Source: Terriglobia bacterium
Lineage (GTDB): Bacteria; Acidobacteriota; Terriglobia; Bryobacterales; Bryobacteraceae
Direction of reading: 5' to 3'
Length of the DNA: 64,000 bases
Assembly: GCA_021325175.1 (NCBI GenBank)
Contig: JAJPHS010000036.1
Coordinates: 1-64,000 of the forward strand
Positions 1 to 64,000 of this stretch are shown here, piece after piece. Position 1 is the stretch's first letter. The number at the start of each line of letters is the position of its first letter. The translations under genes were made by a program, and so were the position numbers. The notes under the pieces are model-generated. The model saw only the letters and a list, made by a program, of their open reading frames with translations. It did no database searches and was not told where the DNA came from.

Positions 1-885
1 AACGGCTTCAACTCCCGTGACGCGGCCGTTTTGCGTGAGGATGCGATCGACGGACCAGCCGGTTTCAATGATGCCCCCGCGATCCTTGATCATTTGCGCG
101 ACGCACTCCCAAAGCTGGCCGGGACCGAATTTGGGATAGAGGAATTTTTCGATCAGCGAGGTTTCCACGTTTTTCTGGCTCAGGTCTTTCTCGCCGCCGC
201 GCAGCTTTTTGAGGAAATGAAGAATGGCCTTGGTGATGGACAGACCCTTGACGCGCTGCGCTCCCCAGTCGGCACTGATCGCGTTACAGGGAACGCCCCA
301 CACCTTCTCGGTGTAGGATTTAAAAAACGTGAGATAAAGCTGCCGGCCGAAGCGATTGATGAAAAAATCCTCCAGCGTCTTTTCCGGCCGGATCTGGCGG
401 ATGGCGCTGCGGGCATAGCTGACGCCGATCTTCACGGTGCGCCACATTCCCAGGTTTCGCAGGGTTTGCGGGCTCAAGGCGATCGGATACTCGAAAAACT
501 TGCGCAGAAAATAGATCCGCGATTTGCGGTTGCGGATCAGCATGACGCGATCCTCGACGCGCGCGTCGGCGGAACGCTCGCCGCTCGAAGAGATGCTGCG
601 GCTTTGATTGTGATAAGTGATGAAGGTTGCCGCTTCCGAAGTGGCTTCGAGCGGCATCACCTCCAGCCACCAGTTCATGACGCGATCGGATTTGGAGAAG
701 AAGCGATGTCCTCCAATATCCATGCGGTTGCCTTTGTAATTGACGGTACGAGAAATGCCGCCCATCGCGGAACTCTGCTCGAGCACGATGGGGACGATGT
801 CGGTGCGGCGCAAAAGCTCGAGCGCGGCGGTCAGGCCGGCCGGACCCGCGCCGACAATGACGGCGTGCCTCAATTGTTCGGGCAT
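1..885 (-). CDS. FAD-dependent oxidoreductase, amine-oxidase / UDP-galactopyranose-mutase-like (partial, C-terminus off the window)
   Basis: The first 295 codons of this gene are visible; it runs off base 1. The ATG at 885 opens with a Rossmann dinucleotide-binding motif VGAGPAGL at residues 11-18, followed by a second conserved segment MGGISRTV and [10 protein letters not shown] near residues 40-65, which is the pattern of NAD(P)/FAD-dependent oxidoreductases related to protoporphyrinogen oxidase and UDP-galactopyranose mutase. Later residues ([26 protein letters not shown]) match the same family. Such proteins often sit in cell-surface glycan clusters, but no glycan gene is visible here, so the substrate is unknown. 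It lies downstream of a minus-strand operon with about 100 bases of gap, so it may have its own promoter. The family call is solid; the reaction is not. Confidence 0.85.
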
Positions 886-987
886 GCAAATTTCACAAAG
901 ATTAGATCGTATGTTGCGTCGCTTAAGACATCGTAACGGCTTACGCCGCGTTGTGTCTAGCTGAAGCCGGTTGGCGCCGCCTTTCGA

Positions 988-1188
988 TCAATGTGCCGGG
1001 GATGGTTGCGAGGCTTGCATATCTTGCAGAACCGGGGATTTTCCGTCCCAACTGTGTTCCGGGTCGGGGTAAAACACCATCGCGATCGAGGTCGCGCCGG
1101 ACCGGTATAGCAGATGCACCAGCCATCCTCCCGGCACGGCGGCGCGGCACATTGTTTCGTAGTTGGATTCAATCCGCTCCCAAATCAT
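988..1188 (-). CDS. Small conserved-looking hypothetical protein (66 aa)
   Basis: This short frame encodes 66 residues beginning at ATG 1188. It contains a regular hydrophobic and aromatic pattern (PGGWLVHLLYR, SIAMVFYPDPEHSWD) more like a compact folded domain than a chance frame, and no competing frame in the stretch looks better. It sits 49 bases downstream of the DUF3106 gene on the same strand, at the tail of the thpR-plsY-gpsA-sigma operon. No function is recognised. Overlapping frames on both strands are poor in protein-like composition. The call that it is a gene is moderate; it could be tested by looking for the same small protein after DUF3106 in relatives. Confidence 0.55.
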   Translation of the reverse strand: MIWERIESNYETMCRAAVPGGWLVHLLYRSGATSIAMVFYPDPEHSWDGKSPVLQDMQASQPSPAH

Positions 1189-1236
1189 GCTTCGATGATG
1201 GACCGCGGCGGCCGACCGTTTCGTCGCTTCGCCAGC

Positions 1237-1749
1237 TTACGGATTTTCGGGCAAGCCCCTGGCGGCCTTTGGGAAAGTATCGCGGATCAGTTGCTGCTCC
1301 ACCGGCGAGAATGTCTTCATCTCGTCGCCGTTCAACCGCGCCGCGCGCAGACGCGGCGGAAGAGCGCGCAGATCCTGAATTTCCTGCTGCACCGCCTTGC
1401 GCCGCTCCGGCGGGAGGCTCTGAAGCGCTTGCAGGCGCGCGATGCGGCGCGCCCGCTGCTCCGGCGTGAGTTTGTCCAGATTGGCAAGCTGCGTCTCGAC
1501 GCGAGCGCGTCGCGCCGCGGGCAGTTTCGCCAGGGCCTTTTGGCGCTCTTCCGGCGACATCTGCTCAAAGCGCTCCAACTGCTCCACCGGATTTTGCTTT
1601 CCGGGATTTTGCTTTCCCGGATTCGCGTTGGGGTGATTCTGAACTCGCGGGGGCGGAGGCGCGCTCAAACGCTTTTGCGCCGCGAGCGGAGACACCGCCG
1701 CCCACACCAGCATTAACGCCGCTGCGGCGATCTCGAGGCGCATTCGCAT
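1237..1749 (-). CDS. Secreted DUF3106-domain protein
   Basis: The 170-residue product starts at ATG 1749 (a second ATG lies two codons in) with an N-terminal signal peptide ending near PLAAQ (about residue 25). A proline- and asparagine-rich linker follows, including a short internal duplication NPGKQNPGKQNP. The remainder is strongly helical and charged, with repeats of the type L..MSPEERQKAL..LP, DKLTPEQRARR and LPPERRKAVQQE, characteristic of DUF3106, a family of exported helical proteins common in Acidobacteria and proteobacteria. The gene follows the zinc-finger anti-sigma gene by 6 bases and so is probably cotranscribed with it, suggesting a periplasmic stress-sensing or chaperone-like role by analogy with CpxP/RseA-linked helical proteins. 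That role is inference only. Confidence 0.85.
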   Translation of the reverse strand: MRMRLEIAAAALMLVWAAVSPLAAQKRLSAPPPPRVQNHPNANPGKQNPGKQNPVEQLERFEQMSPEERQKALAKLPAARRARVETQLANLDKLTPEQRARRIARLQALQSLPPERRKAVQQEIQDLRALPPRLRAARLNGDEMKTFSPVEQQLIRDTFPKAARGLPENP

Positions 1750-1755
1750 AAAATT

Positions 1756-2229
1756 TTACATCGAATTGGCGGGCGCGAGAATATCCAGATCGTCCAGGGC
1801 CTTGGCGACCTGCTCGATATCCACCTGATCGGCATGTACCTGCGGGGTCCGGGCCGGATGCGGGGTGGTTTGGATCATCAGCCCGATCGCCAGCACCGCG
1901 CCGGCCGCGGCGAGCGAAGCAAGCGGTTTCCAGAACGGCGCCGGAACGGCCGGCTCAAAGATCCGCCGCGCCCATTTCTTCCAGGACGGCGCCGCCTGTT
2001 CCCGCGCGATTCGCGCATACAGGCGAGCGTCAAAGTCCGCCGATACCTGCGGCGCTTTCCAGCAATCCAGCGCTTCCCACAACTCCGTCTGCCTTTCGAC
2101 CAACGCCCGGCAATCCGTACAGCTTTCGAGATGGCGTTCGACCTCGGCTGCGTGCATCGGATCGAGCGCGCCGGCGCAGTATTCGATCAGAATTCGCGCG
2201 CCGTCTTGTGACTGCTTCATGCAACGCAT
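1756..2229 (-). CDS. Putative zinc-finger anti-sigma factor
   Basis: The cytoplasmic N-terminal half carries the anti-sigma zinc-finger signature H-x3-C-x2-C (RHLESCTDC), and one transmembrane helix (about residues 100-120, FWKPLASLAAAGAVLAIGL) is followed by a short C-terminal periplasmic tail. This is the layout of membrane anti-sigma factors that hold an ECF sigma factor. I place the start at ATG 2229, preceded by GAGGGGAG; an in-frame TTG at 2247 and an ATG at 2220 are alternatives. It lies immediately downstream of the sigma-factor gene and upstream of DUF3106. Regulated intramembrane proteolysis of this protein is possible, since S2P and rhomboid proteases are encoded in the same window, but no link is shown. 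Confidence 0.88.
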   Translation of the reverse strand: MRCMKQSQDGARILIEYCAGALDPMHAAEVERHLESCTDCRALVERQTELWEALDCWKAPQVSADFDARLYARIAREQAAPSWKKWARRIFEPAVPAPFWKPLASLAAAGAVLAIGLMIQTTPHPARTPQVHADQVDIEQVAKALDDLDILAPANSM

Positions 2230-2247
2230 CGTTCTCCCCTCAAACAA

Positions 2248-2892
2248 CTAAGCCATGTGCGCCAGCCGCGACCGGAGCGTTTCATAGGCCCGGAACAGCA
2301 GTGATTTCACCGCCGATTCCGAGCATCGCAGCGCCTTGGCGATCTGTGCGTAGTCGAGTTCCTCGTATTTGTGCATCATCACCGCCGCGCGCTGTTTTTC
2401 CGGCAGGGTTTCGATGGCCCGCCGGACTTCGTTCAGCTTTACGGCGTATAACAATTCCTGCTCTACCGTCGGCTGCCGGTCCGGCACCTGTCTTTCGGCT
2501 CCGTCCAGCAGCTCCTCATTCAAACTTTCCTGGCTTTTTTCCTTCTTACCGTCGCGAATCCAGTTGAGCGCCAGATGAGTGGCGATGCGAAACAGCCAGG
2601 TGGTGAATTTCGCGGTCGGCTCATAGGTGGCGCGGCTTCGATAAACACGCAGGAAAACTTCCTGCGCCAGCTCTTCCGATACCGCCTGATTCTGAACCAT
2701 CCGGTACAAAAAATGTACGACCGGGGCGCGATGCCGTTCCAACAATAACGCGAAACTGGTTTCATCGCCCTCGCGGACGCGCAGCATCAGCTCGGCGTCG
2801 CGTTCCAGGGCGGCAACTGCCTCCATACCCTTCTTAACCCTAGGACTGGTGGAAGGTTGCGCCTCGCCGGCGCCAATGCGCGGCTTACTCAC
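2248..2892 (-). CDS. ECF-type RNA polymerase sigma factor
   Basis: A 214-residue sigma-70 family protein. Region 2 is seen at about residues 45-112 (FALLLERHRAPVVHFLYRMV, SEELAQEVFLRVYR, TWLFRIATHLALN) and the region 4 helix-turn-helix at about 158-208 (LPEKQRAAVMMHKYEELDY, IAKALRCSESAVKSLLF). No region 3 is present, which defines an ECF factor. The start is GTG 2892, overlapping the end of gpsA by 8 bases (GTGAGTAA), so it appears translationally coupled to gpsA; a downstream ATG (MEAV) is possible. The adjacent zinc-finger anti-sigma gene makes the pair a sigma/anti-sigma module. Placement inside a phospholipid-synthesis operon is unusual and suggests envelope homeostasis. Confidence 0.93.
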   Translation of the reverse strand: MSKPRIGAGEAQPSTSPRVKKGMEAVAALERDAELMLRVREGDETSFALLLERHRAPVVHFLYRMVQNQAVSEELAQEVFLRVYRSRATYEPTAKFTTWLFRIATHLALNWIRDGKKEKSQESLNEELLDGAERQVPDRQPTVEQELLYAVKLNEVRRAIETLPEKQRAAVMMHKYEELDYAQIAKALRCSESAVKSLLFRAYETLRSRLAHMA

Positions 2893-3871
2893 TCTTGAGC
2901 GACCGCTCCATCAGATCGCGGAGCGCCTCCCGCGGACTCTTCCCGCAATGCAAAACCGCGTGCATTTGATGAATAATCGGCAGATCCACGGCGAATTTAA
3001 TACCCAGCGCCACGGCGGCCGAACAGGTCTCCACTCCTTCGGCCACCATGGCCATTGATCCCACGATCTCCTGAAGGCTCCGCCCCTTGGCTAACTCAAT
3101 GCCTACCCGGCGGTTACGGCTTAATTCTCCGCTGCACGTCAGGACCAGATCGCCTAGTCCGGCCAGGCCCGCCAGCGTCCGCGCCTCGCCGCCCATGGCC
3201 ACCGCCAGACGCGTAATCTCCGCCAGACCGCGCGTGATCAGCGCCGCTAAAGTATTGTTCCCTAAGCCCAAACCGTGGCAAACTCCGGCCCCGATCGCGA
3301 TCACGTTCTTTAACGCTGCTCCGATCTCCACGCCAATCATATCCGAGTTCGCGTACAAGCGGAAGGAGGGTCCTGAAAACGCTCTCTGTACTGTCGTGGC
3401 CACCGTTTCCTCCCCGGATGCGATCACGATGGCGGCCGGCTCGCCGCGGGCGATTTCACGGGCGAACGTCGGTCCGGATAAAACCGCGATTTTCGCGCGA
3501 AAAGGCAAAACCTGCGCCATAACCTCGGAAACCCGCAACAACGTGTTCTGTTCCAGCCCTTTGGTCGCGCTGACGAAAATCATCGACGGGTTGAAATATG
3601 GCGCGGCCGCCGAATAGACGGCGCGCGCGTGGCGCGACGGCGTGACCCCCAGCACGATTCCGGCGCCGGCGGCGTCGCCGAGATCCGCCGTAACCTGGAC
3701 ATTTTCCGGCAGCCGGAAACCGGGAAGAAAAACGTCGTTCTCACGCGATCTATGCAGCCTTTCGGCCAGGTCTTTCTCGAACACCCACAGACGGATCTCG
3801 TCGAAGCGCGGCGCGAGCGCGATGGCCAGCGCCGTGCCCCAGCTTCCGCCTCCCAAAATCGCCAGCTTCAT
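2885..3871 (-). CDS. gpsA: Glycerol-3-phosphate dehydrogenase [NAD(P)+]
   Basis: GpsA reduces dihydroxyacetone phosphate to sn-glycerol 3-phosphate, the backbone precursor of membrane phospholipids, in the cytoplasm. The 328-residue product has the usual family length. The N-terminal Rossmann motif GGGSWGTALA is at residues 7-16; the segment SGPTFAREIARGEPAA and the catalytic-lysine region GAALKNVIAIGAGVCHGLGLGNN (conserved Lys in ALKN) and GLAGLGDLVLTC are all present. The ATG at 3871 overlaps the end of plsY by 4 bases, so the two consecutive steps of phospholipid precursor synthesis are coupled. The 3' end overlaps the sigma-factor gene by 8 bases. Confidence 0.97.
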   Translation of the reverse strand: MKLAILGGGSWGTALAIALAPRFDEIRLWVFEKDLAERLHRSRENDVFLPGFRLPENVQVTADLGDAAGAGIVLGVTPSRHARAVYSAAAPYFNPSMIFVSATKGLEQNTLLRVSEVMAQVLPFRAKIAVLSGPTFAREIARGEPAAIVIASGEETVATTVQRAFSGPSFRLYANSDMIGVEIGAALKNVIAIGAGVCHGLGLGNNTLAALITRGLAEITRLAVAMGGEARTLAGLAGLGDLVLTCSGELSRNRRVGIELAKGRSLQEIVGSMAMVAEGVETCSAAVALGIKFAVDLPIIHQMHAVLHCGKSPREALRDLMERSLKSE

Positions 3872-4467
3872 TTTCGGGTCCAGGCGAAGACGTTCTCCTT
3901 GCCCGCGCGGATGCGCTGAATATTGGAGCGATGGCGATACACGATAAATGCTCCGGCGGCCAGCGCGGCCAGAAACACGGGAAGTGGCGGATGATCAATC
4001 AGCCAAACGCCCAGGGGGAACAGGGCCGCGCCGGTGATCGATCCGGCGGAAATGTGCCGCGTCGCCGCCACCACCGCGAGGAACACCACCAGCACTGCCG
4101 CGAGCGGCAGCGGGGCGAGGTACAAGAATGCTCCGATAAAGCTGGCGACGGCTTTCCCGCCCTTGAATCCGAGAAAGACCGGATAGGCGTGACCCGCCAT
4201 CACGGCAACCGCAGCGAGCGCGGTCCAGGCCGGATCATCGCCGGTCAGTTTCGCCGCGATCCAGACCGAGACATAACCTTTGGCGATATCCAGCAGCAGG
4301 GTGAGCACCGCGATGCCGCGTCCGGTGGTGCGCAGTACATTCGTCGCCCCGATATTGCCGCTGCCCTCCTTGCGCACGTCGCGTCCGGTGGCGAGCCGCA
4401 CCAGCAAAAAACCGAAGGGGATGCCTCCGATCAGATAGGCGATCACGGCTGCTGCGAATCCGTTCAT
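3868..4467 (-). CDS. plsY: Glycerol-3-phosphate acyltransferase (acyl-phosphate dependent)
   Basis: PlsY is an integral membrane enzyme that transfers the acyl group from acyl-phosphate to glycerol 3-phosphate, the first acylation step of phospholipid synthesis. The 199-residue product has the characteristic motif GSGNIGATNVLR (motif 1), VFLGFKGGKAVAS (motif 2) and several hydrophobic helices, as expected for the five-helix PlsY fold. The gene overlaps thpR by 4 bases upstream (ATGA) and gpsA by 4 bases downstream. With gpsA immediately next it makes a substrate-enzyme pair. Family assignment is secure. Confidence 0.96.
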   Translation of the reverse strand: MNGFAAAVIAYLIGGIPFGFLLVRLATGRDVRKEGSGNIGATNVLRTTGRGIAVLTLLLDIAKGYVSVWIAAKLTGDDPAWTALAAVAVMAGHAYPVFLGFKGGKAVASFIGAFLYLAPLPLAAVLVVFLAVVAATRHISAGSITGAALFPLGVWLIDHPPLPVFLAALAAGAFIVYRHRSNIQRIRAGKENVFAWTRK

Positions 4468-5000
4468 GTGAGTTGAAATTCGGCGAGCTTCGTGTATCGC
4501 CCGGCTCGCGATAAAAAGAGATAAAACGCGCTGGGGCGAATTACGCCGAACTGGATCTCCCGCAGCGCATCGATTTCGCGCCGCAGCGCGTCGAGCGGAA
4601 CGTCTTCCCGGATTCGCGCCAGCGTCAGGTGCGGAGAATACCCGCGCTGCTCCCGCGCAACGCCGAGTTTGAAGAGGGCCTCCTCGGTTGAATGCGCCAG
4701 AGATTCAAGCGGCGCGCCGCCGTAAACGCCCGCCCAGAACACGCGGGGGTGGCGCTCATTGGGGAACCACCCGAGGCGGCTGATTTCGATGTCGAATGCG
4801 CCCGGCGATCCGACGCTCGCAAGCGTTCTTTTGATTTCTTCCAGCCGATCGTCGGGCCATTCGCCGATAAACTTCGTCGTGATGTGCATGCGATCGGGCG
4901 TGGTCCAGCTCAGCCTGGCAAGCGGCCGGAGACGATGGAGCAGATCGGCCAGCTTGGTCCTTACCGCCGGGTCGATGTCAATCGCGGTGAACAGGCGCAT
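4464..5000 (-). CDS. thpR: RNA 2',3'-cyclic phosphodiesterase (2'-5' RNA ligase family)
   Basis: This protein belongs to the 2H phosphoesterase family, defined by two His-x-Thr motifs. Both are visible: HITTKFIGE near residue 43 and HLTLARI near residue 127 (numbered from the ATG at 5000). I choose that ATG (MRLFTAIDID) because the family begins with this strand; the frame is open a further 15 codons upstream to a less plausible start. The family opens cyclic phosphates on RNA or tRNA-derived ends, but the physiological substrate is often unknown. It is the first gene of the minus-strand operon ending in plsY-gpsA-sigma; the divergent gene at 5076 leaves about 75 bases for two promoters. Confidence 0.93.
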   Translation of the reverse strand: MRLFTAIDIDPAVRTKLADLLHRLRPLARLSWTTPDRMHITTKFIGEWPDDRLEEIKRTLASVGSPGAFDIEISRLGWFPNERHPRVFWAGVYGGAPLESLAHSTEEALFKLGVAREQRGYSPHLTLARIREDVPLDALRREIDALREIQFGVIRPSAFYLFLSRAGRYTKLAEFQLT

Positions 5001-5075
5001 GTTGAATGTGAGAGCGGCGCGCGGCTTTTGCGGCCTGCCCCACAAAGCCTACTTCCGTTATACTAGCTCACGATT

Positions 5076-5825
5076 ATGCGAAAATTTGCCGTTTGTCTTT
5101 TGATTGTGGCGCCGCTTTGCGCCGCCGATTTCTGGCAGGCGAAGCCATACACGGAATGGAGCGAGAAAAACGTCAAAAAGATGCTCGACGATTCGCCCTG
5201 GGCCAGGCCGGTGAATATTGCGGGCGATCTGGTTCCCCCGCGGACCGGTGGGGGGAAGCGCGGGCTGGGCGCGCGCGGCAGCATGACGGAAATCGGCAAC
5301 CCCAATGAGGTGACTCCCGATCCGATGGGTGACGCACCGCGCAGCGGCGTGGGGCGCTCGGCGCAGAACGCCGATCCGGATCGCGGCACGGCGCCGATGC
5401 TGACCTTCACCGTTCGATGGGAAAGCGCGCTGCCGGTGAAACAGGCGCGCGTGCGCGCCAGATACGGATCGGAGGCGGGGACGTCGCCGGAAGCCCGGCG
5501 CATTCTCGAAACGGAGGAGAAAAATTACCTGATCACCGTTTCCGGGCTGCCGGCCAACACACTGCGCGGCGACGCGCAAGAGATCAAAACGCAGGCGATT
5601 GCCGACGCGGCGTTAACGGTGAAGGGGCAGGATCCGATCAAGCCCATCGACTTTATGCTGCGCCGGGTAAATGGAGACACCATCGCGGTGTTTGCGTTTC
5701 CGCGAACCATCCCGCTGACGCTCGACGATAAGGAAGTCGAGTTCCGCGCGAAGTTCGCCTCGATTCCGGTGAAGCTCAGGTTCGCGCTGAAGAATATGAT
5801 CTTCGCCGGCAAGCTGGAGCTGTAA
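5076..5825 (+). CDS. Secreted hypothetical protein of an acidobacterial type
   Basis: The 249-residue product starts with a clear signal peptide (MRKFAVCLLIVAPLCAA). The mature part opens with FWQAKPYTEWSEKNVKKMLDDSPWA, a pattern I recognise from a family of exported proteins of unknown function common in Acidobacteria, in which the conserved tryptophans and the KKML.DSPWA segment recur. The centre is rich in glycine and proline (residues about 55-100), and the C-terminal part looks like a beta-rich domain with FMLRRVNGDTIAVFAFPRTIPL. It is divergently transcribed from thpR. No enzymatic motif is seen. Function unknown. Confidence 0.85.
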   Translation: MRKFAVCLLIVAPLCAADFWQAKPYTEWSEKNVKKMLDDSPWARPVNIAGDLVPPRTGGGKRGLGARGSMTEIGNPNEVTPDPMGDAPRSGVGRSAQNADPDRGTAPMLTFTVRWESALPVKQARVRARYGSEAGTSPEARRILETEEKNYLITVSGLPANTLRGDAQEIKTQAIADAALTVKGQDPIKPIDFMLRRVNGDTIAVFAFPRTIPLTLDDKEVEFRAKFASIPVKLRFALKNMIFAGKLEL

Positions 5826-5831
5826 GAACGG

Positions 5832-6422
5832 TTGAAGCCGCTGCCGCGATCCTTCTACGCGCGACCCACGGTGGAGGTCGCGCGGGATCTTCCGGGAAAA
5901 ATCATTGCGCACGGAAGATGTTCCGGCCGCATCGTCGAGACGGAGGCTTATCTCGGCATCGGCGATCTGGCCGCGCACTCCGCGCACGGTCCCACCCACC
6001 GCAATCGCGTGATTTTCGGACCACCCGGCCACGCCTACGTCTATTTCATCTATGGGATGTATGAATGCCTGAACCTGATCGCCGAGCCGGCCGGAGTTGC
6101 CGGATGCGTGCTGATCCGCGCGCTGGAGCCGCTCGAAGGCATCGCGCAAATGCGCCGCCGCAGACCAACGGCGCGCCGCGATGAGGATCTGGCGAATGGT
6201 CCGGGCAAGCTGACGCGAGCGCTGGGGATCGGGCTGAAGCACAACGGCGCCGACGTCACTTGCGGGCCGATTCAAGTTTTCGCCGAAGAGAACCAGCCTG
6301 TGTTCGAGATCGGCGTGTCGCCGCGGATCGGAATCACCAAATCAGCCGATCTTCCGCTGCGCTTCTTCATCAAGGGAAGCCGCTTTGTAAGCCGCGGCGG
6401 CGGTTCCTCGCGCCAGCGGTGA
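5832..6422 (+). CDS. mpg: DNA-3-methyladenine glycosylase (AAG/MPG family)
   Basis: This enzyme removes alkylated purines such as 3-methyladenine and hypoxanthine from DNA, starting base-excision repair. The 196-residue product carries the family landmarks: DLPGKIIAHG, the catalytic glutamate region RIVETEAYLG, DLAAHSAHGPTHRN, the substrate-pocket segment HAYVYFIYGMYECLN and NGPGKLTRALGI. It starts at TTG 5832, just 6 bases after the stop codon of the previous gene, so the pair may be cotranscribed although they share no obvious function. Length and motif order are complete. A rarer point is the TTG start; no ATG in frame would keep the N-terminal motif. Confidence 0.95.
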   Translation: MKPLPRSFYARPTVEVARDLPGKIIAHGRCSGRIVETEAYLGIGDLAAHSAHGPTHRNRVIFGPPGHAYVYFIYGMYECLNLIAEPAGVAGCVLIRALEPLEGIAQMRRRRPTARRDEDLANGPGKLTRALGIGLKHNGADVTCGPIQVFAEENQPVFEIGVSPRIGITKSADLPLRFFIKGSRFVSRGGGSSRQR

Positions 6423-6450
6423 ACCTCGATCGACCCGTTACAATCAATTA

Positions 6451-7269
6451 GTGGAAAAACGCCGCATGTGCCCGCAGTGCCGGGCATTCATCTCCGCCGA
6501 CGATCGCGTCTGCCCTTATTGCAACAGCGAAGTGAATCCCCGGCCCGTTTACCGGCGGTCGACGGCCGACGATTTGGGCGGGCTAATCCCACACGCGCGA
6601 TTTCTCACCATCGTGCTGGTTTTGATCAACACCGGCTTATACATCGCGACCGTGCTGGCCAGCATGCGCGCGGGCGGCGGCGCGGTGGATGTGGATAGCC
6701 AGGTTCTGGTGAATTTCGGCGCCAAGTATGCTCCCGAGATCGCGCAGGGGCAGTGGTGGAGGCTGATTACAGCGGGCTTTCTCCACGGCGGAATTTTGCA
6801 CATTCTGATGAATATGTGGGTGCTGTTCGACCTGGGCGCGCAAGTGGAGGATTCTTTTGGCGGCGCGCGATATCTGCTGATTTATCTGATTTCGAACATC
6901 ACCGGCTTCGTTACGAGCCTTTTTCTTCTGCCCGGCCTGTCGATCGGCGCTTCGGCCGCGATTTTCGGATTGATCGGCGCGATGATCGCCATGGGCGTGC
7001 GCGAGCGCGGATCGCGCGGCTCTGCCATTCGCGGTTTTTATATGCGCTGGGCGATTTACGGATTGGCGCTTAGCCTGATTCCGGGCACGGACTGGGCGGC
7101 GCACGTCGGCGGAATCGCGGGCGGATTTATCGTTGGCCTGATCGTCGGCACGCCCGGATTCTCTGCGGCGATCGAGCGCTTCTGGCAGATCGCCGCGGGA
7201 GTGGTTGTCGCGATCACCGGGCTTGCGTTCTTTGACATGGCCGTGAATTTACTGCAAGTCTCGAAGTAG
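6451..7269 (+). CDS. Rhomboid-family intramembrane serine protease with N-terminal zinc ribbon
   Basis: The 272-residue protein begins at GTG 6451 with a short zinc ribbon (C7-x2-C10 ... C21-x2-C24), followed by a membrane domain with about six helices. Rhomboid landmarks are the HGGILHILMNMWVLFDLG segment (HxxxN-type motif), the active-site serine in LSIGASAAIFGLIGAM and the catalytic histidine in AAHVGGIAGG. The serine motif reads GASA rather than the common GASG; the nucleophile itself is retained. Rhomboids cleave transmembrane substrates within the membrane. The ribbon probably faces the cytoplasm and could recruit substrate or ligand. It follows mpg by 28 bases. Confidence 0.92.
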   Translation: MEKRRMCPQCRAFISADDRVCPYCNSEVNPRPVYRRSTADDLGGLIPHARFLTIVLVLINTGLYIATVLASMRAGGGAVDVDSQVLVNFGAKYAPEIAQGQWWRLITAGFLHGGILHILMNMWVLFDLGAQVEDSFGGARYLLIYLISNITGFVTSLFLLPGLSIGASAAIFGLIGAMIAMGVRERGSRGSAIRGFYMRWAIYGLALSLIPGTDWAAHVGGIAGGFIVGLIVGTPGFSAAIERFWQIAAGVVVAITGLAFFDMAVNLLQVSK

Positions 7270-7270
7270 G

Positions 7271-9454
7271 CTACCGCACCACGACCTTCGCCAGTCCGGC
7301 GTTGCCGGCCAGATCGAATACGCGGATCACAATCAGATGCTCGCCCGGCGGGAGATTCGCGATGGTGATGTTGAATCGCTCGCGCGAGGAATCAGTCACG
7401 CCGTCTGCCGCCTCGACCGGCAGCCATGGCCCGGCATCGACCGAATATTCGCAGCGCCGCAGCGCGCCTCCGCGGTCTTCCGCATCGACATCGATCGCGA
7501 GGCCGCGCGCATCGCGGCGCGGCGCGGAGGCGGTGACGCTTGGCGGCGTGTTGTCGATCAGCACCGGCGCGCTCACCAGCTCCGTTTCCCGCGCGAGCTC
7601 CGCCGGATTCGACGGCCGGTCCGACGCGGTGACTTTAAAAAAATAGCGGCCGTCGGCGAAGACGTCGCCGTCGAGGAGATACGTGTTTTCGGTCATGTTG
7701 GCACGCAGCAGGATCCAATCGCGTTCCCCGTCGCCGCGGAAATAGAGGTTATAAATCAAACGGTCGCCGTCCGGATCGTCGGCCTGCCAGGAAATCTGAA
7801 TTTTCTGCGGCTCCCCACGCGCGAGTATCCGCGGCGGGGTCGCGGAAGCGAGCGGGGGGTCGCCGGAATCGCTGACCGTGATCGAATAAGTGGCATTGGC
7901 GTTCCCCGGCGCCTGCGACTGCGCCGGCAAGCGCGACACATCGATGGCGCGCACCACCGGCGGCGTGTTCTGCGGAAGGAAGGCGACGCTAACGTCCTCG
8001 ATCGAGGCGTTGGAGGAATTCAACTCGCCGCGCCACTGGATATAGCGCGCGTTGGGGCTTGTAATATTGGAATGATCGGGGCTGGTGATGGGCGGCGACC
8101 AGTCGCTCCAGGTGGAATCGGGCCGCGCCGAATTTCCGGTGCGCGTTTTGAACGAGACTCCATCGCCGTGCCAGGTGATCCGTCCCCAGCGCGCGACCGT
8201 TCCGCAATCGTGTACCGGGGATTCGAACCACCCTCCCGCCGAAGGCGCTCCGCCGAGCCGCAGGAGCTTCCCCAGCTCGCCCGTCGCGGCGATCAAGCCG
8301 GCTTTCGACTCCAGCAGGCGCGTGGCCTCGCCTTGATTGGCTTGCGCCAGGAGCATCGTCCGGCGGTCGGGATCAAGGCGATAAATTCGCCCCTCGGCAT
8401 CGGTGATGAACAACAGGTTCGATCCGGAGACGAGCAGATCGTAGGCGTTTTCTTCCTTCGAGGTCCACAGCGTCTCGACGGTGTTATCGGCGTGGATTTT
8501 ATAAATCGCCGATTTTTCGACGCCCGCGGTTTCAGTCGTGGTGGCCGCGACCGCGGCGGCGGGAGGCGGCGGGGCGGGCTTCGGAGTTTCAATTTTCGGC
8601 GCGGGATTCAATCCGCCTTGCTGCGAATCGGTTACCGTGATGCTGAGCGGCGGCGCGGTGATCACGGGCGTGTTCGCCGCTGAAGCCGCCGCAATCGCAC
8701 TGACGCGCCGCGAAATGCTGCCGCCGAGCGCGGCCGCGTAAATCGAACCATCGGGAGCGGGAACGATGGCGCGGATCTCGGGAAGATTCGCGTTATATAA
8801 CACGAATGCCTTGCCCGGCCCGCTCAGGCGATAAATAATGCCGTTCGGCTCGCTGCCCGCCAGGAGCCGGCCTTCGCGGTCGATCGCCAGCGCCGTCACG
8901 TGCGACTGCCCTGTTTCGTAATACACGCTTCCCTGCCCCGCCGCGGTGACGCGAAAAATCTCTCCCGGATCTCCGGTGGCCGCAAACAGCGATCCGTCGG
9001 GCGCGAGCTTCAGCGCCCAGATGTAGCGCGCCCGCGGCGTGAAATATTCCGTGGCGCGGCCGTTCTCGATGCGATAAATTTTTCCATCGGGCGATGTGGC
9101 GGCGTAAACCACGCCTTTCGCATCCACCGTGACGGCGAAAATTTCGGGCTGATCGGCGGTCCAGACCAGGGAATTTTTCCCGCCGGGATCGATTCGATAA
9201 AGACGCCCGCGATTGCCGGTGCCCACATAGAGCGACGCGTCGGGCGCCTGCGCGACGCTCCAGATCTCCGGCTGATCCGAAGTAAACAGCGTCTCCATCT
9301 TCGGACCCGCCACCAGACGGCCGTCGCGCGTGAGCGAAAGCCCGCTCAAAGTGCCGCGCAAAAAATCATGATAGCCGGCGAGCTCCCATGTCGTGGTGGT
9401 TGCGGCGAACGCCGGCGCAATCAGCAGCAACAGCGCGGGCCAGCGTCCGGTCAC
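7271..9454 (-). CDS. Large secreted beta-propeller protein with C-terminal Ig/fibronectin-like domains
   Basis: The 727-residue product starts at GTG 9454, overlapping the stop of the S55 protease gene (GTGA), and has a short signal peptide ending near AFAA. Residues about 45-240 contain blade-like repeats of the form PDGSLFAATGDPGEIFRV, DREGRLLAGSEPNGIIYRL and PDGSIYAAALGG, typical of seven-bladed or SMP-30/NHL-type propellers. A proline/alanine-rich linker (about 268-305) separates a further propeller-like stretch to about 400. After it come a domain with RYIQWRGEL and a fibronectin-like module (SWQADDPDGDRLIYNLYFR), ending in LAGNAGLAKVVVR. No catalytic residues are recognised. Coupling to the protease gene suggests a joint envelope role (substrate, inhibitor or sensor). 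Confidence 0.85.
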   Translation of the reverse strand: MTGRWPALLLLIAPAFAATTTTWELAGYHDFLRGTLSGLSLTRDGRLVAGPKMETLFTSDQPEIWSVAQAPDASLYVGTGNRGRLYRIDPGGKNSLVWTADQPEIFAVTVDAKGVVYAATSPDGKIYRIENGRATEYFTPRARYIWALKLAPDGSLFAATGDPGEIFRVTAAGQGSVYYETGQSHVTALAIDREGRLLAGSEPNGIIYRLSGPGKAFVLYNANLPEIRAIVPAPDGSIYAAALGGSISRRVSAIAAASAANTPVITAPPLSITVTDSQQGGLNPAPKIETPKPAPPPPAAAVAATTTETAGVEKSAIYKIHADNTVETLWTSKEENAYDLLVSGSNLLFITDAEGRIYRLDPDRRTMLLAQANQGEATRLLESKAGLIAATGELGKLLRLGGAPSAGGWFESPVHDCGTVARWGRITWHGDGVSFKTRTGNSARPDSTWSDWSPPITSPDHSNITSPNARYIQWRGELNSSNASIEDVSVAFLPQNTPPVVRAIDVSRLPAQSQAPGNANATYSITVSDSGDPPLASATPPRILARGEPQKIQISWQADDPDGDRLIYNLYFRGDGERDWILLRANMTENTYLLDGDVFADGRYFFKVTASDRPSNPAELARETELVSAPVLIDNTPPSVTASAPRRDARGLAIDVDAEDRGGALRRCEYSVDAGPWLPVEAADGVTDSSRERFNITIANLPPGEHLIVIRVFDLAGNAGLAKVVVR

Positions 9455-11127
9455 TCCTTCACCTCAATCTGCGCCGTCTTATTGCCGGTCACCACGCTTG
9501 CGCCCATGGGGATTTCGATCTCCTCGATCTGCGAGCCGCGCCAGTTCAGCGCATTCGCGCCGCTCAACTGAGCTTTCATCAGGATCAGGGCGAGCGACGG
9601 TGGCGCGTCCGCCAGATCGCGGCCGTCCACGCTGTAAGCTCCTTCGGCGCGCCAGATGCGGAGCCATGCGCTGGTATTGCTTTTCTGTTTCTTCAAAAAA
9701 TCGAGCACCTGCGCCGCCGAATGCGCCGCGGTTCCCGAGGCCGCCTGCAACTCCATCAAGTTGGCGAATGTCGCATCGGACGCCGTAACATAAATCGTCC
9801 CGCGCGCCGCGCTGGATGGCACGCGATAATGCACGATTTTCGAGCTTTCTGTTCCATTTTCCCCTGTGAATCCCACCACAATTTCGATGTCGTTTCCCGG
9901 CCGCGCCAGCCTGGGCAGTGAAAGATCGCCGATCTGGACCTGGTTGCGCCGTTCCACCGCGGTCACGTCGACCGATACCCGCCGCAGCGTGAGGGAGTCG
10001 AAACCGCTGGTCATCGCATAGGTGAGCGGCGCGCCGACGCCCATCGCGGCCATCGCGGCGACGGCCACATCGCCCGAGTAAGCATTTTCGATGGGCACGC
10101 TCGCGCCGTCGAAATCGAGCCGGCCGCGAACCGCGTAGGTCGATGCTCCGATGGCGCGCTCGGTCTCGTCGATAGCCGAAAAAACCGCCATCTGCGCGAT
10201 CAGCGGCGTCATCACTCGATTCCGCGCCATCCGCATGTGATACACGTTGGAGCCCACGCGCAGATCGAGCGGCACCATCGGAGCGCGCCGGCCGAGGATT
10301 CCCGAAACCGCGTTGTTGCGGTCCTCGGTGATCGCTCCCATCCACTCCCGCGCCGCGGAAATTTTGAAAGACGAGGAAAGATTCGGCAGCAGCGCCAGCA
10401 CTTCGCTCCGCGCGAACGGAAGCTCCGTCGATCCCACGGCGAGGAAGCGATGACCAAACGCGTAAATCCGATTTCCGTCGATCGCCGTAACCGTGCCGTC
10501 CGCGCCGGCCGACATATCGCCTGAAAGAAGCTGGACGCTGATCATCGATCCCGGTTCCAGCGAGGACGGATCGCCGAATTTCTCCGGCGGATCGCCGCCG
10601 CCGGAAACGCCCTGGCGCGGATCGAGCCCCAGCGCCTTCCATTGCGGGCCGAAATGCTCGAGCGCGGCGGCCGTGAATCCGGAAAAGGAAACCGGAGTCG
10701 CCAGTTCTTTGAGCTGCGCGTTTCCGGCGGCGATCTGCCGCGGCGCCGAGGCGCGCTCCGGATCGACCCGCAGCATTTCTTCAATCGGACGAATGCCGCA
10801 GATCGGCTCCTTGGCGAGCGGGAATCCCAACGCGACCGCGCCGGCCAGCTTGCCGTCGATATAAACCGGCGATCCGCTCATTCCCTGCATCACGCCGGTT
10901 TCGGCGAGCGGCCCGCCTTGAAGGCGCGCCAGAATTACAGATTCACGGGGTCCGACATTTTCAAGAACGCCAAGAATTTCCACCTGAAATTCCTCGACGC
11001 GAGTGCCGGAAAATACGGTTCGTCCCACGCCGTGCTGGCCCGGCCGGATGTCTTTCAAAGGAAAAATTGCAGCCGCGGCCTGCGCCGCCAACGCGGCGAG
11101 AAAAAGAGCCGAAAGGCGGGAGAACAC
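9451..11127 (-). CDS. SpoIVB-type peptidase (S55 family) domain protein
   Basis: The 558-residue protein starts at GTG 11127 with a signal peptide to about AAAA (residue 20). An S55 peptidase domain follows: GVGRTVFSG near residue 33, the serine motif VMQGMSGSPVYIDGK around residues 79-93 and the conserved GH segment YAFGHRFLAVGST further on. In Bacillus SpoIVB the same serine and histidine motifs cut the anchor of the SpoIVFA inhibitor during sporulation. Here the host shows no sporulation gene, so another periplasmic signalling role is likely. The C-terminal half (from about residue 350) has no family I recognise. The downstream propeller gene starts inside its stop codon. Family assignment is good; substrate is unknown. 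Confidence 0.88.
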   Translation of the reverse strand: MFSRLSALFLAALAAQAAAAIFPLKDIRPGQHGVGRTVFSGTRVEEFQVEILGVLENVGPRESVILARLQGGPLAETGVMQGMSGSPVYIDGKLAGAVALGFPLAKEPICGIRPIEEMLRVDPERASAPRQIAAGNAQLKELATPVSFSGFTAAALEHFGPQWKALGLDPRQGVSGGGDPPEKFGDPSSLEPGSMISVQLLSGDMSAGADGTVTAIDGNRIYAFGHRFLAVGSTELPFARSEVLALLPNLSSSFKISAAREWMGAITEDRNNAVSGILGRRAPMVPLDLRVGSNVYHMRMARNRVMTPLIAQMAVFSAIDETERAIGASTYAVRGRLDFDGASVPIENAYSGDVAVAAMAAMGVGAPLTYAMTSGFDSLTLRRVSVDVTAVERRNQVQIGDLSLPRLARPGNDIEIVVGFTGENGTESSKIVHYRVPSSAARGTIYVTASDATFANLMELQAASGTAAHSAAQVLDFLKKQKSNTSAWLRIWRAEGAYSVDGRDLADAPPSLALILMKAQLSGANALNWRGSQIEEIEIPMGASVVTGNKTAQIEVKE

Positions 11128-11151
11128 CCTTTTATTGTAGGCCCAGTCTTC

Positions 11152-11544
11152 TCACTTCATTTTGTACGTGCCGTCCGGCAACTTCTCGCGATGCGCGGCG
11201 TGGCAGCCCTGGCACGTTCCACCGATCGTTTTCAGCTCGGCCGACGCTTTATCCCAATCGCCCGCCTTGGCCGCTTCGGCCAGCGCCTTCAACGATTTTT
11301 CGGCGGTGCTGGCGAAATCGATGCCGTCCTGCATCTTATGTTCTTCAAAATGCGCCCGCACCGCCGGGAAAACGGACGCGAGCTTTTCCGCCGCATCGGC
11401 CGTCGCAGCCCCGTCCTTGGCATCCACGCTCTTGCGCAGGCTGCCGAAGCTCGACCCGGCCGTCTTCATCGCCTGGCGCAGCGCCGCGTGATCCTGGGCG
11501 AAAGCGAGCGCCGCCAAAAGCGAAACCGCTAGGAGTTTTTTCAT
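11152..11544 (-). CDS. Cytochrome c' family protein, periplasmic
   Basis: From ATG 11544 (MKKLLAVSLL) the product has a signal peptide ending near LAFAQ and a mature four-helix-bundle-like sequence. A single haem c attachment motif CQGCH lies close to the C-terminus (about residue 111), as in cytochrome c' and cytochrome b562-like proteins, in which the haem site is on the last helix. HAAHREKLPDGTYKMK completes the protein. Such proteins bind NO or act in electron transfer; the exact role is not visible. The start at 11550 (MLMKKLL) is an alternative two codons upstream. The gene is immediately upstream of the S55 protease gene on the same strand, 24 bases apart. Confidence 0.85.
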   Translation of the reverse strand: MKKLLAVSLLAALAFAQDHAALRQAMKTAGSSFGSLRKSVDAKDGAATADAAEKLASVFPAVRAHFEEHKMQDGIDFASTAEKSLKALAEAAKAGDWDKASAELKTIGGTCQGCHAAHREKLPDGTYKMK

Positions 11545-11590
11545 CAGCATTGAAAATATCGACTTCGGCGCGCCCCGTCAAGGCGAATCC

Positions 11591-12043
11591 TTGATACAAC
11601 TGGATCCAGAAGGATTGACGCTCTCAAAAACTACAGGCGGCCTCCGTTTCTCCTGCCAGCGCGGATGCATCAACTGCTGCGATCAGGCGGGCTATGTTTA
11701 TTTGACCGAGGACGACGTGAAGCGCGCCGCGCAATTCACCGGCATGGAAGCGGCGGCGTTCGAAAAGAAATATATCTATCGCACGCGCCATCAGCGGCGC
11801 TTTCGCAAGCCGCGCGCCAAGCAATGCCCGTTTTTGGAAGCGGGCGGCTGCTCGATTCACCCCGCCAAGCCGACGCAGTGCCGCACGTTTCCGTTCTGGC
11901 CGGAATTGGTCGAAAACCGCGCAGCGTGGAACAACACGGCGCGATTCTGCCCCGGCATCGGCAAAGGTCCGCTGATCCAGATCGGCGCGGCGATGGAAAT
12001 CGCCGAGCAGCAGCGCCGCGGCTATCCCGAAATGTATAAGTGA
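11591..12043 (+). CDS. YkgJ-family cysteine-cluster protein
   Basis: A 150-residue protein starting at TTG 11591. The cysteine pattern is diagnostic: CQRGCINCC near residues 23-31, then CPFLEAGGCSIHPAKPTQCR near 78-96 and a last cysteine near 119 (ARFCPG). This spacing defines the YkgJ/UPF0153 family (CxCGxCC style), which probably binds zinc or an iron-sulphur cluster and has been linked to metal handling or protein modification without firm function. It is transcribed away from the cytochrome c' gene, leaving about 45 bases between starts. No signal peptide, so it is cytoplasmic. Confidence 0.88.
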   Translation: MIQLDPEGLTLSKTTGGLRFSCQRGCINCCDQAGYVYLTEDDVKRAAQFTGMEAAAFEKKYIYRTRHQRRFRKPRAKQCPFLEAGGCSIHPAKPTQCRTFPFWPELVENRAAWNNTARFCPGIGKGPLIQIGAAMEIAEQQRRGYPEMYK

Positions 12044-12143
12044 CACGCCGCCTCTTCCGCCTGATGGCGATCGGCCTTCAGCGCGGCTCAAATTCGCCGA
12101 CCGGTTTTTAAAAAAGGAAAAGCGCCAGCGCCGTGGTAGCGAT

Positions 12144-12767
12144 TCACATCGGCGGAACGCCGCGCTCGCCGGATTTCCGGTTCAAGGGCGGATAGTCCAA
12201 CACCTGCTTCAAGGCCGCGGGATTGGCGTTGGCCACCACCATGGCGATCTCGCTGGCGCGATCGTCCAACTCGAAAGCCGGCGCGACCTGATGAATCAAT
12301 CCCCAGGCCAGCGCCTCCGGTGTCGAAAACACGCGGCCGGTGACCGCCAGTTCGGTCGCGCGGCGCCGCCCCAGGGCTCGCGCCACGGCGGCGAAGGCGC
12401 CTTCCTGCGATTTGCCCTCGCGAATCGCGGTCAGGCCGAAGCTGGTCCCCTGCGCGGCAATCGCCACATGCGCGTTGGCCACCAGCGCGAGTCCTCCGGA
12501 AATGGCGACGCCCTGCACGGCGGCGATGATCGGTTTGGAAACGCCGCATCCGATGGAAAACAGGGCATCGTCGTCCGGCTCGGCCGCGGCGCAAAACACC
12601 TGGCCGTCGGCTTCAAGCAGAATCGCGCCAATCGCCGGATCGGCATCCGCGTTCCGCATTTCGCGCAGCAGCTCGCGGCAGGCCCAAGCATCCAGCGCGT
12701 TGCGCTTTTCCGGCGCGGCCAGAGCGATGCGGCACAACCGGCCGTCCTGCTCGATCCGGAGCGTCAC
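12144..12767 (-). CDS. Enoyl-CoA hydratase/isomerase family protein (short)
   Basis: The 207-residue product shows the crotonase fold start: MTLRIEQDGRLCRIALAAPEKRNALD, the oxyanion-hole region ILLEADGQVFCAAAEPDD and GVSKPIIAAVQGVAISGGLALV. Crotonases act on acyl-CoA thioesters (hydration, isomerisation or related steps). At 207 residues it is some 50 residues shorter than the usual 255-265; the C-terminal helices after LGRRRATELAVTGRVFSTPEAL are brief and end in YPPLNRKSGERGVPPM. The GTG start overlaps the carboxylase gene stop by 4 bases, so both are made together, consistent with a shared acyl-CoA pathway such as leucine/isovalerate or similar branched-chain catabolism. Confidence 0.85.
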   Translation of the reverse strand: MTLRIEQDGRLCRIALAAPEKRNALDAWACRELLREMRNADADPAIGAILLEADGQVFCAAAEPDDDALFSIGCGVSKPIIAAVQGVAISGGLALVANAHVAIAAQGTSFGLTAIREGKSQEGAFAAVARALGRRRATELAVTGRVFSTPEALAWGLIHQVAPAFELDDRASEIAMVVANANPAALKQVLDYPPLNRKSGERGVPPM

Positions 12768-14356
12768 AAGGTTTCTATCGCCAGATGCCGACGATTTCCA
12801 TAGGCCAGGGCGGCCTCGAGTGCGAAGGAAAGTACGCGCCGCGTTTCGAGCGGATCGATAATCGCGTCGACGTGGCCGCGCGCGGCCGCGTAGCGGGCAT
12901 CGAGCCAGCGCTCATAATCGGCGCGCGTTTGCGCGATCCGCTGCTTCAACTCCTCCGGGATCGGCTGGCCATTCTCCTTGTACCGCGCCAGCTCCGGCCC
13001 GTGGACGGCCTGGACCGCGGCATCTCCTTCCATCACGCCGATGCGCGCCGTCGGCCAGGCGAAGGTGAAATTGGGATCGAATCCCTGGCCTGCCATGGCG
13101 TAGTATCCCGCGCCGCTCGCATGATTGAGCGTCAAAACAATTTTCGGCACGGTCGCGCAGGCCATCGATTCGACCATCTCGGCGCCCGCGCGAATAATGC
13201 CTTCGCTTTCGGCTTCCGCGCCGACCATAAAGCCGGAGACGTCCTGCAAATACAGAAGCGGGACGCCGTGCCGTTCCGCGTTTTCGACGAAATAAGCCAC
13301 CTTGCGCGCCGATTCGGTGTAAACGATCCCGCCGATTCGGGGACCGCCGGCGGTCTTCAAAAATCCGCGGCGATTGGCGATCACCCCGATATTCCGCCCG
13401 TGCAGCCGCGCATTGGCGCACAGCATCTCCGGCGCGTGCTCGGGCTGGAATTCCAGATAATCCAAGCCGTCGACGATGCGCGCGATCACTTCCTCGACGT
13501 TGTACGGCAAGCGGTGATCGGACGGCAGCAGATCGTAGAGACCCTCGGCCGGCTTGGCGGGCGCGCTTCCGCGAGGAATTTCCGCCGGCGGAGGCAGCTC
13601 GCGCGCAAGCTGCCGAATCAGATCGATGCAAGCCGCGTCATCCTTGGCCGAATAGTGCGCGACCCCGCTGGTTCGCGTATGCAAGCTGGCCCCGCCGAGC
13701 GATTCCGCGTCCACCACCTGCCCCACCGCGCCTTTCACCAGATTTGGCCCGCCGAGCCCCATGAAACTGGTTTTTTCGACCATAATGATCACGTCGGAAA
13801 GCGCCGGCAGATACGCTCCTCCGGCGATGCACATGCCCATGACCGCCGAAATTTGCGGGATCTTCAGCTTTCTCCGCATCAGCGAGTTGTAATAAAAAAT
13901 TCGCGCCGCGCCGTACTGGCCGGGAAAAATTCCGTCCTGATAGGGCAGATTTACGCCGGCCGAATCGACCAGATAAACAATCGGAAGGCGATTGCGCATG
14001 GCGATTTCCTGCGCGCGCAAAATTTTGTGAATCGTCTCCGGCCACCACGCGCCGGCCTTCACCGTGGCATCGTTGGCGACGATCACGCCGGGACGCCCTT
14101 CGATGCGCCCCACGCCGGTGATCACGCCGGCCGCGGGCGCCTGGCCGTCGTAGCGGTCGTAGGCGATCAATAAACCAATTTCGAGCAGCGATGTTCCCGG
14201 ATCGATCAGCCTTTGCACGCGCTCGCGCGCGGTAAGCTTGCCTTCTTTGTGCTGCTTTTCGATTTTTTTCGCGCCGCCGCCGCGCCGGAGCTGATCTTCG
14301 AGATCCTGAAGCGAGGCGACCAGCGCGCGCATGTGGTCAGCGGGCGTTTGGGTCAC
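12764..14356 (-). CDS. Acyl-CoA carboxylase carboxyltransferase (beta) subunit, methylcrotonyl/propionyl type
   Basis: The 530-residue product is a full-length biotin-dependent carboxyltransferase, transferring carboxyl from carboxybiotin to an acyl-CoA. Visible are LTARERVQRLIDPGT, the N-terminal CoA-binding region with VIVANDATVKAGAWW, SAGVNLPYQ, GMCIAGGAYLPALSD, LGGPNLVKGAVG, SLGGASLHTRTSGVAHY and, in the C-terminal half, GFMVGAEAESEGIIRAGAEM and NHASGAGYYAMAGQGFDP. The segment DGIFPGQYGAARIFYY resembles methylcrotonyl-CoA carboxylase beta chains. The partner biotin carboxylase/BCCP is not in the window. The start is GTG 14356, 34 bases after moaD-like; the downstream hydratase overlaps by 4 bases. 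Confidence 0.93.
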   Translation of the reverse strand: MTQTPADHMRALVASLQDLEDQLRRGGGAKKIEKQHKEGKLTARERVQRLIDPGTSLLEIGLLIAYDRYDGQAPAAGVITGVGRIEGRPGVIVANDATVKAGAWWPETIHKILRAQEIAMRNRLPIVYLVDSAGVNLPYQDGIFPGQYGAARIFYYNSLMRRKLKIPQISAVMGMCIAGGAYLPALSDVIIMVEKTSFMGLGGPNLVKGAVGQVVDAESLGGASLHTRTSGVAHYSAKDDAACIDLIRQLARELPPPAEIPRGSAPAKPAEGLYDLLPSDHRLPYNVEEVIARIVDGLDYLEFQPEHAPEMLCANARLHGRNIGVIANRRGFLKTAGGPRIGGIVYTESARKVAYFVENAERHGVPLLYLQDVSGFMVGAEAESEGIIRAGAEMVESMACATVPKIVLTLNHASGAGYYAMAGQGFDPNFTFAWPTARIGVMEGDAAVQAVHGPELARYKENGQPIPEELKQRIAQTRADYERWLDARYAAARGHVDAIIDPLETRRVLSFALEAALAYGNRRHLAIETL

Positions 14357-14390
14357 TCACAATTATGTTAACGGTGATCCGCCCGGATCA

Positions 14391-14693
14391 TCAACGTGCG
14401 CCGCCCGCAATCGCGCCGACGATCAGGAACGGCTCGCGTCCCTCAGCCACCGCCTCCGGCAGCGGCGCATCCGGCGATTCGTGCGAAAAATCCTCGCAAC
14501 AGGCGAAGAATCGCACAAAAGGACGCCGCTGCTGGCTCACGTGATCGCGAATCGCGCCGCATAACACCGGATATTGCCGCTCCAGCGCGTCGAGAATCGA
14601 GCGCTGCGTCACCGGCCCGGCGACCTCCAGCCTTACTTCGCCCGAAACCCGCGCGAGCGTCCGCAAATGCGCGGGAAGCACAACCCGGATCAT
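14391..14693 (-). CDS. MoaD/ThiS-family (ubiquitin-like) small protein
   Basis: The 100-residue product starts at ATG 14693, overlapping the stop of the BNR gene by 4 bases. [33 protein letters not shown] and [13 protein letters not shown] match the beta-grasp fold of MoaD/ThiS sulphur carriers. In active carriers the protein ends in Gly-Gly, which is adenylated and thiocarboxylated; here two further residues (AR) follow the di-glycine, so it would need trimming or does not act as a carrier. Pairing with a BNR-repeat protein upstream is a recurring arrangement in my recollection of acidobacterial genomes. Its job in an acyl-CoA operon is unclear. Confidence 0.85.
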
Positions 14694-15859
14694 GGGAGCG
14701 TTTGTACTTCGACCGAAAGAACCGCCGGAAGATCGCGCACGATCGGCGACCACGTCTCGCCCGCGTCCGGCGAGGCGTAAACCTGGCCGCCCGTCGTGCC
14801 GAAATACACGCCGCAGGAATCGAGCGAATCGACCCCCATCGCGTCGCGCAACACATTCACATAACAATCGCGCTGCGGAAGGCCGTTGCTCAACGGCTCC
14901 CACTCGTCGCCGCCGGTCTTGCTGCGATACACGCGAAGTTTTCCGTCGGGCGGGAAGTGCTGCGAGTCGCTCTTGATCGGCACGACGAAAACGGTTTGCG
15001 GCTCGTGCGCGTGGACATCGATGACGAAGCCGAATCCTTTCAAATCGAACGCCCGCGTATTTCCTTCCTTATCGGGATAGACCGCCTGATCGCCCGGCAG
15101 ATTCCCGCTGATGTCGCGCCACTCATCGCCCGCATTGTCGCTGCGCAGAACGTTCCAGTGCTTCTGCATGAACAGCACGTCCGGGCGCGAGGGATGTATC
15201 GCCATGTGATGAATGCAGTGGCCGATTTCCGCGGTGGGATCGGGCATGAACGGCGAATATAGTCCCTTGGTGATCGGTTTCCAGCTCCCGCCGCCATCGT
15301 CGGTGCGGAACGCGCCCGCCGCCGAAATCGCGGTGTAAATGCGCTCCGGATTCTTCGGATCAAGAATGATAGTATGCAGGCACATCCCGCCTGCGCCGGG
15401 CTGCCATTTATTTCCGGTGCTGTGGCGGCGCAAGCCTGGCATTTCCTGCCAACTCTTGCCGCCGTCGGTGGTGCGGAAAATCGCCGCGTCTTCGACGCCG
15501 GCGTAGACCGTATCCGGATCCGCCAGCGACGGCTCCAGGTGCCAGACGCGCTTGAATTCCCAGGGATGCGGCGTGCCATCGTACCACTGATGCGTTCCCG
15601 TCGCGCCCTCGTAGACGAACTTGTTGCCCACGGGCTCCCATGTTTTTCCGCCATCGTCGGAACGCTGTAGCAGTTGCCCGAACCATCCCGTCGATTGCGA
15701 CGCGAAAATCCGGTTCGGATCGGCCGGCGATCCCTTCATGTGGTAAATCTCCCAGCCGGCGAAAAACGGCCCGTTGACCTTCCAATCCTTGCGCTTTCCG
15801 TCGGCTTCGAGCACGAACGCCCCTTTTCGCGTGCCGGCCAACACTCGTACTTTGCTCAT
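14690..15859 (-). CDS. BNR/Asp-box repeat beta-propeller protein (WD40/YVTN/sialidase-like fold)
   Basis: A 389-residue propeller with no signal peptide. Six Asp-box-like motifs are visible: [50 protein letters not shown] and [10 protein letters not shown]. These motifs stabilise beta-propeller blades in sialidases, photosystem assembly factors and related proteins, but no sialidase catalytic residues (Arg triad, Tyr/Glu) are apparent. Conserved aromatic and tryptophan residues ([22 protein letters not shown]) occur between blades. It is the first gene of the run BNR - MoaD-like - carboxyltransferase - enoyl-CoA hydratase. Function unknown; a cytoplasmic scaffold or enzyme is possible. Confidence 0.87.
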
Positions 15860-16003
15860 GTTTTCTCCCGTTCGTGGATTTAAGAAGTCCTGATTCCCAA
15901 GTTAAGACGAGCGAGCCCGCGCGGAATCGACAATCGCCTGAAGAATTCCTTTCTGAAAATTACCAGGATCAAACCGCGGAGCGCAAGTCGAGGACGCCGC
16001 GAC

Positions 16004-17479
16004 TCAGCGGCTAATAGACTGAATCCTTTCTCCCAGATCCCGCCGCGCCGCTTCGAGCGCCGCCGGATCGCGGGTCCAGTTTCGCCAGTCCGGCGCGATC
16101 TTTCGCGCGCGCTCCAACGCCCAGCCGCCCGCGCCGCGCTTCTTCAGAATTTCGACGTATTCGTAATCCTGAATTCCCTGCCGGACCTGCTTGAGCCGCA
16201 TCGACGCCACCACGCCCGGAACGCCGATCTTCGATCCCGGATAGACCAAAACCCCTTCGCCCGGATAATTATTCGAGCTGAAAACGCCGGAATTGTTCAC
16301 CTGATTCCAGGGATCGTCATTCCAGCGATCGATTCGCCAGTAAAGCAGCCCGGTCAAGCCTAGCGTCTGGCTGAGAAATCCCGCTTGCAGCCGCACGTCG
16401 ATCGGATCGAAATCGATGGTCCATTTCGGCGAATATCCGTCCTGCACCAGCGTGTTGTACGACCAGATCTCCGCGCCGTGCGCGCGCGCCTCCGCGATTT
16501 GCTCCCGCGCCTCGTCGTACATTTTGGGAAGCACCACCCAGATATCCACGGCGCCGAACAACTTCGGCACGGGCGTCATCACCATCAGATTTTTGATCCC
16601 GGCCGCGTGCATATTTGTTCCCCAGACAACGATATCGTCATATAGATTGCGGCAGGCGTCGATCTCATCGGCGGTGTAATTGACCAGCAGCAGCGATTTG
16701 TCATGCGGCGCTTTGGCCTTGCGAAACTCCGCGGTCGAGGGCGGCTGCTTCATGGTGCAGTGCCCGTTATCGGCGCCGCTCCACAGGCCGGTGGTCGTCA
16801 GGTTGAGGCCGAATTTGCGAATCAGCGTCGGCTCTTCGCGCGGCTTCACCGTTTGCGGCATCACTTTATGCCGCAGCAGTTCCTCGACGCCGGCTTCATC
16901 CAGCGGATTCCACGCCTGAAACACGGATTTCAACGCCGGCGAAAGAGGTAACGCGAAATTCCAGACCGCCAGCTTCACCGGAACGGAAACGGCGCCCTGG
17001 TCCGATGAAATTTGGATCGAGCCCGAATAAGCTCCCGCCGCCGCGTCCTCCGGAATATAGAGCTCCACCCAGACGGGCTGATTTTTTTTCGCCTCGACTT
17101 GAAACGGATCTTTGTAGGGAATCAGCGGATCGGGATACCAGCCGGGCCCGTGCGAGGAGTTCGATCCATGCCAGTCCGGGCTGGCGCGATCGACAAAGAC
17201 ATAGTGTTCAATATAAAGACTGAAATTGCGAGCCTCGATGGCGTGACCGCCCGCCTTGAGCTCGGACGCCGCCAGCCGGACATTCGTCAATCCTCCGGCG
17301 GGCGCCTGCATCACGATTTCAAACGCCGCATATTCCCGCCGCGCCGCGGCCAAGTCCGCCTGCGTTGCCGCGCCGGGTTTATCCGTGGGCCCGGTTCGAT
17401 CCAGACTCGACGTGACCCAAACGGGAAACGCCGCCGCCGGGACGCAAAACAGGATGGCCAGAAACGGGCGTAGGATCAC
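16004..17479 (-). CDS. Secreted DUF4091 / GH123-like protein
   Basis: From GTG 17479 (MILRPFLAILFCVPAAAF) the protein has a signal peptide and a mature chain of about 470 residues; the open frame continues upstream to 17665 but that part does not look like protein. The N-terminal domain (about 20-170) resembles the beta-sandwich seen before DUF4091 domains, ending in PVWVELYIPEDAAAGAYSG. The catalytic-like domain includes TADEIDACRNLYDDIVVWG, EIWSYNTLV, LLYWRIDRWNDDPWNQ and QDYEYVEILKK, the last being typical of DUF4091 proteins related to GH123 N-acetylgalactosaminidases. Probable periplasmic or outer-surface glycoside hydrolase; substrate not determinable. The start codon is uncertain because no strong ribosome binding site is present. 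Confidence 0.8.
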   Translation of the reverse strand: MILRPFLAILFCVPAAAFPVWVTSSLDRTGPTDKPGAATQADLAAARREYAAFEIVMQAPAGGLTNVRLAASELKAGGHAIEARNFSLYIEHYVFVDRASPDWHGSNSSHGPGWYPDPLIPYKDPFQVEAKKNQPVWVELYIPEDAAAGAYSGSIQISSDQGAVSVPVKLAVWNFALPLSPALKSVFQAWNPLDEAGVEELLRHKVMPQTVKPREEPTLIRKFGLNLTTTGLWSGADNGHCTMKQPPSTAEFRKAKAPHDKSLLLVNYTADEIDACRNLYDDIVVWGTNMHAAGIKNLMVMTPVPKLFGAVDIWVVLPKMYDEAREQIAEARAHGAEIWSYNTLVQDGYSPKWTIDFDPIDVRLQAGFLSQTLGLTGLLYWRIDRWNDDPWNQVNNSGVFSSNNYPGEGVLVYPGSKIGVPGVVASMRLKQVRQGIQDYEYVEILKKRGAGGWALERARKIAPDWRNWTRDPAALEAARRDLGERIQSISR

Positions 17480-17589
17480 GGATGGCTTCCCGCACGCGGC
17501 TCGCCATTTCCGCGGGCCGGATTTCGATAGATTTAGAGAGCGAAGGAAAAAGGAGACGGCATTATGATTCTCTGGTTGAGGAAATCGTT

Positions 17590-17880
17590 TCCGCTCATTT
17601 TTCGCCGTCCCGGTTCTCGCGGCCAACTGGACGGTCTTTGAGGACCCGAACGAGCAGGCTTTCACCGTCGAGGTCCCACAGGGCTGGACGGCGAAGGGCG
17701 GTTTGTTTCGACTCGGCTACTCCGATTACCGGCCGATGATCGACTTGCAATCGCCGGACGGCAAAGTGAATGTGTGAACGGCGATGTGGCCGTCCCCACT
17801 CAAGGATTGCAAATCGCCGACCGGGCACCGCGCGGAGTGACGGCGACGTCGATCCGCCAGGCGATCATCGATTCATGTTG
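17590..17880 (+). pseudogene. Frameshifted remnant of a secreted acidobacterial protein family
   Basis: Between the DUF4091 and S46 genes, the plus strand reads AVPVLAANWTVFEDPNEQAF then VEVPQGWTAKGGLFRLGYSD and DYRPMIDLQSPDGKVNV before a stop at 17775-17777. In the overlapping frame just upstream (from 17774) the text continues naturally as NGDVAVPTQGLQIADRAP. Together these match the N-terminal part of a family of exported proteins I recall as common in Acidobacteria (WTVF.D...AF...VP.GW...GGLFR.GYSDYR). A one-base deletion and loss of the remaining C-terminus and of a clear start codon indicate a dead copy. The only alternative is a sequencing error plus a short gene. Confidence 0.65.
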
Positions 17881-17929
17881 GCATAACGCTAGCGCCGGAA
17901 CGTACGATCTTTCATTGCGTGATCTTGGA

Positions 17930-19984
17930 TTACTGCCCCAGCTCCGTCAACAGCGGACCGGCGTCGTAGAGCTTCTTCAGCGCCTCCGTCATGGCCGCGG
18001 TGTGCACGGCAACCGCGCGGTTGCTCTCGATATCGTAAACGTAATCGCCCACCAGCGATTCGATATTGCCGTCGAAAATCAATCCCACGATTTCGCCCTT
18101 GCCGTTGACCACCGGCGAACCGGAGTTGCCGCCGATAATATCGTCGGTGCTGACGAAATTGAACGGCGTCGCCAGATTCAGCTTCGACTGCCCTTCCGCG
18201 AAGCGCGGAACCAGATCGAACGGGTGCTGGTGATTGAAATCGGCGGAGCGGTCATAAAGCCCGAAAAACGTGGTTTTCGGTGGCGCTTCCGTTCCGTTGT
18301 AGGGATAGCCCTTCACGGTTCCGTAGGACAGGCGCAGCGTAAACGTCGCATCCGGATAGGTGCTGCGGCCGTAAACCGCGAAACGCGCGCGTCCAAGCTG
18401 CTCGCCGCCGCGCTGCTCGACGCTTTCCACGTTATCCTGCATCCATTTGATGTAGTCGCGCCGCATCGGATCAAGCTGGCGGGCCAAGACGATCATTGGA
18501 TCGGTGGATGCCTTCACCGCCGCTTCCCCACCTTCGATCAGCTTCTTGCGCGCCTCCGGGTTTTCGAGCGATGTTCCGTTCACCAGCCAAGCCGCGACCT
18601 GATCGGGCGATTTCCCGCCAAGGACGATTTCGAGGAACGGATCGTTTGGTCCCATCTCCTTCAAATCGAGCTGCAAGGCGCCGGTGATGCGCGCAATTTC
18701 CATGTCTTTATAAATCGGCGCGGGGGAAAACAGGTCGAAGCGCAGCGACTCAAGCTGCGAATCGTGATAGCCCGGCAGGCGCTGTCCATCCGGCTTCTTG
18801 ATTTCGGCCACGTATTGAACGATGGTCATGGCGATGCCGGCCAGGCGCGAATCCATCGCGTGGAAGAAGCGCTCCTTGATGCGCGTCGTGGCTTTGCTTT
18901 CGGCCGCGGCGATTTCATTCCACGCATTGCCGTACTTCGCTTTCCAATCGGGATTGGCATCGACCGCGGCCCGGAACTTTTCCTCCTGATCGCGCTTGGT
19001 CTGCATAATACGGGGATTCTGCAAACCGCTCAGCATCCCTTCAAGCGCCTTCTCGCTGTTGGAGTAATCGAAAATGTCGGTTTCCGCCTCCTGCGCGTGC
19101 GCGGGACTGGTGGCCGAGAACGCCCGCAGCGTGGCGATGCGGCTCTTGAGCACGGTCAAATAATCCGGCAACACCGAATCGCGCTGAAATTCGAGCTGCG
19201 CCAGCGTATCCAGGCGCGACGTCGAGCCGGGATTGCCGGACACAAAAACCAATTCGTTGTCCCTGGCGCCTTCCGGATTCCACTTCAAATAATTCGGGGT
19301 ATCGATCGGCTTGCCGTTTTCGTAGACGCGAAACAGTGCCATATCGAGGCAATAGCGCGGATAGGTGAAATTATCCGGATCGCCGCCGAAGTACGCCACC
19401 TGCTCCTCCGGCGCGAAGACGATTCGCACATCGGTGTATTTTTTGTATCGATAAAGCCAATATTCACCGCCCTGATAGAGCGTGATCACATCGCTGCGCA
19501 AACCCGTTTTCTCCGTGCTTTCCTTTTCGATCTGCGCGATGATTTTCCGCCGCGCGTCGAACTGCTGCTCCGGAGTTTTCGCCGCCTGCACGGCCGACTG
19601 GACGCGCTGCGTCACGTCCTCGGTCGACATCAGCACGTTCACCTCCAGGTCCGGCGATTTCATCTCCTCGGCCTGCGTGCGCGCGTAGAATCCATCGCGA
19701 ATATAGTTGTGCTCCGGCGTGGAATTTTTTTGAAGCTGGCCGCGCGCGACGTGATGATTGGTCAGCAGCAACCCATGCGGGCTGACGAACGATCCCGAGC
19801 CGCCGTCGTTCAAGCGAACCGACGCCAGGCGCACATGATCGAGCCATTCCTTGGTCAGCGTGTAGTGATATTTTTCCTGAATCTGGCGGATCGGGGGATT
19901 ATCGAAGGTCCACATCCCTTCGTCGGCGGGAGCGGTCGCGGCGAAGGCGCCCGCTAAAACTGCGAAGGCGATCCAGTGCTTCAT
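17930..19984 (-). CDS. S46-family dipeptidyl-peptidase (DPP7-like)
   Basis: A 684-residue exported serine peptidase that removes dipeptides from peptide N-termini in the periplasm. After a signal peptide (to about residue 20) comes the hallmark DEGMWTFDNPP. The catalytic histidine is in TNHHVARG (about residue 77) and the nucleophile in IIGGNSGSPVVNGKG (Ser about 621), with VHTAAM near the end. The residue following the serine strand reads FDGN; Gly at this position is associated with DPP7 (hydrophobic preference) whereas DPP11 has Arg, so hydrophobic or broad specificity is inferred. Length is close to the family norm of about 700. Its start, ATG 19984, is well supported by the signal peptide. 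Confidence 0.95.
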   Translation of the reverse strand: MKHWIAFAVLAGAFAATAPADEGMWTFDNPPIRQIQEKYHYTLTKEWLDHVRLASVRLNDGGSGSFVSPHGLLLTNHHVARGQLQKNSTPEHNYIRDGFYARTQAEEMKSPDLEVNVLMSTEDVTQRVQSAVQAAKTPEQQFDARRKIIAQIEKESTEKTGLRSDVITLYQGGEYWLYRYKKYTDVRIVFAPEEQVAYFGGDPDNFTYPRYCLDMALFRVYENGKPIDTPNYLKWNPEGARDNELVFVSGNPGSTSRLDTLAQLEFQRDSVLPDYLTVLKSRIATLRAFSATSPAHAQEAETDIFDYSNSEKALEGMLSGLQNPRIMQTKRDQEEKFRAAVDANPDWKAKYGNAWNEIAAAESKATTRIKERFFHAMDSRLAGIAMTIVQYVAEIKKPDGQRLPGYHDSQLESLRFDLFSPAPIYKDMEIARITGALQLDLKEMGPNDPFLEIVLGGKSPDQVAAWLVNGTSLENPEARKKLIEGGEAAVKASTDPMIVLARQLDPMRRDYIKWMQDNVESVEQRGGEQLGRARFAVYGRSTYPDATFTLRLSYGTVKGYPYNGTEAPPKTTFFGLYDRSADFNHQHPFDLVPRFAEGQSKLNLATPFNFVSTDDIIGGNSGSPVVNGKGEIVGLIFDGNIESLVGDYVYDIESNRAVAVHTAAMTEALKKLYDAGPLLTELGQ

Positions 19985-20114
19985 GATTTTATTCCAACAT
20001 AAGTCATCCGCGATCGTTCAGCCAATCCAGCCCTCCCCGGCACGAATCCATGATCGTCGAGGCCGGATGCACGCCGGAAAGAGCGGACCGCCGCAAATTT
20101 GACTCTCGTCCCGA

Positions 20115-20636
20115 TCAGTCTTGGAGGGTAACGCTCAATATCTGCGCGACATGATGCTGGCCGTGCCAGGCATACAAGGCGAGGTTCTGATCCAGACGCA
20201 CCAAGCCCAGTTCCGGATGTCGAAACGCGCGCGCGAACGCCGCGTCATCCATGGATCGCAGCAGCCGCACCCAGCGATCGTGCAGCGCTTCCAGCATCGC
20301 GATCGATGTCTCGACCGGCGTCGCCGCCGTATCGGCAAGCTCAGCCCAGCGCGCCTCGTCATAGGGCTTGATCACCGGTTCATGTTCGGTTAGCGCCAGC
20401 TTGAACCGGATGTACGAATTCAGATGGCTGTCGGGGAGATGATGCACCACCTGCCGGGCGGTCCATCCGCCTTGGCGGTACGGCGTATCGAGCTGCGCGG
20501 CATTCATGCCGCCGACCGCGGCGCGAAGTTTCGCCGGCGCTTCGGCGATTTCATCGATCCATTGCCGCCGCTGGCTGGCCGTTACTTCCCGCGGGAACGA
20601 AAATTTCCCGATCGGATACCTGGGATCGGTTGCCAT
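20115..20636 (-). CDS. YfiT/BstA-type bacillithiol-transferase-like DinB protein
   Basis: The 173-residue product has the DinB-fold features of YfiT/BstA: DPRYPIGKFSFP at the start, RQGGWTARQVVHHLPDSHLNSYIRFKLAL and, close to the C-terminus, AWHGQHHVAQI. The histidines in VVHHLPDSH and HGQHHVAQI form the metal site. BstA enzymes transfer thiols such as bacillithiol to electrophiles; whether this organism makes bacillithiol is not visible in the window. The ATG at 20636 is preceded by CCAGGAAAATC, a fair ribosome binding site. The start overlaps the end of the upstream ABC exporter gene by 86 bases in another frame, which is unusually long. Confidence 0.9.
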   Translation of the reverse strand: MATDPRYPIGKFSFPREVTASQRRQWIDEIAEAPAKLRAAVGGMNAAQLDTPYRQGGWTARQVVHHLPDSHLNSYIRFKLALTEHEPVIKPYDEARWAELADTAATPVETSIAMLEALHDRWVRLLRSMDDAAFARAFRHPELGLVRLDQNLALYAWHGQHHVAQILSVTLQD

Positions 20637-22443
20637 GATTTTCCTGGTCCTTGTATTGAAGTTGATACAGCGTCCAGTAAATTCCGCGCGCCGCCAGAAG
20701 CTGCTGATGCGTGCCGCTCTCGCGCAGTTGGCTTTTGTGCATCACCAGAATGCGGTCCGCGCGCTGGATGGTCGAAAGCCGGTGCGCGATGATCAGCGAC
20801 GTGCGGCCCTCCACCATGTTCGCCAGCGCCTCGCAAACGCGAAATTCGGTTTCCGTATCGACGCTGGACGTCGCTTCGTCCAGAATCAAAAATCGCGGAT
20901 TGTGCGCCAGCGCTCGCGCGAAACTGATGAGCTGCTTCTGGCCGGTGGAGAATCCGTTTCCCCGCTCGCGCACCGGATGGGCGAACTCCTCCGGCAGTGC
21001 GCGCACGAAATCGAGCAGATTCACCTGCGCCGCGGCCGAGGCGATCGCTTCATCGCTCACCTGCTCCGACCCCAGCCGGATATTGGAATCGAGCGTCCCG
21101 GTGAACAGATGCGGGTCCTGCAAAACCACGCCGAAATGCCGCCGCAGATCATCCAGCGCAAATTCGCGAATATCGACGCCGCCAATTTTAATCGAGCCGC
21201 GCTGGATATCGTAAAAGCGCAGCAGCAGGCTGGCGAGCGTCGTCTTCCCCGCGCCGGTGTGCCCCACCACCGCGATCGTTTCACCCGGCTCGATCCGGAA
21301 GCTGACGTCGCGCAGCACCCAGTCTTCATCCTTATAAGCGAACCAGACGTGATCGAATTCCACCGAAGCCGCCTCCTGCGGAAAAGGCTTGGGAACGCGC
21401 GGGGAGGTGATCGCCGCCGGCGTATCCAGCAGCTTGAAGACGCGCTCGCTCGCCGCCATCGCCGCTTGCAGGCTGTTGTATTTTTCGCTCAAATCCTGAA
21501 TGGGCCGGAAGAAGCGCTGGCCATATTGAAAAAACGCGACCATCACGCCCAGCGACAGGAATCCGGAGCGGATTCGGAATCCGCCATAGGCGAGCAGCGC
21601 CGCCAGCGCCAGCATGCTTAAAAATTCGATGACCGGATAAAACCAGCCGTAAGCCTGGATGGCGTCCTTGTACGCCTCCATGTGATCGCGATTGATGCGC
21701 GTGAACTCCTGGCGGCTGCGCCCCTCGCGATTGAAGAGTTGCAGCACCGCCATTCCGTTTACGTGCTCCTGAAGATAGGCGTTGATGCGGGCGATCGCCA
21801 CGCGGATTCGGCGGTAGCTTTGCTGCACCGCCTTGCGGAAGCGCGCGGTTACCAAAATCACGACCGGCATGACCAGCACCAGCAGCAGCGTTAACCCCGG
21901 GCTCATCCGAACCATCACCATAATGGCCAGCGCCAGCCCCAGCAGGTCCGCGGAAATCTCCACCAGCCCCGACGACCACAATTCATTCAGCGCGTCGACG
22001 TCGGTGGTGACGCGCGTCAGCAGCCGCCCCACAGGATTGCGATCGTAGTAGGACATATCCAGCCGCTGAAGGTGCGCCATCAATTCGCGCCGGAGGTCGA
22101 ACATCGCGTATTGGCCGGTGCGCTGCATCAAATAAGTCTGCGTAAATTCGGCGGCGAAGGCGATCAGCACCGCCGCCAGGTAGAGCCCGGATATCTGCGC
22201 GAGACCGGTCCAGGTATTCGAGGAAAGCCAGCGATTCAGCACGGATTCGACCGGATGATCCGGCCGCGCCAGATATTTATCGATGGCAAGCTGCGTGAGG
22301 ATTGGCCCGCAGACCTGCGCAAGAGATTGCACCACCAGAAACCCTAGCGAAACAATCACGGTGGCGCGATACGGGCGCAAATAGCGGACCAGCCGGCGCA
22401 TCAACCGCGCGTCGTATGCCTTGCCTAGAATCTCTTCTTCCAC
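20551..22443 (-). CDS. ABC exporter, fused membrane and ATPase domains
   Basis: The 630-residue half-transporter has a six-helix membrane domain (about residues 15-330, RRLVRYLRPYRATVIVSLGF) followed by an ATPase domain: Walker A GHTGAGKTTLASLLLR, Q-loop VVLQDPHLF, signature FSTGQKQLISFARAL, Walker B RFLILDEATSSVD and switch histidine IIAHRLSTIQ. The signature has STGQKQ instead of LSGGQ, seen in a subset of MsbA/lipid or drug exporters. It likely works as a homodimer or with another half exporter. Start GTG 22443. The last roughly 28 codons, after YWTLYQLQYKDQE, overlap the YfiT-like gene and look like random extension rather than a folded segment. Confidence 0.93.
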   Translation of the reverse strand: MEEEILGKAYDARLMRRLVRYLRPYRATVIVSLGFLVVQSLAQVCGPILTQLAIDKYLARPDHPVESVLNRWLSSNTWTGLAQISGLYLAAVLIAFAAEFTQTYLMQRTGQYAMFDLRRELMAHLQRLDMSYYDRNPVGRLLTRVTTDVDALNELWSSGLVEISADLLGLALAIMVMVRMSPGLTLLLVLVMPVVILVTARFRKAVQQSYRRIRVAIARINAYLQEHVNGMAVLQLFNREGRSRQEFTRINRDHMEAYKDAIQAYGWFYPVIEFLSMLALAALLAYGGFRIRSGFLSLGVMVAFFQYGQRFFRPIQDLSEKYNSLQAAMAASERVFKLLDTPAAITSPRVPKPFPQEAASVEFDHVWFAYKDEDWVLRDVSFRIEPGETIAVVGHTGAGKTTLASLLLRFYDIQRGSIKIGGVDIREFALDDLRRHFGVVLQDPHLFTGTLDSNIRLGSEQVSDEAIASAAAQVNLLDFVRALPEEFAHPVRERGNGFSTGQKQLISFARALAHNPRFLILDEATSSVDTETEFRVCEALANMVEGRTSLIIAHRLSTIQRADRILVMHKSQLRESGTHQQLLAARGIYWTLYQLQYKDQENHGNRSQVSDREIFVPAGSNGQPAAAMDR

Positions 22444-22546
22444 GAGACTTGCTCATCCCAGCGTAGCGCGAATCGGCGATTTGTCGACCCCCGGCGGAAA
22501 TTCCGGCTCGCTGGCTTGCGATTCCGGAATCCGCTAATTTGGACTG

Positions 22547-23428
22547 GTGGACGGAGTGATCGTAGTCGATAAGCCGCTCGGCTGGACGTCGCATGACGTG
22601 GTGAATAAGATGCGCCGCATCGCGGGGATGCGAAAAGTCGGGCATTTGGGAACTCTCGATCCGGGCGCGACGGGCGTTCTGCCTCTGGTGATCGGCCGCG
22701 CCACGCGCCTGGCGCAATTTTATACGCGAAACGACAAACTATACGAAGGCGTGATCCGCTTCGGATTTTCGACCAACACCTACGATGCCGAGGGCGAACC
22801 AACTTCGCCGGAAACGCCGGTTGTGCTCGATCGCGACATCGTCGAGGCGGCGCTCAGCCGGTTTCGCGGCGAGTTTATGCAGACGCCGCCGCCGGTTTCC
22901 GCGAAAAAGATCGCCGGTAAACCCGCCTATGAGCTGGCGCGAAAGAATCAAATCGTGGAGCTGAAGCCGGTAGCGGTTGAAGTTTACTCGCTCGACGTGG
23001 TGCGCGTCGAAGGAAATGAAGCCGAGGTGCGGGTCCATTGTTCGGCCGGGACGTATCTGCGCGGCGTCGCGCACGAAGTGGGCCAGATCCTGGGATGCGG
23101 CGCGCATCTGAAAAGCCTGCGGCGCACCGCCTCCGGTGATTTCAAAATTGAAGCCGCGCGGACGCTGGAGCAGTTGGCCGAGATCGGCGCGGCGGGAAAG
23201 CTCCAGGAGGTGCTGATCCCGGCCGCGCAGCTCCTGCCCGAGTTTCCGATGGAGATGGTCGACGCGATCACCGCCGGACAGATCCGAAATGGCCGCGATT
23301 TTCGCGTCTCGCCGTTTCAGGGCCGCCGCGGCTCGCGTTACGTGAAAGCGGTCACGCCGCAAGGCGATCTGATCGCCATCGGCGAGGCCCGTTTGCCGCA
23401 TCTTTATCACCCGGTGCTGGTTTTATAA
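22547..23428 (+). CDS. truB: tRNA pseudouridine(55) synthase
   Basis: TruB converts uridine 55 in the T-loop of nearly all tRNAs to pseudouridine. The 293-residue product starts at GTG 22547 with MDGVIVVDKPLGWTSHDVV and carries the catalytic motif KVGHLGTLDPGATGVLPL (Asp in LDPGA, residue about 40). The remaining RNA-binding segments SAKKIAGKPAYELARK, CSAGTYLRGVAHEVG and LRRTASGDF are all present. Length is typical. It is transcribed divergently from the ABC exporter, with about 100 bases between them. Confidence 0.97.
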   Translation: MDGVIVVDKPLGWTSHDVVNKMRRIAGMRKVGHLGTLDPGATGVLPLVIGRATRLAQFYTRNDKLYEGVIRFGFSTNTYDAEGEPTSPETPVVLDRDIVEAALSRFRGEFMQTPPPVSAKKIAGKPAYELARKNQIVELKPVAVEVYSLDVVRVEGNEAEVRVHCSAGTYLRGVAHEVGQILGCGAHLKSLRRTASGDFKIEAARTLEQLAEIGAAGKLQEVLIPAAQLLPEFPMEMVDAITAGQIRNGRDFRVSPFQGRRGSRYVKAVTPQGDLIAIGEARLPHLYHPVLVL

Positions 23429-23452
23429 ATAGACCTGTTCGGGTATTCTAAT

Positions 23453-23776
23453 ATGTCAGTGGCGAAATTCCTGCTTTGCGTCGGGATCTGCCTGATCCTC
23501 AGCGGATGGGCTCAGGCGCAGCAGTCCACGCCGGAGGAAAAAAGGCCCGACGCGTTCTTTTCAGGAACGGTGATCGAGAGCACGCCCCAGCGAATTTCGG
23601 TTTCGCGCCGCATCTCCGGAAGGCAGGAAAAGCGCACCTTTCGCGTCACTCCGGAGACCAAAATCGAAGGCAAGCTACAGGCCAAGGTCCGGGTGACGGT
23701 ACAGTACAGCACTCAGGAGGACGGCTCCAGCACCGCCACGCGCATCGTGGTCCACAGCGCCGCGCCGAAAAAATGA
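23453..23776 (+). CDS. Small secreted hypothetical protein (OB-like)
   Basis: A 107-residue product with a good signal peptide (KFLLCVGICLILSGWAQA, cleavage about residue 22). The mature part, FFSGTVIESTPQRISVSRR, TFRVTPETKIEGKLQAKVRV and TVQYSTQEDGSSTATRIVVH, alternates hydrophobic and charged residues like a small beta-barrel; similar exported proteins with the V.YS...G...A..I.V pattern are common in Acidobacteria. It follows truB by 24 bases on the same strand. The start could also be GTG 23459. No function is recognised. Confidence 0.75.
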   Translation: MSVAKFLLCVGICLILSGWAQAQQSTPEEKRPDAFFSGTVIESTPQRISVSRRISGRQEKRTFRVTPETKIEGKLQAKVRVTVQYSTQEDGSSTATRIVVHSAAPKK

Positions 23777-23785
23777 AGCCGGCGT

Positions 23786-25186
23786 TTATTCTGACCGCGG
23801 GCCGCCGGCGCGCGCGCGTTTCTTCGCTACCCACCCCTCCTTCACCACCTGCCTGCCGCGTCCGAGCGCGAGAGCCTCGCCGGGCACCGCGTCCGTGATG
23901 ACGCTCCCCGCGCCGATGTAGCTCGCCGCGCCGATCTTCACCGGGGCCACCAGGGTCGAATTGCTCCCGATGAACGCGCCGTCGCCGATTTCGGTCTCGT
24001 GTTTCTTCTCCCCGTCGTAGTTGCAGGTGATCGTTCCCGCACCTACATTGACCCCCTTGCCGATCCGCGCGTCGCCCAGATACGCCAGATGCTGGCTCTT
24101 GGCGCCCGCGCCCAAGCGGCTCTTCTTGACTTCGACGAAATTGCCGATGCGCGCCTCCGGGCCGACGTGGGCGCTCATCCGCAGCCGCGCGAAAGGGCCG
24201 ATCTCCGCCCTGGACTCGACTGTGGATTCGCTGATGATCGTGTACGGTTTCACCACCGCGCCCGCGGCCAGCCGCGACGATTCGAGAATCGCGCCCGCAC
24301 CGATCCGGCAGTCCTCGCCGATTTCCGTATCGCCCAGAAGACGCACGAACGGCTCAATCACCGTATCCATTCCGGCGCGAACGCGCGCGTCGATCGACAC
24401 CGTCTCGGGACGCTCGATGGTAACGCCGGAAAGCATCAGCTCCTCGGCCTTGCGCGCGCGCAAAATTCGATCCGCTTCGGCCAGCTCGACCCGGGTATTG
24501 ATCCCGAGCAGCTCCCGCGGATCATCCAGGTGCATGATGCGAACCCGATATCCGCGCGCGGTGAGAATCGCGGCCATATCGGTCAAATAAAATTCGCCGG
24601 AAACCGGATTCGGCTGGATCTCGCTTAAGTAACGCCACAACAGATCGGAGCGGAAACAATAAATGCCCGAATTAATCACGCGAATCCGTTTCTGTTCCGG
24701 CGTGCAGGCTTTATCTTCGACGATCATGGTCGCGTTGCCGCCGGCGTCCACCAGGACGCGGCCATATCCGGAAGGATCGTCGAGCGTGGTGGTGATCAAT
24801 GTTGCCGCGGCGTCCGATTTCGCCTGCTCGTCGCGCAGGCGAAGAAGCGTCGCCGCCGAAAGCAGCGGGGTATCGCCGTAAAGCACCATCAGCAGATCGC
24901 CCGCTTCGCGTTCCAGAAGATCGCGGCAGCAGGCCAGCGCATCGCCGGTGCCGCGCTGCTGCTGCTGGCGCGCGAAGCGGACGCCCAGCGGGGCGAGCTG
25001 CTCTTCCACCTGCTCCGCCTGATGCCCGGTGACCACCACCATGCGATCGGGCGGCGCGACGGCGCGCGCGGCTTCGATCACATGCTCCACCAGCGCCAAT
25101 CCGCCGGCGCGATGCAGCACCTTGGCCCGTCTGGACCGCATTCGCGTGCCCAATCCAGCGGCTAGAATCGCGACGTTCACGTTCAT
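23786..25186 (-). CDS. glmU: Bifunctional UDP-GlcNAc pyrophosphorylase / glucosamine-1-phosphate acetyltransferase
   Basis: GlmU makes UDP-N-acetylglucosamine, the entry sugar nucleotide for peptidoglycan and lipopolysaccharide. The 466-residue product has the pyrophosphorylase start ILAAGLGTRMRSRRAKVLH, VLYGDTPLLS, and YPP-type sugar-binding residues, then a left-handed beta-helix of hexapeptide repeats (GEDCRIGAGAILESSRL, IGPFARLRMSAHVGPEARIG, NVGAGTITCNYDGEKKHET). The active-site Asn-Tyr-Asp segment is intact. ATG 25186 overlaps the end of the yvcK-type gene by 4 bases, so cell-wall precursor synthesis is coupled to a gluconeogenesis/cell-shape factor. Confidence 0.97.
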   Translation of the reverse strand: MNVNVAILAAGLGTRMRSRRAKVLHRAGGLALVEHVIEAARAVAPPDRMVVVTGHQAEQVEEQLAPLGVRFARQQQQRGTGDALACCRDLLEREAGDLLMVLYGDTPLLSAATLLRLRDEQAKSDAAATLITTTLDDPSGYGRVLVDAGGNATMIVEDKACTPEQKRIRVINSGIYCFRSDLLWRYLSEIQPNPVSGEFYLTDMAAILTARGYRVRIMHLDDPRELLGINTRVELAEADRILRARKAEELMLSGVTIERPETVSIDARVRAGMDTVIEPFVRLLGDTEIGEDCRIGAGAILESSRLAAGAVVKPYTIISESTVESRAEIGPFARLRMSAHVGPEARIGNFVEVKKSRLGAGAKSQHLAYLGDARIGKGVNVGAGTITCNYDGEKKHETEIGDGAFIGSNSTLVAPVKIGAASYIGAGSVITDAVPGEALALGRGRQVVKEGWVAKKRARAGGPRSE

Positions 25187-26205
25187 CTTTTTAGATTCGC
25201 ACGGCCTTGCCGCGCCAGTTGCACGGCAATCGCGCCGAGCACCGCCGAATCGTGCCGGATCTTGCCATCCGCTCCGAATTGCGACATGCGCAGCAGGTCC
25301 TCTCCGATCACCTTCAATCCCATCTGTTCCAGCCGCGGAATATCGTTCTCAACGGGCCGTGCCGCGTGTCTTTGATAGCGGGCCAGAACCTTTCCCTCGA
25401 TCGGACGCGTGTTAATCACGCACGCGTCGATCAGCGACCGGCCATAACGCCCGGCGTGACGCAGCAGCGCCGAGACGTGATCCGACGCGCGGAAATTCGT
25501 GGTCTCGCCCGGCTGCCACATCAGGTTCACGACGTAAGCCTTCAACGCCGGCGAGTTCGCGATCGCCCGCGGAATTCCTTCCACCAGCAGGTTGGGCACG
25601 ATGCTGGTGAACAGCGATCCTGGACCGAGCGTAATCAGGTCGGCTTGCGCGATCGCCTCCAGAGTCTCCGGCAAAGGCTTCGGATGCGCCGGCCGCAGCT
25701 CGATTTTTTCGATTTTGGCGCGGCTGCGGCTGATTCGCGTCTCGCCCAGAACTTTCCTGCCGTCCTCAAGCGTCGCCTCCAGCGCAACATTCGCCGCCGT
25801 CGAGGGATAGATCCTGCCAAGCACGGCGAGAACTTCCGAGGAAAGCTTTACCGCCTGGCCGAAATCGCCGGTCAGGTGCGTCATCGCGGTGAGGAACAGG
25901 TTCCCGAAGCTGTGACCCTTCAATCCCCGGCCGTTGGAAAAACGAAATTGAAACAATTTCGTTAATAATGTTTCATCTTCCGACAGCGCCACCATGCAGT
26001 TGCGGATGTCGCCGGGCGGAAGCACCGAAAACTCGCGCCGCAGCCGGCCGGAGCTCCCCCCATCATCGGTCACCGTTACGACCGCCGTGATGTCCAGCGC
26101 CTCCGGCTGCGCCTTGGCGTAGCGCTTTAATCCGCGCAGCAGCGTCGAAAGACCGTTCCCGCCGCCAATCGAGACGATTCGCAGCGGCTGTTTCATCGTT
26201 GCCAC
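25183..26205 (-). CDS. yvcK: YvcK/GlmR-family UDP-sugar-binding regulatory protein
   Basis: The 340-residue protein belongs to the CofD/YvcK superfamily: IVSIGGGNGLSTLLRGLKRY at residues 9-28, VTVTDDGGSSGRLRREF, DIRNCMVAL, GHSFGNLFLTAMT and LITLGPGSLFTSIVPNLLV. YvcK (GlmR) in Firmicutes binds UDP-GlcNAc and controls carbon flow into the cell envelope; here it sits directly before glmU with a 4-base overlap, so the same link to amino-sugar metabolism is a reasonable inference. A 2-phospho-L-lactate transferase role is unlikely because no F420 genes are near. Start GTG 26205; an ATG three codons downstream is possible. Confidence 0.93.
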   Translation of the reverse strand: MATMKQPLRIVSIGGGNGLSTLLRGLKRYAKAQPEALDITAVVTVTDDGGSSGRLRREFSVLPPGDIRNCMVALSEDETLLTKLFQFRFSNGRGLKGHSFGNLFLTAMTHLTGDFGQAVKLSSEVLAVLGRIYPSTAANVALEATLEDGRKVLGETRISRSRAKIEKIELRPAHPKPLPETLEAIAQADLITLGPGSLFTSIVPNLLVEGIPRAIANSPALKAYVVNLMWQPGETTNFRASDHVSALLRHAGRYGRSLIDACVINTRPIEGKVLARYQRHAARPVENDIPRLEQMGLKVIGEDLLRMSQFGADGKIRHDSAVLGAIAVQLARQGRANLKR

Positions 26206-26317
26206 TCGTTTCCCAGGATCTCACGTTCCGGGCCGCCCGGAACACCCCAACAAAAACTGTCACGAATGTTTTCAGGGTGGGAATCGCGGTTGTAACAATC
26301 TCCTGCTATAAAGGCGC

Positions 26318-27172
26318 ATGAAGTGCGACCTCCATGTCCACACGATTCATTCCGGCATGTGCACCATCCCGCTGCTCCACCACATCTGCCGGGAAAGCTA
26401 TAACGATCCGGACGAAGTTTACGCCACGCTGAAGCGGCGGGGCATGGACCTTGTCACGGTTACCGATCACGATTCGATCGGTGCGGCCGAGCCGCTGCGC
26501 CGCCATGCCGATTTTTTTCTGAGCGAGGAAGTAAGCTGCCTCACCAGCAGCGGCATGCGGCTGCACATGGGAGTCTATGGCATCGAGGAACGGGATCACG
26601 TCCAATTGCAGCGGCGCGCACCGGATATGCCGTCGCTGCTGGCCTATCTTGAAGAGCGCGATCTGCTGTTCAGCGTCAATCATGTTTTCTCCTCGCTTAC
26701 GGGCCGCCGCTGCGAGGCGGATTTCGAGGAGTTTGCCGCGCGCTTTCCCGCCGTTGAAACCTTGAACGGCGCGATGCTCGAAATCGCCAACCGGAGCGCC
26801 GCCGCGCTGGCCGCGCAAACCGGAAAAATTGCGGTCGGAGGAAGCGACGCGCACACCATGGCTTCGCTCGGCCGGACATACACGGAGGTCTCCGGCGCGC
26901 GTAACGCATCCGAATATCTCGCCGGATTGAAGCTGGGGCGAACCAGGGTAGCAGGCGAATCGGGCGATTATCTTAAGCTCACGCGCGCGGTCGCTTCCAT
27001 TGGCTGCGATCTGCTCAGGGAGCGCCGTGCCGCGCGGGTGCTGCTCCCGCTGTTGGCGGCCGTTCCGTTGATTACTCTGGTGAATCTCGGACTGGAATAC
27101 GCGTTCGCGCAAAAGTGGAGCCGGCGGGTGTTATGGAATCGCGCGGCGCCGCGTTCGGACTTCGCGATGTAA
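26318..27172 (+). CDS. PHP-domain metal-dependent phosphoesterase
   Basis: A 284-residue cytoplasmic protein with the four PHP motifs: DLHVHTIHS at residues 4-12, VTVTDHDSIGA near 46-56, VNHVFSS near 115 and GSDAHT near 175, providing the histidines and aspartates that bind two or three metals. Members hydrolyse phosphoesters such as nucleoside 3',5'-bisphosphates or the phosphates of histidinol. After residue about 210 the chain has a basic, hydrophobic helix (RRAARVLLPLLAAVPLITLVN) near the C-terminus, which could be a membrane anchor and is unusual. The gene diverges from yvcK; TATAAA at about 26305 lies just upstream of the start. Confidence 0.88.
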   Translation: MKCDLHVHTIHSGMCTIPLLHHICRESYNDPDEVYATLKRRGMDLVTVTDHDSIGAAEPLRRHADFFLSEEVSCLTSSGMRLHMGVYGIEERDHVQLQRRAPDMPSLLAYLEERDLLFSVNHVFSSLTGRRCEADFEEFAARFPAVETLNGAMLEIANRSAAALAAQTGKIAVGGSDAHTMASLGRTYTEVSGARNASEYLAGLKLGRTRVAGESGDYLKLTRAVASIGCDLLRERRAARVLLPLLAAVPLITLVNLGLEYAFAQKWSRRVLWNRAAPRSDFAM

Positions 27173-27174
27173 CC

Positions 27175-27333
27175 TCAGGACGCGCGTTTTCGGCGCGGCT
27201 CCTCTTCGTCTTCGTAAATCGGAACCTGCTCCAGGTCCTCGGCTTCAAAGACCTGATCGCACTCCAGGCATCGCAGGTAATCGACCCCGTCGCGCCGCAT
27301 CAAAAATTCGGTGCGCTTGTGCTCACAACTCAT
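27175..27333 (-). CDS. Small acidic zinc-ribbon-like protein (52 aa)
   Basis: This short minus-strand frame begins at ATG 27333 and ends at 27175, two bases beyond the PHP gene's stop. The product starts MSCEHKRTEFLMRRDGV, then DYLRCLECDQVFEAEDLEQ, and ends in an acidic-basic tail (YEDEEEPRRKRAS). The Cys/His spacing C3-x-H5 ... C22-x2-C25 resembles a half zinc ribbon. The frame has strongly non-random composition and no better alternative on either strand. A gene of this size with this pattern appears to be typical of Solibacter-like genomes in my recollection, but I cannot confirm it. Function unknown; zinc-binding adaptor is an inference. Confidence 0.7.
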   Translation of the reverse strand: MSCEHKRTEFLMRRDGVDYLRCLECDQVFEAEDLEQVPIYEDEEEPRRKRAS

Positions 27334-27439
27334 AAAGACACGAGATTATCCCTATTCTAGTCAGCGCGTTTTTGTTGTCAAGCCCCCACCCGCAAATTGA
27401 TAAAATCTTCCCGACTGACCACAAATCGAGGTGTTCCTC

Positions 27440-30379
27440 ATGCATACGCGCCGCCTGCTCGCCTTTGCGCTATTTCTGCTGCTGCCCGCCGCAATTTACG
27501 CGCAAAAACGACCGCTAAATCATCGCGATTACGATTCCTGGAAATCGATTCAAACCCCGCTTCTCTCACGCGACGGGAAGTTTCTTGCCTACTCGCTGAT
27601 GCCGGAGGAAGGCGACGGCCAACTCGTTGTCCGTAACCTGGCCACCGGCCGGGAGTTGCGTGAAAATTGCGGCGCCACGCCTCCGGCCGCCGACAATTCG
27701 AGCGAAGAAGCGCCGGCCGAGGCGCCTCCCACCCAGCGCGCGATTCACATCGCGTTTACGCACGACGGCGCGTTTGTGGTTGCGAGCGCGTTTCCGCCCA
27801 AAGCGGAAATGGATCGGGCGCGCAAGGAGCACAAGCGTCCCGAGGAGATGCCGCGCGACAGCCTGATCATCGTGAACCTGGCGAATCTCACCGCGTCCAG
27901 GATCGCGGACGTGTCGAGCTTTCAAGTGCCGGAGCTCGGCGCGAGCGTTGTGGCCTATCTGCGCGGGTCCAAGCCGGGCGCTTCCGCGGTAACCAGCGAG
28001 GCCAGTCGCGATCAGGGCCGGGGTCGCGGAAATGCGGGCGCCGCGCGCGGGCGCAACAAATTCGGTTCGGACCTGGTGCTTCGCGATCTCCGCTCGGCGC
28101 GCGAGCGCACGTTTGAAGACGTGGTCGAGTACTCGATCGCCAAGGACGCCAAAACGCTGCTGTACGCGGTTTCCTCAAAGAAAGAGGAGACGAACGGAAT
28201 TTATTCGGTCACGCCGGAGACTGATGGCTCGCCGTCGGCGCTCCTTTCGGGAAAAGGCCGCTACATAAAAATTACCTGGGACCAGGCGCAGAATCGCGCG
28301 GCTTTCCTGAGCGATCGCGACGGCCAATCGTCCAAGCCCGCGAAATTCAAAGCCTATCTGTGGGAGCGCGGCGGCACGGCGGCGGAAATCGTCTCCACCT
28401 CGACCGCGGGATTCCGGCCCGGATACGCGATCCTCGACCGCGGCCCCCTCAGTTTTTCGCGCGACGGCTCGCGCCTGTTCCTGAGCTGCGCGCCGATCGA
28501 GGAGATCGAGGCTCTGGAAACACAGACTCCATCGAATGGACCTTCCACAGACGACAAAGTTCTGGCCGACCTGTGGAGCTGGAAGGATGATTACATCCAG
28601 CCGATGCAGCGCGTTCGCGCCGCGCAGGATCGCAGCCGCTCCTATCGCGCCGTATACAACCTTGGCGATCAATCATTTCGCCAGCTTTCCGATCCGTCCA
28701 TGGCGGTCCTGACGCCGAGCGATGACGGCCGTTTCGCGATCGGCGCCGACGATCGCGCCTATCGCCACATGGTGGACTACGACGGCAATTACAGCGACAT
28801 TTATATCGTTGACACCGCGACCGGATCGCGCAAGCTCGCGCTGAAAGAATTTCGCGGCGGAGGCGGGCGCGGCGGAAGCGGCATCCAACTCGCGCCCGAC
28901 GGGCGGCACGCGCTGGCGTATCGGGATAAGCAGTGGTGGTCGATCTCGCTGCCCGACGGCGCGATGATTAACTTGACGTCGCGGCTGGGCCCAGCCTTCT
29001 GGAACGAGGACGACGACATGCCCGAGGCTCCGCCGCCGTACGGGACTGCCGGATGGACGAAAGACGGCAAATGGGCGATCCTTTATGACCGCTACGATAT
29101 TTGGGGCGTCGCCGCGGACGGCGCTTCCGCGCGCAAGCTCACCGACGGACGCGGCTCCAATCTACAGTTCCGCCTCGTGCGGACCGAAGCGGAAAACGTC
29201 GAAGACGAACGCGGCATCGACCCGTCCAAGCCGCTGCTGGCGCGCGCCGAGAACCTCGAAACGCGCGATAGCGGATTTTATTCAGTTTCGACATTCACCG
29301 GCGGTCAGGTTCGAAAGCTGATTTTTGGACCGAGGAATTATCGCGTGCTCGGAAGAGCCAGGGACGCGGACGTGTTTATGGTCACCGCGACGACCTTCCG
29401 GGACCAGCCCGACATTTATATCAGCGATTCGTCCTTTCGGGAAATGAAAAAGGCCACGGATGCCAATCCTCAGCAATCGCAAATTCTGTGGGGGACGGGC
29501 GAGATCATTCATTACCGCAACGCCGACGGAGTCGATCTTGAAGCCGCGCTTTACAAGCCGGAAAATTTTGATCCCTCCAAAAAGTATCCGCTGATGGTTT
29601 ATTTGTATGAGCGGCTGGCCCAAAATGTCAATAATTTCGTCCGGCCCGCGCCGGGCACCTCGATCAATATTTCTTATTACGTTAGTAACGGCTACCTGGT
29701 CTTGACTCCGGATATTATTTATACCATCGGATATCCGGGGCAGAGCGCGCTCAAATGCGTGGCGCCGGCCGTCGAGGCCGTGGCGGCGAATGGCTACGTG
29801 GATCGCGCGCGGATCGGCATCCAGGGCCATAGCTGGGGCGGGTATCAGACCGCCTACATGCTCACCCAGACCAATATTTTCAGGGCCGCGGAGGCAGGCG
29901 CGCCGGTGGTGAACATGATCGCCGCATACGACGGCATCCGTTGGGGCAGCGGCCTGCCGCGCCAGTTCCAATATGAAAAATCCCAGAGCCGCATTGGCGG
30001 ATCGATCTGGCAGTATCCGTTGCGGTTCATCGAAAATTCGCCGATCTTTATGGTAGATCGCATTCATACTCCGGTGCTGATTCTGGAAAACGACGGCGAC
30101 GATGCCGTGCCGTGGTACCAGGGAATCGAATTTTTCCTTTCGCTGCGGCGTCTAGGAAAAGAAGCGTACATGTGGAACTACAACGGCGAGCCGCATGGAC
30201 TGCGCCATCGCGCTCCGCAGAAGGATTATGCGGTGCGGATGCAGGAATTTTTCGATCATTTTCTGAAGGACGCGCCGGAGCCGGATTGGATGCGGCAAGG
30301 CATCCGCTACATCGATCGGGAGCAGGAAAAAGAAAAGATCAACGCGCTCTACGGCGGGTCGGAAGACCGTAAAAAATAG
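27440..30379 (+). CDS. Large S9-family prolyl-oligopeptidase-like serine peptidase
   Basis: From ATG 27440 (preceded by AGGTG) the 979-residue protein has a signal peptide (RRLLAFALFLLLPAAIYAQ) and is therefore periplasmic or surface exposed. Residues about 40-650 form the beta-propeller with repeated FSRDGSRLFL, TPSDDGRFAIGADDR and LAPDGRHALAYRD blades; the alpha/beta-hydrolase domain follows. The catalytic triad is visible: Ser798 in GHSWGGYQTAYM, Asp887/888 in NDGDDAVPWYQG and His919 in GEPHGLRHR. A glycine/arginine-rich insertion at about 185-205 (DQGRGRGNAGAARGR) is odd. It is a large member, likely cleaving peptides in the periplasm. It ends at a hairpin shared with the convergent YoaK gene. 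Confidence 0.93.
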   Translation: MHTRRLLAFALFLLLPAAIYAQKRPLNHRDYDSWKSIQTPLLSRDGKFLAYSLMPEEGDGQLVVRNLATGRELRENCGATPPAADNSSEEAPAEAPPTQRAIHIAFTHDGAFVVASAFPPKAEMDRARKEHKRPEEMPRDSLIIVNLANLTASRIADVSSFQVPELGASVVAYLRGSKPGASAVTSEASRDQGRGRGNAGAARGRNKFGSDLVLRDLRSARERTFEDVVEYSIAKDAKTLLYAVSSKKEETNGIYSVTPETDGSPSALLSGKGRYIKITWDQAQNRAAFLSDRDGQSSKPAKFKAYLWERGGTAAEIVSTSTAGFRPGYAILDRGPLSFSRDGSRLFLSCAPIEEIEALETQTPSNGPSTDDKVLADLWSWKDDYIQPMQRVRAAQDRSRSYRAVYNLGDQSFRQLSDPSMAVLTPSDDGRFAIGADDRAYRHMVDYDGNYSDIYIVDTATGSRKLALKEFRGGGGRGGSGIQLAPDGRHALAYRDKQWWSISLPDGAMINLTSRLGPAFWNEDDDMPEAPPPYGTAGWTKDGKWAILYDRYDIWGVAADGASARKLTDGRGSNLQFRLVRTEAENVEDERGIDPSKPLLARAENLETRDSGFYSVSTFTGGQVRKLIFGPRNYRVLGRARDADVFMVTATTFRDQPDIYISDSSFREMKKATDANPQQSQILWGTGEIIHYRNADGVDLEAALYKPENFDPSKKYPLMVYLYERLAQNVNNFVRPAPGTSINISYYVSNGYLVLTPDIIYTIGYPGQSALKCVAPAVEAVAANGYVDRARIGIQGHSWGGYQTAYMLTQTNIFRAAEAGAPVVNMIAAYDGIRWGSGLPRQFQYEKSQSRIGGSIWQYPLRFIENSPIFMVDRIHTPVLILENDGDDAVPWYQGIEFFLSLRRLGKEAYMWNYNGEPHGLRHRAPQKDYAVRMQEFFDHFLKDAPEPDWMRQGIRYIDREQEKEKINALYGGSEDRKK

Positions 30380-30383
30380 CCGA

Positions 30384-30421
30384 CGCCGCTAAAATTGGAC
30401 CAGCCCCGGAATTTAGCGGCG
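30384..30421. terminator. Inverted repeat between convergent genes (bidirectional terminator candidate)
   Basis: Between the S9 peptidase (plus) and the YoaK gene (minus) the text CGCCGCTAAAATT is followed 13 bases later by AATTTAGCGGCG. The arms pair over 12 bases with one bulged A, forming a stem of about 12 base pairs with a 13-base loop. There is no clear T tract on the plus strand. The location between two converging genes fits a shared transcription terminator. Confidence 0.5.
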
Positions 30422-30422
30422 A

Positions 30423-31190
30423 TCATAAGTCGTCCCAGGCGCGCGGCTCGTCCGCGGCGGCCACCGGACGTACGATATCGACGACGATTGCGAACGCCAG
30501 AATCACGGCGGGGAGCGCTAGCGATTTGTATCCGATGCTTCCCCGCAGCTTGGCTCCGCTGAACGCGCCGGCGAAGAATGTGGCCCACAGGCTCGCGGTC
30601 AGAAGCGCGTGCTGCATGTAGGTCTGCCGTGGGGTGACGCGCAGCACTTTTCCCAGCCGCTGGCGCAGCCGCCCGCGCGTCCGGTCGCGAAACCAGAACC
30701 CGTACTCGACCACCGCTTCAGCGAACTTGCTCAGCGATCCGGTCAGGTACGTCGTGTAGATGCGCAATCCGGCGACGCGTGTGACAGTGACGGTCTGGAT
30801 TCCCATCGCCGCCGCCAGAAGCGCGATCCGCAACCGGTCCGATCCGCCGCGCGAGCCTTCGAACAGAAACACCAGGACCAGCGCCAGTTCCACCGTCAGG
30901 GCGATCGAAAAGGACGAGTGCAGGTTTCTCCGGCGCGCCGCCGCCGTCGAAAACGCGGTGAAAATTGTGCCCGCGACGAACGGCAGAATGGGCCAGGCGT
31001 GATGGGCCGCCTCCGTCCAGTTCCCCTGCGCAGCGGAGATCCCGAAAGACGCCGTGTTTCCGGTCATGTGAGAAATATAAACGTGATAGACGAACAGCCA
31101 GCCGACCGCATCGACGAATCCGGCGCACCAGGAAAGCAAGTTGGCAAGAACGGCCTTGGAAAAATTCTGTAGCCGCCGCCGAGGGTCCAC
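30423..31190 (-). CDS. YoaK/DUF1275-family membrane protein
   Basis: The 255-residue protein shows the YoaK (DUF1275) pattern: SWCAGFVDAVGWLFV, YISHMTGNTASFG, WPILPFVAGTIFTAFST, then LLAAAMGIQTVTVTRVAG, TTYLTGSLSKFAEAV and a C-terminal hydrophobic pair. About six transmembrane segments are apparent. Members are uncharacterised membrane proteins, sometimes found near transport genes. The start is GTG 31190. The basic stretch between residues 170 and 200 (RDRTRGRLRQRLGKVLR) is cytoplasmic. It has no operon partner here, being convergent with S9 and divergent from the 31279 gene. Confidence 0.9.
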   Translation of the reverse strand: MDPRRRLQNFSKAVLANLLSWCAGFVDAVGWLFVYHVYISHMTGNTASFGISAAQGNWTEAAHHAWPILPFVAGTIFTAFSTAAARRRNLHSSFSIALTVELALVLVFLFEGSRGGSDRLRIALLAAAMGIQTVTVTRVAGLRIYTTYLTGSLSKFAEAVVEYGFWFRDRTRGRLRQRLGKVLRVTPRQTYMQHALLTASLWATFFAGAFSGAKLRGSIGYKSLALPAVILAFAIVVDIVRPVAAADEPRAWDDL

Positions 31191-31278
31191 AAGAATTAGA
31201 CGCGGTCTAAAGCGCCAACTTAGGTATCCGTGGGACTTCGCATCGTTACTTTGGACCGTTTGGTGAAAATAGGAAAAG

Positions 31279-32229
31279 GTGGAAGGTTTTCACTCGCCGC
31301 GCGTCCAAGTTAACGTGAGAATCAGAAGGTACGCCGCTTCCTGCTTATTCGCTTTTTTTTCACCTTTGTGGCCGCAGGCCGCCGCGGTCGAGCTGAGCGC
31401 GGCGGAAATCATCCACCGGTCCGTGGAGGTGAACGAGAGAGACTGGAAGGTCGGACCGTCGTTCTCCCACGTGGAGCGCGACATTGAAATCAAAGGCGGC
31501 GAAAAGACTGACCATACCTATGAAGTTTTCCTGATGGACGGCTCGCCGTATCGCCGCTTAATCGCCGTCGATGGTCAACCGCTTTCAGCGGCGCGTCAAA
31601 AACAGGAGGCGCAAAAAGAAGGACGCGAACTGGCGCGGCGCCGCGCGGAAAGTCCCGAAGAACGCCAGCAGCGCATCGATCACTACAAGAAAGATCGCGA
31701 GCACGATCACGTGCTGATTATTCAGATGGAGACGGCGTTCAATTTTCGCCTGGCTGGCGACGAGACGCTGGATGGTCATCCCGTCTATCTGCTGACAGCG
31801 GAGCCGAAGCCGGACTACCAGCCTCCGAACCATGAAGCCAAAGTGCTCACCGGAATGAAGGGAAAGCTCTGGGTGGATAAGGCGGAGTTTCACTGGGCGA
31901 AAGTCGAAGCCGAAGTGGTCCGGCCGGTGACGTTCGCCGGATTCCTGGCGAAAGTCGCGCCGGGAACGAAGTTTATGCTGGAAAAGCAACCCGTTGCCGA
32001 ACACATCTGGCAGCCCAAAAAATTTGCGGACGAGGTCGTCGCGTCCGTGCTCTTCTGGTCAAAAAACTCGACCATTCTGAATACGTTCAGCGATTATCGC
32101 CCGAACGGCGCCATCTCAGGCCTGCTTCGGCTGCCGCGGGCCGCCGATCTCCAGCTTCAGCGACAGGAAGTCCAGCAGGTCCTTCAACGCGAGAACGGCA
32201 ACCAGCTGCCCATGGTCGACCACCATTAG
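31279..32229 (+). CDS. Exported lipoprotein-sorting-like (LolA/RseB-fold?) hypothetical protein
   Basis: A 316-residue frame starting at GTG 31279 (AGGA five bases upstream); GTG 31315 is an alternative that would give a tighter signal peptide (IRRYAASCLFAFFSPLWPQA). The mature protein contains IIHRSVEVNERDWKVGPSF, GETLDGHPV-like VYLLTAEPKPDYQP, and LWVDKAEFHWAKVEAEVV, features of the outer-membrane lipoprotein-sorting / DUF4412-like group. The segment SKNSTILNTFSDYRPN probably ends the folded part; the last 38 residues overlap the opposite-strand S2P gene and look like random translation. The predicted role is envelope-associated; no specific function is claimed. Confidence 0.78.
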   Translation: MEGFHSPRVQVNVRIRRYAASCLFAFFSPLWPQAAAVELSAAEIIHRSVEVNERDWKVGPSFSHVERDIEIKGGEKTDHTYEVFLMDGSPYRRLIAVDGQPLSAARQKQEAQKEGRELARRRAESPEERQQRIDHYKKDREHDHVLIIQMETAFNFRLAGDETLDGHPVYLLTAEPKPDYQPPNHEAKVLTGMKGKLWVDKAEFHWAKVEAEVVRPVTFAGFLAKVAPGTKFMLEKQPVAEHIWQPKKFADEVVASVLFWSKNSTILNTFSDYRPNGAISGLLRLPRAADLQLQRQEVQQVLQRENGNQLPMVDHH

Positions 32230-33264
32230 CCGGCTCAATCCGGTTTTGCTCATTTTGGCCAGCGCGGTTACGGCGTCGGCGTCGGGCGTGATGGTGTTGT
32301 CGGCCGAGCACGGCCGCATCATCTCCTGAACGCTATGCTGCCTCCATTCCTCCCGCGGAACATTTTTTACGTCTGCCGTGCTGATGCATCCGTTCAGGTG
32401 GCGCTCTTCGGAAACCACCGGGAACCATTTGAAGTGATAGCGGTAAATGTAATCGTTGATCAGATCGTCGATGGACAGATTGGGGGGGACGGTGATCGGC
32501 TCGGTGCGCATGAACCTGCGAATCGGCTCGCCCGCAAGCGCACTGCGCAGGATCACCTGCTGATAGGATTGTTGCGCCGCGTTTTTCAGGAACAGGCCCA
32601 GGATGAACCACCACACCGCGCTCACAAAATTTCCGAAAAAGAGCGAAATAATCGCCAGCCCGATCAGCAGCCATCCGAAGCCCTCGCCGATTTGCGCGGA
32701 AATTTGCGTGGCGCGCGAGAGATTTTTCGTCCTGCCCCAGATCGCGGATCGCAGCACGCGCCCGCCGTCGAGCGGAAACGCCGGGATCGAATTAAACACC
32801 GCCAGCACCCAGTTCAGCCATCCCAGATAATGAATCACTCCGACGGCGGCGGGAGGCCAGGAATCGGGCGCGGCGCGATAAATTCCGTAAAAAAGGCCGC
32901 CGAGCAGGATGCTGGTCACCGGCCCGGCGGCGGCCATCAGAAACTCGGTGCGGGCGTTGGGCGGCTCCCCGCTCATCTCCGCGACGCCGCCGAAAATAAA
33001 TAACGTGATGCCTTCCATCGGCAATCCGTTGCGCCGCGCGACCACCGAATGCGCGAACTCATGCACGACGATGGAGCCGAACAAACCGAACGCAGCCGCC
33101 ACGCCCATCCACCAGTAATCGGCATGGGGCAGCCCGGGGTCCTGATAAGGAAAGTACCCGACGGCAAGGGTCCAGATGATCAGTACCGCGAGCACAATCC
33201 AGCTCGCGTCCACTCGGACCTCAAATCCCATCAATCTGAAAAGCTTCATTCGTCCGGCAAACAT
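32116..33264 (-). CDS. Site-2-type intramembrane metalloprotease with tandem CBS domains
   Basis: The 382-residue membrane protease has the zinc motif HEFAH at residues 68-72 in helix SIVVHEFAHSVV and the third ligand in NSIPAFPLDGGRVLRS near 165. Four or so further helices follow, then two CBS domains from about residue 255 (MRTEPITVPPNLSIDD, MRPCSADNTITPDADAV). This is the SpoIVFB-like/S2P group with CBS modules, likely controlled by adenosine nucleotide binding. Site-2 proteases release membrane-held transcription factors after a first cut. The frame begins at ATG 33264; MKLFR five residues in is an alternative start. The C-terminal end overlaps the convergent gene by 114 bases. Confidence 0.95.
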   Translation of the reverse strand: MFAGRMKLFRLMGFEVRVDASWIVLAVLIIWTLAVGYFPYQDPGLPHADYWWMGVAAAFGLFGSIVVHEFAHSVVARRNGLPMEGITLFIFGGVAEMSGEPPNARTEFLMAAAGPVTSILLGGLFYGIYRAAPDSWPPAAVGVIHYLGWLNWVLAVFNSIPAFPLDGGRVLRSAIWGRTKNLSRATQISAQIGEGFGWLLIGLAIISLFFGNFVSAVWWFILGLFLKNAAQQSYQQVILRSALAGEPIRRFMRTEPITVPPNLSIDDLINDYIYRYHFKWFPVVSEERHLNGCISTADVKNVPREEWRQHSVQEMMRPCSADNTITPDADAVTALAKMSKTGLSRLMVVDHGQLVAVLALKDLLDFLSLKLEIGGPRQPKQA

Positions 33265-33333
33265 AGGCGTGCAGGTCCCTACTCAAATGATGCACCCGCG
33301 CGCGCGATGATTTACCGGTGTTTCGCGAGTTCC

Positions 33334-36300
33334 TTAGCGGGCGACCAGCTCCGCTTCATTACGGAGCAATTCCGCCTCCAGTTCGGCGATCCGCTGCTCA
33401 ATCTGCGCCTCCCTCTGCCGCCGCTCGATGATCACCTCGCGATAGCGCCGCAGGAAGTAATCGATCGTTTCCACACGAATGCGGATCGATCCGGAGGGCT
33501 TGTTTTCGTCCAGATCCTTGAAACAGAAATAGGGCGTGCCGGAGCGCTCGATAATTCCCTCGATTACGCCATAGATCGGCGCGTCGTGGCCGCATTTAAA
33601 ATTGGAAACTTCAAGCGCCACCAGATTGGGATGCCGCGCGGTGAACTTCGCGGCCCACACTTTGTGATTCGTGCTGGCGGAATAGGAGTTTTTCCAAACA
33701 TCGGAAATATCCAGCGGATGCTTGATCACGCCGGCGCGAACCTCTTCGCCGAACAGCCGATCGAGCAGATCCTCGTCCATCGGCAGAGTGCTCTGCGAAA
33801 AAATCGGATAACCGAGCTTCTGAAACTCCTCCATAATTTCGTGATTCAACCCCGGATCGTGATGATAAGGCCGGCCGAGCATCACGATGCCGATCCGATC
33901 TTCCCGCTCCAACTGGTCCAGTACTTTTCGAGCCTGTTTGCGAATGCCGGTTTCGTAATCTTCGAGAGCTTTGTACCCCGCCTCGATGGCGCGCTGATTT
34001 TCTTCAATCGAAAGACCCAGCACCGGATTCCAGGCCTTGTACATTTGATCGGCGAACAGCTTGCGGTCGGCGAAGTTCAACAGCGGGTCCATGTAGCGGA
34101 TGCCGTGCTCGGCGAATACATCGGACTCCTTTGTGAACGCGGCTTTGACAGTATTCGGGCAGGCCGTCACCGTCGGGCAGGCGTTGGAGCCTTGCAGATT
34201 CACCAGGCTGCTGTGCAGCACATCCACCATTGGAAAGAAAATAATGTTGAACTGCTTTCGCAGGCCCTTGAGGAAGATGAGATTGTGGACGTGCGCGATG
34301 CCGATTTTCGCCGGGAAACACGGATCGATGGCGCCGCGGCTCGATCCGGCGCGGTACAGCTCGCCGCTGGTGAAATCGGAATAGACGATATTTTCCGCGG
34401 CTATGCCGAGGCTTTGCAGATAAGCGTTGAACAGCGGCGCGTAAACGTAGTTATTCAAGACGCGCGGGATCCCGATCCGCAAATTGGGGCGCTGCTTCAT
34501 TCGCTCGACGCGCTCGCGCGCCGCCCTGGTCCAGGCGCGTGAGGGAATCGGATCGGCCACGATTTCGGTCTTGCGCATCTTGAAAGCGTCGTGCGCCGCG
34601 ATATCGACGAAGTTCGGGTTGGCGTCCTTGATCGAATCGAGGCCGGCCTTGATGCCGCGCATATCGTTGACGTCCTCGACCGTTCCCTTTTCGCAGGTCG
34701 CGATGATCAGCCGCTGCTCGCCCGCGCGCAGCGGCACTTTCGATACCTTGCCGAGCGAAACAAAATCGCCCGATCCCGTGTGAATATCGATAAACGTGCG
34801 CAGGCAGTTGTTTTTGCAAAAATTGCAGCGGGTATCTTCGTTGCGCGTGGTGCGATACGTGATATTGCGCACCGCATCCAGCCCGATAAACGTCGTTTGC
34901 CGGCCTTTTCGCCACAGGCGAAGCGCCTCGATGGCCGCTCCAATGGCGCCCGATTCGCCGCAGTGTTCGTGAACGATGATTTCCGGCTGCTTTCCGGCCG
35001 CGCGGAAACTGGAGCGGATAAAATCCACTTCCGCCTTCACCACCGCCAAATTGTTCTGCGTTCCGCCTTGCAGAACGAAACGCGATCCGAGGGCCGCCAG
35101 ATTCGGAATGCTCGCGACATAGAGAAAAACATTTTTTGGCAGCACCGCCGCCAGACCGGCCAGAATCTCCTCTGCGCGCCAGCCCTGCCTTTGAAAATTC
35201 ACGATATCGGACTGCATGAACACCGCGCAGCCGTATCCGAAAACGGGCATCGTTTCCGCCGAAAATGCGATATCGGCGTACTGCTCGACCTTCAATCCGA
35301 AGCCTTCCGCCGTCGATTGCAAAAAATATCCGTTGCCGGCCGAGCACTGCGTGTTCAATTTGAAATCCTTCACGCGCCCGTCCTTAAGGACGATCAATTT
35401 GATATCCTGCCCGCCGACATCGACGATCACGTGCGGGTCGTCGTAGAAGCGCATCGCCGATTCGGTGTGAGCCACGGTTTCCACCAGCGCGACGTCCGCC
35501 TTCAACGTGTCTTTAAGGACATCCTTCGCGTATCCGGTTGTTCCGACGCCCAGCACTTCCATCCGCGCGCCCTTGCTTTCCACCTGTTCGCGAAGCGCCT
35601 CGAACATCTGCTTGGTGTCTTCAATCGGATTGCCATTTGAGAGCTGGTAGGCCTTCACTAACACGTCGCCGTTGGTCGAAACCAATACAGCCTTAGTCGA
35701 AGTCGAGCCGCCATCAACGCCCACGAAGCCCTTGACCACTTCGCCCGGATGAAATTCGGCGGGGATGAACTTCTTTCGCTTGTACGCTTCCTTGAACGCC
35801 TGGAGCTCATCCTCCGATTCGACCAGAGCTTTCCCGCCTGACTTCGCTTTCTCCTCCTGCCGTCCGACTTCGATGTAGTGAACCAGCCGGCTGGTCCCCT
35901 GATAGGCTCCGACGGAATCGTCTTCGTCTTTTCCGAATTCCACCGCTCCAATGGCCGCGAAATACTGCGCATTGTCCGGTACTTTGATCAGTTCCTCCGG
36001 TGTTGCGCCATCGGGTATTTCGACCTTGCGCTCCTTCCACATGCGCGGGATGTTCGCCTGCCAGGCTTCGCGCATTCCACGAATGAATGAATTCGGTCCG
36101 CCCAATAGCAAGACGTGCGGGCGCAGGGTATGGCCGCGAGTGAGAACCGTGAGATTTTGCAACACGATCGCTTCAAACAGCGAAGCCATCAACTGATCCG
36201 GAGGCGTGCCTTCCTTTTGCAGCCCGTTGATGTCCGTCTCCGCGAAAACCCCGCACTTACCCGCCACCTTGTGCAGCTTGATGCCGTGATAACCCTGATT

Positions 36301-36783
36301 GCACAATTCCTCCGGCGGAATCTTGAGCTTGGCGTTAATCTTATCGATCACCGCGCCCGTGCCTCCGGCGCACTTGTCGTTCATGGACGGGATTTTCTTT
36401 TTGCGCCCGCTCTCGGAATCCGCTTTGAAGACGATGATCTTCGCATCCTGGCCGCCTAACTCGATCACCGAGTACACTTCCGGATGCATCTTCTCGACCG
36501 CCAGGGAAACCGCCGTCACTTCCTGCACGAACTTCGCTCCAATAAGTTCCGCCAAAGTGCCGCCGCCGGAGCCGGTGATGAACACCCGCGAGTTTTTCTC
36601 ATGAATCCCCGCTTCGGTTTCCATCCGGCGCAGAAACTCCAGCACCTTCTCCGGCTGCTTGGTTTCGTGGCGCTGATAATCACGCCAGACAATCTCGTCC
36701 GTCTTTCGATTAACTACTACGGCCTTAACGGTGGTCGAACCGACATCGAGCCCGACGGTAAAAAGGCTGGTCTGGTTTTCCAT
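33334..36783 (-). CDS. Double-ASKHA acyl-CoA dehydratase activase fused to cysteine-rich DUF2229-type domains
   Basis: The 1149-residue protein has two activase (BadF/BcrA/HgdC) ATPase domains. The first (about 8-290) has GLDVGSTTVKAVVV, VIELGGQDAKI, cluster-binding Cys138 in NDKCAGGTGAV and Cys177 in GKCGVFAETD. The second (about 355-620) has VDGGSTSTKAVLV, DVGGQDIKLIVL, NTQCSAGNGYF and GYGCAVFMQSD. From about 640 the chain is cysteine rich (CNFCKNNC, SRGAIDPCFPAKIGIAHVHN, NACPTVTACPN, NFKCGHDAP) and resembles DUF2229 and the HgdB-type dehydratase component. Known single-domain activases hold one [4Fe-4S] cluster per dimer and inject an electron into a radical dehydratase. Partner gene 7 bases upstream. 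Substrate unknown. Confidence 0.88.
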   Translation of the reverse strand: MENQTSLFTVGLDVGSTTVKAVVVNRKTDEIVWRDYQRHETKQPEKVLEFLRRMETEAGIHEKNSRVFITGSGGGTLAELIGAKFVQEVTAVSLAVEKMHPEVYSVIELGGQDAKIIVFKADSESGRKKKIPSMNDKCAGGTGAVIDKINAKLKIPPEELCNQGYHGIKLHKVAGKCGVFAETDINGLQKEGTPPDQLMASLFEAIVLQNLTVLTRGHTLRPHVLLLGGPNSFIRGMREAWQANIPRMWKERKVEIPDGATPEELIKVPDNAQYFAAIGAVEFGKDEDDSVGAYQGTSRLVHYIEVGRQEEKAKSGGKALVESEDELQAFKEAYKRKKFIPAEFHPGEVVKGFVGVDGGSTSTKAVLVSTNGDVLVKAYQLSNGNPIEDTKQMFEALREQVESKGARMEVLGVGTTGYAKDVLKDTLKADVALVETVAHTESAMRFYDDPHVIVDVGGQDIKLIVLKDGRVKDFKLNTQCSAGNGYFLQSTAEGFGLKVEQYADIAFSAETMPVFGYGCAVFMQSDIVNFQRQGWRAEEILAGLAAVLPKNVFLYVASIPNLAALGSRFVLQGGTQNNLAVVKAEVDFIRSSFRAAGKQPEIIVHEHCGESGAIGAAIEALRLWRKGRQTTFIGLDAVRNITYRTTRNEDTRCNFCKNNCLRTFIDIHTGSGDFVSLGKVSKVPLRAGEQRLIIATCEKGTVEDVNDMRGIKAGLDSIKDANPNFVDIAAHDAFKMRKTEIVADPIPSRAWTRAARERVERMKQRPNLRIGIPRVLNNYVYAPLFNAYLQSLGIAAENIVYSDFTSGELYRAGSSRGAIDPCFPAKIGIAHVHNLIFLKGLRKQFNIIFFPMVDVLHSSLVNLQGSNACPTVTACPNTVKAAFTKESDVFAEHGIRYMDPLLNFADRKLFADQMYKAWNPVLGLSIEENQRAIEAGYKALEDYETGIRKQARKVLDQLEREDRIGIVMLGRPYHHDPGLNHEIMEEFQKLGYPIFSQSTLPMDEDLLDRLFGEEVRAGVIKHPLDISDVWKNSYSASTNHKVWAAKFTARHPNLVALEVSNFKCGHDAPIYGVIEGIIERSGTPYFCFKDLDENKPSGSIRIRVETIDYFLRRYREVIIERRQREAQIEQRIAELEAELLRNEAELVAR

Positions 36784-36789
36784 GTCGCC

Positions 36790-38568
36790 TCACGCAGCAG
36801 CGGTGGTGGCCACCGGCGATTTCCGCCAGAAGCGATTTCGTTTGTCCATGCGATCGCTTACGTGGAGCACGAACTGCGCCGCGGTTCCCGCAATCCCTGG
36901 CCGGTGAGGAACATGATAGAGCGGACGTTTCAGCTCGGGATGATCGTCGACAAAGGCTCGAATGTCTTCGAGTGACTTGCCGGTTGACTTCAGAACCGCC
37001 TCAAACTCAGCGCGGGCTTTTGCCTTGGCTTCGCCCAGCGCCATCTGAACGCGGCTGTGGGCATTCACCTCGCCTTCGCCCGATGTCTCAATCGGCAAAA
37101 AAATCATCTCCTTAAACCTGTTAATCACCGCAGACTGCACACCGTCGGATTGCGAAGACGGCATGCATCCGAATGGCTTTAGCGCCAGCACCATGTGACA
37201 GAGGTGATTCACCGTGTAATACACATTCTTGCCGACTTCCATATAGCCTTCGCCACCGCGGGCCAATTGATGATAGAAAGGATGCGCCAGCCGCACTAAC
37301 TCCTGTTGCGGGACCAGCCGATGAGTCATTCCGCCGAGCTTATCGATGGTCCGATGATAAAAGTAACTCCACATCGCCTCGCCGATATCGAAGGCCATCA
37401 TCTTTTTGCGGAACTTCAACTCATTCATGAGCCGCTTTTTCAGCTCCCAGCGGCCGGGATGAGGATATGGCCCATCCACGTCTTTTCGCTGCGCCAGACC
37501 TAATCCCGCGACGTGAAGCATATAGGCGACCCAAGTCGCGATGGGTTCCACCATCACCTGCGCGCCCTCGCGCTCCAGAAATCGGAAGATATGGAAATTG
37601 CCGTCGCCTTCCGTCGTCTGAGCCCAGAACTCGCCAGTGATCTTTACAATCGGTTTTACTTTGGTGCGATCGACGTCGATTTTGTTGATCCGGTCGCGGC
37701 AGGCTTCAAGGGCGCCGACAAACTCCTTGCCATAGATATGATCGTAAATCTTGCAGAGCACGCTGAGCGTGTTTTTCGCGATCTTATTTTTTCCAACCTG
37801 CCTGGTTAGCCATTCCGGGGCGTCCTCCATAAACTCAAACGGCTTTCTCTCGCGCAGAGTGCGGCATAACTCGCCCACCGCCTGCTCGAAAACGCGGTCA
37901 GCCTCGCCGGGGTTCGCTTCATAGGGGCGAATCTGAAAAATCATGTCATTGGTGACATCGCCGAGATTGAGGGCATTCAGCATCCCGAGCCCGAAGTTCA
38001 CGCTGAACTTCAGGCCTGGCTCGCCTGAAGCGGCCTTGATTCCATCGGTTTGCTGAAACAGCAATACGCGGAAATCGCCGAAGCCCGCGTTCTGAAGCGC
38101 GTAGCGATATTCGGCCTCATACATTCCGAAGCGGCACGGACCGCAGGAACCGGCGGTGAAAAATACGTAGTTATCGACAATCTCCTGCCGGCTGAGCCCT
38201 TGTGACTCGAGTTTTTGCAAATAGCGAACCAAGTTGCCGACTGTAAAATACGTCGGATTGCATTGGCCGTTGTTCCCATATTCTTTGCCTGCCTGAAAAT
38301 CCGCGACGCTGGCGAGCGGCAGGTTTTCGCAACGGTAACCGTTGCCCTGGAACACAGCCTTAATGAGCGCTTCGTGCTTCCAGGTCAATCCTCCAAACAG
38401 AATCGTGACTTTGTCACGTTCGTGCGCCAGAAACGATCGCTCCAGGGGACGCCGGAAGTGTTGCTGTGAAGCAAGACCCGCCTCGCGGCGTAGTCGGGCT
38501 TTTTCTTCCATAAGTTTCCGGCGAATCGTGTCCGTCGTTCCAGTAATGTTGACAAGAGTATCTTGCAC
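36790..38568 (-). CDS. 2-hydroxyacyl-CoA dehydratase-like (HgdB/DUF2229-type) partner protein
   Basis: I place the start at GTG 38568, which follows a strong GGAGG ribosome binding site; the frame runs further upstream to 38613 without one. The 592-residue product contains NNGQCNPTYFTVGNLVRYL, TAGSCGPCRFGMYEAEYRYAL, FSVNFGLGMLNALNLGDV, ITGEFWAQTTEGDGNFHIFR, and KPFGCMPSSQSDGVQSAV, each built around cysteines likely to bind an iron-sulphur cluster. These match proteins annotated as acyl-CoA dehydratase or CoA-substrate-specific activase components. It precedes the giant activase by 7 bases, forming a two-gene operon. The pair resembles an archerase system but the CoA substrate is not shown. 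Confidence 0.87.
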   Translation of the reverse strand: MQDTLVNITGTTDTIRRKLMEEKARLRREAGLASQQHFRRPLERSFLAHERDKVTILFGGLTWKHEALIKAVFQGNGYRCENLPLASVADFQAGKEYGNNGQCNPTYFTVGNLVRYLQKLESQGLSRQEIVDNYVFFTAGSCGPCRFGMYEAEYRYALQNAGFGDFRVLLFQQTDGIKAASGEPGLKFSVNFGLGMLNALNLGDVTNDMIFQIRPYEANPGEADRVFEQAVGELCRTLRERKPFEFMEDAPEWLTRQVGKNKIAKNTLSVLCKIYDHIYGKEFVGALEACRDRINKIDVDRTKVKPIVKITGEFWAQTTEGDGNFHIFRFLEREGAQVMVEPIATWVAYMLHVAGLGLAQRKDVDGPYPHPGRWELKKRLMNELKFRKKMMAFDIGEAMWSYFYHRTIDKLGGMTHRLVPQQELVRLAHPFYHQLARGGEGYMEVGKNVYYTVNHLCHMVLALKPFGCMPSSQSDGVQSAVINRFKEMIFLPIETSGEGEVNAHSRVQMALGEAKAKARAEFEAVLKSTGKSLEDIRAFVDDHPELKRPLYHVPHRPGIAGTAAQFVLHVSDRMDKRNRFWRKSPVATTAAA

Positions 38569-38708
38569 GAAGCCTCCTTCTTCTGAGTGTCTTTGCGTTT
38601 GATGGCGGAACATTCGTTGGGGTTTCGGGGCTTTCGCGGCGAAATAACTTTCGCCTTTTGGACGCTAATCGGGATGCAGAGGAAAGCGGCGCGAAATTTG
38701 GCTGGTGA

Positions 38709-40457
38709 TTACGCGACGGACAACGCAGATGGCATTTTGATTGCCGAAATTTCGCCGCAGCGCAGCTCCAGGCGAAGGTCGCAGCAGTCGAGCGTATTCA
38801 ATCGATGCCCGATCAGAAACGTGGTGCGGCCGCGCATCAGCCGTTCGATCGCTTCCATCACCAGAACTTCGGTTGCGGCATCCATCGCGCTAGTAGGTTC
38901 ATCCAAAATCAGGATCGGCGCGTCCTTAAGAAACGCCCGGGCGAGTGAGAGCCGCTGGCGCTCGCCGCCGGAAAGCTGAAGCCCGCGCTCGCCGCACAGC
39001 GTGTCATAGCCCTTGGGCAGATTCATGATGAACTCATGCGCGTTGGCGAGGCGAGCCGCGCGAACGATTTCGGCCGGCGTCGCGCAGGGTCTGCCGTACG
39101 CGATATTTTCCGCGATCGAGCAGGAGAACAGAACCGAATCCTGAAGCACGATCGCGAACTGGTTGCGCAGGTCGGCCAGCCGATAGTCGCGAACGTCCAC
39201 GCCGTCGATGAAAATTGCGCCGCCGGTTACATCGTAAAGGCGCGTCAGCGCGGCGACTAAAGTGCTTTTGCCGGAGCCGGACGGCCCTTGAATGCCGACG
39301 CGCACGCCCGCGGGCGCTTCAAAACTGACGCCGCGCAGGACCGGTCGCGCCGGGTCGTATCCGAAGCTGACGTTTTCAAAACGCACATCGCCGCGGACGC
39401 GAGCGGCGGCGCGGGCCTGGGGGCGATCCGTTATTTCGGTCTTTTCGTCAAGCAGCGCGAAGGCGCGTTCGGCGCTGGCGAGCGCGCCTTGCAGCTCGGC
39501 GAGCTTGCGGCTGATCGCCTTCAGCGGTTCGAAAAGCTGGACCACGTAGGCCATCAGCAGCGTCAGCTCGCCCAGGCTGAGCGCGCCAGCGCGGACATGC
39601 AGGACGCCGATGTAAAGCGTCGCGGCCGAACCCGCGCCGATCGTGATTCCGATCAGCACGTCGAAAGCGCCTTGCAGAAAGGAGACGCGAAGCAGCTCCC
39701 GCATGCGGCGCGTCGAGCGGCGCACGAAACGCGTGTGCTCATGATCTTCGCGCCCGAACGATTTCACCAGACGCATCGACGAGAGCACTTCCTGAACCAC
39801 GGCGTTGGCCGAGCTTTCCAGTTGCCGCACGCCCTTCCAGCGGCGGCGCAGGCGGCCGCGAAACACGTGGGTAAACAGAAACAGCAGCGGCGAAATTCCA
39901 ATCGCCACCAGCGCCACCATCGCGTCCATCCGCGCGGTGACGTAGATGAGTCCGGCGAGCGTCCAAACCGAGGCGATCAGCGGAATCACACCGTTCACGG
40001 TGAGGAACTGGAGCGACTGCGCGTCATGCTCGATACGATAGGTGGAGTCGGCCGTGCCCCGCGCGTCGTGATAGGCCAGCGAGAGCCGCTGCACGTGCGC
40101 GAAAAGCTTCGCGCGAAAATCGAGCACCATCCCCTCGCCGGCGCAGGTTTGCAGCAGCCACGTGCCGGAGCCTTGCAGATAAGTAAGCAGCGTCACCAGG
40201 ATGATCAACGCCGTGGCGCAGATCAGCAGCATGCCCGGCGATCGCGCGGCGCCGGGCGCGGCGGCCTGAATCCAGCCCGGCAGCGGCCTCCCGCCGATCA
40301 GATTGTCGATAATTATTTTGAGCGGCATCGGCGCAAGCAGCGCGACCGGCGCGGAAAGCAGGCTGAGCAGGAAGATTCCGAAAACGTGCGGCCAGTAGGC
40401 GCGGGTTTCCCGGGCGATGCGCTGGAGCAGCGCTCGATCTGAATACTGAGGCTTCAT
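38709..40457 (-). CDS. ABC exporter, fused membrane and ATPase domains
   Basis: From ATG 40457 (MKPQYSDRALLQRI) the 582-residue protein has six membrane helices and an ATPase domain with Walker A GPSGSGKSTLVAALTR, Q-loop VLQDSVLFSCS, signature LSGGERQRLSLARAF, Walker B ILILDEPTSAMD and GHRLNTLD. The signature is canonical, unlike the other exporter in the window. The open frame continues 32 codons upstream but that part is not protein-like. Lipid, antibiotic or peptide export are all possible. It lies downstream of the YncE-like gene on the same strand, separated by about 160 bases; upstream of the activase operon by about 140 bases. Confidence 0.94.
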   Translation of the reverse strand: MKPQYSDRALLQRIARETRAYWPHVFGIFLLSLLSAPVALLAPMPLKIIIDNLIGGRPLPGWIQAAAPGAARSPGMLLICATALIILVTLLTYLQGSGTWLLQTCAGEGMVLDFRAKLFAHVQRLSLAYHDARGTADSTYRIEHDAQSLQFLTVNGVIPLIASVWTLAGLIYVTARMDAMVALVAIGISPLLFLFTHVFRGRLRRRWKGVRQLESSANAVVQEVLSSMRLVKSFGREDHEHTRFVRRSTRRMRELLRVSFLQGAFDVLIGITIGAGSAATLYIGVLHVRAGALSLGELTLLMAYVVQLFEPLKAISRKLAELQGALASAERAFALLDEKTEITDRPQARAAARVRGDVRFENVSFGYDPARPVLRGVSFEAPAGVRVGIQGPSGSGKSTLVAALTRLYDVTGGAIFIDGVDVRDYRLADLRNQFAIVLQDSVLFSCSIAENIAYGRPCATPAEIVRAARLANAHEFIMNLPKGYDTLCGERGLQLSGGERQRLSLARAFLKDAPILILDEPTSAMDAATEVLVMEAIERLMRGRTTFLIGHRLNTLDCCDLRLELRCGEISAIKMPSALSVA

Positions 40458-40614
40458 TCTTGGCAGCGAGTTCGCGGGCAGTAACGCTGGCGAGGCGTCA
40501 ATTTTAAAGATGAATCGCCGCGCGTCATTGTTGCGCGGGATGCGCCTTACCAATCCCCGAAAAGCGCCCTAGCACCGGGGCGCAGGATTTATCCCGGTCT
40601 TCGCTGCGATCCGG

Positions 40615-41613
40615 TTAATGCGTGGGCTCGATGACCAGAAGAGTGAACGTGCCGGGGAGGACCGGCGGGCGGCGCGCGCCGTTTGCTGGACCGAATTCGG
40701 CCGATGGGACGAAGATCTGGTGCGTACGGGGATCGAGGCCCATGTTTCGCGAACGCTCCGGCGTGGCGACTTCCTGGACGATCTTGTACTGATCCGGGCT
40801 GTCCTCATGAATTACGGTGAGCTTGCCGTCGGCGGTCGAGGCGAACGCGTCGCTGGTCGAGGGATCAAAGCCGGCGCCGTCGACGCCGGTTCCGATGGGG
40901 ACGGTCACGACGATCTTTCCGGCCTGATAATCGGAAACGGCCATCATCCCGCCGCGGCACCCGCTGAACAGGCGGTGATGCGCGGTATCGATCGCCATCG
41001 ACACCGGCTGCTTGCACGGCGCGGCTGGCCAACGCCGCGTGACCGCGGCTGACTTGGCGTCGATCTCTACCACCTCGCTGATGTCGGTCAGATTTGCGTA
41101 AACCTTGCCGTCGCCCGCCGAGACGCCATACTCCGGCTTGCCGCCAAGCGGAACGGTGGCGATGCGCTTCCCATCCACCGGGTCGATCACCGTGGAGGAG
41201 TGCGCGTCGCCGTTGAGCGTGAACACCCGGTCCGAAGGAGCATCGTACAAAATGGCGTCGGCATCCTCCGCCGCGGGAATGTGGCTGAGAACTTTGTAGG
41301 TTTTCAGATCGAACATGGCGACGGATTGGCCGTGCCCTTCGGTGGCGAATCCGTGACCGGACTTCGCGGCGATCGCGGCGCCGTGCGCGCCGTCGATGCC
41401 GGTCACCTCGCCTAGCAGTTTGCCGCTCTTTTCATCGACCACCATGATCCGATTCTCGCGAGCTATGAACACTCGATGATTCAGCGGATCCGGCACGACG
41501 TAATCCCAGCTTCCATCGCCGCCGAGACGATAGCGATGGACGATCCGATAGCCCGGCGATTGCGCGCAGAGGCACGCCGCGGTTAACACGAGAAAAAGAC
41601 TGGCGCGATACAT
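40615..41613 (-). CDS. Secreted YncE/Vgb-like beta-propeller protein
   Basis: From ATG 41613 (MYRASLFLVLTAACLCAQ) the 332-residue product has a signal peptide and then seven-bladed propeller repeats: DYVVPDPLNHRVFIARENRIMVVD, DAILYDAPSDRVFTLNGD, YGVSAGDGKVYANLTDIS, IDTAHHRLFSGCRGGMM and GFDPSTSDAFASTADGKL. This is the YncE/quinoprotein-amine-dehydrogenase-beta-like or virginiamycin B lyase-like fold. No catalytic residues are evident, so it may bind a ligand or protein in the periplasm. The longer frame up to 41688 lacks a signal sequence. It precedes the ABC exporter on the same strand. Confidence 0.87.
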   Translation of the reverse strand: MYRASLFLVLTAACLCAQSPGYRIVHRYRLGGDGSWDYVVPDPLNHRVFIARENRIMVVDEKSGKLLGEVTGIDGAHGAAIAAKSGHGFATEGHGQSVAMFDLKTYKVLSHIPAAEDADAILYDAPSDRVFTLNGDAHSSTVIDPVDGKRIATVPLGGKPEYGVSAGDGKVYANLTDISEVVEIDAKSAAVTRRWPAAPCKQPVSMAIDTAHHRLFSGCRGGMMAVSDYQAGKIVVTVPIGTGVDGAGFDPSTSDAFASTADGKLTVIHEDSPDQYKIVQEVATPERSRNMGLDPRTHQIFVPSAEFGPANGARRPPVLPGTFTLLVIEPTH

Positions 41614-41856
41614 GGCACGGCTTATTATAAAATCCTTAACGAAGGAACAACGATCCAGCGGGCTTGCTTTCATTTCTCGAAGCATCATCGATCAATCGCC
41701 GCTCGCTCTGTCCGGAAAATCAAGGTCTGCTATGATGAAGATTCGCGCCAACACCGCTGTTGTTGTCGTTTTGCGCGACCAGCGAGGATCGTTTGTCGCT
41801 GGCCGGTTCCCAGGCTTGCTGGGCGCGAATCATCCGTTCCGACCAAAGGAGGCCGT

Positions 41857-42024
41857 ATGGCTGGACGTGGCCCACAAACTTTCAAAAAGCGCCAGAAGGA
41901 ACAGCAGCGAAAGGAACGCCAGCAAATCAAGCTGGAAAAGCGTATGCAACGCCGGCAGGAAAGCGAGAAGCGGGAAGAGCCGGGTCCGGAAATGGGACCC
42001 GCAGAGCCCGCCGCCGGCAGCTAG
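41857..42024 (+). CDS. Small highly basic, coiled-coil-like protein (55 aa)
   Basis: A clear AAAGGAGG ribosome binding site at 41845-41852 precedes ATG 41857, and the frame ends at TAG 42022-42024. The protein starts MAGRGPQTFKKRQKEQQRKE and continues with a lysine/arginine/glutamate/glutamine helix before a short acidic-proline tail (EEPGPEMGPAEPAAGS). Such 40-60 residue basic proteins with the FKKRQKE pattern recur in Acidobacteria and other soil bacteria in my recollection and are of unknown function; nucleic-acid or ribosome binding is a guess from charge. A stronger rival frame in the same stretch has no ribosome binding site. Confidence 0.7.
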   Translation: MAGRGPQTFKKRQKEQQRKERQQIKLEKRMQRRQESEKREEPGPEMGPAEPAAGS

Positions 42025-42203
42025 CCGCGGCAAGTGGCATGAATCCGCATCCGCAAAGAGAACCCGAGGATATTCCTGGAGATTCTCACAGCTCTGTGGT
42101 ATAGTGCAATTAGTATAGTTTTGGCACTGTCGCATTAGTCCGGTCTTGGCCGTCCTCGTCCGATCCTGCCCCGATTCATCAATTAAACGTAAAGAAGAAA
42201 ACA

Positions 42204-42515
42204 ATGAAAAATATTTTTGTAGGTAATCTCAGCTTCGGCGCCACCGAGGATTCCGTCCGGTCGGCGTTTGAAGCGTACGGGACAGTAGATCGCGTGAATA
42301 TGATCACGGATCGCGATACGGGCCAGGCCAGGGGCTTCGCTTTCGTCGAGATGAGCAACACCGCTGAGGCGGATCGCGCCATCGCCGAGCTCAACGGCCG
42401 CGAATTGGAAGGGCGCGCGCTCAATGTGAACGAAGCACGTCCCAAACCGGAACGCGGAGCGGGCGGCGGCGGATTCCGGCCGCGCGGCAACGGCGGCTCG
42501 CGGAACCGCTGGTAA
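42204..42515 (+). CDS. RRM-domain RNA-binding protein
   Basis: A 103-residue protein with one RNA recognition motif: RNP2 IFVGNLSFG at residues 4-12, and RNP1 ARGFAFVEM near residues 43-51, inside a complete beta-alpha-beta-beta-alpha-beta domain to about residue 80 (LNVNEARPK). The tail is glycine/arginine rich (RGAGGGGFRPRGNGGSRNRW) as in cyanobacterial Rbp and plant glycine-rich RNA-binding proteins. Such proteins often accumulate in cold. The 5' region from the previous gene (about 180 bases) holds two copies of TATAGT (42103, 42114), possible -10 elements, and an A-rich leader AAAGAAGAAAACA directly before ATG. RNA targets unknown. Confidence 0.95.
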   Translation: MKNIFVGNLSFGATEDSVRSAFEAYGTVDRVNMITDRDTGQARGFAFVEMSNTAEADRAIAELNGRELEGRALNVNEARPKPERGAGGGGFRPRGNGGSRNRW

Positions 42516-42535
42516 GCGAATTTTTTCGCGGAGGA

Positions 42536-42557
42536 GGGCGCGCCGGATTTTCCGCGC
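42536..42557 (+). terminator. Hairpin downstream of the RRM gene
   Basis: Twenty bases after the RRM gene's stop the text GCGCGCCGG ATTTT CCGCGCGC forms a hairpin with a stem of eight pairs (one bulged C) and a five-base loop. It is GC rich and located where transcription of the RRM gene would end, but lacks a following T tract, so it may also be an RNA stabiliser. Confidence 0.35.
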
Positions 42558-42887
42558 GCTCAACCTCTCCGGTGACGCTCGTTCATTCTGCCGTCCAAAC
42601 GCCCACGGCGCCAGGCATGGCTCGGAAGGAATCCAATGCAATATTTTGTCCGGTCGATGGAAAAACACAGGGACAGTGACCGGGTTTTTGGTCCCGAGCT
42701 TCCATGCGCGGGCCTCGACATGGCGAAGACCGCCGCCAAACGCATCGTGCTCTCCGCCGATCCCGCCATCCGCATGCAAGCCGATGCCTGCGTCCGAAAT
42801 CGCGGGCAGGTGCTTACCAAGTATAGATGTTGGATCAACGAACGCGGCGATTTTCTGGAAAACGTGCTGGGCTAATCTGAAGCGCGG
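42558..42887. other. Gene-poor stretch; only a weak open frame and a short inverted repeat
   Basis: No convincing gene is seen. A 79-codon plus frame (42636-42875) overlaps an equally long frame 10 bases further on and has no known motif and no ribosome binding site, so I do not call it. The short text around 42670-42695 contains GGGAC and GTCCC, 16 bases apart, flanked by A and T runs, a possible remnant of a repeated or insertion element. Confidence 0.35.
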
Positions 42888-43241
42888 CTAGCGGGCCGGC
42901 TCGATCTGCTCCGGCGTTTCGCTGGACTCCGGGCGCCGCGGCGGACGTCGTTTCGAGCTCCGGCTGCGCGCCGCTTCCCGCTCGGCGCACGCCATCATCT
43001 CCGCTTCGCTAAGCGTCATCGATCCGCTTCGATCCCACTCTTGGCAATCATCCAGAACCTTGCGGCAAAGCAGCGGCAGTTCCTGAACATGGATTCCGTG
43101 CTTGCGGACCAACATCAGATCGGCGCGAACCGTATGCCGGGTTCGAACCTTGCCATTCTCAAGACAATCGAATTCGAATATGCGGAAGCCCAGATCGTGC
43201 GAAAATCCGCTCAGAACGAAGGATGTTGTATGGTTCTTCAC
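42888..43241 (-). CDS. Hypothetical protein (117 aa)
   Basis: The frame starts at ATG 43241 and encodes a 117-residue protein, MKNHTTSFVLSGFSHDLGF followed by RIFEFDCLENGKVRTRHTVR and DLMLVRKHGIHVQELPLLC. Its C-terminal third is lysine/arginine/serine rich and probably disordered (EREAARSRSSKRRPPRRP). There is no signal peptide. The balanced hydrophobic and charged N-terminal part (about 85 residues) looks like a folded domain. No family is recognised. It points away from truA's downstream end across about 210 bases that hold no other gene. Confidence 0.6.
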   Translation of the reverse strand: MKNHTTSFVLSGFSHDLGFRIFEFDCLENGKVRTRHTVRADLMLVRKHGIHVQELPLLCRKVLDDCQEWDRSGSMTLSEAEMMACAEREAARSRSSKRRPPRRPESSETPEQIEPAR

Positions 43242-43449
43242 ACAGGCTGCTTTCTACCGGCCGCAAACGTCATTCGCCAGGAAAATATTTTCACCGGGAA
43301 CTCCTGTTGTTGACGATTAAAATTCGGGGCAGGATCGGATGAGGGCGGCAAACACCGACGAATGCGAAGCTACCAAAACAACTTTATTATATCACGGAAA
43401 GCGCCGGCAGCGTGAGCGAATTTCGATCAGCGACGGGATTCGATTGATC

Positions 43450-44226
43450 TTAATATCGAACCGATTCGAGGAATAATCCCGAGGCGGGCGCGGTCCACGC
43501 CGCTACATCCAGCTTCGGGTTCTTCCCCCTTTCGAGCAAGCCGCGAAACTCATCCATTGTGAGTTCGCCCAACCCGATTTTCACCAGCGCTCCGGTAAGG
43601 CGTCGGATCATTTTCCATAAAAAATGCGACGCCTCAATACGAAACACGATCAGATGCTCGTCGCGGCCGATCTCGGCCGAGTTCACCACGACGATGGTCG
43701 ATTCATCGCGCTTTGCGGAATCGACCGCGCGGAACGCCGCGAAATCGTGCCGCCCGGCGATCAGCGACGCCGCCTGGCTCATTTTGTGAATGTCCAGCGG
43801 CTGCTTGATCCACCACACATAGCGCTTGGAAAGCGCGGTCTTGCGCGTCGAAATCTGATAGAAGTACGAGCGCGCGATCGCATCGTGGCGGGCGTGAAAG
43901 GTGGACGCCGCTTCTGCCGCATCTACGATCGCAATCGACGATGGAAGGCGATCATTCAGAACATCCAGAAGCTCTCCGGGCGCGAGCTTGCGCCGCGGAT
44001 TTCTTACTTTGACGTGCGCCACCTGACCCAGCGCGTGTACGCCGGCGTCGGTTCGGCCCGAGCCCTGGACATCGGTCGCCACGCCGAAGAGTTCATCGGC
44101 GGCGCGCTGCAATTCGCCTTGCACCGTGCGCGCGTTGGTCTGCGTCTGCCAGCCGGAGTACGTTGATCCGTCGTATTCGAGTGTGAGCTTGTAAGTCAAC
44201 AAGCGGAGCGAAAACCAATATCGCAC
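43450..44226 (-). CDS. truA: tRNA pseudouridine(38-40) synthase
   Basis: TruA modifies uridines 38-40 in the tRNA anticodon stem-loop. The 258-residue product has LTLEYDGSTYSGWQTQ near the start, the catalytic Asp in GSGRTDAGVHALGQVAHV near residue 60, and further segments DFAAFRAVD and ASHFLWKMIRRLTGALV, as in the family. Start GTG 44226; a TTG pair ten codons in is a possible alternative. The length is typical. It is transcribed divergently from the TolC gene, with 66 bases between. With truB in the same window, two independent pseudouridine synthases are covered. Confidence 0.96.
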   Translation of the reverse strand: MRYWFSLRLLTYKLTLEYDGSTYSGWQTQTNARTVQGELQRAADELFGVATDVQGSGRTDAGVHALGQVAHVKVRNPRRKLAPGELLDVLNDRLPSSIAIVDAAEAASTFHARHDAIARSYFYQISTRKTALSKRYVWWIKQPLDIHKMSQAASLIAGRHDFAAFRAVDSAKRDESTIVVVNSAEIGRDEHLIVFRIEASHFLWKMIRRLTGALVKIGLGELTMDEFRGLLERGKNPKLDVAAWTAPASGLFLESVRY

Positions 44227-44292
44227 ATCGCCTGCGAGTTTCGGTGATCAAAATCCGCGCCGCTCGGGTATCCTAAACCTTCTGGAGAATGC

Positions 44293-46140
44293 ATGAAGCA
44301 CTGGTTGGTGTTGATTTTGACGATCGCTGTGCACGCGCAGGATCGCGGACCCCGCATCGAAGCGGCCGCGCCCGGAATCTTTCGGCCCTACTCGCCGGAG
44401 AACGTCGCGCTCCCCAGTTTTGAAAATTCGCCGCGCTTTCACGATCTGCTGCGCGGCGGCACGCTGCCGCTTTCCTTGAGCGACGCGATTTCGCTCGCGA
44501 TTGAAAACAACCTCGACGTACAGCTTGAGCGATACGCGATTCCGCTGGCGCGAACGGAATCGCGTCGCGCTAAAGGCGGCGGACTGCCGCGAGGCATTCT
44601 GTTCACGCTGGCGCAGCCCCCGGCCGGCGTCGGCGGACCGCAAAGCCCGCTGTTGACGCAGGCCGCCACGCAGTCTACGCCGGGAACGACGGTTGCGAGC
44701 AACGCCCTTGAACTGGGCGTGCTCGGCGAGCCGCAGGTGAATCTTTCGATGCTCGGAACGATTGCTCTGTCGGCGGGATCGCCGCTTCCGGCGTTCGATC
44801 CGCTGCTGGCGGCCAACTATAGCTGGACGCATCAGACTACAGACGAAGTGGTTCCGATCTCAACCGGCGTTCCGGTGCTGAAAAGCAATGTCACGACGGG
44901 CAATGTCGGCGTCAATCAGGGTTTCAGCACCGGCGCCAACGTCAATCTCTCCTTCAACAACACCGAAACCAATTCCAACGCGACGACGTTTGTCGTGAAT
45001 CCTTATATCACCTCCGACGTGGCGCTCACCTTGACGCAGCCGCTGCTGCGCGGTTTCGGCCGGCGCGTGAACCGCCGCTTCATTCGTATCGCCGCGGGCG
45101 AGGAGAAGATTTCAAGCCTGCTGTTTCGCCAGCAGCTCATCGAAGTGGTCTATGGAGTCGTCCGCTTGTATACGGATCTGGTCGCCCTCGCCGAGGACGT
45201 GAAAGTGAAGGAGGAAACGCTGGCGTTCGCGCAAAAACTGCTCGAGGACAATGAGGCTCAGGTGGAGGAAGGCACGCTTGCGCCGCTGGAGTTGAGCCGC
45301 GCGCGAGCGCAGGTATCGGCCAGCCGCCAGGATCTCATCAACTCGCGCGGCCTGCTCGCCGAACAGGAGGCGATCCTCAAAAATGTCCTCACCCGGCGCG
45401 GCGCCGAGGATGCCGAGGTTCGCAACGCGCGCATCATTCCCACCGATTCCCTGCCGGTTCCGGACGCCGAGCCGCCGCAGCCCATCGAGCAACTGCTCGC
45501 CGGCGCCTACAAGCTTCGTCCCGATCTTCAGCAGGCCGGAATCCAGGTGGAAATTTCGCGCGAAAGCCTGGAGGGATCACGCAACAATTTGCGGCCGGAT
45601 CTGGATCTGGTCGGCGCCGCGCAGAACAACGCGCTTGCCGGACAGCCGCTGGTGATCGGCGCGCCGGCCGGGTTCAGCGGCGGCTACGGGACTGTCCTCG
45701 ATCAGCTGGCGACCCGCAAAAACCCCACCTACGCCATTGGCTTTCAGCTCAATCTGCCGCTGCGCAACAGAATCGCGCGCGCCGATGCGGTCCGCGATGA
45801 ATTGCAGGTGCGGCAAACGCAGATCCGGGAACGGCAGTTGCGTAATCAGGCGCAGCTTGAAGTGCAGGACGCGCTGATCGCCCTGGAGCGCGCGCGAGCC
45901 TCCTACGAAGCGGCCGCCGAAACGCGCAAGCTCCAGGAACAATCGCTCGCGCTGGAGCAGACTCGCTACAACGAGGGCGTATCGACCACATTTTTCGTCA
46001 TCCAGTATCAAAGCTACGTCGCGCAGGCGCGGTCAGCGGAGGTGGCGGCGCAAAGCGCCTATGCCAAGGCGAAAGCGGCGCTGCAACGCGCGGTCGGCTC
46101 CATTCTGGAAGATCGGGGCGTGCAGATCCCGACGCCATAG
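44293..46140 (+). CDS. TolC-family outer membrane efflux protein
   Basis: The 615-residue product begins with a signal peptide (MKHWLVLILTIAVHAQ) and shows two similar halves, each with two long coiled coils ending in a beta-barrel segment, as in TolC/OprM. Typical segments are LSDAISLAIENNLDVQLERY, GTLAPLELSRARAQVSASRQDLI, and QAQLEVQDALIALERARASYEAA. It forms the outer-membrane duct for efflux pumps or type I secretion. No inner-membrane pump or adaptor gene is adjacent: the next gene encodes a glyoxalase-fold protein on the opposite strand. It is longer than average TolC, with an insertion around residues 110-200 rich in small residues. Confidence 0.94.
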   Translation: MKHWLVLILTIAVHAQDRGPRIEAAAPGIFRPYSPENVALPSFENSPRFHDLLRGGTLPLSLSDAISLAIENNLDVQLERYAIPLARTESRRAKGGGLPRGILFTLAQPPAGVGGPQSPLLTQAATQSTPGTTVASNALELGVLGEPQVNLSMLGTIALSAGSPLPAFDPLLAANYSWTHQTTDEVVPISTGVPVLKSNVTTGNVGVNQGFSTGANVNLSFNNTETNSNATTFVVNPYITSDVALTLTQPLLRGFGRRVNRRFIRIAAGEEKISSLLFRQQLIEVVYGVVRLYTDLVALAEDVKVKEETLAFAQKLLEDNEAQVEEGTLAPLELSRARAQVSASRQDLINSRGLLAEQEAILKNVLTRRGAEDAEVRNARIIPTDSLPVPDAEPPQPIEQLLAGAYKLRPDLQQAGIQVEISRESLEGSRNNLRPDLDLVGAAQNNALAGQPLVIGAPAGFSGGYGTVLDQLATRKNPTYAIGFQLNLPLRNRIARADAVRDELQVRQTQIRERQLRNQAQLEVQDALIALERARASYEAAAETRKLQEQSLALEQTRYNEGVSTTFFVIQYQSYVAQARSAEVAAQSAYAKAKAALQRAVGSILEDRGVQIPTP

Positions 46141-46143
46141 CGG

Positions 46144-46956
46144 CTAATACTGGTCGAGACCCTCGGTCAACTCGACATAGGTCCCGAACGGGTCGGTTAA
46201 GAACGCGATGGCGATTCCAGCCGCGGGGATTTTTCGATACGGCACGTCGAGCTTGACGCCATTGACTTCCAGACGTTTGCAGAACGCCTCCAGATTTTTT
46301 ACTTCGAACCCGATATGATCCGTCGACGTGCCTTTGGTCCCGGCTGACGGCGCCTCGCGCGCGATCCCGAAGGTCAGATTCATGCCCGGAATATCGGCGG
46401 CGTCGTGCTGGCCGCGCTTTTTGACGACCGCGCCGAAATTTTTCGCGTACCAGTCCCGCAGCTTGATCTGATCGCCGGATGCGTTCATGAAATGCAAGTG
46501 ATAGGCGAGCGCGGGAGCGGTCATCGACGCGTCTTCCTGCAATTCGATCTTCACTTCATCCGGCCCGATCACGTAGGCGTTCGGAAACCCTTCGGTGCCT
46601 TTGAACTCGCGCTCGATCTTGTATCCCGCCTCGCGAAGGCGCGCCACAAGTTTGGAAGTGCTCGGCACCTTGAAGCCGAAATGATCCATCGAGGTGCCCT
46701 CGGCGCCCCGCGTGTAGGCTTGCTGGCGAAATAAGATCAGTATCCCGGGAACTTTTACGCCCGTCAAGCCGGACCTCTTCAGCGGCTCCGCGCCGAAGTA
46801 GGTGGTCCAGAAAGTGCGTTGCGTTTCGATATCTTTCACATTCAGGTGAACGTGGCCCATCGCCACGCCGAGCTCGTTTGGAGGCGCGATCTGCGCGCCC
46901 GCGGGCCAACTCATCGCCGCGGCGAGCAAAAGCAAAAGCGATGGAAACCGGGTCAT
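46144..46956 (-). CDS. Exported double-VOC (glyoxalase-fold) protein
   Basis: A 270-residue protein with a signal peptide (RFPSLLLLLAAAMSWPAGA) and two VOC modules: the first (about 30-140) opens MGHVHLNVKDIETQRTFW and ends PNAYVIGPDEVKIEL; the second (about 155-265) has AYHLHFMNASGD and ends DPFGTYVELTEG. Metal ligands of glyoxalases are usually H and E pairs: H (VHLNV), E (VKIEL), H (HLHF) and E (YVELT) are present, so a single metal site per pair is plausible. Lactoylglutathione lyase-like or extradiol dioxygenase activity are possibilities; an exported VOC protein is less usual. It converges with the TolC gene with no spacing. Confidence 0.88.
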   Translation of the reverse strand: MTRFPSLLLLLAAAMSWPAGAQIAPPNELGVAMGHVHLNVKDIETQRTFWTTYFGAEPLKRSGLTGVKVPGILILFRQQAYTRGAEGTSMDHFGFKVPSTSKLVARLREAGYKIEREFKGTEGFPNAYVIGPDEVKIELQEDASMTAPALAYHLHFMNASGDQIKLRDWYAKNFGAVVKKRGQHDAADIPGMNLTFGIAREAPSAGTKGTSTDHIGFEVKNLEAFCKRLEVNGVKLDVPYRKIPAAGIAIAFLTDPFGTYVELTEGLDQY

Positions 46957-47024
46957 CGCAGCGTAGTATACACCCGCCGCCCATCCGGTGCGGCCGGCTT
47001 GCTTCGATAAAATCGAATCAGCCC

Positions 47025-48743
47025 ATGGACAATCGCGCGATTGCTCGGCTTCTCTATGAAACCGCGGATCTGATGGAAGTGGCCGGCGAGGATTCTTTCC
47101 GCATCCGTTCTTATCGCAACGCGGCCGGCGTCATCGAATCCCACCCCGAGCAGATTTCCTCCATCCTCAAGGATCCTGCGCGAAAAGTGACCGATATTCC
47201 CGGCATCGGCAAGGGTATCGCCTTGGTGCTCGCCGAAATCGAAGAACGCGGCAGCTTCGAGCGCCGCGATGAGATGCTTGAAAAGTATCCGGCCGGCGCG
47301 CTGGAGCTTTTAAAGATCCAGGGACTCGGACCGAAAAGCATCCGCCTTCTGTTTGAAACCTACCGCTGCGCCACCATCGACGATCTCGAACGGCTTTGCC
47401 GCGAGCAGAAGCTTCGCGGGCTTCCGCGAATGGGCGCCAAGCTCGAAGAAAAGGTGCTCCGCTCCATCGCCAATTACCGCCAGCGCGCCGGCCGTTTTCT
47501 TTTAAGCTTCGCGCAGGACGCCGCTGCCGAATTGACCGGATATTTGAGCGCGCCCGGCATCGAAAAAATCACGCCCGCGGGCAGCCTCCGCCGCGGCCGC
47601 GAAACTGTGGGCGACCTCGATCTGCTGGTCACCGGTCCCGCGGCGCCGGAGGCGCTCGAAAAATTCGTCGCGCATCCGAAATGCCAGGAGGTGTTGGGAC
47701 GCGGCGTGAACAAGGCGAGCATCCGCTACGGCCACGAATCGCTGCAAGTCGATCTGCGAGCCCTGCCCGCGGAAAGCTACGGCGCCGCGCTGCAATATTT
47801 TACCGGCAGCAAGGATCATAACGTCGCGCTGCGGCAACGCGCCCTGAAAATGGGACTGACCCTGAGTGAATACGCGCTTGCGAAAATCGAAAACAATGAG
47901 CGCATGGCCGGCGCGACGGAGGAGGAAATCTACGCGGCCCTGGGGCTCGCCTGGATTCCGCCGGAGCTGCGTGAAAATTGTGGTGAAATCGAAGCGGCCG
48001 CCGAAGGCCGGCTTCCGGCGCTGATCGAAGTGGCCAATATCCGCGGCGATCTCCACATGCACACCACCGAAACCGACGGCCGCGCGACGCTTGAAGAAAT
48101 GGCCGCGGCTTGCCAGCAACGCGGCTATGAATACCTCGCCATCACCGATCATTCGAAAGCGCTCGCCATGGCCAATGGGCTGGATGAAAAGCGCGCCATC
48201 GAATTCGCGCATCGGGTTCGCGAAATGAATTCTCCCGGCATCCGGATTTTTTCCGGAATCGAATGCGATATCCGACGCGACGGCGTGATGGATTTGGACA
48301 ACGATGCTTTGGCCGAACTCGATTTTGTCATCGGCAGCGTGCATAGCTATATGAACATGGAAGCGGCGGAAATGACCGATCGCCTGATGCGCGCGCTCCA
48401 ATGTCCATACCTAAAAGTGCTCGGCCACCCCACCGGACGCGTGTTGCTGCATCGCGAGCCGTTTCCCTTCGACTGCGATTTGATTTTCGCCGAAGCCGCG
48501 CGCCGCAACGTGTATCTGGAAATCAACGCCAGCCCGGAGCGTCTCGATCTCGGCTCGGCCATGGTGCGCGCGGCGAAAGCGAAGGGCTGCAAGTTCGTCA
48601 TCTCCACCGACGCCCATCATCCCCGGCATCTGCTCAATATGCCCTACGGCGTGCTCATGGCGCGGCGCGGGTGGCTCGGGCCCTCCGATGTTTTGAACAC
48701 CCTGCCCCTGGCCGAATTTGAAAAGAAAATTCACAAAAAATGA
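47025..48743 (+). CDS. polX: DNA polymerase/3'-5' exonuclease PolX
   Basis: From ATG 47025 (MDNRAIARLLYETADLMEV) the 572-residue product has an N-terminal helix-hairpin-helix region (DIPGIGKGIALVLAEIEE, IQGLGPKSIRLLFE), the polymerase palm with SLRRGRETVGDLDLLVTG (catalytic Asp pair) and a C-terminal PHP exonuclease domain from about 340 with GDLHMHTTETDG, YLAITDHSKALAM, GIECDI, and DAHH near the end. This is the bacterial PolX family, a gap-filling repair polymerase with 3'-5' exonuclease. The frame opens 49 codons earlier inside the divergent gene's promoter. The last four bases overlap the NUDIX gene. Confidence 0.96.
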   Translation: MDNRAIARLLYETADLMEVAGEDSFRIRSYRNAAGVIESHPEQISSILKDPARKVTDIPGIGKGIALVLAEIEERGSFERRDEMLEKYPAGALELLKIQGLGPKSIRLLFETYRCATIDDLERLCREQKLRGLPRMGAKLEEKVLRSIANYRQRAGRFLLSFAQDAAAELTGYLSAPGIEKITPAGSLRRGRETVGDLDLLVTGPAAPEALEKFVAHPKCQEVLGRGVNKASIRYGHESLQVDLRALPAESYGAALQYFTGSKDHNVALRQRALKMGLTLSEYALAKIENNERMAGATEEEIYAALGLAWIPPELRENCGEIEAAAEGRLPALIEVANIRGDLHMHTTETDGRATLEEMAAACQQRGYEYLAITDHSKALAMANGLDEKRAIEFAHRVREMNSPGIRIFSGIECDIRRDGVMDLDNDALAELDFVIGSVHSYMNMEAAEMTDRLMRALQCPYLKVLGHPTGRVLLHREPFPFDCDLIFAEAARRNVYLEINASPERLDLGSAMVRAAKAKGCKFVISTDAHHPRHLLNMPYGVLMARRGWLGPSDVLNTLPLAEFEKKIHKK

Positions 48744-49255
48744 AACTGATTTCTTCGGAAGAATTGATTCAGACGCCGATTTTTCGCGTCACGCTCGATT
48801 ACGCCCTCGACCCCGGCGGATTTGAGATCAAGCGCGCCATCGTGCAGCACGGAGGGTCGGCCGTGATGATGCCGGTGGATGAAAAGGGCCGGATTTTGTT
48901 GGTCCGCCAGTATCGTCTGCCGGCGCGCCAGTATCTCTGGGAGCTGCCCGCCGGCCGCGTCGATGAAGGCGAAACGCTGCTTCAGGCCGCCCGTCGCGAA
49001 TTGCTGGAAGAAACCGGTTATCGCGCGAAAAGATGGAAAAAAATCGCCGAATTCTATCCCAGTCCGGGCTTTTTGGCGGAGAAAATGACCATTTTCCTCG
49101 CCATGGATCTTACCGCCGGCGAGGCAAAGCCGATGGAAGATGAGCGCATTGAAACCCGCTGGTTCACTCGCCGCGAGCTTCAGGATTGGATGAAAACCGG
49201 AAAAATCAAGGATGCGAAAACGATGATCGGCCTCTGCCGTTATCGTGAAAAATAG
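48740..49255 (+). CDS. NUDIX hydrolase, ADP-ribose-pyrophosphatase-like
   Basis: The 171-residue protein overlaps the polX stop by four bases. It has the Nudix box beginning GRVDEGETLLQAARRELLEE and ending EETGY, which binds the metal ions and splits nucleoside-diphosphate compounds. Additional ADP-ribose-pyrophosphatase features are LVRQYRLPARQYLWELPAG just before the box and AEFYPSPGFLAEKMTIFLA after it. Coupling to the repair polymerase suggests nucleotide-pool or repair-related cleanup, but an ADP-ribose role is as likely. Confidence 0.93.
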   Translation: MKLISSEELIQTPIFRVTLDYALDPGGFEIKRAIVQHGGSAVMMPVDEKGRILLVRQYRLPARQYLWELPAGRVDEGETLLQAARRELLEETGYRAKRWKKIAEFYPSPGFLAEKMTIFLAMDLTAGEAKPMEDERIETRWFTRRELQDWMKTGKIKDAKTMIGLCRYREK

Positions 49256-49654
49256 GGCGGCTTTTCCGGCCGCGACACGCTAGCGACGTTGCGCCATCTT
49301 GCAATGCGCCGCCGCGCGCCGGGAACTACCTATGGCCTTCACGCGGCGCCTGAACGCGCCACGCACTCGCGCGATGTACCGCGCGCCGATTTTTTCTGTG
49401 CCCATTTAACACCAGGCAATTTGTCACGACCTGAAGGAATACGGCACGCGTCGAAAACGGAATGCCGTCCTCGTCCTTCCGGTCCAGGCGCCGGAGCTTC
49501 CAGCACCGGCCATGATCGAGGTTTTCGAGGAAGCTGTATTGGGCGCCGGTGGGTGGACGCGTCTCTACTGGATTGCCGCCATCTTGCCGTTGCAGCCAGA
49601 TCGCCTTCAGATGCCCCCTTGCACCCATAGGACGGCTTCACGAAGCCACTAGCG
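49256..49654. other. Gene-free stretch before the IS remnant
   Basis: This region of about 400 bases contains only short, weakly protein-like frames on both strands. The longest minus frame (49326-49628) and a plus frame over 49289-49630 have no recognised motif. It may be decayed coding DNA from the same insertion. No hairpin of note. Confidence 0.4.
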
Positions 49655-49994
49655 ATGAGGCGCTTCGCGCCCGCGAGCGAACGAAAGCCAAGCGATGTTC
49701 CCTCGGAGGCGTTACACCGGAAGAAAATCCACCTTTCCCAATCCCTCGCCGGACAGGCCGTCCGCATCCGACTCATCGCGGACGATGGGCAGGGGCGCTC
49801 CGGCGCCCCTGGTGTTGCCGCACAGCTACCGCTGCAAAAAAACACATCGGACCGATAGATCGCCCATGCCTTGGAAAACTCATTGGCCTCAGACCGATTC
49901 TGCTGCCGACGCGAACCCGCCCCGCGCAGACGGCTCCCAAATGGGTTACCTATGTCTCAGGAACGTTCTGTTACCTATGTGTCCGGTCCGGACA
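49655..49994 (+). mobile_element. Decayed IS481-like transposase C-terminus and right end
   Basis: A plus-strand frame around 49706-49786 reads EALHRKKIHLSQSLAG, a piece of the C-terminal domain of IS481-type transposases (HRKKI.LS..LAGQ.VGI). The rest of the frame degenerates into proline- and arginine-rich text and the usual following segment is missing. Downstream the pair of imperfect direct copies GTTACCTATGTCTCAGG (49945) and GTTACCTATGTGTCCGG (49970), followed by a terminal GTCCGGACA to 49994, resembles the right inverted-repeat region of these elements. The catalytic DDE part and left end are absent, so this is a scar only. It ends about 10 bases from the tRNA-Gln gene. Confidence 0.55.
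49945..49994. repeat. Two direct copies of an IS-end-like sequence
   Basis: The 17-base unit GTTACCTATGTCTCAGG at 49945-49961 recurs as GTTACCTATGTGTCCGG at 49970-49986 (15 of 17 matches), 25 bases apart. The run ends with GGTCCGGACA (49985-49994). The double copy at the element end supports the IS481-like assignment. Confidence 0.6.
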
Positions 49995-50003
49995 GGCGTG
50001 GTT

Positions 50004-50077
50004 TGGCTGGGAGGCAGGGACTCGAACCCCGATACGCAGATCCAGAGTCTGCAGTCTTACCATTAGACGACCTCCCA
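50004..50077 (-). tRNA. tRNA-Gln, anticodon CTG
   Basis: The reverse strand folds into a full cloverleaf: acceptor TGGGAGG/CCTCCCA, D-arm GTCT-AATGGTA-AGAC, anticodon stem GCAGA/TCTGC with loop CTCTGGA (anticodon CTG, reading CAG codons) and T-arm CGGGG-TTCGAGT-CCCTG. The discriminator is G and CCA is encoded. Length 74 with CCA. It lies beside an IS remnant, a common insertion site. Confidence 0.95.
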
Positions 50078-50112
50078 GCGGAGTCTCTCTTATTTTAACA
50101 TCCTAATCGATT

Positions 50113-51483
50113 TTACCGTCCCTCCCAAGGTTTCATTCCAAGGCCGATGTGCAGCCGGATGCTATAGATCATCACCGGACCTCGCGCGTGATTGTACGCC
50201 GGATTCGTATCGCGCTGGACGTCAAAGCTGGCGTAGAAACCGGGCGCCACGCGCGCCGAGTAGTAGCTCTCCCAAACATATTCGGGACTGTAGAGCAGCG
50301 TTCCGTCCCCGATCAAAAAATCCAGGCCGCCGTGCGCCAGATATTCAGCGTGCACGCCGGAAATTCCGGAAGCCGTGAAGGACGTGGCGGCCACGTCGTT
50401 GTTGCGATGCCACCGTCCCCCCTTCACCTGGACGCCACCGCTGGCTAAGCGATCGATGGCGGTGAACGCGAAGCTCTCCGTTTTTCCATCGTTCCAGCCG
50501 AGCCGCGCGAAAACACCGACATCGGCCGAGATGGCCTGCTGAACGTTGATTCCCAGCCCATATTTGAGCGTCCCCACTCTTCGCGTCGCCACCACGCTAG
50601 GAGTTGTTCCAGTCTGCTCGGCAAGCTGCAAGGCTTCGCCATAATTTCCCGCCTGGGCGCGATTCCAGTAGGGCATTACGCGAATCGCGCCATCGCGGCG
50701 CCGGATCGAATAGCGCCGCTCCAGCTCGGCCTGCTGGCCATGATCGCGGAACAGCCGCCGGTCGAACTGCGGGCCGTTGGCGACCCTCGGCTCCGCCGCG
50801 ATTCCGTAGCGAAACGCCCAATTTCTCGTGTGAAACTCCTGCACGACGCCCCAGGTGTAGCCGCGCGTATCGGCGGCGTAATCCCAAGCGCCGTTATACA
50901 TGACCGCCCAGGCTTCAAACTGCGTTCGCGGATCGTGCGAATAGTCGTTATCGTCGAAAAAATCGGTCAGACTAAAGCGGCCGGCGTAAATCGAGTAGCG
51001 AGTCATCGGCCGGTCGCCGGCAAGCTGATTGAAGTCGCTTTCCTGACGTTCTTTTTCCGGGCCAAATCCGAAATCGTGCTGGAGATACAGCCGCGCGATG
51101 TAGGGCTTCGGCGTTGCGCTGGCGACGCGCGGAAGCTCGCCGTTGGGCGGATTCGCCAGACCGTTTACTCCGCTAAAACCTTTGCCACCGGCGATTTCCG
51201 GATCAAACACCAGAATCGTATTTTGTTCCAGGCGCGCGGCGAAAAACAGCGTGGTGGTAAGCGACACGTCGCGCTCGGGATAATCCTGAAGGCTCAGCGG
51301 GCCGGAATAAGGCGCCCGAAACGTTCCGTGGTAATCGCCGATCGAAGTTGCCTGATAATAAAGATTCCAATTTTCAGGCGAGTCGGCCGGCGGGTCCGCG
51401 GGCGCAGTCGAGGGCTGCCCCAGCAGGAAAAGCGGGAGGGAGAAAACGGCCGCGAACCTTAAGAGAACGGGACACTCCTCCAG
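50113..51483 (-). CDS. OprB-type carbohydrate porin with non-standard start
   Basis: The coding frame gives a mature porin-like barrel: NWNLYYQATSIGDYHGTFRA, LEQNTILVFDPEIAGGKGF, DFFDDNDYSHDPRTQFEAW, DYAADTRGYTWGVVQEF, alternating aromatic and charged strands, ending MIYSIRLHIGLGMKPW. An in-frame hydrophobic leader (LRFAAVFSLPLFLLGQ) precedes it, but no ATG, GTG or TTG exists in that frame between an upstream stop and residue 73; the first possible codon is CTG 51483. A GTG at 51475 follows GGAGGA but is in another frame. So either CTG initiates, or the true sequence has a one-base change near 51460. The GTG at 51267 would lack the signal sequence. Confidence 0.85.
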   Translation of the reverse strand: MEECPVLLRFAAVFSLPLFLLGQPSTAPADPPADSPENWNLYYQATSIGDYHGTFRAPYSGPLSLQDYPERDVSLTTTLFFAARLEQNTILVFDPEIAGGKGFSGVNGLANPPNGELPRVASATPKPYIARLYLQHDFGFGPEKERQESDFNQLAGDRPMTRYSIYAGRFSLTDFFDDNDYSHDPRTQFEAWAVMYNGAWDYAADTRGYTWGVVQEFHTRNWAFRYGIAAEPRVANGPQFDRRLFRDHGQQAELERRYSIRRRDGAIRVMPYWNRAQAGNYGEALQLAEQTGTTPSVVATRRVGTLKYGLGINVQQAISADVGVFARLGWNDGKTESFAFTAIDRLASGGVQVKGGRWHRNNDVAATSFTASGISGVHAEYLAHGGLDFLIGDGTLLYSPEYVWESYYSARVAPGFYASFDVQRDTNPAYNHARGPVMIYSIRLHIGLGMKPWEGR

Positions 51484-51618
51484 TTTATCTTTTGCTCCAA
51501 GGCCGCCGCATTAAAATTCGATGACGATTGCGCGAAACGATCCAAGTTCGAAGGCGTGGATGGAACCACGATCACATTTTCGGCGCGCCTGAATCTGCCG
51601 CCCAATTCACGCGGAAGC

Positions 51619-52410
51619 TCACAGTTTCAGCAGCGCCCGCAACCGCTTGGTCTGGACCCGGCTCACCGGAATTTCGGTCTGCTTTTTATCGTCCATGCGG
51701 AGCTGAAAACTCGATTTGAACCATGGAATCACTTCTTTAATGCGATGAATATTGACCAAATACGAACGATGAACGCGCCAGAACATATCCGGATCGAGGT
51801 TTGATTGCAATTCCTCAATCGTGCGGTAATTCGACTGGCCCTCCATCGTCGTGGCGACCACGGTGATCAATCCGTCATCAATGGTCGCGTAGACCACATC
51901 CTGCGCGTCAACGATGAAGTTCCGTTGATTGTTCTTGATCAACAGCTTCGTGCGTTGCAGGGACGGCTTCGGCGGAGGCGGCTCCGGCTGCGCGTTCTTT
52001 ACCCGGTCGGAGATCGATTTGCGGGCGCGCTCCACCGCCACGGCCAGCCGGTCTTTTTCGACGGGCTTTAAAACGTAATCGAGCGCTTCCCAGCGAAACG
52101 CCTCCACCGCGTACTGATCGTAGGCCGTCGCCATGACGAAGTGCGGCAGTGGTATCTTCCTTTCCCGCAGCTTGCGGATGACCCCCATGCCGTCGAGGCC
52201 CGGCATCTGAACGTCCAAAAACACCAGGTCCGGCTCCAGATCCTCAATCAACTTGACCGCTTCCAGACCGTTGCTGGCGGTCGCGACGATTTCGATATCC
52301 GGGAATTCGCGTAATTGATAGGCAAGTTCCTCGGAAGCAAGCTTTTCATCATCCACCAGAATGGCGCTGATGACGGGCTGCGAACTCAAGCCAGTCGCGC
52401 GATTGAGCAT
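51619..52410 (-). CDS. LytTR-family response regulator
   Basis: A 263-residue regulator with an N-terminal receiver: AILVDDEKLASEEL at 16-29, phospho-acceptor Asp in DLVFLDVQMPGLDG and conserved Lys in VLKPVEKDR. A linker (KNAQPEPPPPK) leads to a C-terminal LytTR DNA-binding domain (IKNNQRNFIVDAQDVVYA, WRVHRSYLVNIHRIKEVIPW, IPVSRVQTKRLRALLKL). LytTR regulators control surface, virulence or competence genes in response to a partner kinase; no kinase gene is adjacent. It lies upstream of the porin on the same strand, 135 bases away, and is divergent from the inositol-phosphate synthase gene. Confidence 0.94.
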   Translation of the reverse strand: MLNRATGLSSQPVISAILVDDEKLASEELAYQLREFPDIEIVATASNGLEAVKLIEDLEPDLVFLDVQMPGLDGMGVIRKLRERKIPLPHFVMATAYDQYAVEAFRWEALDYVLKPVEKDRLAVAVERARKSISDRVKNAQPEPPPPKPSLQRTKLLIKNNQRNFIVDAQDVVYATIDDGLITVVATTMEGQSNYRTIEELQSNLDPDMFWRVHRSYLVNIHRIKEVIPWFKSSFQLRMDDKKQTEIPVSRVQTKRLRALLKL

Positions 52411-52519
52411 AAAGTGTTAGTATATATTAGTCAGAAAAACCCCCTGCTGTTCGAAGTTAGTGGAGCCCCTGCGCTTTTCGCGCCAAGGTGCCGCAAATGA
52501 TGCTTTAGGAGCAAACGTC

Positions 52520-53839
52520 TTGCCCTCAGAAGATAAGGTTCAGATTGCACCCGCGAACGGAAAACTCGGGGTCTTAATCCCTGGAATTGGCGCCGTGACC
52601 ACCACATTTATCGCGGGCGTGGAGGCCGTGCGGCGCGGCATGGCCGTGCCGGTGGGATCGCTGACGCAACTCGCCACCCTCCGGCTGGGTAAGCGCACCG
52701 ACAATCGCACGCCGAAGATCAAGGACTTTGTTCCGCTGGCCTCGCTGGACGATCTGGTGTTCGGCGGCTGGGATATTTACGAAGACAGCGCGTATGAAGC
52801 GGCGCTCAATGCCGCGGTGCTCGATCGCGCGCAGATCGAGCAGTTCAAGGACTCGCTTTCGGCGATCCGGCCGATGAAGGCGGTTTTCGATCATGATTAC
52901 GTACGGCGCATCGATGGTCCCAACGTCAAGCAGGCCGCGACGAAAATGGAAAAAGCGGAGATGCTGATGGAGGACATCGCCAATTTCCGCAAGCAAAGCA
53001 ACGCCTCGCGCCTGGTGATGATCTGGTGCGCGTCGACCGAAGTATTTCATCGTCCGGCGGCGGTTCATCAGACGCTGAAGGATTTCGAATGCGGCCTGAT
53101 GAAAAACGATCCGGAGATCGCGCCCAGCCAGATCTACGCGTATGCCGCGCTGAAATCCGGCGTGCCGTTCGCCAACGGCGCTCCGAATCTGACCACGGAT
53201 ACTCCCGCGCTGCTCGATCTGGCGCGGGACCGCAACATCCCCATTTGCGGTAAGGATTTTAAGACCGGCCAGACGTTCATGAAGACGCTGCTCGCGCCGG
53301 GATTGAAGATGCGGATGCTGGGCCTCAACGGCTGGTTTTCGACCAACATTCTGGGCAACCGCGACGGCGAGGTATTGGAGGATCCGGGCTCGTTCAAATC
53401 CAAGGAAGAAAGCAAGCTCGGGGCACTGGAGCACATTCTCCAGCCCCAGCTTTATCCGGAATTATACGGACATTTTTATCATGCCGTGCGCATTAATTAT
53501 TATCCGCCGCGCGGCGACGCCAAAGAAGGCTGGGACAACATCGATATCTTCGGCTGGCTCGGCTATCCCATGCAGATCAAAATTGACTTCCTGTGCCGGG
53601 ACTCTATTTTGGCTGCTCCGCTGGTTCTGGATCTGGTTCTTTTTCTGGATCTGGCCCAGCGCTGCGGGATGCGGGGCATCCAGGAATGGCTGTCGTTTTA
53701 TTTCAAGTCGCCGATGACGGCGCCGGGGCTGTATCCGGAGCACGACATTTTTATCCAGCTCATGAAGCTGAAAAATACGCTTCGCTGGATGCGCGGCGAG
53801 GACTTAATTACCCATCTCGGCCTTGAATATTACGACTAG
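52520..53839 (+). CDS. ino1: Inositol-3-phosphate synthase (Ino1 type)
   Basis: Ino1 cyclises glucose 6-phosphate to inositol 3-phosphate with NAD, supplying inositol lipids and solutes. The 439-residue product starts at TTG 52520 with AGGAG at 52507-52511, as spacing favours; a longer open frame begins at GTG 52460. Family segments are GKLGVLIPGIGAVTTTFIAG, NSIFG-type FGGWDIYEDSAYEAA, MIWCASTEVFHRPA, GKDFKTGQTFMKTLLAPGL, NILGNRDGEVLEDPGSFKSK and SFYFKSPMTAPGL. The enzyme is of bacterial type and lies directly before an epimerase, suggesting a joint pathway. Confidence 0.95.
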   Translation: MPSEDKVQIAPANGKLGVLIPGIGAVTTTFIAGVEAVRRGMAVPVGSLTQLATLRLGKRTDNRTPKIKDFVPLASLDDLVFGGWDIYEDSAYEAALNAAVLDRAQIEQFKDSLSAIRPMKAVFDHDYVRRIDGPNVKQAATKMEKAEMLMEDIANFRKQSNASRLVMIWCASTEVFHRPAAVHQTLKDFECGLMKNDPEIAPSQIYAYAALKSGVPFANGAPNLTTDTPALLDLARDRNIPICGKDFKTGQTFMKTLLAPGLKMRMLGLNGWFSTNILGNRDGEVLEDPGSFKSKEESKLGALEHILQPQLYPELYGHFYHAVRINYYPPRGDAKEGWDNIDIFGWLGYPMQIKIDFLCRDSILAAPLVLDLVLFLDLAQRCGMRGIQEWLSFYFKSPMTAPGLYPEHDIFIQLMKLKNTLRWMRGEDLITHLGLEYYD

Positions 53840-53854
53840 TTTGTAAAACTTCGC

Positions 53855-54853
53855 ATGAATTGTCTGGTCATCGGAGGGACTCAGTTCATCGGCCGTCTGC
53901 TCGTGGCGGAGCTGCTCAAGCAGGACCACTCGGTCACGGTTCTGCATCGCAAACCGAAGCACGATCTGGGCCGGCGCGTGAAAAATATCGCGGCCGACCG
54001 CAACGATCCCGCGGCGATGAAGTCGGCCCTGGCCGGAAAAAATTTCGACGTCGTCTTCGATAACGTCTACGATTGGGAGCGCGGCACCAGCGCGGCGCAG
54101 GTAGAGGGCACGGTGCGCGCCGTGGCCAACCACCTTCATCGTTATATTTTTATGTCGAGCGTGGCCGCTTACGGCGATGGTCTGAATCATCATGAAGGCG
54201 ACGCGCTCGCCCCCGACGACACGCCCGATTTGTACGTGCGCAACAAGGCGATGAGCGAACGCGCTTTGTTTCGCCTGCACCAGCGCATCGGCCTGCCGGT
54301 GGTGACCCTACGGCCGCCCTATATTTACGGTCCGGGCAATCCGTTTTATCGCGAAGCCTATTTCTGGGACCGCCTGCGCGCGAACCGGCCGATCATTCTG
54401 CCGGGCGACGGCCGCCGCCTGATGCAGTTTGTTTATGTGAAGGATCTGGTCGCCGCCGCGCTTAAATCCATGCAGGAGCCGAACGCGATCGGCCACGCCT
54501 TCAACATCGCCAACGCGCGGCCGCTTTCGCAGATGGAAGCCGTGGAAGCGTTCGCCAAAGCCGCCAAAAAGCCAGTGAAATTCGTCCGCATTCCGCGCGA
54601 GTTCATCTTGCGGGCGGGCGGCCATCCGATGGGGCCGAAGCTGTACTTCGGCTACTACATGGATAATCCGCCGATCACTCAGGTCACCGCGAAGGCGCAG
54701 CGCGTGTTGAAATTCAAGCCGGTCGATTTCATCGCCGGATTGCAGGAAACCTATCGCTGGTACCTGCGGCACAATCCGTTTCCCAAGCAGGATTACGAAT
54801 TCGAAGATAAGCTGCTGGCGAATGCTCCGGCGATGATTCCAGCGAAGGTGTGA
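53855..54853 (+). CDS. NAD-dependent epimerase/dehydratase (extended SDR)
   Basis: The 332-residue protein begins CLVIGGTQFIGRLLVAELL (Rossmann TGxxGxxG-like, here GGTQFIG) and has SSVAAYGDG, the catalytic Tyr-x3-Lys in YVRNK and PYIYGPGNPFYREAYFW. The serine before the Tyr (MSSVAAY) is retained. Extended SDRs convert nucleotide sugars or related compounds; the GGTQFIG variant is seen in chloroplast RNA-binding-like (CSP41) and mRNA-binding relatives, so an enzymatic role is not certain. It follows ino1 by 15 bases and is surely cotranscribed, so a role in inositol or sugar metabolism is inferred. Confidence 0.9.
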   Translation: MNCLVIGGTQFIGRLLVAELLKQDHSVTVLHRKPKHDLGRRVKNIAADRNDPAAMKSALAGKNFDVVFDNVYDWERGTSAAQVEGTVRAVANHLHRYIFMSSVAAYGDGLNHHEGDALAPDDTPDLYVRNKAMSERALFRLHQRIGLPVVTLRPPYIYGPGNPFYREAYFWDRLRANRPIILPGDGRRLMQFVYVKDLVAAALKSMQEPNAIGHAFNIANARPLSQMEAVEAFAKAAKKPVKFVRIPREFILRAGGHPMGPKLYFGYYMDNPPITQVTAKAQRVLKFKPVDFIAGLQETYRWYLRHNPFPKQDYEFEDKLLANAPAMIPAKV

Positions 54854-54873
54854 GCCGTTTCCGGCCGGATCGT

Positions 54874-55770
54874 CTATACCGCCGCGCGCATCTTCAACGC
54901 CGGTTGCGGGCATAGCGCCGCGCGCCCGCGCCGCGTCTCCAGCATCCGTTCCGCCGCCAAAGCGGCCGCTTCCTCGATCGCTTCCCCACTCACTTCAACC
55001 CCGCCCCAACTGAACACCACCGGCAGCGTCCCCAGGGAGCGAAGCTGAAAATCCCACAACTGTTGCGCGATGCGATTCAAGCGCCGCTGCGATGCCGCGC
55101 CGCGCTCTCCCGGGCAGATCAGGATGAACTCGTCCTCGCCGCGGGCGCAGGCAAACTCATCCTGCCGGATCATGGACTGGATCAAATCGATCACCGCTTC
55201 TCCGATTTTGCCGCCGGACCGCGCGCCGCTTACGCCGATCGAAACGATCAGCCCGCTGATCCGCATCTGTTGCGCAAACAGCCGGTCGAGCGTGGAACGG
55301 TCATGATAACCTCGCGGGAGCCCCGCGTCTTCCGATTTGCGAACGATCGTGATTTTTTTCTCCAACGGACCCGTCTTCACGCTCGATTTGGCGAGCAGAC
55401 CGCTCCAGTCTTTTTTGGGATGTCTCACCGCCGGCGCAATTGGCTCTGGCCGCGGCTTCGGCGCAAGCTCGATCCTCGGCGCCGCTTTCACCGCCGGGGG
55501 CTGCCATACCGCGGCCGGCCGCGGGCGCACCGGCGGCGCGCTTCGCGGTTCCCGCACAGGCAAAGCCTCGCGATTCACCGCGGTCCCGGCAACCTCGGCC
55601 CGCCGTGGACGCTTCAGCTCTTCTTCACGGCCGGCGCTTAACTGGATCACCAGTTCGCGAAGCTGTTCGTTATTTCCCTTAAGGAAGTCGCAGATCAGCG
55701 CGACAAACGCCGCGCCCATGATCACCACCAGGCTGATCAAAATTTGAAGCTCGTATTGGCCGAATTCCAT
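54874..55770 (-). CDS. Membrane-anchored degenerate GGDEF-domain protein
   Basis: The 298-residue protein has one N-terminal helix (LQILISLVVIMGAAFVALI), a proline/alanine/arginine-rich linker (about residues 55-120), and a C-terminal GGDEF-like domain whose signature reads RGEDEF near residue 205 rather than GGDEF, with LDRLFAQQMRI and VVFSWGGVEV around it. The degenerate signature probably cannot make cyclic-di-GMP, so a signal-binding or structural role is likely. A CheW-type gene follows downstream on the opposite-direction side of about 190 bases, also minus strand. No EAL domain is seen. Confidence 0.8.
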   Translation of the reverse strand: MEFGQYELQILISLVVIMGAAFVALICDFLKGNNEQLRELVIQLSAGREEELKRPRRAEVAGTAVNREALPVREPRSAPPVRPRPAAVWQPPAVKAAPRIELAPKPRPEPIAPAVRHPKKDWSGLLAKSSVKTGPLEKKITIVRKSEDAGLPRGYHDRSTLDRLFAQQMRISGLIVSIGVSGARSGGKIGEAVIDLIQSMIRQDEFACARGEDEFILICPGERGAASQRRLNRIAQQLWDFQLRSLGTLPVVFSWGGVEVSGEAIEEAAALAAERMLETRRGRAALCPQPALKMRAAV

Positions 55771-55957
55771 GGCACACCAATTTTATGGCGGCCTGACCCG
55801 GGCCGGGAATAGTCCGGACGCTATCGAACCGATCGTTTTCGTTTTAGAACCGCGGTACCAGCGGCATCGCGGGACTATATGGCGATTTGGAGGGCGGGAT
55901 TTATGCCGCGCGGCGCTTCAGCTCCGCTCGAACAGCAAGGCTGAAGCCCTGCGCGGA

Positions 55958-56416
55958 TTAAAATGCGCCCTCCGCTGAGGCGCACACTGGAGATTTCGGG
56001 CTTGGCACTCCGCCCTCCCTGTAGAAGCGATCCAGTTCTTCGTCCGTCAGGATTCTATCCGGATCGAGCAGCCGGCGGGGTCTTCCGGTGATGCGGACGC
56101 GATCCTTGCGCACCTGCGGCGGCCGCAGCTCGATCACCTCGGAGACGCGATCGGCGATGAACCCGATCAGCCGGGCGCCCCGTATCTCCACCGCGACGAT
56201 GCACGGCTGCCGGCCGATCGCGCCCGCTGGTATGGCCAGCTTCTTTCGCAGATCCACCACCGGAAAATCGTGGCCGCGGATGGAGGCGGCGCCGCAGATC
56301 GCCTCCGCCGACGAAGGCAGGAAGGTCATTTCATGCAGCGGCAGAAGTCCCCGGATGCGCATCGCGTCCATGGCGAAATCCTGGCGGGCCACGCGGAATG
56401 TGATGTATTGCCGCAT
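55958..56416 (-). CDS. CheW-like adaptor protein
   Basis: A 152-residue CheW domain: YITFRVARQDFAMDAMRIRGL, then RGHDFPVVDLRKKLAIP, FIADRVSEVIELRPPQV and a C-terminal ILTDEELDRFY tail. CheW proteins couple chemoreceptors to the kinase CheA; no other chemotaxis genes (CheA, CheB/R, receptor) are in the window, so this is an orphan. The last 25 residues (YREGGVPSPKSPVCASAEGAF) are not conserved-looking. It is followed on the same strand by the dehydrogenase gene in the opposite order, ending 32 bases from it. Confidence 0.9.
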   Translation of the reverse strand: MRQYITFRVARQDFAMDAMRIRGLLPLHEMTFLPSSAEAICGAASIRGHDFPVVDLRKKLAIPAGAIGRQPCIVAVEIRGARLIGFIADRVSEVIELRPPQVRKDRVRITGRPRRLLDPDRILTDEELDRFYREGGVPSPKSPVCASAEGAF

Positions 56417-56448
56417 ATTCCGCTCATCGGCGTGGCGGGGGCAATTTT

Positions 56449-57495
56449 TTAGCGGCCCAATTTTTCGATCACCGCGGCCGCGACCTCGCGCGTCGAGCTC
56501 GCGCCGCCCAGATCCGCCGTGCGACAGCGCCCTTCGGCCAGCACCGCCGCGACGGCGTGCTCGATCGCCCGCGCTTCGTTCGCCAGCCCCAAATGATCGA
56601 GCATCATCGATGCGGAAAGAATCATCGCCAGCGGATTCACGATTCCGCGTCCGGCGATATCGGGCGCCGAGCCATGCACCGGCTCAAACATCGAGGGATG
56701 CTTGCGCGCCGGATTGAGATTCGCGCTCGCCGCCAGCCCGATGCTGCCGGTCAGAATCGCCGAAAGATCACTCAAAATGTCGGCGAACAGATTCGATCCG
56801 ACCACCACATCAAAGCTGGCCGGCCGCCGCACGAAATTCATCGCCGCCGCGTCCACCAGCAGGGATTCGGTCGAGATGTCGGGAAACTCCGCCGCCACTT
56901 CAGCGAACACCCGATCCCACAGCACCATCGAAAATCCCTGGGCATTCGATTTCGTGATCGAGGTCACGCGCCGTTTTTTGTCGCGCCGGCGCGCCAGATC
57001 GAAGGCGTAGCGCACCACGCGTTCGATGCCGCGGCGCGTGAATACTCCGCTCTGAATCGCGACCTCTTCCGGCTGCCCGGAATGCAGAAAGCCGCCGACC
57101 TGAGCGTATTCGCCCTCGGTATTTTCGCGCACCACCACCAGGTCGATCGCGCCCGGATTGGCCAGCGGGCTCGCCACGCCGGGATACAGAAACGCCGGCC
57201 GAACGTTGGCGTACTGATCGAAGCCGCGGCGGATCGGCAGCAGCAGGCCATTGAGCGTCACATGATCGGCGATTTGCGGATGCCCGATCGCGCCGAGCAA
57301 AATCGCGTCGAATTCCTCCAGCGTCTCCAGCGCGTCCTCCGGCATCATGCGCCCGTGACGAAGATAATATTCGCTGCCCCAATCGAAGCGCCGGTAATCG
57401 AGCTTCGCCACGCAATCGACGACGCGCAGCGCCTCCGGCATCACCTCGCATCCGGCGCCGTCGCCGGCGATCACCGCGATCGAAAATTGACCCAT
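56449..57495 (-). CDS. Isocitrate/isopropylmalate dehydrogenase-family enzyme (tartrate/3-isopropylmalate-type)
   Basis: A 348-residue NAD-dependent decarboxylating dehydrogenase: SIAVIAGDGAGCEVMPEAL, ILLGAIGHP, LVVVRENTEGEYAQVGGF, ITKSNAQGFSMVLWDRVF, FDVVVGSNLFADILSDLSAIL, and HGSAPDIAGRGIVNPLAMIL. The RENTEGEYA stretch and the lack of isopropylmalate-specific residues favour a tartrate dehydrogenase/decarboxylase or homoisocitrate-like member, though leucine synthesis cannot be excluded without a leuCD context. The start is ATG 57495, divergent from the HMBD gene by 42 bases. Confidence 0.92.
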   Translation of the reverse strand: MGQFSIAVIAGDGAGCEVMPEALRVVDCVAKLDYRRFDWGSEYYLRHGRMMPEDALETLEEFDAILLGAIGHPQIADHVTLNGLLLPIRRGFDQYANVRPAFLYPGVASPLANPGAIDLVVVRENTEGEYAQVGGFLHSGQPEEVAIQSGVFTRRGIERVVRYAFDLARRRDKKRRVTSITKSNAQGFSMVLWDRVFAEVAAEFPDISTESLLVDAAAMNFVRRPASFDVVVGSNLFADILSDLSAILTGSIGLAASANLNPARKHPSMFEPVHGSAPDIAGRGIVNPLAMILSASMMLDHLGLANEARAIEHAVAAVLAEGRCRTADLGGASSTREVAAAVIEKLGR

Positions 57496-57537
57496 GAATC
57501 AGAGCATAATGGAACCGCTTCGCTCAGGACACTTATA

Positions 57538-58437
57538 ATGAAAACTATGTGGCGAATTCTGCTCCTTTCCGCGATGCTGTTCGCGCAGCAGACCGCCACA
57601 ACTCCGCCCGCCAGCCAAACCGCCCAAGACGACGTCGAATGGGTGTGCCCGATGGATAAGGACGTCCGCTCGAAGACGCCGGGCAAGTGCCCGCGCTGCG
57701 GCATGACGCTGGTGGCCGGCATCCCGGACCCGCGCGAGTTTCCGGTGCGCATCGTGACCCGGCCACGCGCGCTCGACGCCGGCAAAAATATCGATCTCGA
57801 ATTTCATGTTGAAGATCCCGAAACCAACAAACAGGTGAAGGACTTTGTCATCATGCATGAGCGCCTGTTTCACCTGTTCGTGGTGAGCCAGGACATGAGT
57901 TTTTTCCGCCATGTGCACCCGCAGATCGAAGCCGACGGCAGCTTCAAGCTCAATCTGAATTTTCCGCACGCCGGCGAATATCGCGTGCTCAGCGACTTTT
58001 ATCCGCAGGGCGCGACGCCGCAGCTCATCTCCGATACTCTGTTCGTTCGCGGCGCCGATTTCAAGCTCCAGCCGGCCAAACTCACGCCAGACGTCAGCCC
58101 GAAAAAGACGGAAAATCTCGAGATCGAGCTGGCGACCGATCCTCCCCAGCCGCTGGCCGGATTCAAGACGCTGCTGTTTTTTAGGCTCAAGCCGAACGAT
58201 GGGATCGAGCAGTACATCGGCGCCTGGGGCCACATGCTCGCCGCCAGCTCCGACCTGATCGATTTGATTCACACCCATCCTTTTCTGGTCACCGATCCGG
58301 AAAACGGCGCGTACAAACAAATTCAGTTCAATTTGATTTTTCCGCGCGCGGGCGTTTACCGCCTGTGGACCCAGTTCCAGCGGAAAGGCGTCGTGAACAC
58401 GGTGGTGTTCAACATTCCGGTGAAAAATCTCGACTGA
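57538..58437 (+). CDS. Secreted heavy-metal-binding-domain protein
   Basis: The 299-residue product (ATG 57538; ATG 57547 is possible) has a signal peptide and a short metal-binding module VEWVCPMDKDVRSKTPGKCP / CGMTLV, the CPM..V..PGKCP.CGM pattern of heavy-metal binding domains in copper-handling proteins. The rest, DLEFHVEDPETNKQVKDFVIMHERLFHLFVVSQD, FRHVHPQIEADGSF and DLIDLIHTHPFLVT, is histidine rich (HERLFHLF, HVHP, HTHP) and beta-rich, a second likely metal site. It is probably a periplasmic copper-binding protein. The stop overlaps the next gene by one base. Confidence 0.88.
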   Translation: MKTMWRILLLSAMLFAQQTATTPPASQTAQDDVEWVCPMDKDVRSKTPGKCPRCGMTLVAGIPDPREFPVRIVTRPRALDAGKNIDLEFHVEDPETNKQVKDFVIMHERLFHLFVVSQDMSFFRHVHPQIEADGSFKLNLNFPHAGEYRVLSDFYPQGATPQLISDTLFVRGADFKLQPAKLTPDVSPKKTENLEIELATDPPQPLAGFKTLLFFRLKPNDGIEQYIGAWGHMLAASSDLIDLIHTHPFLVTDPENGAYKQIQFNLIFPRAGVYRLWTQFQRKGVVNTVVFNIPVKNLD

Positions 58438-58832
58438 TGTTGCGGCTCGCACTTGCCATCACCGCCGGCGCGATTTTCACGTCCGTGGTCGCCTTCTGCG
58501 CGGACGCGATCGCGGCCGACGTGCTGCGCGTTTTTCCGTATCTCGATCTGACGCTGGCTTTCCCGTACGGAATCTGCGGAGGTCTGCTGGCCGCGCGCCT
58601 GGCGCCGGACAAGGAGATGTGGGCGGGAGCCGGGGTCGCGATGCTCACGGTGTTCGTGGGTTTCCTGTCGTATCGCATGAATGGCTCTCCGGGAGCGGGA
58701 TGGTTCTGGATCGCGATGACCTCGTCGTTGGCGGGCGGCGCAATGTTCGGCAGCCATCTTGGCGCGACGCGCGCCGCGCGTGCCCGGGCTTGGCAAAAAC
58801 GCCCCGCGAAGCTTCGCAAGGCGCGTTCGTAA
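58437..58832 (+). CDS. Small multi-helix membrane protein (131 aa)
   Basis: Starts ATG 58437 (TGATG overlap with the HMBD gene). The product has four hydrophobic stretches (LRLALAITAGAIFTSVVAF, LTLAFPYGICGGLLAARL, WAGAGVAMLTVFVGFLS, WFWIAMTSSLAGGAMFGSH) and a basic tail (RAARARAWQKRPAKLRKARS). No family recognised. Co-transcription with the metal-binding protein suggests an envelope or metal-related role. Confidence 0.7.
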   Translation: MLRLALAITAGAIFTSVVAFCADAIAADVLRVFPYLDLTLAFPYGICGGLLAARLAPDKEMWAGAGVAMLTVFVGFLSYRMNGSPGAGWFWIAMTSSLAGGAMFGSHLGATRAARARAWQKRPAKLRKARS

Positions 58833-58917
58833 ACGGATGCCGCCGCCCACGCTCCGGCGATTTACCGCTTGTTCGTACGCCCGCTGCTTCGGAAAACGTC
58901 GGAAACAGCGATCTGCG

Positions 58918-59547
58918 ATGATTGAAAAGAACGTGCGGCCTGGTCTGGCGAACGATATTATTCATCTCACCTCCCAGCATCTGATGTTGGTCGCCGTGGC
59001 GATGTCGATCGCGATCGCCATCGGCGTGCCGTTGGGCATTGTGCTCACGCGGCGCGCGTCGTGGCGGACGCCGGTGCTCGGCGCCGCCAATATTTTGCAA
59101 ACGATCCCCAGCCTGGCGCTGTTCGGATTCCTGATTCCCATCCCGCTGATCGGCGGGATCGGGCCGCGCACCGCGATCGTCGCGCTGGTCGTCTATGCTC
59201 TGCTGCCGATCCTGCGCAACACGCTCGCCGGAATCCTTGGGGTCGATCCGGCGGTGCGCGAATCCGCCGTGGCCATGGGCATGACCGCGGCGCAGATTCT
59301 GCGGCAGGTGGAGATGCCGCTCGCGGCCCGCACCATTCTTGCGGGAATCCGGGTGGCCACCGTCACCACCATCGGAACCGCGACCATCGCCGCGGCCATC
59401 GGCGGTGGCGGACTCGGCGTTTTTATTTTTCGCGGCGTGGCCTCGGTGGACCCCGCGCAGATTCTCGCCGGCGCGGTGCCGGCGGCGTTGATCGCATTAA
59501 TTTCGGACGGAGGCTTAGGATGGGTCGAAAAGAAATTTGCGGTTTGA
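58918..59547 (+). CDS. Osmoprotectant-type ABC transporter permease (OpuBB/YehY-like)
   Basis: From ATG 58918 the 209-residue membrane protein has five or six helices, with LTSQHLMLVAVAMSIAIAIG, NILQTIPSLALFGFL, VVYALLPILRNTLAGI and GVDPAVRESAVAMGMTAAQI (EAA-like loop) and GGGGLGVFIFRG. This is the permease type that works with a glycine-betaine/choline/carnitine binding protein. A further in-frame extension to 58759 looks non-coding. The next gene, encoding the binding lipoprotein, overlaps by 28 bases. The ATPase normally in this operon is not seen within the window. Confidence 0.92.
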   Translation: MIEKNVRPGLANDIIHLTSQHLMLVAVAMSIAIAIGVPLGIVLTRRASWRTPVLGAANILQTIPSLALFGFLIPIPLIGGIGPRTAIVALVVYALLPILRNTLAGILGVDPAVRESAVAMGMTAAQILRQVEMPLAARTILAGIRVATVTTIGTATIAAAIGGGGLGVFIFRGVASVDPAQILAGAVPAALIALISDGGLGWVEKKFAV

Positions 59548-60407
59548 CGCTGCTCGCCCTCGTGAGCATGGCGCTTGCCGGCTGCGGCTCGTCCCCGAAA
59601 ACGATCGTCGTCGGATCCAAAAATTTCACCGAGCAGGTGGTGCTCGGCGAAATCATCGCACAGCACCTGGAGCATCGCCTGGGACGTCCGGTGCGGCGCC
59701 AGCTCAACCTGGGCGGCACGCTGCTCACCTATCAGGCGCTTTTGAATGGGCAGATCAGTCTTTATCCGGAATACACCGGCACCATCGAAGCCGAAATTTT
59801 GAAAGAGCCGCCGTCGCCGGATTCCGCGCAGGTTTTTGAGCGATCGCGCCTGGAGATGGCCCGGCGGGAACAGCTTGATCTGCTGCCGTCGCTCGGCTTC
59901 GACAATTCCTTCGCGATGGTGGTTCGCGGCGAGGACGCGCGCAGGGAAAAAATCTCGACGTTAAGCCAAGCCGCCGGGGTGAAGCACGGCTGGAAGCTGG
60001 GCATGGGCTACGAGTTCGCCTCGCGCATCGACGGAATGCCCGCGCTCAACAAGTATCATCTGCCGATGTCCGCGCCGCCGCGCAGCATGGATCTGGGTCT
60101 GGTGTACAAGGCGCTTTCCGATGGCCAGGTCACCATGATCGCGGCCAACGCCACCGACGGCCAGCTCGCGCGTCATGACTGGACCGTGCTCGCCGACGAT
60201 CAGCATGCGTTCGGATCGTATCAGGCATGTATTCTCGCGCGGCAGGACGTGGAAGCAGCCGAGCCGCGCCTCAAGCCCGCGCTTCTCGAACTATCCGGAA
60301 AACTCAGCAGCGAGACCATGCGCAAGCTCAACGCCGCCGTCGATGTCGATCATCGCCCGGCGGCGCAAGTCGCCGCGGAATTTTTGGCGCAGTCCGGCTT
60401 GAAGTGA
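59520..60407 (+). CDS. Osmoprotectant-binding lipoprotein (OpuBC/OsmF-like)
   Basis: The 295-residue product starts at ATG 59520 after GGAGGCTTAGG and has a lipoprotein signal (LALVSMALAGCGSS; lipobox LAGC). The mature chain, KTIVVGSKNFTEQVVLGEI, QLNLGGTLLTYQALLNGQIS, LYPEYTGTIEAEILKEPP, DLGLVYKALSDGQVTMIAANATDGQL, is characteristic of the glycine-betaine/carnitine/choline-binding family (OpuAC-like, EYTGT). The aromatic binding cage cannot be judged by eye. Co-translated with the permease (28-base overlap), it presents substrate to it. The gene is followed by a strong hairpin. Confidence 0.93.
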   Translation: MGRKEICGLTLLALVSMALAGCGSSPKTIVVGSKNFTEQVVLGEIIAQHLEHRLGRPVRRQLNLGGTLLTYQALLNGQISLYPEYTGTIEAEILKEPPSPDSAQVFERSRLEMARREQLDLLPSLGFDNSFAMVVRGEDARREKISTLSQAAGVKHGWKLGMGYEFASRIDGMPALNKYHLPMSAPPRSMDLGLVYKALSDGQVTMIAANATDGQLARHDWTVLADDQHAFGSYQACILARQDVEAAEPRLKPALLELSGKLSSETMRKLNAAVDVDHRPAAQVAAEFLAQSGLK

Positions 60408-60522
60408 ATACTGCGCGACCCCTTCGCGGTTACAACTCCGCGACAAAAAGAATTCGAAAAAAATTTCAAAATTGGAACAAACGCGCAAGGGTCTACGTCC
60501 GTCTATATAACTAAAGCAGCTA

Positions 60523-60580
60523 GCCTCCGTGCGGACCCTTTCCCCAACAACAAACCCCCGCACGGAGGCCCCTTTTTTCT
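60523..60580 (+). terminator. Strong rho-independent terminator
   Basis: A perfect 12-base inverted repeat GCCTCCGTGCGG (60523-60534) and CCGCACGGAGGC (60558-60569) with a 23-base loop is followed by CCTTTTTTCTT, a typical T tract. It lies 115 bases beyond the osmoprotectant-binding gene. A TATATA at 60504-60509 just upstream could make it a short transcript, but a terminator is simpler. Confidence 0.8.
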
Positions 60581-60647
60581 TGACTAAAGTCTACTCTTAA
60601 TTCCGGAACCGGTCAATACGGACACCGCCCTGTCCGCATCCGCACAC

Positions 60648-61820
60648 TCAGGCGCGAGCTGTCTCTTTGTTTCGAATCGCAAGCTCGCTGTAGATCTGCT
60701 GAACAGCGTTAACCCCGTCGCCGAGATTCACTGGAAAACCCTGGGCCTGCAAGATTAGCTCGAGCTCGGCAACGATCGCGAACAGATCCGGAAAATCGAA
60801 ATAGCCCAAATGGCCAATGCGAAAAATGCGGCCCTTCAACGCTCCCGGACCGTTGGCGATCACCGAACCGAAACGGTTTCGAAACTCTTTTACGATCACG
60901 CCCGAATCCATTCCATCCGGCGCTTTGATCGCAGTCACGGCGGCGCCCGGATTTTCGGCCGCGAAAAGTTCCAGACCCATCGCAGCGCAGGCGGCGCGCA
61001 TGGCGCGCGCAAGCTGCTGAGCATTGTCCACAAGCCGCGCCATCCCGAGCGTCTTTATATACTTGAGCGCTTCGGCGAAAGCCAGCAACAGCGCAATCGC
61101 CGGCGTCCAGCTCGATTCGCCGATCGCCGCCATCTTGCGTTCTCTCTTCAGATTGAAGTAATAGCGCGGCAGCGCGGCAGTCTCCATCGCCGCCCAGGCC
61201 TTTTCGCTGATGGAGAGAAACGCGATGCCGGGCGGCGCCATGAACGATTTTTGCGATCCGCCAATGACGATGTCGAGGCCCCAGTCGTCGATTGAGAGCG
61301 GCATCGTCCCCAATCCGGTGATCGCGTCCACGATGAAGAGGGCGCCCGTCTCTTTTACCGCGAGCCCCATGGACCGCACGTCGTGCGCCACGCCGGTCGA
61401 GCTTTCGGTCGCCTGCACCAATACTCCTTTTGTATCGGGATTGGCGGCCAGCGCTTTTTCCACCGCCTCCGGCGCGACGGCTTTGCCGTAGGGTTCCTCA
61501 AGGATTGTGACATTCAATCCGTAGGCTCGCGCGATTTCGGTCCAGCGCTCGCCAAACCGCCCGGCGGAACAGACGATCACGCGATCACCCGGCGAAAAAC
61601 AGTTGGTCACCGAAGCTTCCATCGCTCCGGTGCCCGAGCACACCAGCACCAGCACGTCGTGGCGCGTGCCCATCACCTCTTTGAGGTCGCTCAGCAGTGT
61701 TTTGTAAATCTGGCGAAAATCCTCGGTGCGATGGTGTATCTCCGCGCCGAGCATCGCGTACAAAGCCTTGGGATAGAGCGGTGTGGGTCCAGGCGTAAGC
61801 AGGCGTTGTTTGCGAATCAT
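60648..61820 (-). CDS. Alanine-glyoxylate / serine-pyruvate-type aminotransferase (class V)
   Basis: A 390-residue PLP enzyme with LLTPGPTPLYPKALYAMLG, HHRTEDFRQIYKTLLSDLK, SGTGAMEASVTNCFSPGD, VQATESSTGVAHDVR, the PLP-binding Lys in GGSQKSFMAPPG and FRIGHLGYFDFPDLF. The family transfers amino groups between alanine, serine and glyoxylate or pyruvate; the precise pair is unclear. Photorespiratory-type serine-glyoxylate aminotransferases share this layout. Start ATG 61820; it is divergent from the YqeY gene with 33 bases between. Confidence 0.93.
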   Translation of the reverse strand: MIRKQRLLTPGPTPLYPKALYAMLGAEIHHRTEDFRQIYKTLLSDLKEVMGTRHDVLVLVCSGTGAMEASVTNCFSPGDRVIVCSAGRFGERWTEIARAYGLNVTILEEPYGKAVAPEAVEKALAANPDTKGVLVQATESSTGVAHDVRSMGLAVKETGALFIVDAITGLGTMPLSIDDWGLDIVIGGSQKSFMAPPGIAFLSISEKAWAAMETAALPRYYFNLKRERKMAAIGESSWTPAIALLLAFAEALKYIKTLGMARLVDNAQQLARAMRAACAAMGLELFAAENPGAAVTAIKAPDGMDSGVIVKEFRNRFGSVIANGPGALKGRIFRIGHLGYFDFPDLFAIVAELELILQAQGFPVNLGDGVNAVQQIYSELAIRNKETARA

Positions 61821-61853
61821 GAGGGCTTTCTTTCAAGGTAGACTATTTTTCAA

Positions 61854-62300
61854 ATGGCCCTCATCGATCAAGTGCAAAGCGACATGACCGCGGCAATGAA
61901 GAGCAGCGATCAGGCGCGGCTGGACGCGCTGCGAATGATCAAGGCGGCGCTAATGAAACATAAAGTGGATACGATGAAGCCGCTGGACCAGGCCGCGGAG
62001 CTTCAGATCCTGAATACGATCATCAAGCAGCGGCGGGAAGCCGCGGAGATGTTTCGCAAGGGGAATCGGCCGGAGCTGGCGGAAAAAGAAGAGAACGAAT
62101 TGAAGATCGTCGAATCCTACATGCCGGCCGCTCCATCGGAGGAGGAAATCGAGGCGGCGATCGCGTCGGCGATTTCCGAAACGGGCGTGACAAGCCTGAA
62201 ACAAATGGGCCTGGTGATGAAGGCCGCGCAAGCCAAGCTCGCGGGCAAAAGGTTGGATGGAAAAGCGCTGAGCGACCGCGTGCGGGCCAAGCTGAGCTGA
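61854..62300 (+). CDS. GatB/YqeY-domain protein
   Basis: The 148-residue product is a complete stand-alone YqeY domain: LIDQVQSDMTAAMKSSDQ, RLDALRMIKAALMKHKVD, RQAAE-like RREAAEMFRKGNRPELAEK, and AIASAISETGVTSLKQMGLV. The same domain is found at the C-terminus of GatB, where it contacts tRNA, so a tRNA-related role is likely. Its length fits the family. It is divergent from the aminotransferase and 68 bases upstream of the kinase-like gene. Confidence 0.94.
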   Translation: MALIDQVQSDMTAAMKSSDQARLDALRMIKAALMKHKVDTMKPLDQAAELQILNTIIKQRREAAEMFRKGNRPELAEKEENELKIVESYMPAAPSEEEIEAAIASAISETGVTSLKQMGLVMKAAQAKLAGKRLDGKALSDRVRAKLS

Positions 62301-62368
62301 TTCCGCCGGCGCCAATTCGCCCCCGCCGGTTGACTTGGCCTTCCGGCGCGGGATAACATTCCTCATCC

Positions 62369-63001
62369 ATGGTCCCTCCCGCGGCGGTCGCCTCTGCCGA
62401 TATTCTTCGCACCATGGCGCATGAGCTGCGGCAGCCGTTGAGCACAATCGAATCGATCGCGTACTATCTCGCGCTTGTCCTTCCCCCGGAGGACGAAAAA
62501 GTTCACCAGCATCTTGATCGTATCCAGCGGCTCGTCGAGCAGTCCAGTTGGATCGTAACCAGCGCGCAGCAACTCGCCGAGCCGGTGCGGATTTCCGTCC
62601 AGCCGGTTCGAATCGACCGTTTAGTGGAGGAAATCCTTGCGGAACGGTCCACGGCCGGCGACGCGGCGGAGACCGAGATTCAAAGCGGCCTGCCGGCGGT
62701 GAATCTGGATCCGGCAATGGCGCGCGCGCTGCTGATCAATCTGCTGACGCTGTTCCGCTGCATTGCCAAGCCCGGCTTTCCGCCCCAACTCACGCTTCGC
62801 GCCGACGACGTGGTGACGCTTGAACTCGCCACCGGCGCGATCGGCTACAAGTCGGAATCATCGCTCGGTCCCGGCGCGACGCTTAGCCTTGAAAGCGCGC
62901 GGCGCATGGTCGCGGCGCACGGCGGATCCATTGATCTGCGGATCGATCCCGGCGAGGGAGTACGCCTGCGCGTGCTGTTTGCCGGCGTGGTGTTACCATG
63001 A
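62369..63001 (+). CDS. Minimal histidine-kinase-like protein
   Basis: A 210-residue soluble protein with a HisKA-like segment MAHELRQPLSTIESIAYYL containing the H-box histidine (HELRQPL) and, after a variable stretch, a degenerate ATPase part (LDPAMARALLINLLTLFRCI, SSLGPGATLSLESARRMVAAHGGSIDLR). The N-box Asn and the G1 DxGxG box of true kinases are not seen; LGPGATLSLESARRMV resembles the G2/C-terminal end of HATPase domains. It may lack kinase activity or act as a phosphotransfer or sensor part. It has no adjacent response regulator. The next gene, trpC, follows by 12 bases, so they may be cotranscribed. Confidence 0.78.
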   Translation: MVPPAAVASADILRTMAHELRQPLSTIESIAYYLALVLPPEDEKVHQHLDRIQRLVEQSSWIVTSAQQLAEPVRISVQPVRIDRLVEEILAERSTAGDAAETEIQSGLPAVNLDPAMARALLINLLTLFRCIAKPGFPPQLTLRADDVVTLELATGAIGYKSESSLGPGATLSLESARRMVAAHGGSIDLRIDPGEGVRLRVLFAGVVLP

Positions 63002-63013
63002 AATTTTTCCCGC

Positions 63014-63790
63014 ATGGTCAAGGCGATTCCCGACATTCTGGCCCGAATTGTCGCCCGCAAGCGGGCCGAACTCGATCAGGCGCGCCCGCATCGCGCTGAG
63101 CTCGAAAAGCTCGCGCAATCGCGCCGTGATTTTCGCGATTTTCGCGCCGCGCTGCGGGCGAATCCCCCGGCCGTCATCGCCGAAATAAAGCAGGCGTCGC
63201 CGAGCAAAGGTTTTCTTACCGCCACCTTCGATCCCGCGTCAATCGCACGCGAATATGCCGCGGGCGGCGCGGCCGCGCTCAGCGTGCTCACCGACCGCGA
63301 TTTTTTTCACGGCAGCCTGGCGGATCTGCAAGCCGCGCGCAGCGCCGCGCCGGTCCCGGTGCTGCGAAAAGATTTCACCATCAACGAATTTCACGTCTTG
63401 GAAGCGGCCGCCAACGGCGCCGATGCGATTCTGCTGATCGCGGCGATTTTGGACCAGCGGGAAATGTGCCGCTTCCGCGAGCTCGCCGCCGAATTGGGAA
63501 TGGCCGCGCTTATCGAGGTGCACGAGGAAGCGGATCTCGCCGCCGCGCTCGCCTCCGGAGCGGAAATTGTCGGCGTCAACAATCGCAATCTGCATACGTT
63601 CGAAGTGACTCTGGACACTTCGCTGCGTCTGCTCGAAAAAATTCCAGCCGGTCTGGTCAAAGTGGCCGAAAGCGGCATTGAATCGCGCGAAGATGTGCGG
63701 CGCCTGGCCGGCTACGATGCATTTCTGGTGGGCGAGCATCTGATGAGATCGCCCGATCCCGCCGCCGCGCTGCGGGCGCTCCGCTCATGA
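63014..63790 (+). CDS. trpC: Indole-3-glycerol-phosphate synthase
   Basis: TrpC forms indole-3-glycerol phosphate in tryptophan synthesis. The 258-residue TIM-barrel has PDILARIVARKRAEL, VIAEIKQASPSKGFL (active-site Lys), SVLTDRDFFHGS, LRKDFTINEFHV (catalytic Lys), GADAILLIAAILD, GVNNRNLHTFEV and VAESGI. All the conserved lysines and glutamates of the family are visible. The TGA overlaps the trpF start by 4 bases, so both are coupled, as in a trp operon. The kinase-like gene upstream is not a normal trp member. Confidence 0.97.
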   Translation: MVKAIPDILARIVARKRAELDQARPHRAELEKLAQSRRDFRDFRAALRANPPAVIAEIKQASPSKGFLTATFDPASIAREYAAGGAAALSVLTDRDFFHGSLADLQAARSAAPVPVLRKDFTINEFHVLEAAANGADAILLIAAILDQREMCRFRELAAELGMAALIEVHEEADLAAALASGAEIVGVNNRNLHTFEVTLDTSLRLLEKIPAGLVKVAESGIESREDVRRLAGYDAFLVGEHLMRSPDPAAALRALRS

Positions 63791-64000
63791 TGGTGAAAAT
63801 TTGCGGGATCACGCGACGCCAAGACGCCGTTGCGGCGGCGGAAGCGGGAGCGTCCGCGCTCGGGTTTATTTTTTATTCGAAGAGTCCGCGGTACGTGACG
63901 CCAGAAAAGGCGCGCGAGATCGGTCAGGGGCTGAAACCGTGGAAAGTCGGCGTGTTCGTGGATGAACCGGCGGAATCGCTGGCCCGGATTATGGCGGAAG
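63787..64000 (+). CDS. trpF: Phosphoribosylanthranilate isomerase (partial, C-terminus off the window)
   Basis: The first 71 residues of TrpF are visible, starting at ATG 63787 (overlap ATGA with trpC; ATG 63790 is a possible alternative). KICGITRRQDAVAAAEAGAS includes the conserved catalytic Cys of TrpF, then GFIFYSKSPRYVTPEKA, and the chain runs off the window at VFVDEPAESLARIMAEE. It is the next tryptophan-synthesis step before TrpC. Coupled translation with trpC supports the assignment. Confidence 0.95.
   Translation, partial: MMVKICGITRRQDAVAAAEAGASALGFIFYSKSPRYVTPEKAREIGQGLKPWKVGVFVDEPAESLARIMAE

Follow-up and report, generated by a model that had tools for sequence, protein, structure and literature searches.

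Described lipid-ester reductases and related systems

The architecture considered here is already known in a split and in a fused form, with a published lipid-ester substrate. In C. perfringens, plsA and plsR form an operon of two genes, and their products yield plasmalogens in E. coli; for E. faecalis, L. cremoris and B. longum, the plasmalogen synthase is reported to be encoded by a single gene (PMC12838417). The PlsA enzymes of L. cremoris and B. longum are reported to yield plasmalogen in aerobically grown E. coli (PMC12838417). Orthologues of plsA/plsR, together with plasmalogens, have been reported in Listeria (PMC9702350).

In E. coli, Ger of T. maritima (Tmari_0479) and D. alkenivorans is reported to turn esters at sn-1, and some of those at sn-2, into alkyl ethers (PMC11150832, PMC13274423). 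By description, Ger is PlsA-like and contains two activation domains (PMC13274423, PMC11150832, PMC8788747). Two activation domains are presented as a tendency of Ger relative to PlsA and not as a proven signature (PMC13274423). The Ger of D. alkenivorans is one chain of 159 kDa, whereas the system described below is encoded by two genes. In Solibacter usitatus, PlsAR homologues were earlier proposed to make the ethers of brGDGTs (PMC10087280). The brGDGTs of soil bacteria, and ether lipids related to them, serve as climate archives, and the acidobacterial enzymes are described as unsettled (PMC13274423, PMC10087280, PMC11868695).

The 2-hydroxyacyl-CoA dehydratases (HAD), class I benzoyl-CoA reductases (BCR) and DCCP (double-cubane cluster protein) share the ATP-driven activase logic and the subunit fold with this architecture, but they use separate small activators and act on CoA esters or small molecules.

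The gene pair and its domains

A gene pair encoding an ATP-driven BCR/HAD-type system was identified in the window, the stretch of 64,000 nucleotides of Terriglobia bacterium DNA that was analysed (Table 1). P0002 lies upstream of P0001, and the spacer between its stop codon and the ATG of P0001 is 6 bases (36784-36789), not the 7 given in the preliminary description, which had placed the two open reading frames of 1149 and 592 residues correctly. The neighbouring genes, encoding an M50 peptidase and an ABC transporter, are uninformative about lipids.

Table 1. Positions of the gene pair and of the domains of P0001 in the window
Feature	Position	Strand	Description
P0002	36790..38568	(-)	PlsR-like, predicted HAD/BCR-type partner; 592 aa; GTG start
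P0001	33334..36783	(-)	PlsA/Ger-like fused double activase with predicted HAD-like part; 1149 aa; ATG start
First ASKHA (BcrAD_BadFG) domain, P0001 ~1-290	35914..36783	(-)	C138, C177; boundaries approximate
Second ASKHA domain, P0001 ~350-628	34900..35736	(-)	C480, C519; boundaries approximate
Four-cysteine domain, P0001 ~645-700	34684..34851	(-)	C653, C656, C660, C697
DUF2229 and following part, P0001 ~765-1115	33439..34491	(-)	Predicted HAD/BCR-like fold; C822, C869, C1064
Ribosome-binding-site-like GAAGGAGG	38573..38580	(-)	Read from the sequence; 4 bases before the P0002 GTG

In Pfam, P0001 has two PF01869 stretches and a single DUF2229 stretch; in NCBIfam, TIGR00241 matches it in two places. 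The presence of two ASKHA domains in one chain, with the cysteine pairs C138/C177 and C480/C519, is as first described. In an alignment with the dehydratase activator 4eht (PDB), C480 and C519 fall on cysteines. Several further cysteine-rich domains had also been claimed; cysteine-rich parts do follow the activase, namely a domain with four cysteines (653-697) and a HAD-like part with three (~765-1115). The four-cysteine domain (C653/C656/C660/C697) probably holds a cluster of its own.

Three features of the PlsA/PlsR-Ger family were found in the window. Two BcrAD_BadFG domains and DUF2229 are present in one chain (P0001), the HAD-like partner, which may be a neighbouring or a fused gene, is present as P0002, and the cysteines of the activase, the four-cysteine domain and both HAD-like parts are present.

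Conservation of the cysteines

Conservation within the clade was assessed with 55 P0001 and 79 P0002 rows, chosen by length from 80 loci plus the window. Ten cysteines of P0001 (C138, 177, 480, 519, 653, 656, 660, 697, 822 and 869) are kept in 55/55 rows and C1064 in 54/55, the remaining row having a gap at this position. C103, C142, C145 and C468 of P0002 are kept in 79/79 rows. This conservation is far beyond chance.

For a second alignment, 10 P0001 and 9 P0002 rows from this clade were joined with Pls-type proteins and with system A, the paralogous system treated below; L033 and L123, both among the 9 partner rows, come from one genome. The five Pls-type proteins were those of Listeria, Haliovirga, Fusobacterium, Acetoanaerobium and Collinsella. 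All 11 conserved cysteines of P0001 occur in 24/24 rows (10 from this clade, 5 Pls-type, 9 system A). In the 25th P0001 row, Paraclostridium, the four-cysteine domain is missing and the seven remaining cysteines are present. C103, C145 and C468 of the partner were found in 25/25 rows and are shared with the Pls-type partners; C142 is not family-wide and occurs in most of this clade only, being G in the more distant L033. Loss of the cysteines in homologues had been named beforehand as an adverse outcome, and the opposite was observed both in the clade and in its Pls-type relatives.

Folds of the non-activase parts

P0002 has no Pfam family at E 0.1 and no NCBIfam match. HGD-D (PF06050) was matched neither by P0002 nor elsewhere in the genome (Pfam). 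Searches of the PDB with the profiles of P0002 and of the DUF2229 part gave no significant relative for either, and hhalign gave no significant alignment between the two profiles (probability 0.2). The HAD kinship of P0002 and of the DUF2229 part rests on model folds, because the profile comparisons gave nothing significant.

For the model of P0001 632-1149, HAD/BCR/DCCP entries take the first ten places in VIA (Z 12.6-8.5), the row after them scoring 6.5, and the best Foldseek E-value is a weak 2.2e-4. The nine best Foldseek rows for the P0002 model are likewise all HAD/BCR/DCCP, the best E-value being weak (2.8e-3), and its VIA list also includes single-domain B12-type folds (Z 9.4 at rank 2). 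Both non-activase parts, the DUF2229 half of P0001 and P0002, are thus predicted to adopt HAD/BCR/DCCP-like folds.

Relationship to PlsA/PlsR and Ger

P0001 aligns over its full length with the fused proteins of Haliovirga (30% identity, E 3e-150) and Listeria (31%, E 5e-134) and with the Fusobacterium activase (29%, E 5e-131). The clade profile scored five Pls-type proteins at 461-610 bits, versus 262-306 bits for nine full-length proteins of system A. In the ASKHA domain tree, which carries no support values, the first-domain and the second-domain parts both place this clade together with Pls, and the clade is not nested within it. Paraclostridium was excluded from both protein trees. Orthology with PlsA/PlsR-Ger is unproven, because the clade is not nested in Pls and the validated sequences (Ger of T. 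maritima and D. alkenivorans, and those of C. perfringens) lie outside the trees and comparisons.

The pair resembles PlsA/PlsR in having two ASKHA domains, the four-cysteine domain and DUF2229 in one chain with a HAD-like partner, and in the same 11 + 3 cysteines found in the five Pls-type proteins; a split form (975 + 404 aa) also exists in Fusobacterium animalis. It differs in the reversed gene order, with the partner first, in the length of the partner (592 aa versus 404 aa in Fusobacterium), in belonging to a separate clade (~30% identity), and in a radical-SAM-like gene that is linked in part of that clade. Two PF01869 stretches occur in P0001 and also in Listeria, Haliovirga, Fusobacterium and system A, and the tendency reported for Ger relative to PlsA does not separate them. 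The activase adjoins its partner in 74 of the 80 loci where both were found, with a gap of <=308 nt in 66/74.

Domains, conserved cysteines, fold resemblance, gene pairing and Pls-type kinship are established in this analysis. They point to a member of the PlsA/PlsR-Ger family that reduces glycerolipid esters with the help of ATP and belongs to an Acidobacteriota-centred sister clade, a reading to which we give a probability of about 0.75. By analogy with the relatives, the substrate is most likely an acyl ester of membrane glycerophospholipids; it is read from them because the window clade groups with Pls but is not inside it.

In the view of the preliminary description, the pair would be a self-contained enzyme of HAD/BCR type with an acyl-CoA as its substrate. 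Among PDB entries, activators of CoA-ester enzymes are indeed the nearest to the activase domains and the predicted folds resemble HAD and BCR subunits, but lipid esters are the substrates of relatives with this architecture, HGD-D is missing from P0002 and from the genome, and no CoA gene recurs among the clustered neighbours of the 80 loci; an acyl-CoA substrate is therefore improbable. A lipid-ester reductase retains the core of that proposal, since an ATP-driven injector of low-potential electrons, fused to or partnered with HAD/BCR-like parts, is supported by the domains, the PDB relatives and the folds. The unidentified thioester is not supported, as the published substrate for the same architecture is an oxygen ester of membrane lipids, and it is replaced by a membrane-lipid ester as a testable substrate. 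A known substrate for this exact architecture, which was to refute the proposal, comes close to existing, having been published for PlsA/PlsR and Ger. The missing acyl-CoA neighbour is not striking, because an oxygen ester in a membrane lipid is the likely substrate. The puzzle of such an enzyme in an aerobic heterotroph is weakened by the activity of PlsA in aerobic E. coli and by DUF2229 matches in Thermus, Deinobacterium and Lactococcus (14 control genomes searched). Overall, the description of genes and cysteines stands and its functional interpretation is partly supported.

Proposed mechanism

Homodimeric HAD activators hold one [4Fe-4S] cluster, to which each subunit contributes two cysteines. 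Judging from the anatomy of P0001 and its relatives, its two ASKHA domains would form a built-in pseudo-dimer in which C138, C177, C480 and C519 together bind one cluster, presumably [4Fe-4S]. ATP hydrolysis would lower the potential of the electron on this activase cluster. The electron would then pass, perhaps via a cluster on the four-cysteine domain, to a catalytic pair composed of the DUF2229 part of P0001 (C822, C869, C1064) and P0002 (C103, C145, C468), each of which would resemble a HAD/BCR subunit with a three-cysteine cluster site. At this pair, the sn-1 acyl ester carbonyl of a phospholipid may be reduced and lose water, giving either a vinyl or an alkyl ether.

Two paralogous systems in Acidobacteriota

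Acidobacteriota hold two paralogous PlsA/PlsR-like systems, that of the window and system A (L128-L138). This finding is new here, as are the reversed gene order, the longer partner and the adjoining radical-SAM/SPASM-like gene of the window's system. System A has the same domains and the same cysteines at 25% identity. Its activase gene comes first and its partner second in 10/10 loci with both, whereas the order is reversed in the window's system. Genomes with system A were defined by weak partner matches, and 11 loci from 10/19 of these genomes were inspected. No second match, and hence no system A, was found in the window genome. A statement that a PlsAR/Ger homologue is present therefore lumps at least two enzymes in Acidobacteriota.

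Canonical Tes, the coupling enzyme of brGDGT synthesis, tracks system A (14/14 genomes) more than the window's system (9/14), and was not found in the window genome, which weighs against the ester-reductase reading of the pair. Tes-like matches of ~300 bits occur in most genomes (93/101 at E 1e-30) and do not discriminate. The cut-offs for the genome set were E <1e-50 for the partner and the radical-SAM-like protein, and over-cut-off scores for Tes.

The linked radical-SAM/SPASM-like gene

A radical-SAM/SPASM-like gene adjoins the pair in 24/80 loci, always on the same strand and in three arrangements. A window-type system is carried by 15 of the 17 genomes with this gene, versus 32/101 genomes overall; the 80 loci represent 76 assemblies that overlap the 101 genomes, linkage and co-occurrence are not independent, and the Fisher values carry no correction for kinship. 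In the partner tree, linked rows occur in one half only (22/50 rows versus 0/29). The window genome also contains such a gene (C132), unlinked to the pair.

The encoded protein has ~430 aa, a CxxxCxxC motif and conserved C-terminal cysteines. No clear NCBIfam equivalog was present among the matches listed (best 25), and the best PDB sequence matches of C132 are short and cover the radical-SAM core. Assignment as Tes/Mss was rejected: C132 scored 26.8 bits, over positions 92-209 of NF045702, versus 306.8 for another gene (C84), and is not Tes-type by that test. Gms is described as a SPASM protein of over 420 aa with a CX3CX2C motif (PMC11186832), and Gms homologues in Acidobacteria are mentioned elsewhere (PMC11868695). 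Listings from the literature searched, a collection with few subscription papers and without the primary reports on Ger and PlsAR, showed no described link of a radical-SAM gene to PlsA/Ger.

The same-strand linkage, the co-occurrence and the want of a clear equivalog among the matches listed would also suit a reductase that gives low-potential electrons to, or acts with, this protein on a non-lipid substrate. Such a role is improbable: the radical-SAM gene is not obligatory, because 17/32 genomes with the pair are without it and the linkage is confined to half of the tree, the cysteine set is that of lipid-ester reductases, and the radical-SAM enzymes Tes, Mss and Gms already belong to membrane-lipid pathways.

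For the lipid-ester reductase, the linkage allows a tentative extension. In part of the Acidobacteriota, the pair and the radical-SAM/SPASM-like protein might form a three-protein membrane-lipid module in which ether formation is combined with a radical reaction not described before on that lipid, for instance tail coupling, a Gms-like cross-link or methylation. If true, this would supply a missing step in the synthesis of ether or membrane-spanning (brGDGT-type) lipids in soil Acidobacteriota without canonical Tes, such as the organism of the window. For the ether step and the putative radical step, the pair, its paralogue A and the radical-SAM-like gene linked to it offer concrete candidates that can be expressed.

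Other candidates and observations

A DCCP-like enzyme that reduces small molecules at an [8Fe-9S] double-cubane cluster is very unlikely: DCCP is the top VIA row for P0002 (Z 11.4, 254 residues) and scores closely for P0001 632-1149 (Z 10.9), but three cysteines per part are family-wide, as many as bind the [4Fe-4S] cluster of BzdO (PMC11971306), DCCPs are described as homodimers (PMC11971306), and the sequence kinship is with PlsA/PlsR.

An antisense cluster of open reading frames (c3) was discarded as an ORF-calling artefact; the reads shown sit opposite the activase. In four loci, a VOC-type gene lies between the two genes and looked like a local insertion.

Family of the gene pair

A double activase (P0001) and its partner (P0002) are encoded by two genes on the same strand of the window, with six bases between the open reading frames. 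P0001 contains PF01869 in two stretches together with DUF2229, and P0002 has no Pfam match, which confirms the two-gene double-activase/partner pair noticed in the preliminary description. A domain search of the window genome (G000) revealed one additional PF01869 match, separate from P0001, but neither a second DUF2229 nor an HGD-D domain. The coordinates of the pair and of other genes of interest are listed in the table.

Coordinates of the gene pair and of other genes in the window and its genome
Feature	Location	Strand	Description
P0002, partner	window 36790-38568	minus	592 aa, GTG start, good GAAGGAGG upstream
P0001, double activase	window 33334-36783	minus	1149-aa open reading frame
Radical-SAM/SPASM-like copy (L115)	G000:C132:15002-16243		on a contig other than that of the pair
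NAD-dependent glycerol-3-phosphate dehydrogenase	window 2885-3871	minus	phospholipid-related, distant from the pair
myo-Inositol-1-phosphate synthase	window 52460-53839	plus	phospholipid-related, distant from the pair
Carboxyl transferase (acyl-CoA carboxylase type)	window 12764-14356	minus	~19 kb from the pair; sole acyl-CoA-type gene among ~20 window open reading frames scanned

The domains of P0001 and P0002 were found by tblastn of plasmid records in Listeria, Haliovirga, Acetoanaerobium, Collinsella and Fusobacterium, where the relatives occur either as a single open reading frame or as two adjacent genes. Described family members include PlsA/PlsR of C. perfringens, the single-gene PlsA of lactic acid bacteria and bifidobacteria, and Ger of T. 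maritima and D. alkenivorans, which are reported to convert phospholipid acyl esters to vinyl or alkyl ethers. Eleven conserved cysteines in P0001 and three in P0002 are common to the window clade and the Pls-type rows of the alignment. In the domain tree (shown without support values), the window clade groups with the Pls-type rows in each of the two ASKHA repeats, and a second, paralogous acidobacterial system (system A) stands apart. Judged by sequence, the pair is probably a member of the PlsA/PlsR-Ger family; the family is known, whereas the clade and gene arrangement of the window pair are new. On account of this kinship and the matching cysteines, the unidentified thioester proposed earlier as the substrate is replaced by a phospholipid acyl ester as the predicted substrate.

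The Streptococcus mutans gene SMU_0438c, annotated as 2-hydroxyglutaryl-CoA dehydratase activator-related, was 2.2-fold upregulated in a manganese-transport study (PMC6952196). By its annotation, SMU_0438c may be a Pls-type gene.

Predicted folds

The AlphaFold2 models of P0002 (pLDDT 85.5) and of residues 632-1149 of P0001 (pLDDT 89.2) are confident, with weak places in the former that include the cysteine loops 140-149 and 469-473. For P0001 632-1149, two Foldseek rows, both HadC, pass E 0.001, and the ten best VIA rows (Z 12.6 to 8.5; next 6.5) are all 2-hydroxyacyl-CoA dehydratases, benzoyl-CoA reductases or double-cubane cluster proteins (HAD/BCR/DCCP). The nine best Foldseek rows of P0002 are HadC, BzdNO, DCCP and MbdON chains with E 2.8e-3 to 9.6e-2 and low TM-scores, none of the rows reaching E 0.001 or better. 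The top VIA row of P0002 is DCCP (Z 11.4, 4.7 A, 254 residues), and single-domain B12-type folds are interspersed starting at rank 2. The HAD/BCR/DCCP kinship of P0002 and of the DUF2229 part of P0001 was absent from sequence-profile comparisons. Together with the activase domains, these folds support the mechanism class first suggested, namely an HAD/BCR-type system with ATP-driven activase logic.

Distribution of system B

The window pair and its clade are referred to as system B. Among 101 genomes (the window genome and 100 relatives), 39 contain a P0002 match at E 0.001, of which 32 are strong (E < 1e-50) and seven weak only; in a wider draw of the phylum, a match at E 1e-50 was detected in 39 of 396 genomes. 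An activase homologue lies beside the partner in 74 of the best 80 loci (L034-L113, a capped list) of the named genome collection, and the gap between the two genes is 308 nt or less in 66 of these 74. An open reading frame of 162-169 aa, presumably VOC/glyoxalase-like by the look of its sequence, sits between the partner and activase genes in loci L081, L090, L094 and L097. In the P0001 homologues of L038, L057 and L059 (Edaphobacter-like group), the four-cysteine domain is interrupted after residues 673 and 678 by inserts of 24-28 aa and 57-70 aa with a high content of His, Cys, Gly and Ser.

Linked radical-SAM/SPASM-like gene

Clustering of the neighbours of system B loci revealed a radical-SAM protein of ~430 aa with a weak SPASM match. 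A tblastn scan located its gene at 24 of the best 80 loci (two matches, L061 and L070, being partial), always on the same strand (24/24): before the partner at 16, between partner and activase at three and after the activase at five. The gene also lies between partner and activase in the related genome G088. Judged by accession prefix, the same assembly holds two system B loci in the case of L065/L072, L068/L073, L041/L049 and L040/L078; in the first, second and fourth of these pairs, the gene is present at one locus only.

In a FastTree phylogeny of 79 partners, the linked loci are confined to one half (22 of 50 rows versus 0 of 29), and at least seven changes of linkage label are required by well-supported branches. 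The rows nearest to the window, L035 and L051, have the gene directly upstream. A strong match was found in 17 of the 101 genomes, 15 of which have system B, itself present in 32 (Fisher 1.7e-7, uncorrected for kinship); association with system A was not found (5/17 genomes, p 0.3). The gene is carried by 8 of the 17 genomes of the group in which it is non-adjacent (partner 52-57% identical), versus 2 of the 69 genomes without system B. The copy in the window genome shows 63% identity to the query and 78% to the L058 copy. The CxxxCxxC motif and four C-terminal cysteines are invariant in 26/26 copies and a fifth cysteine in 25/26. Linkage and co-occurrence make this gene a well-supported partner gene of system B. 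The protein has no clear family among the NCBIfam matches listed, and it is not like the brGDGT coupling enzyme Tes by profile.

Second acidobacterial system

The weak P0002 matches, inspected at 11 loci (L128-L138), are system A partners of ~420-480 aa, longer where open reading frames run on. System A, likewise a PlsA/PlsR-like gene pair, differs in gene order, with the activase first: a P0001-like activase immediately precedes the partner in 10 of the 11 loci. By its partner signature, system A is present in 19 of the 101 genomes. Canonical Tes (over the cut-off of profile NF045702) was detected in 14 of the 101, all 14 with system A and nine with system B. Two Tes homologues and PlsAR homologues have been reported in Solibacter usitatus by Halamka et al. 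(PMC10087280). Zeng et al. (PMC8941075) reported one Tes homologue (32% identity) in Edaphobacter aggregans, which produces brGDGTs under low oxygen. Most of the 101 genomes, including the window genome (G000:C84), also contain a Tes-like protein scoring ~300 bits to NF045702, with open reading frames of ~700 aa, which is a candidate for Mss or another lipid radical-SAM enzyme.
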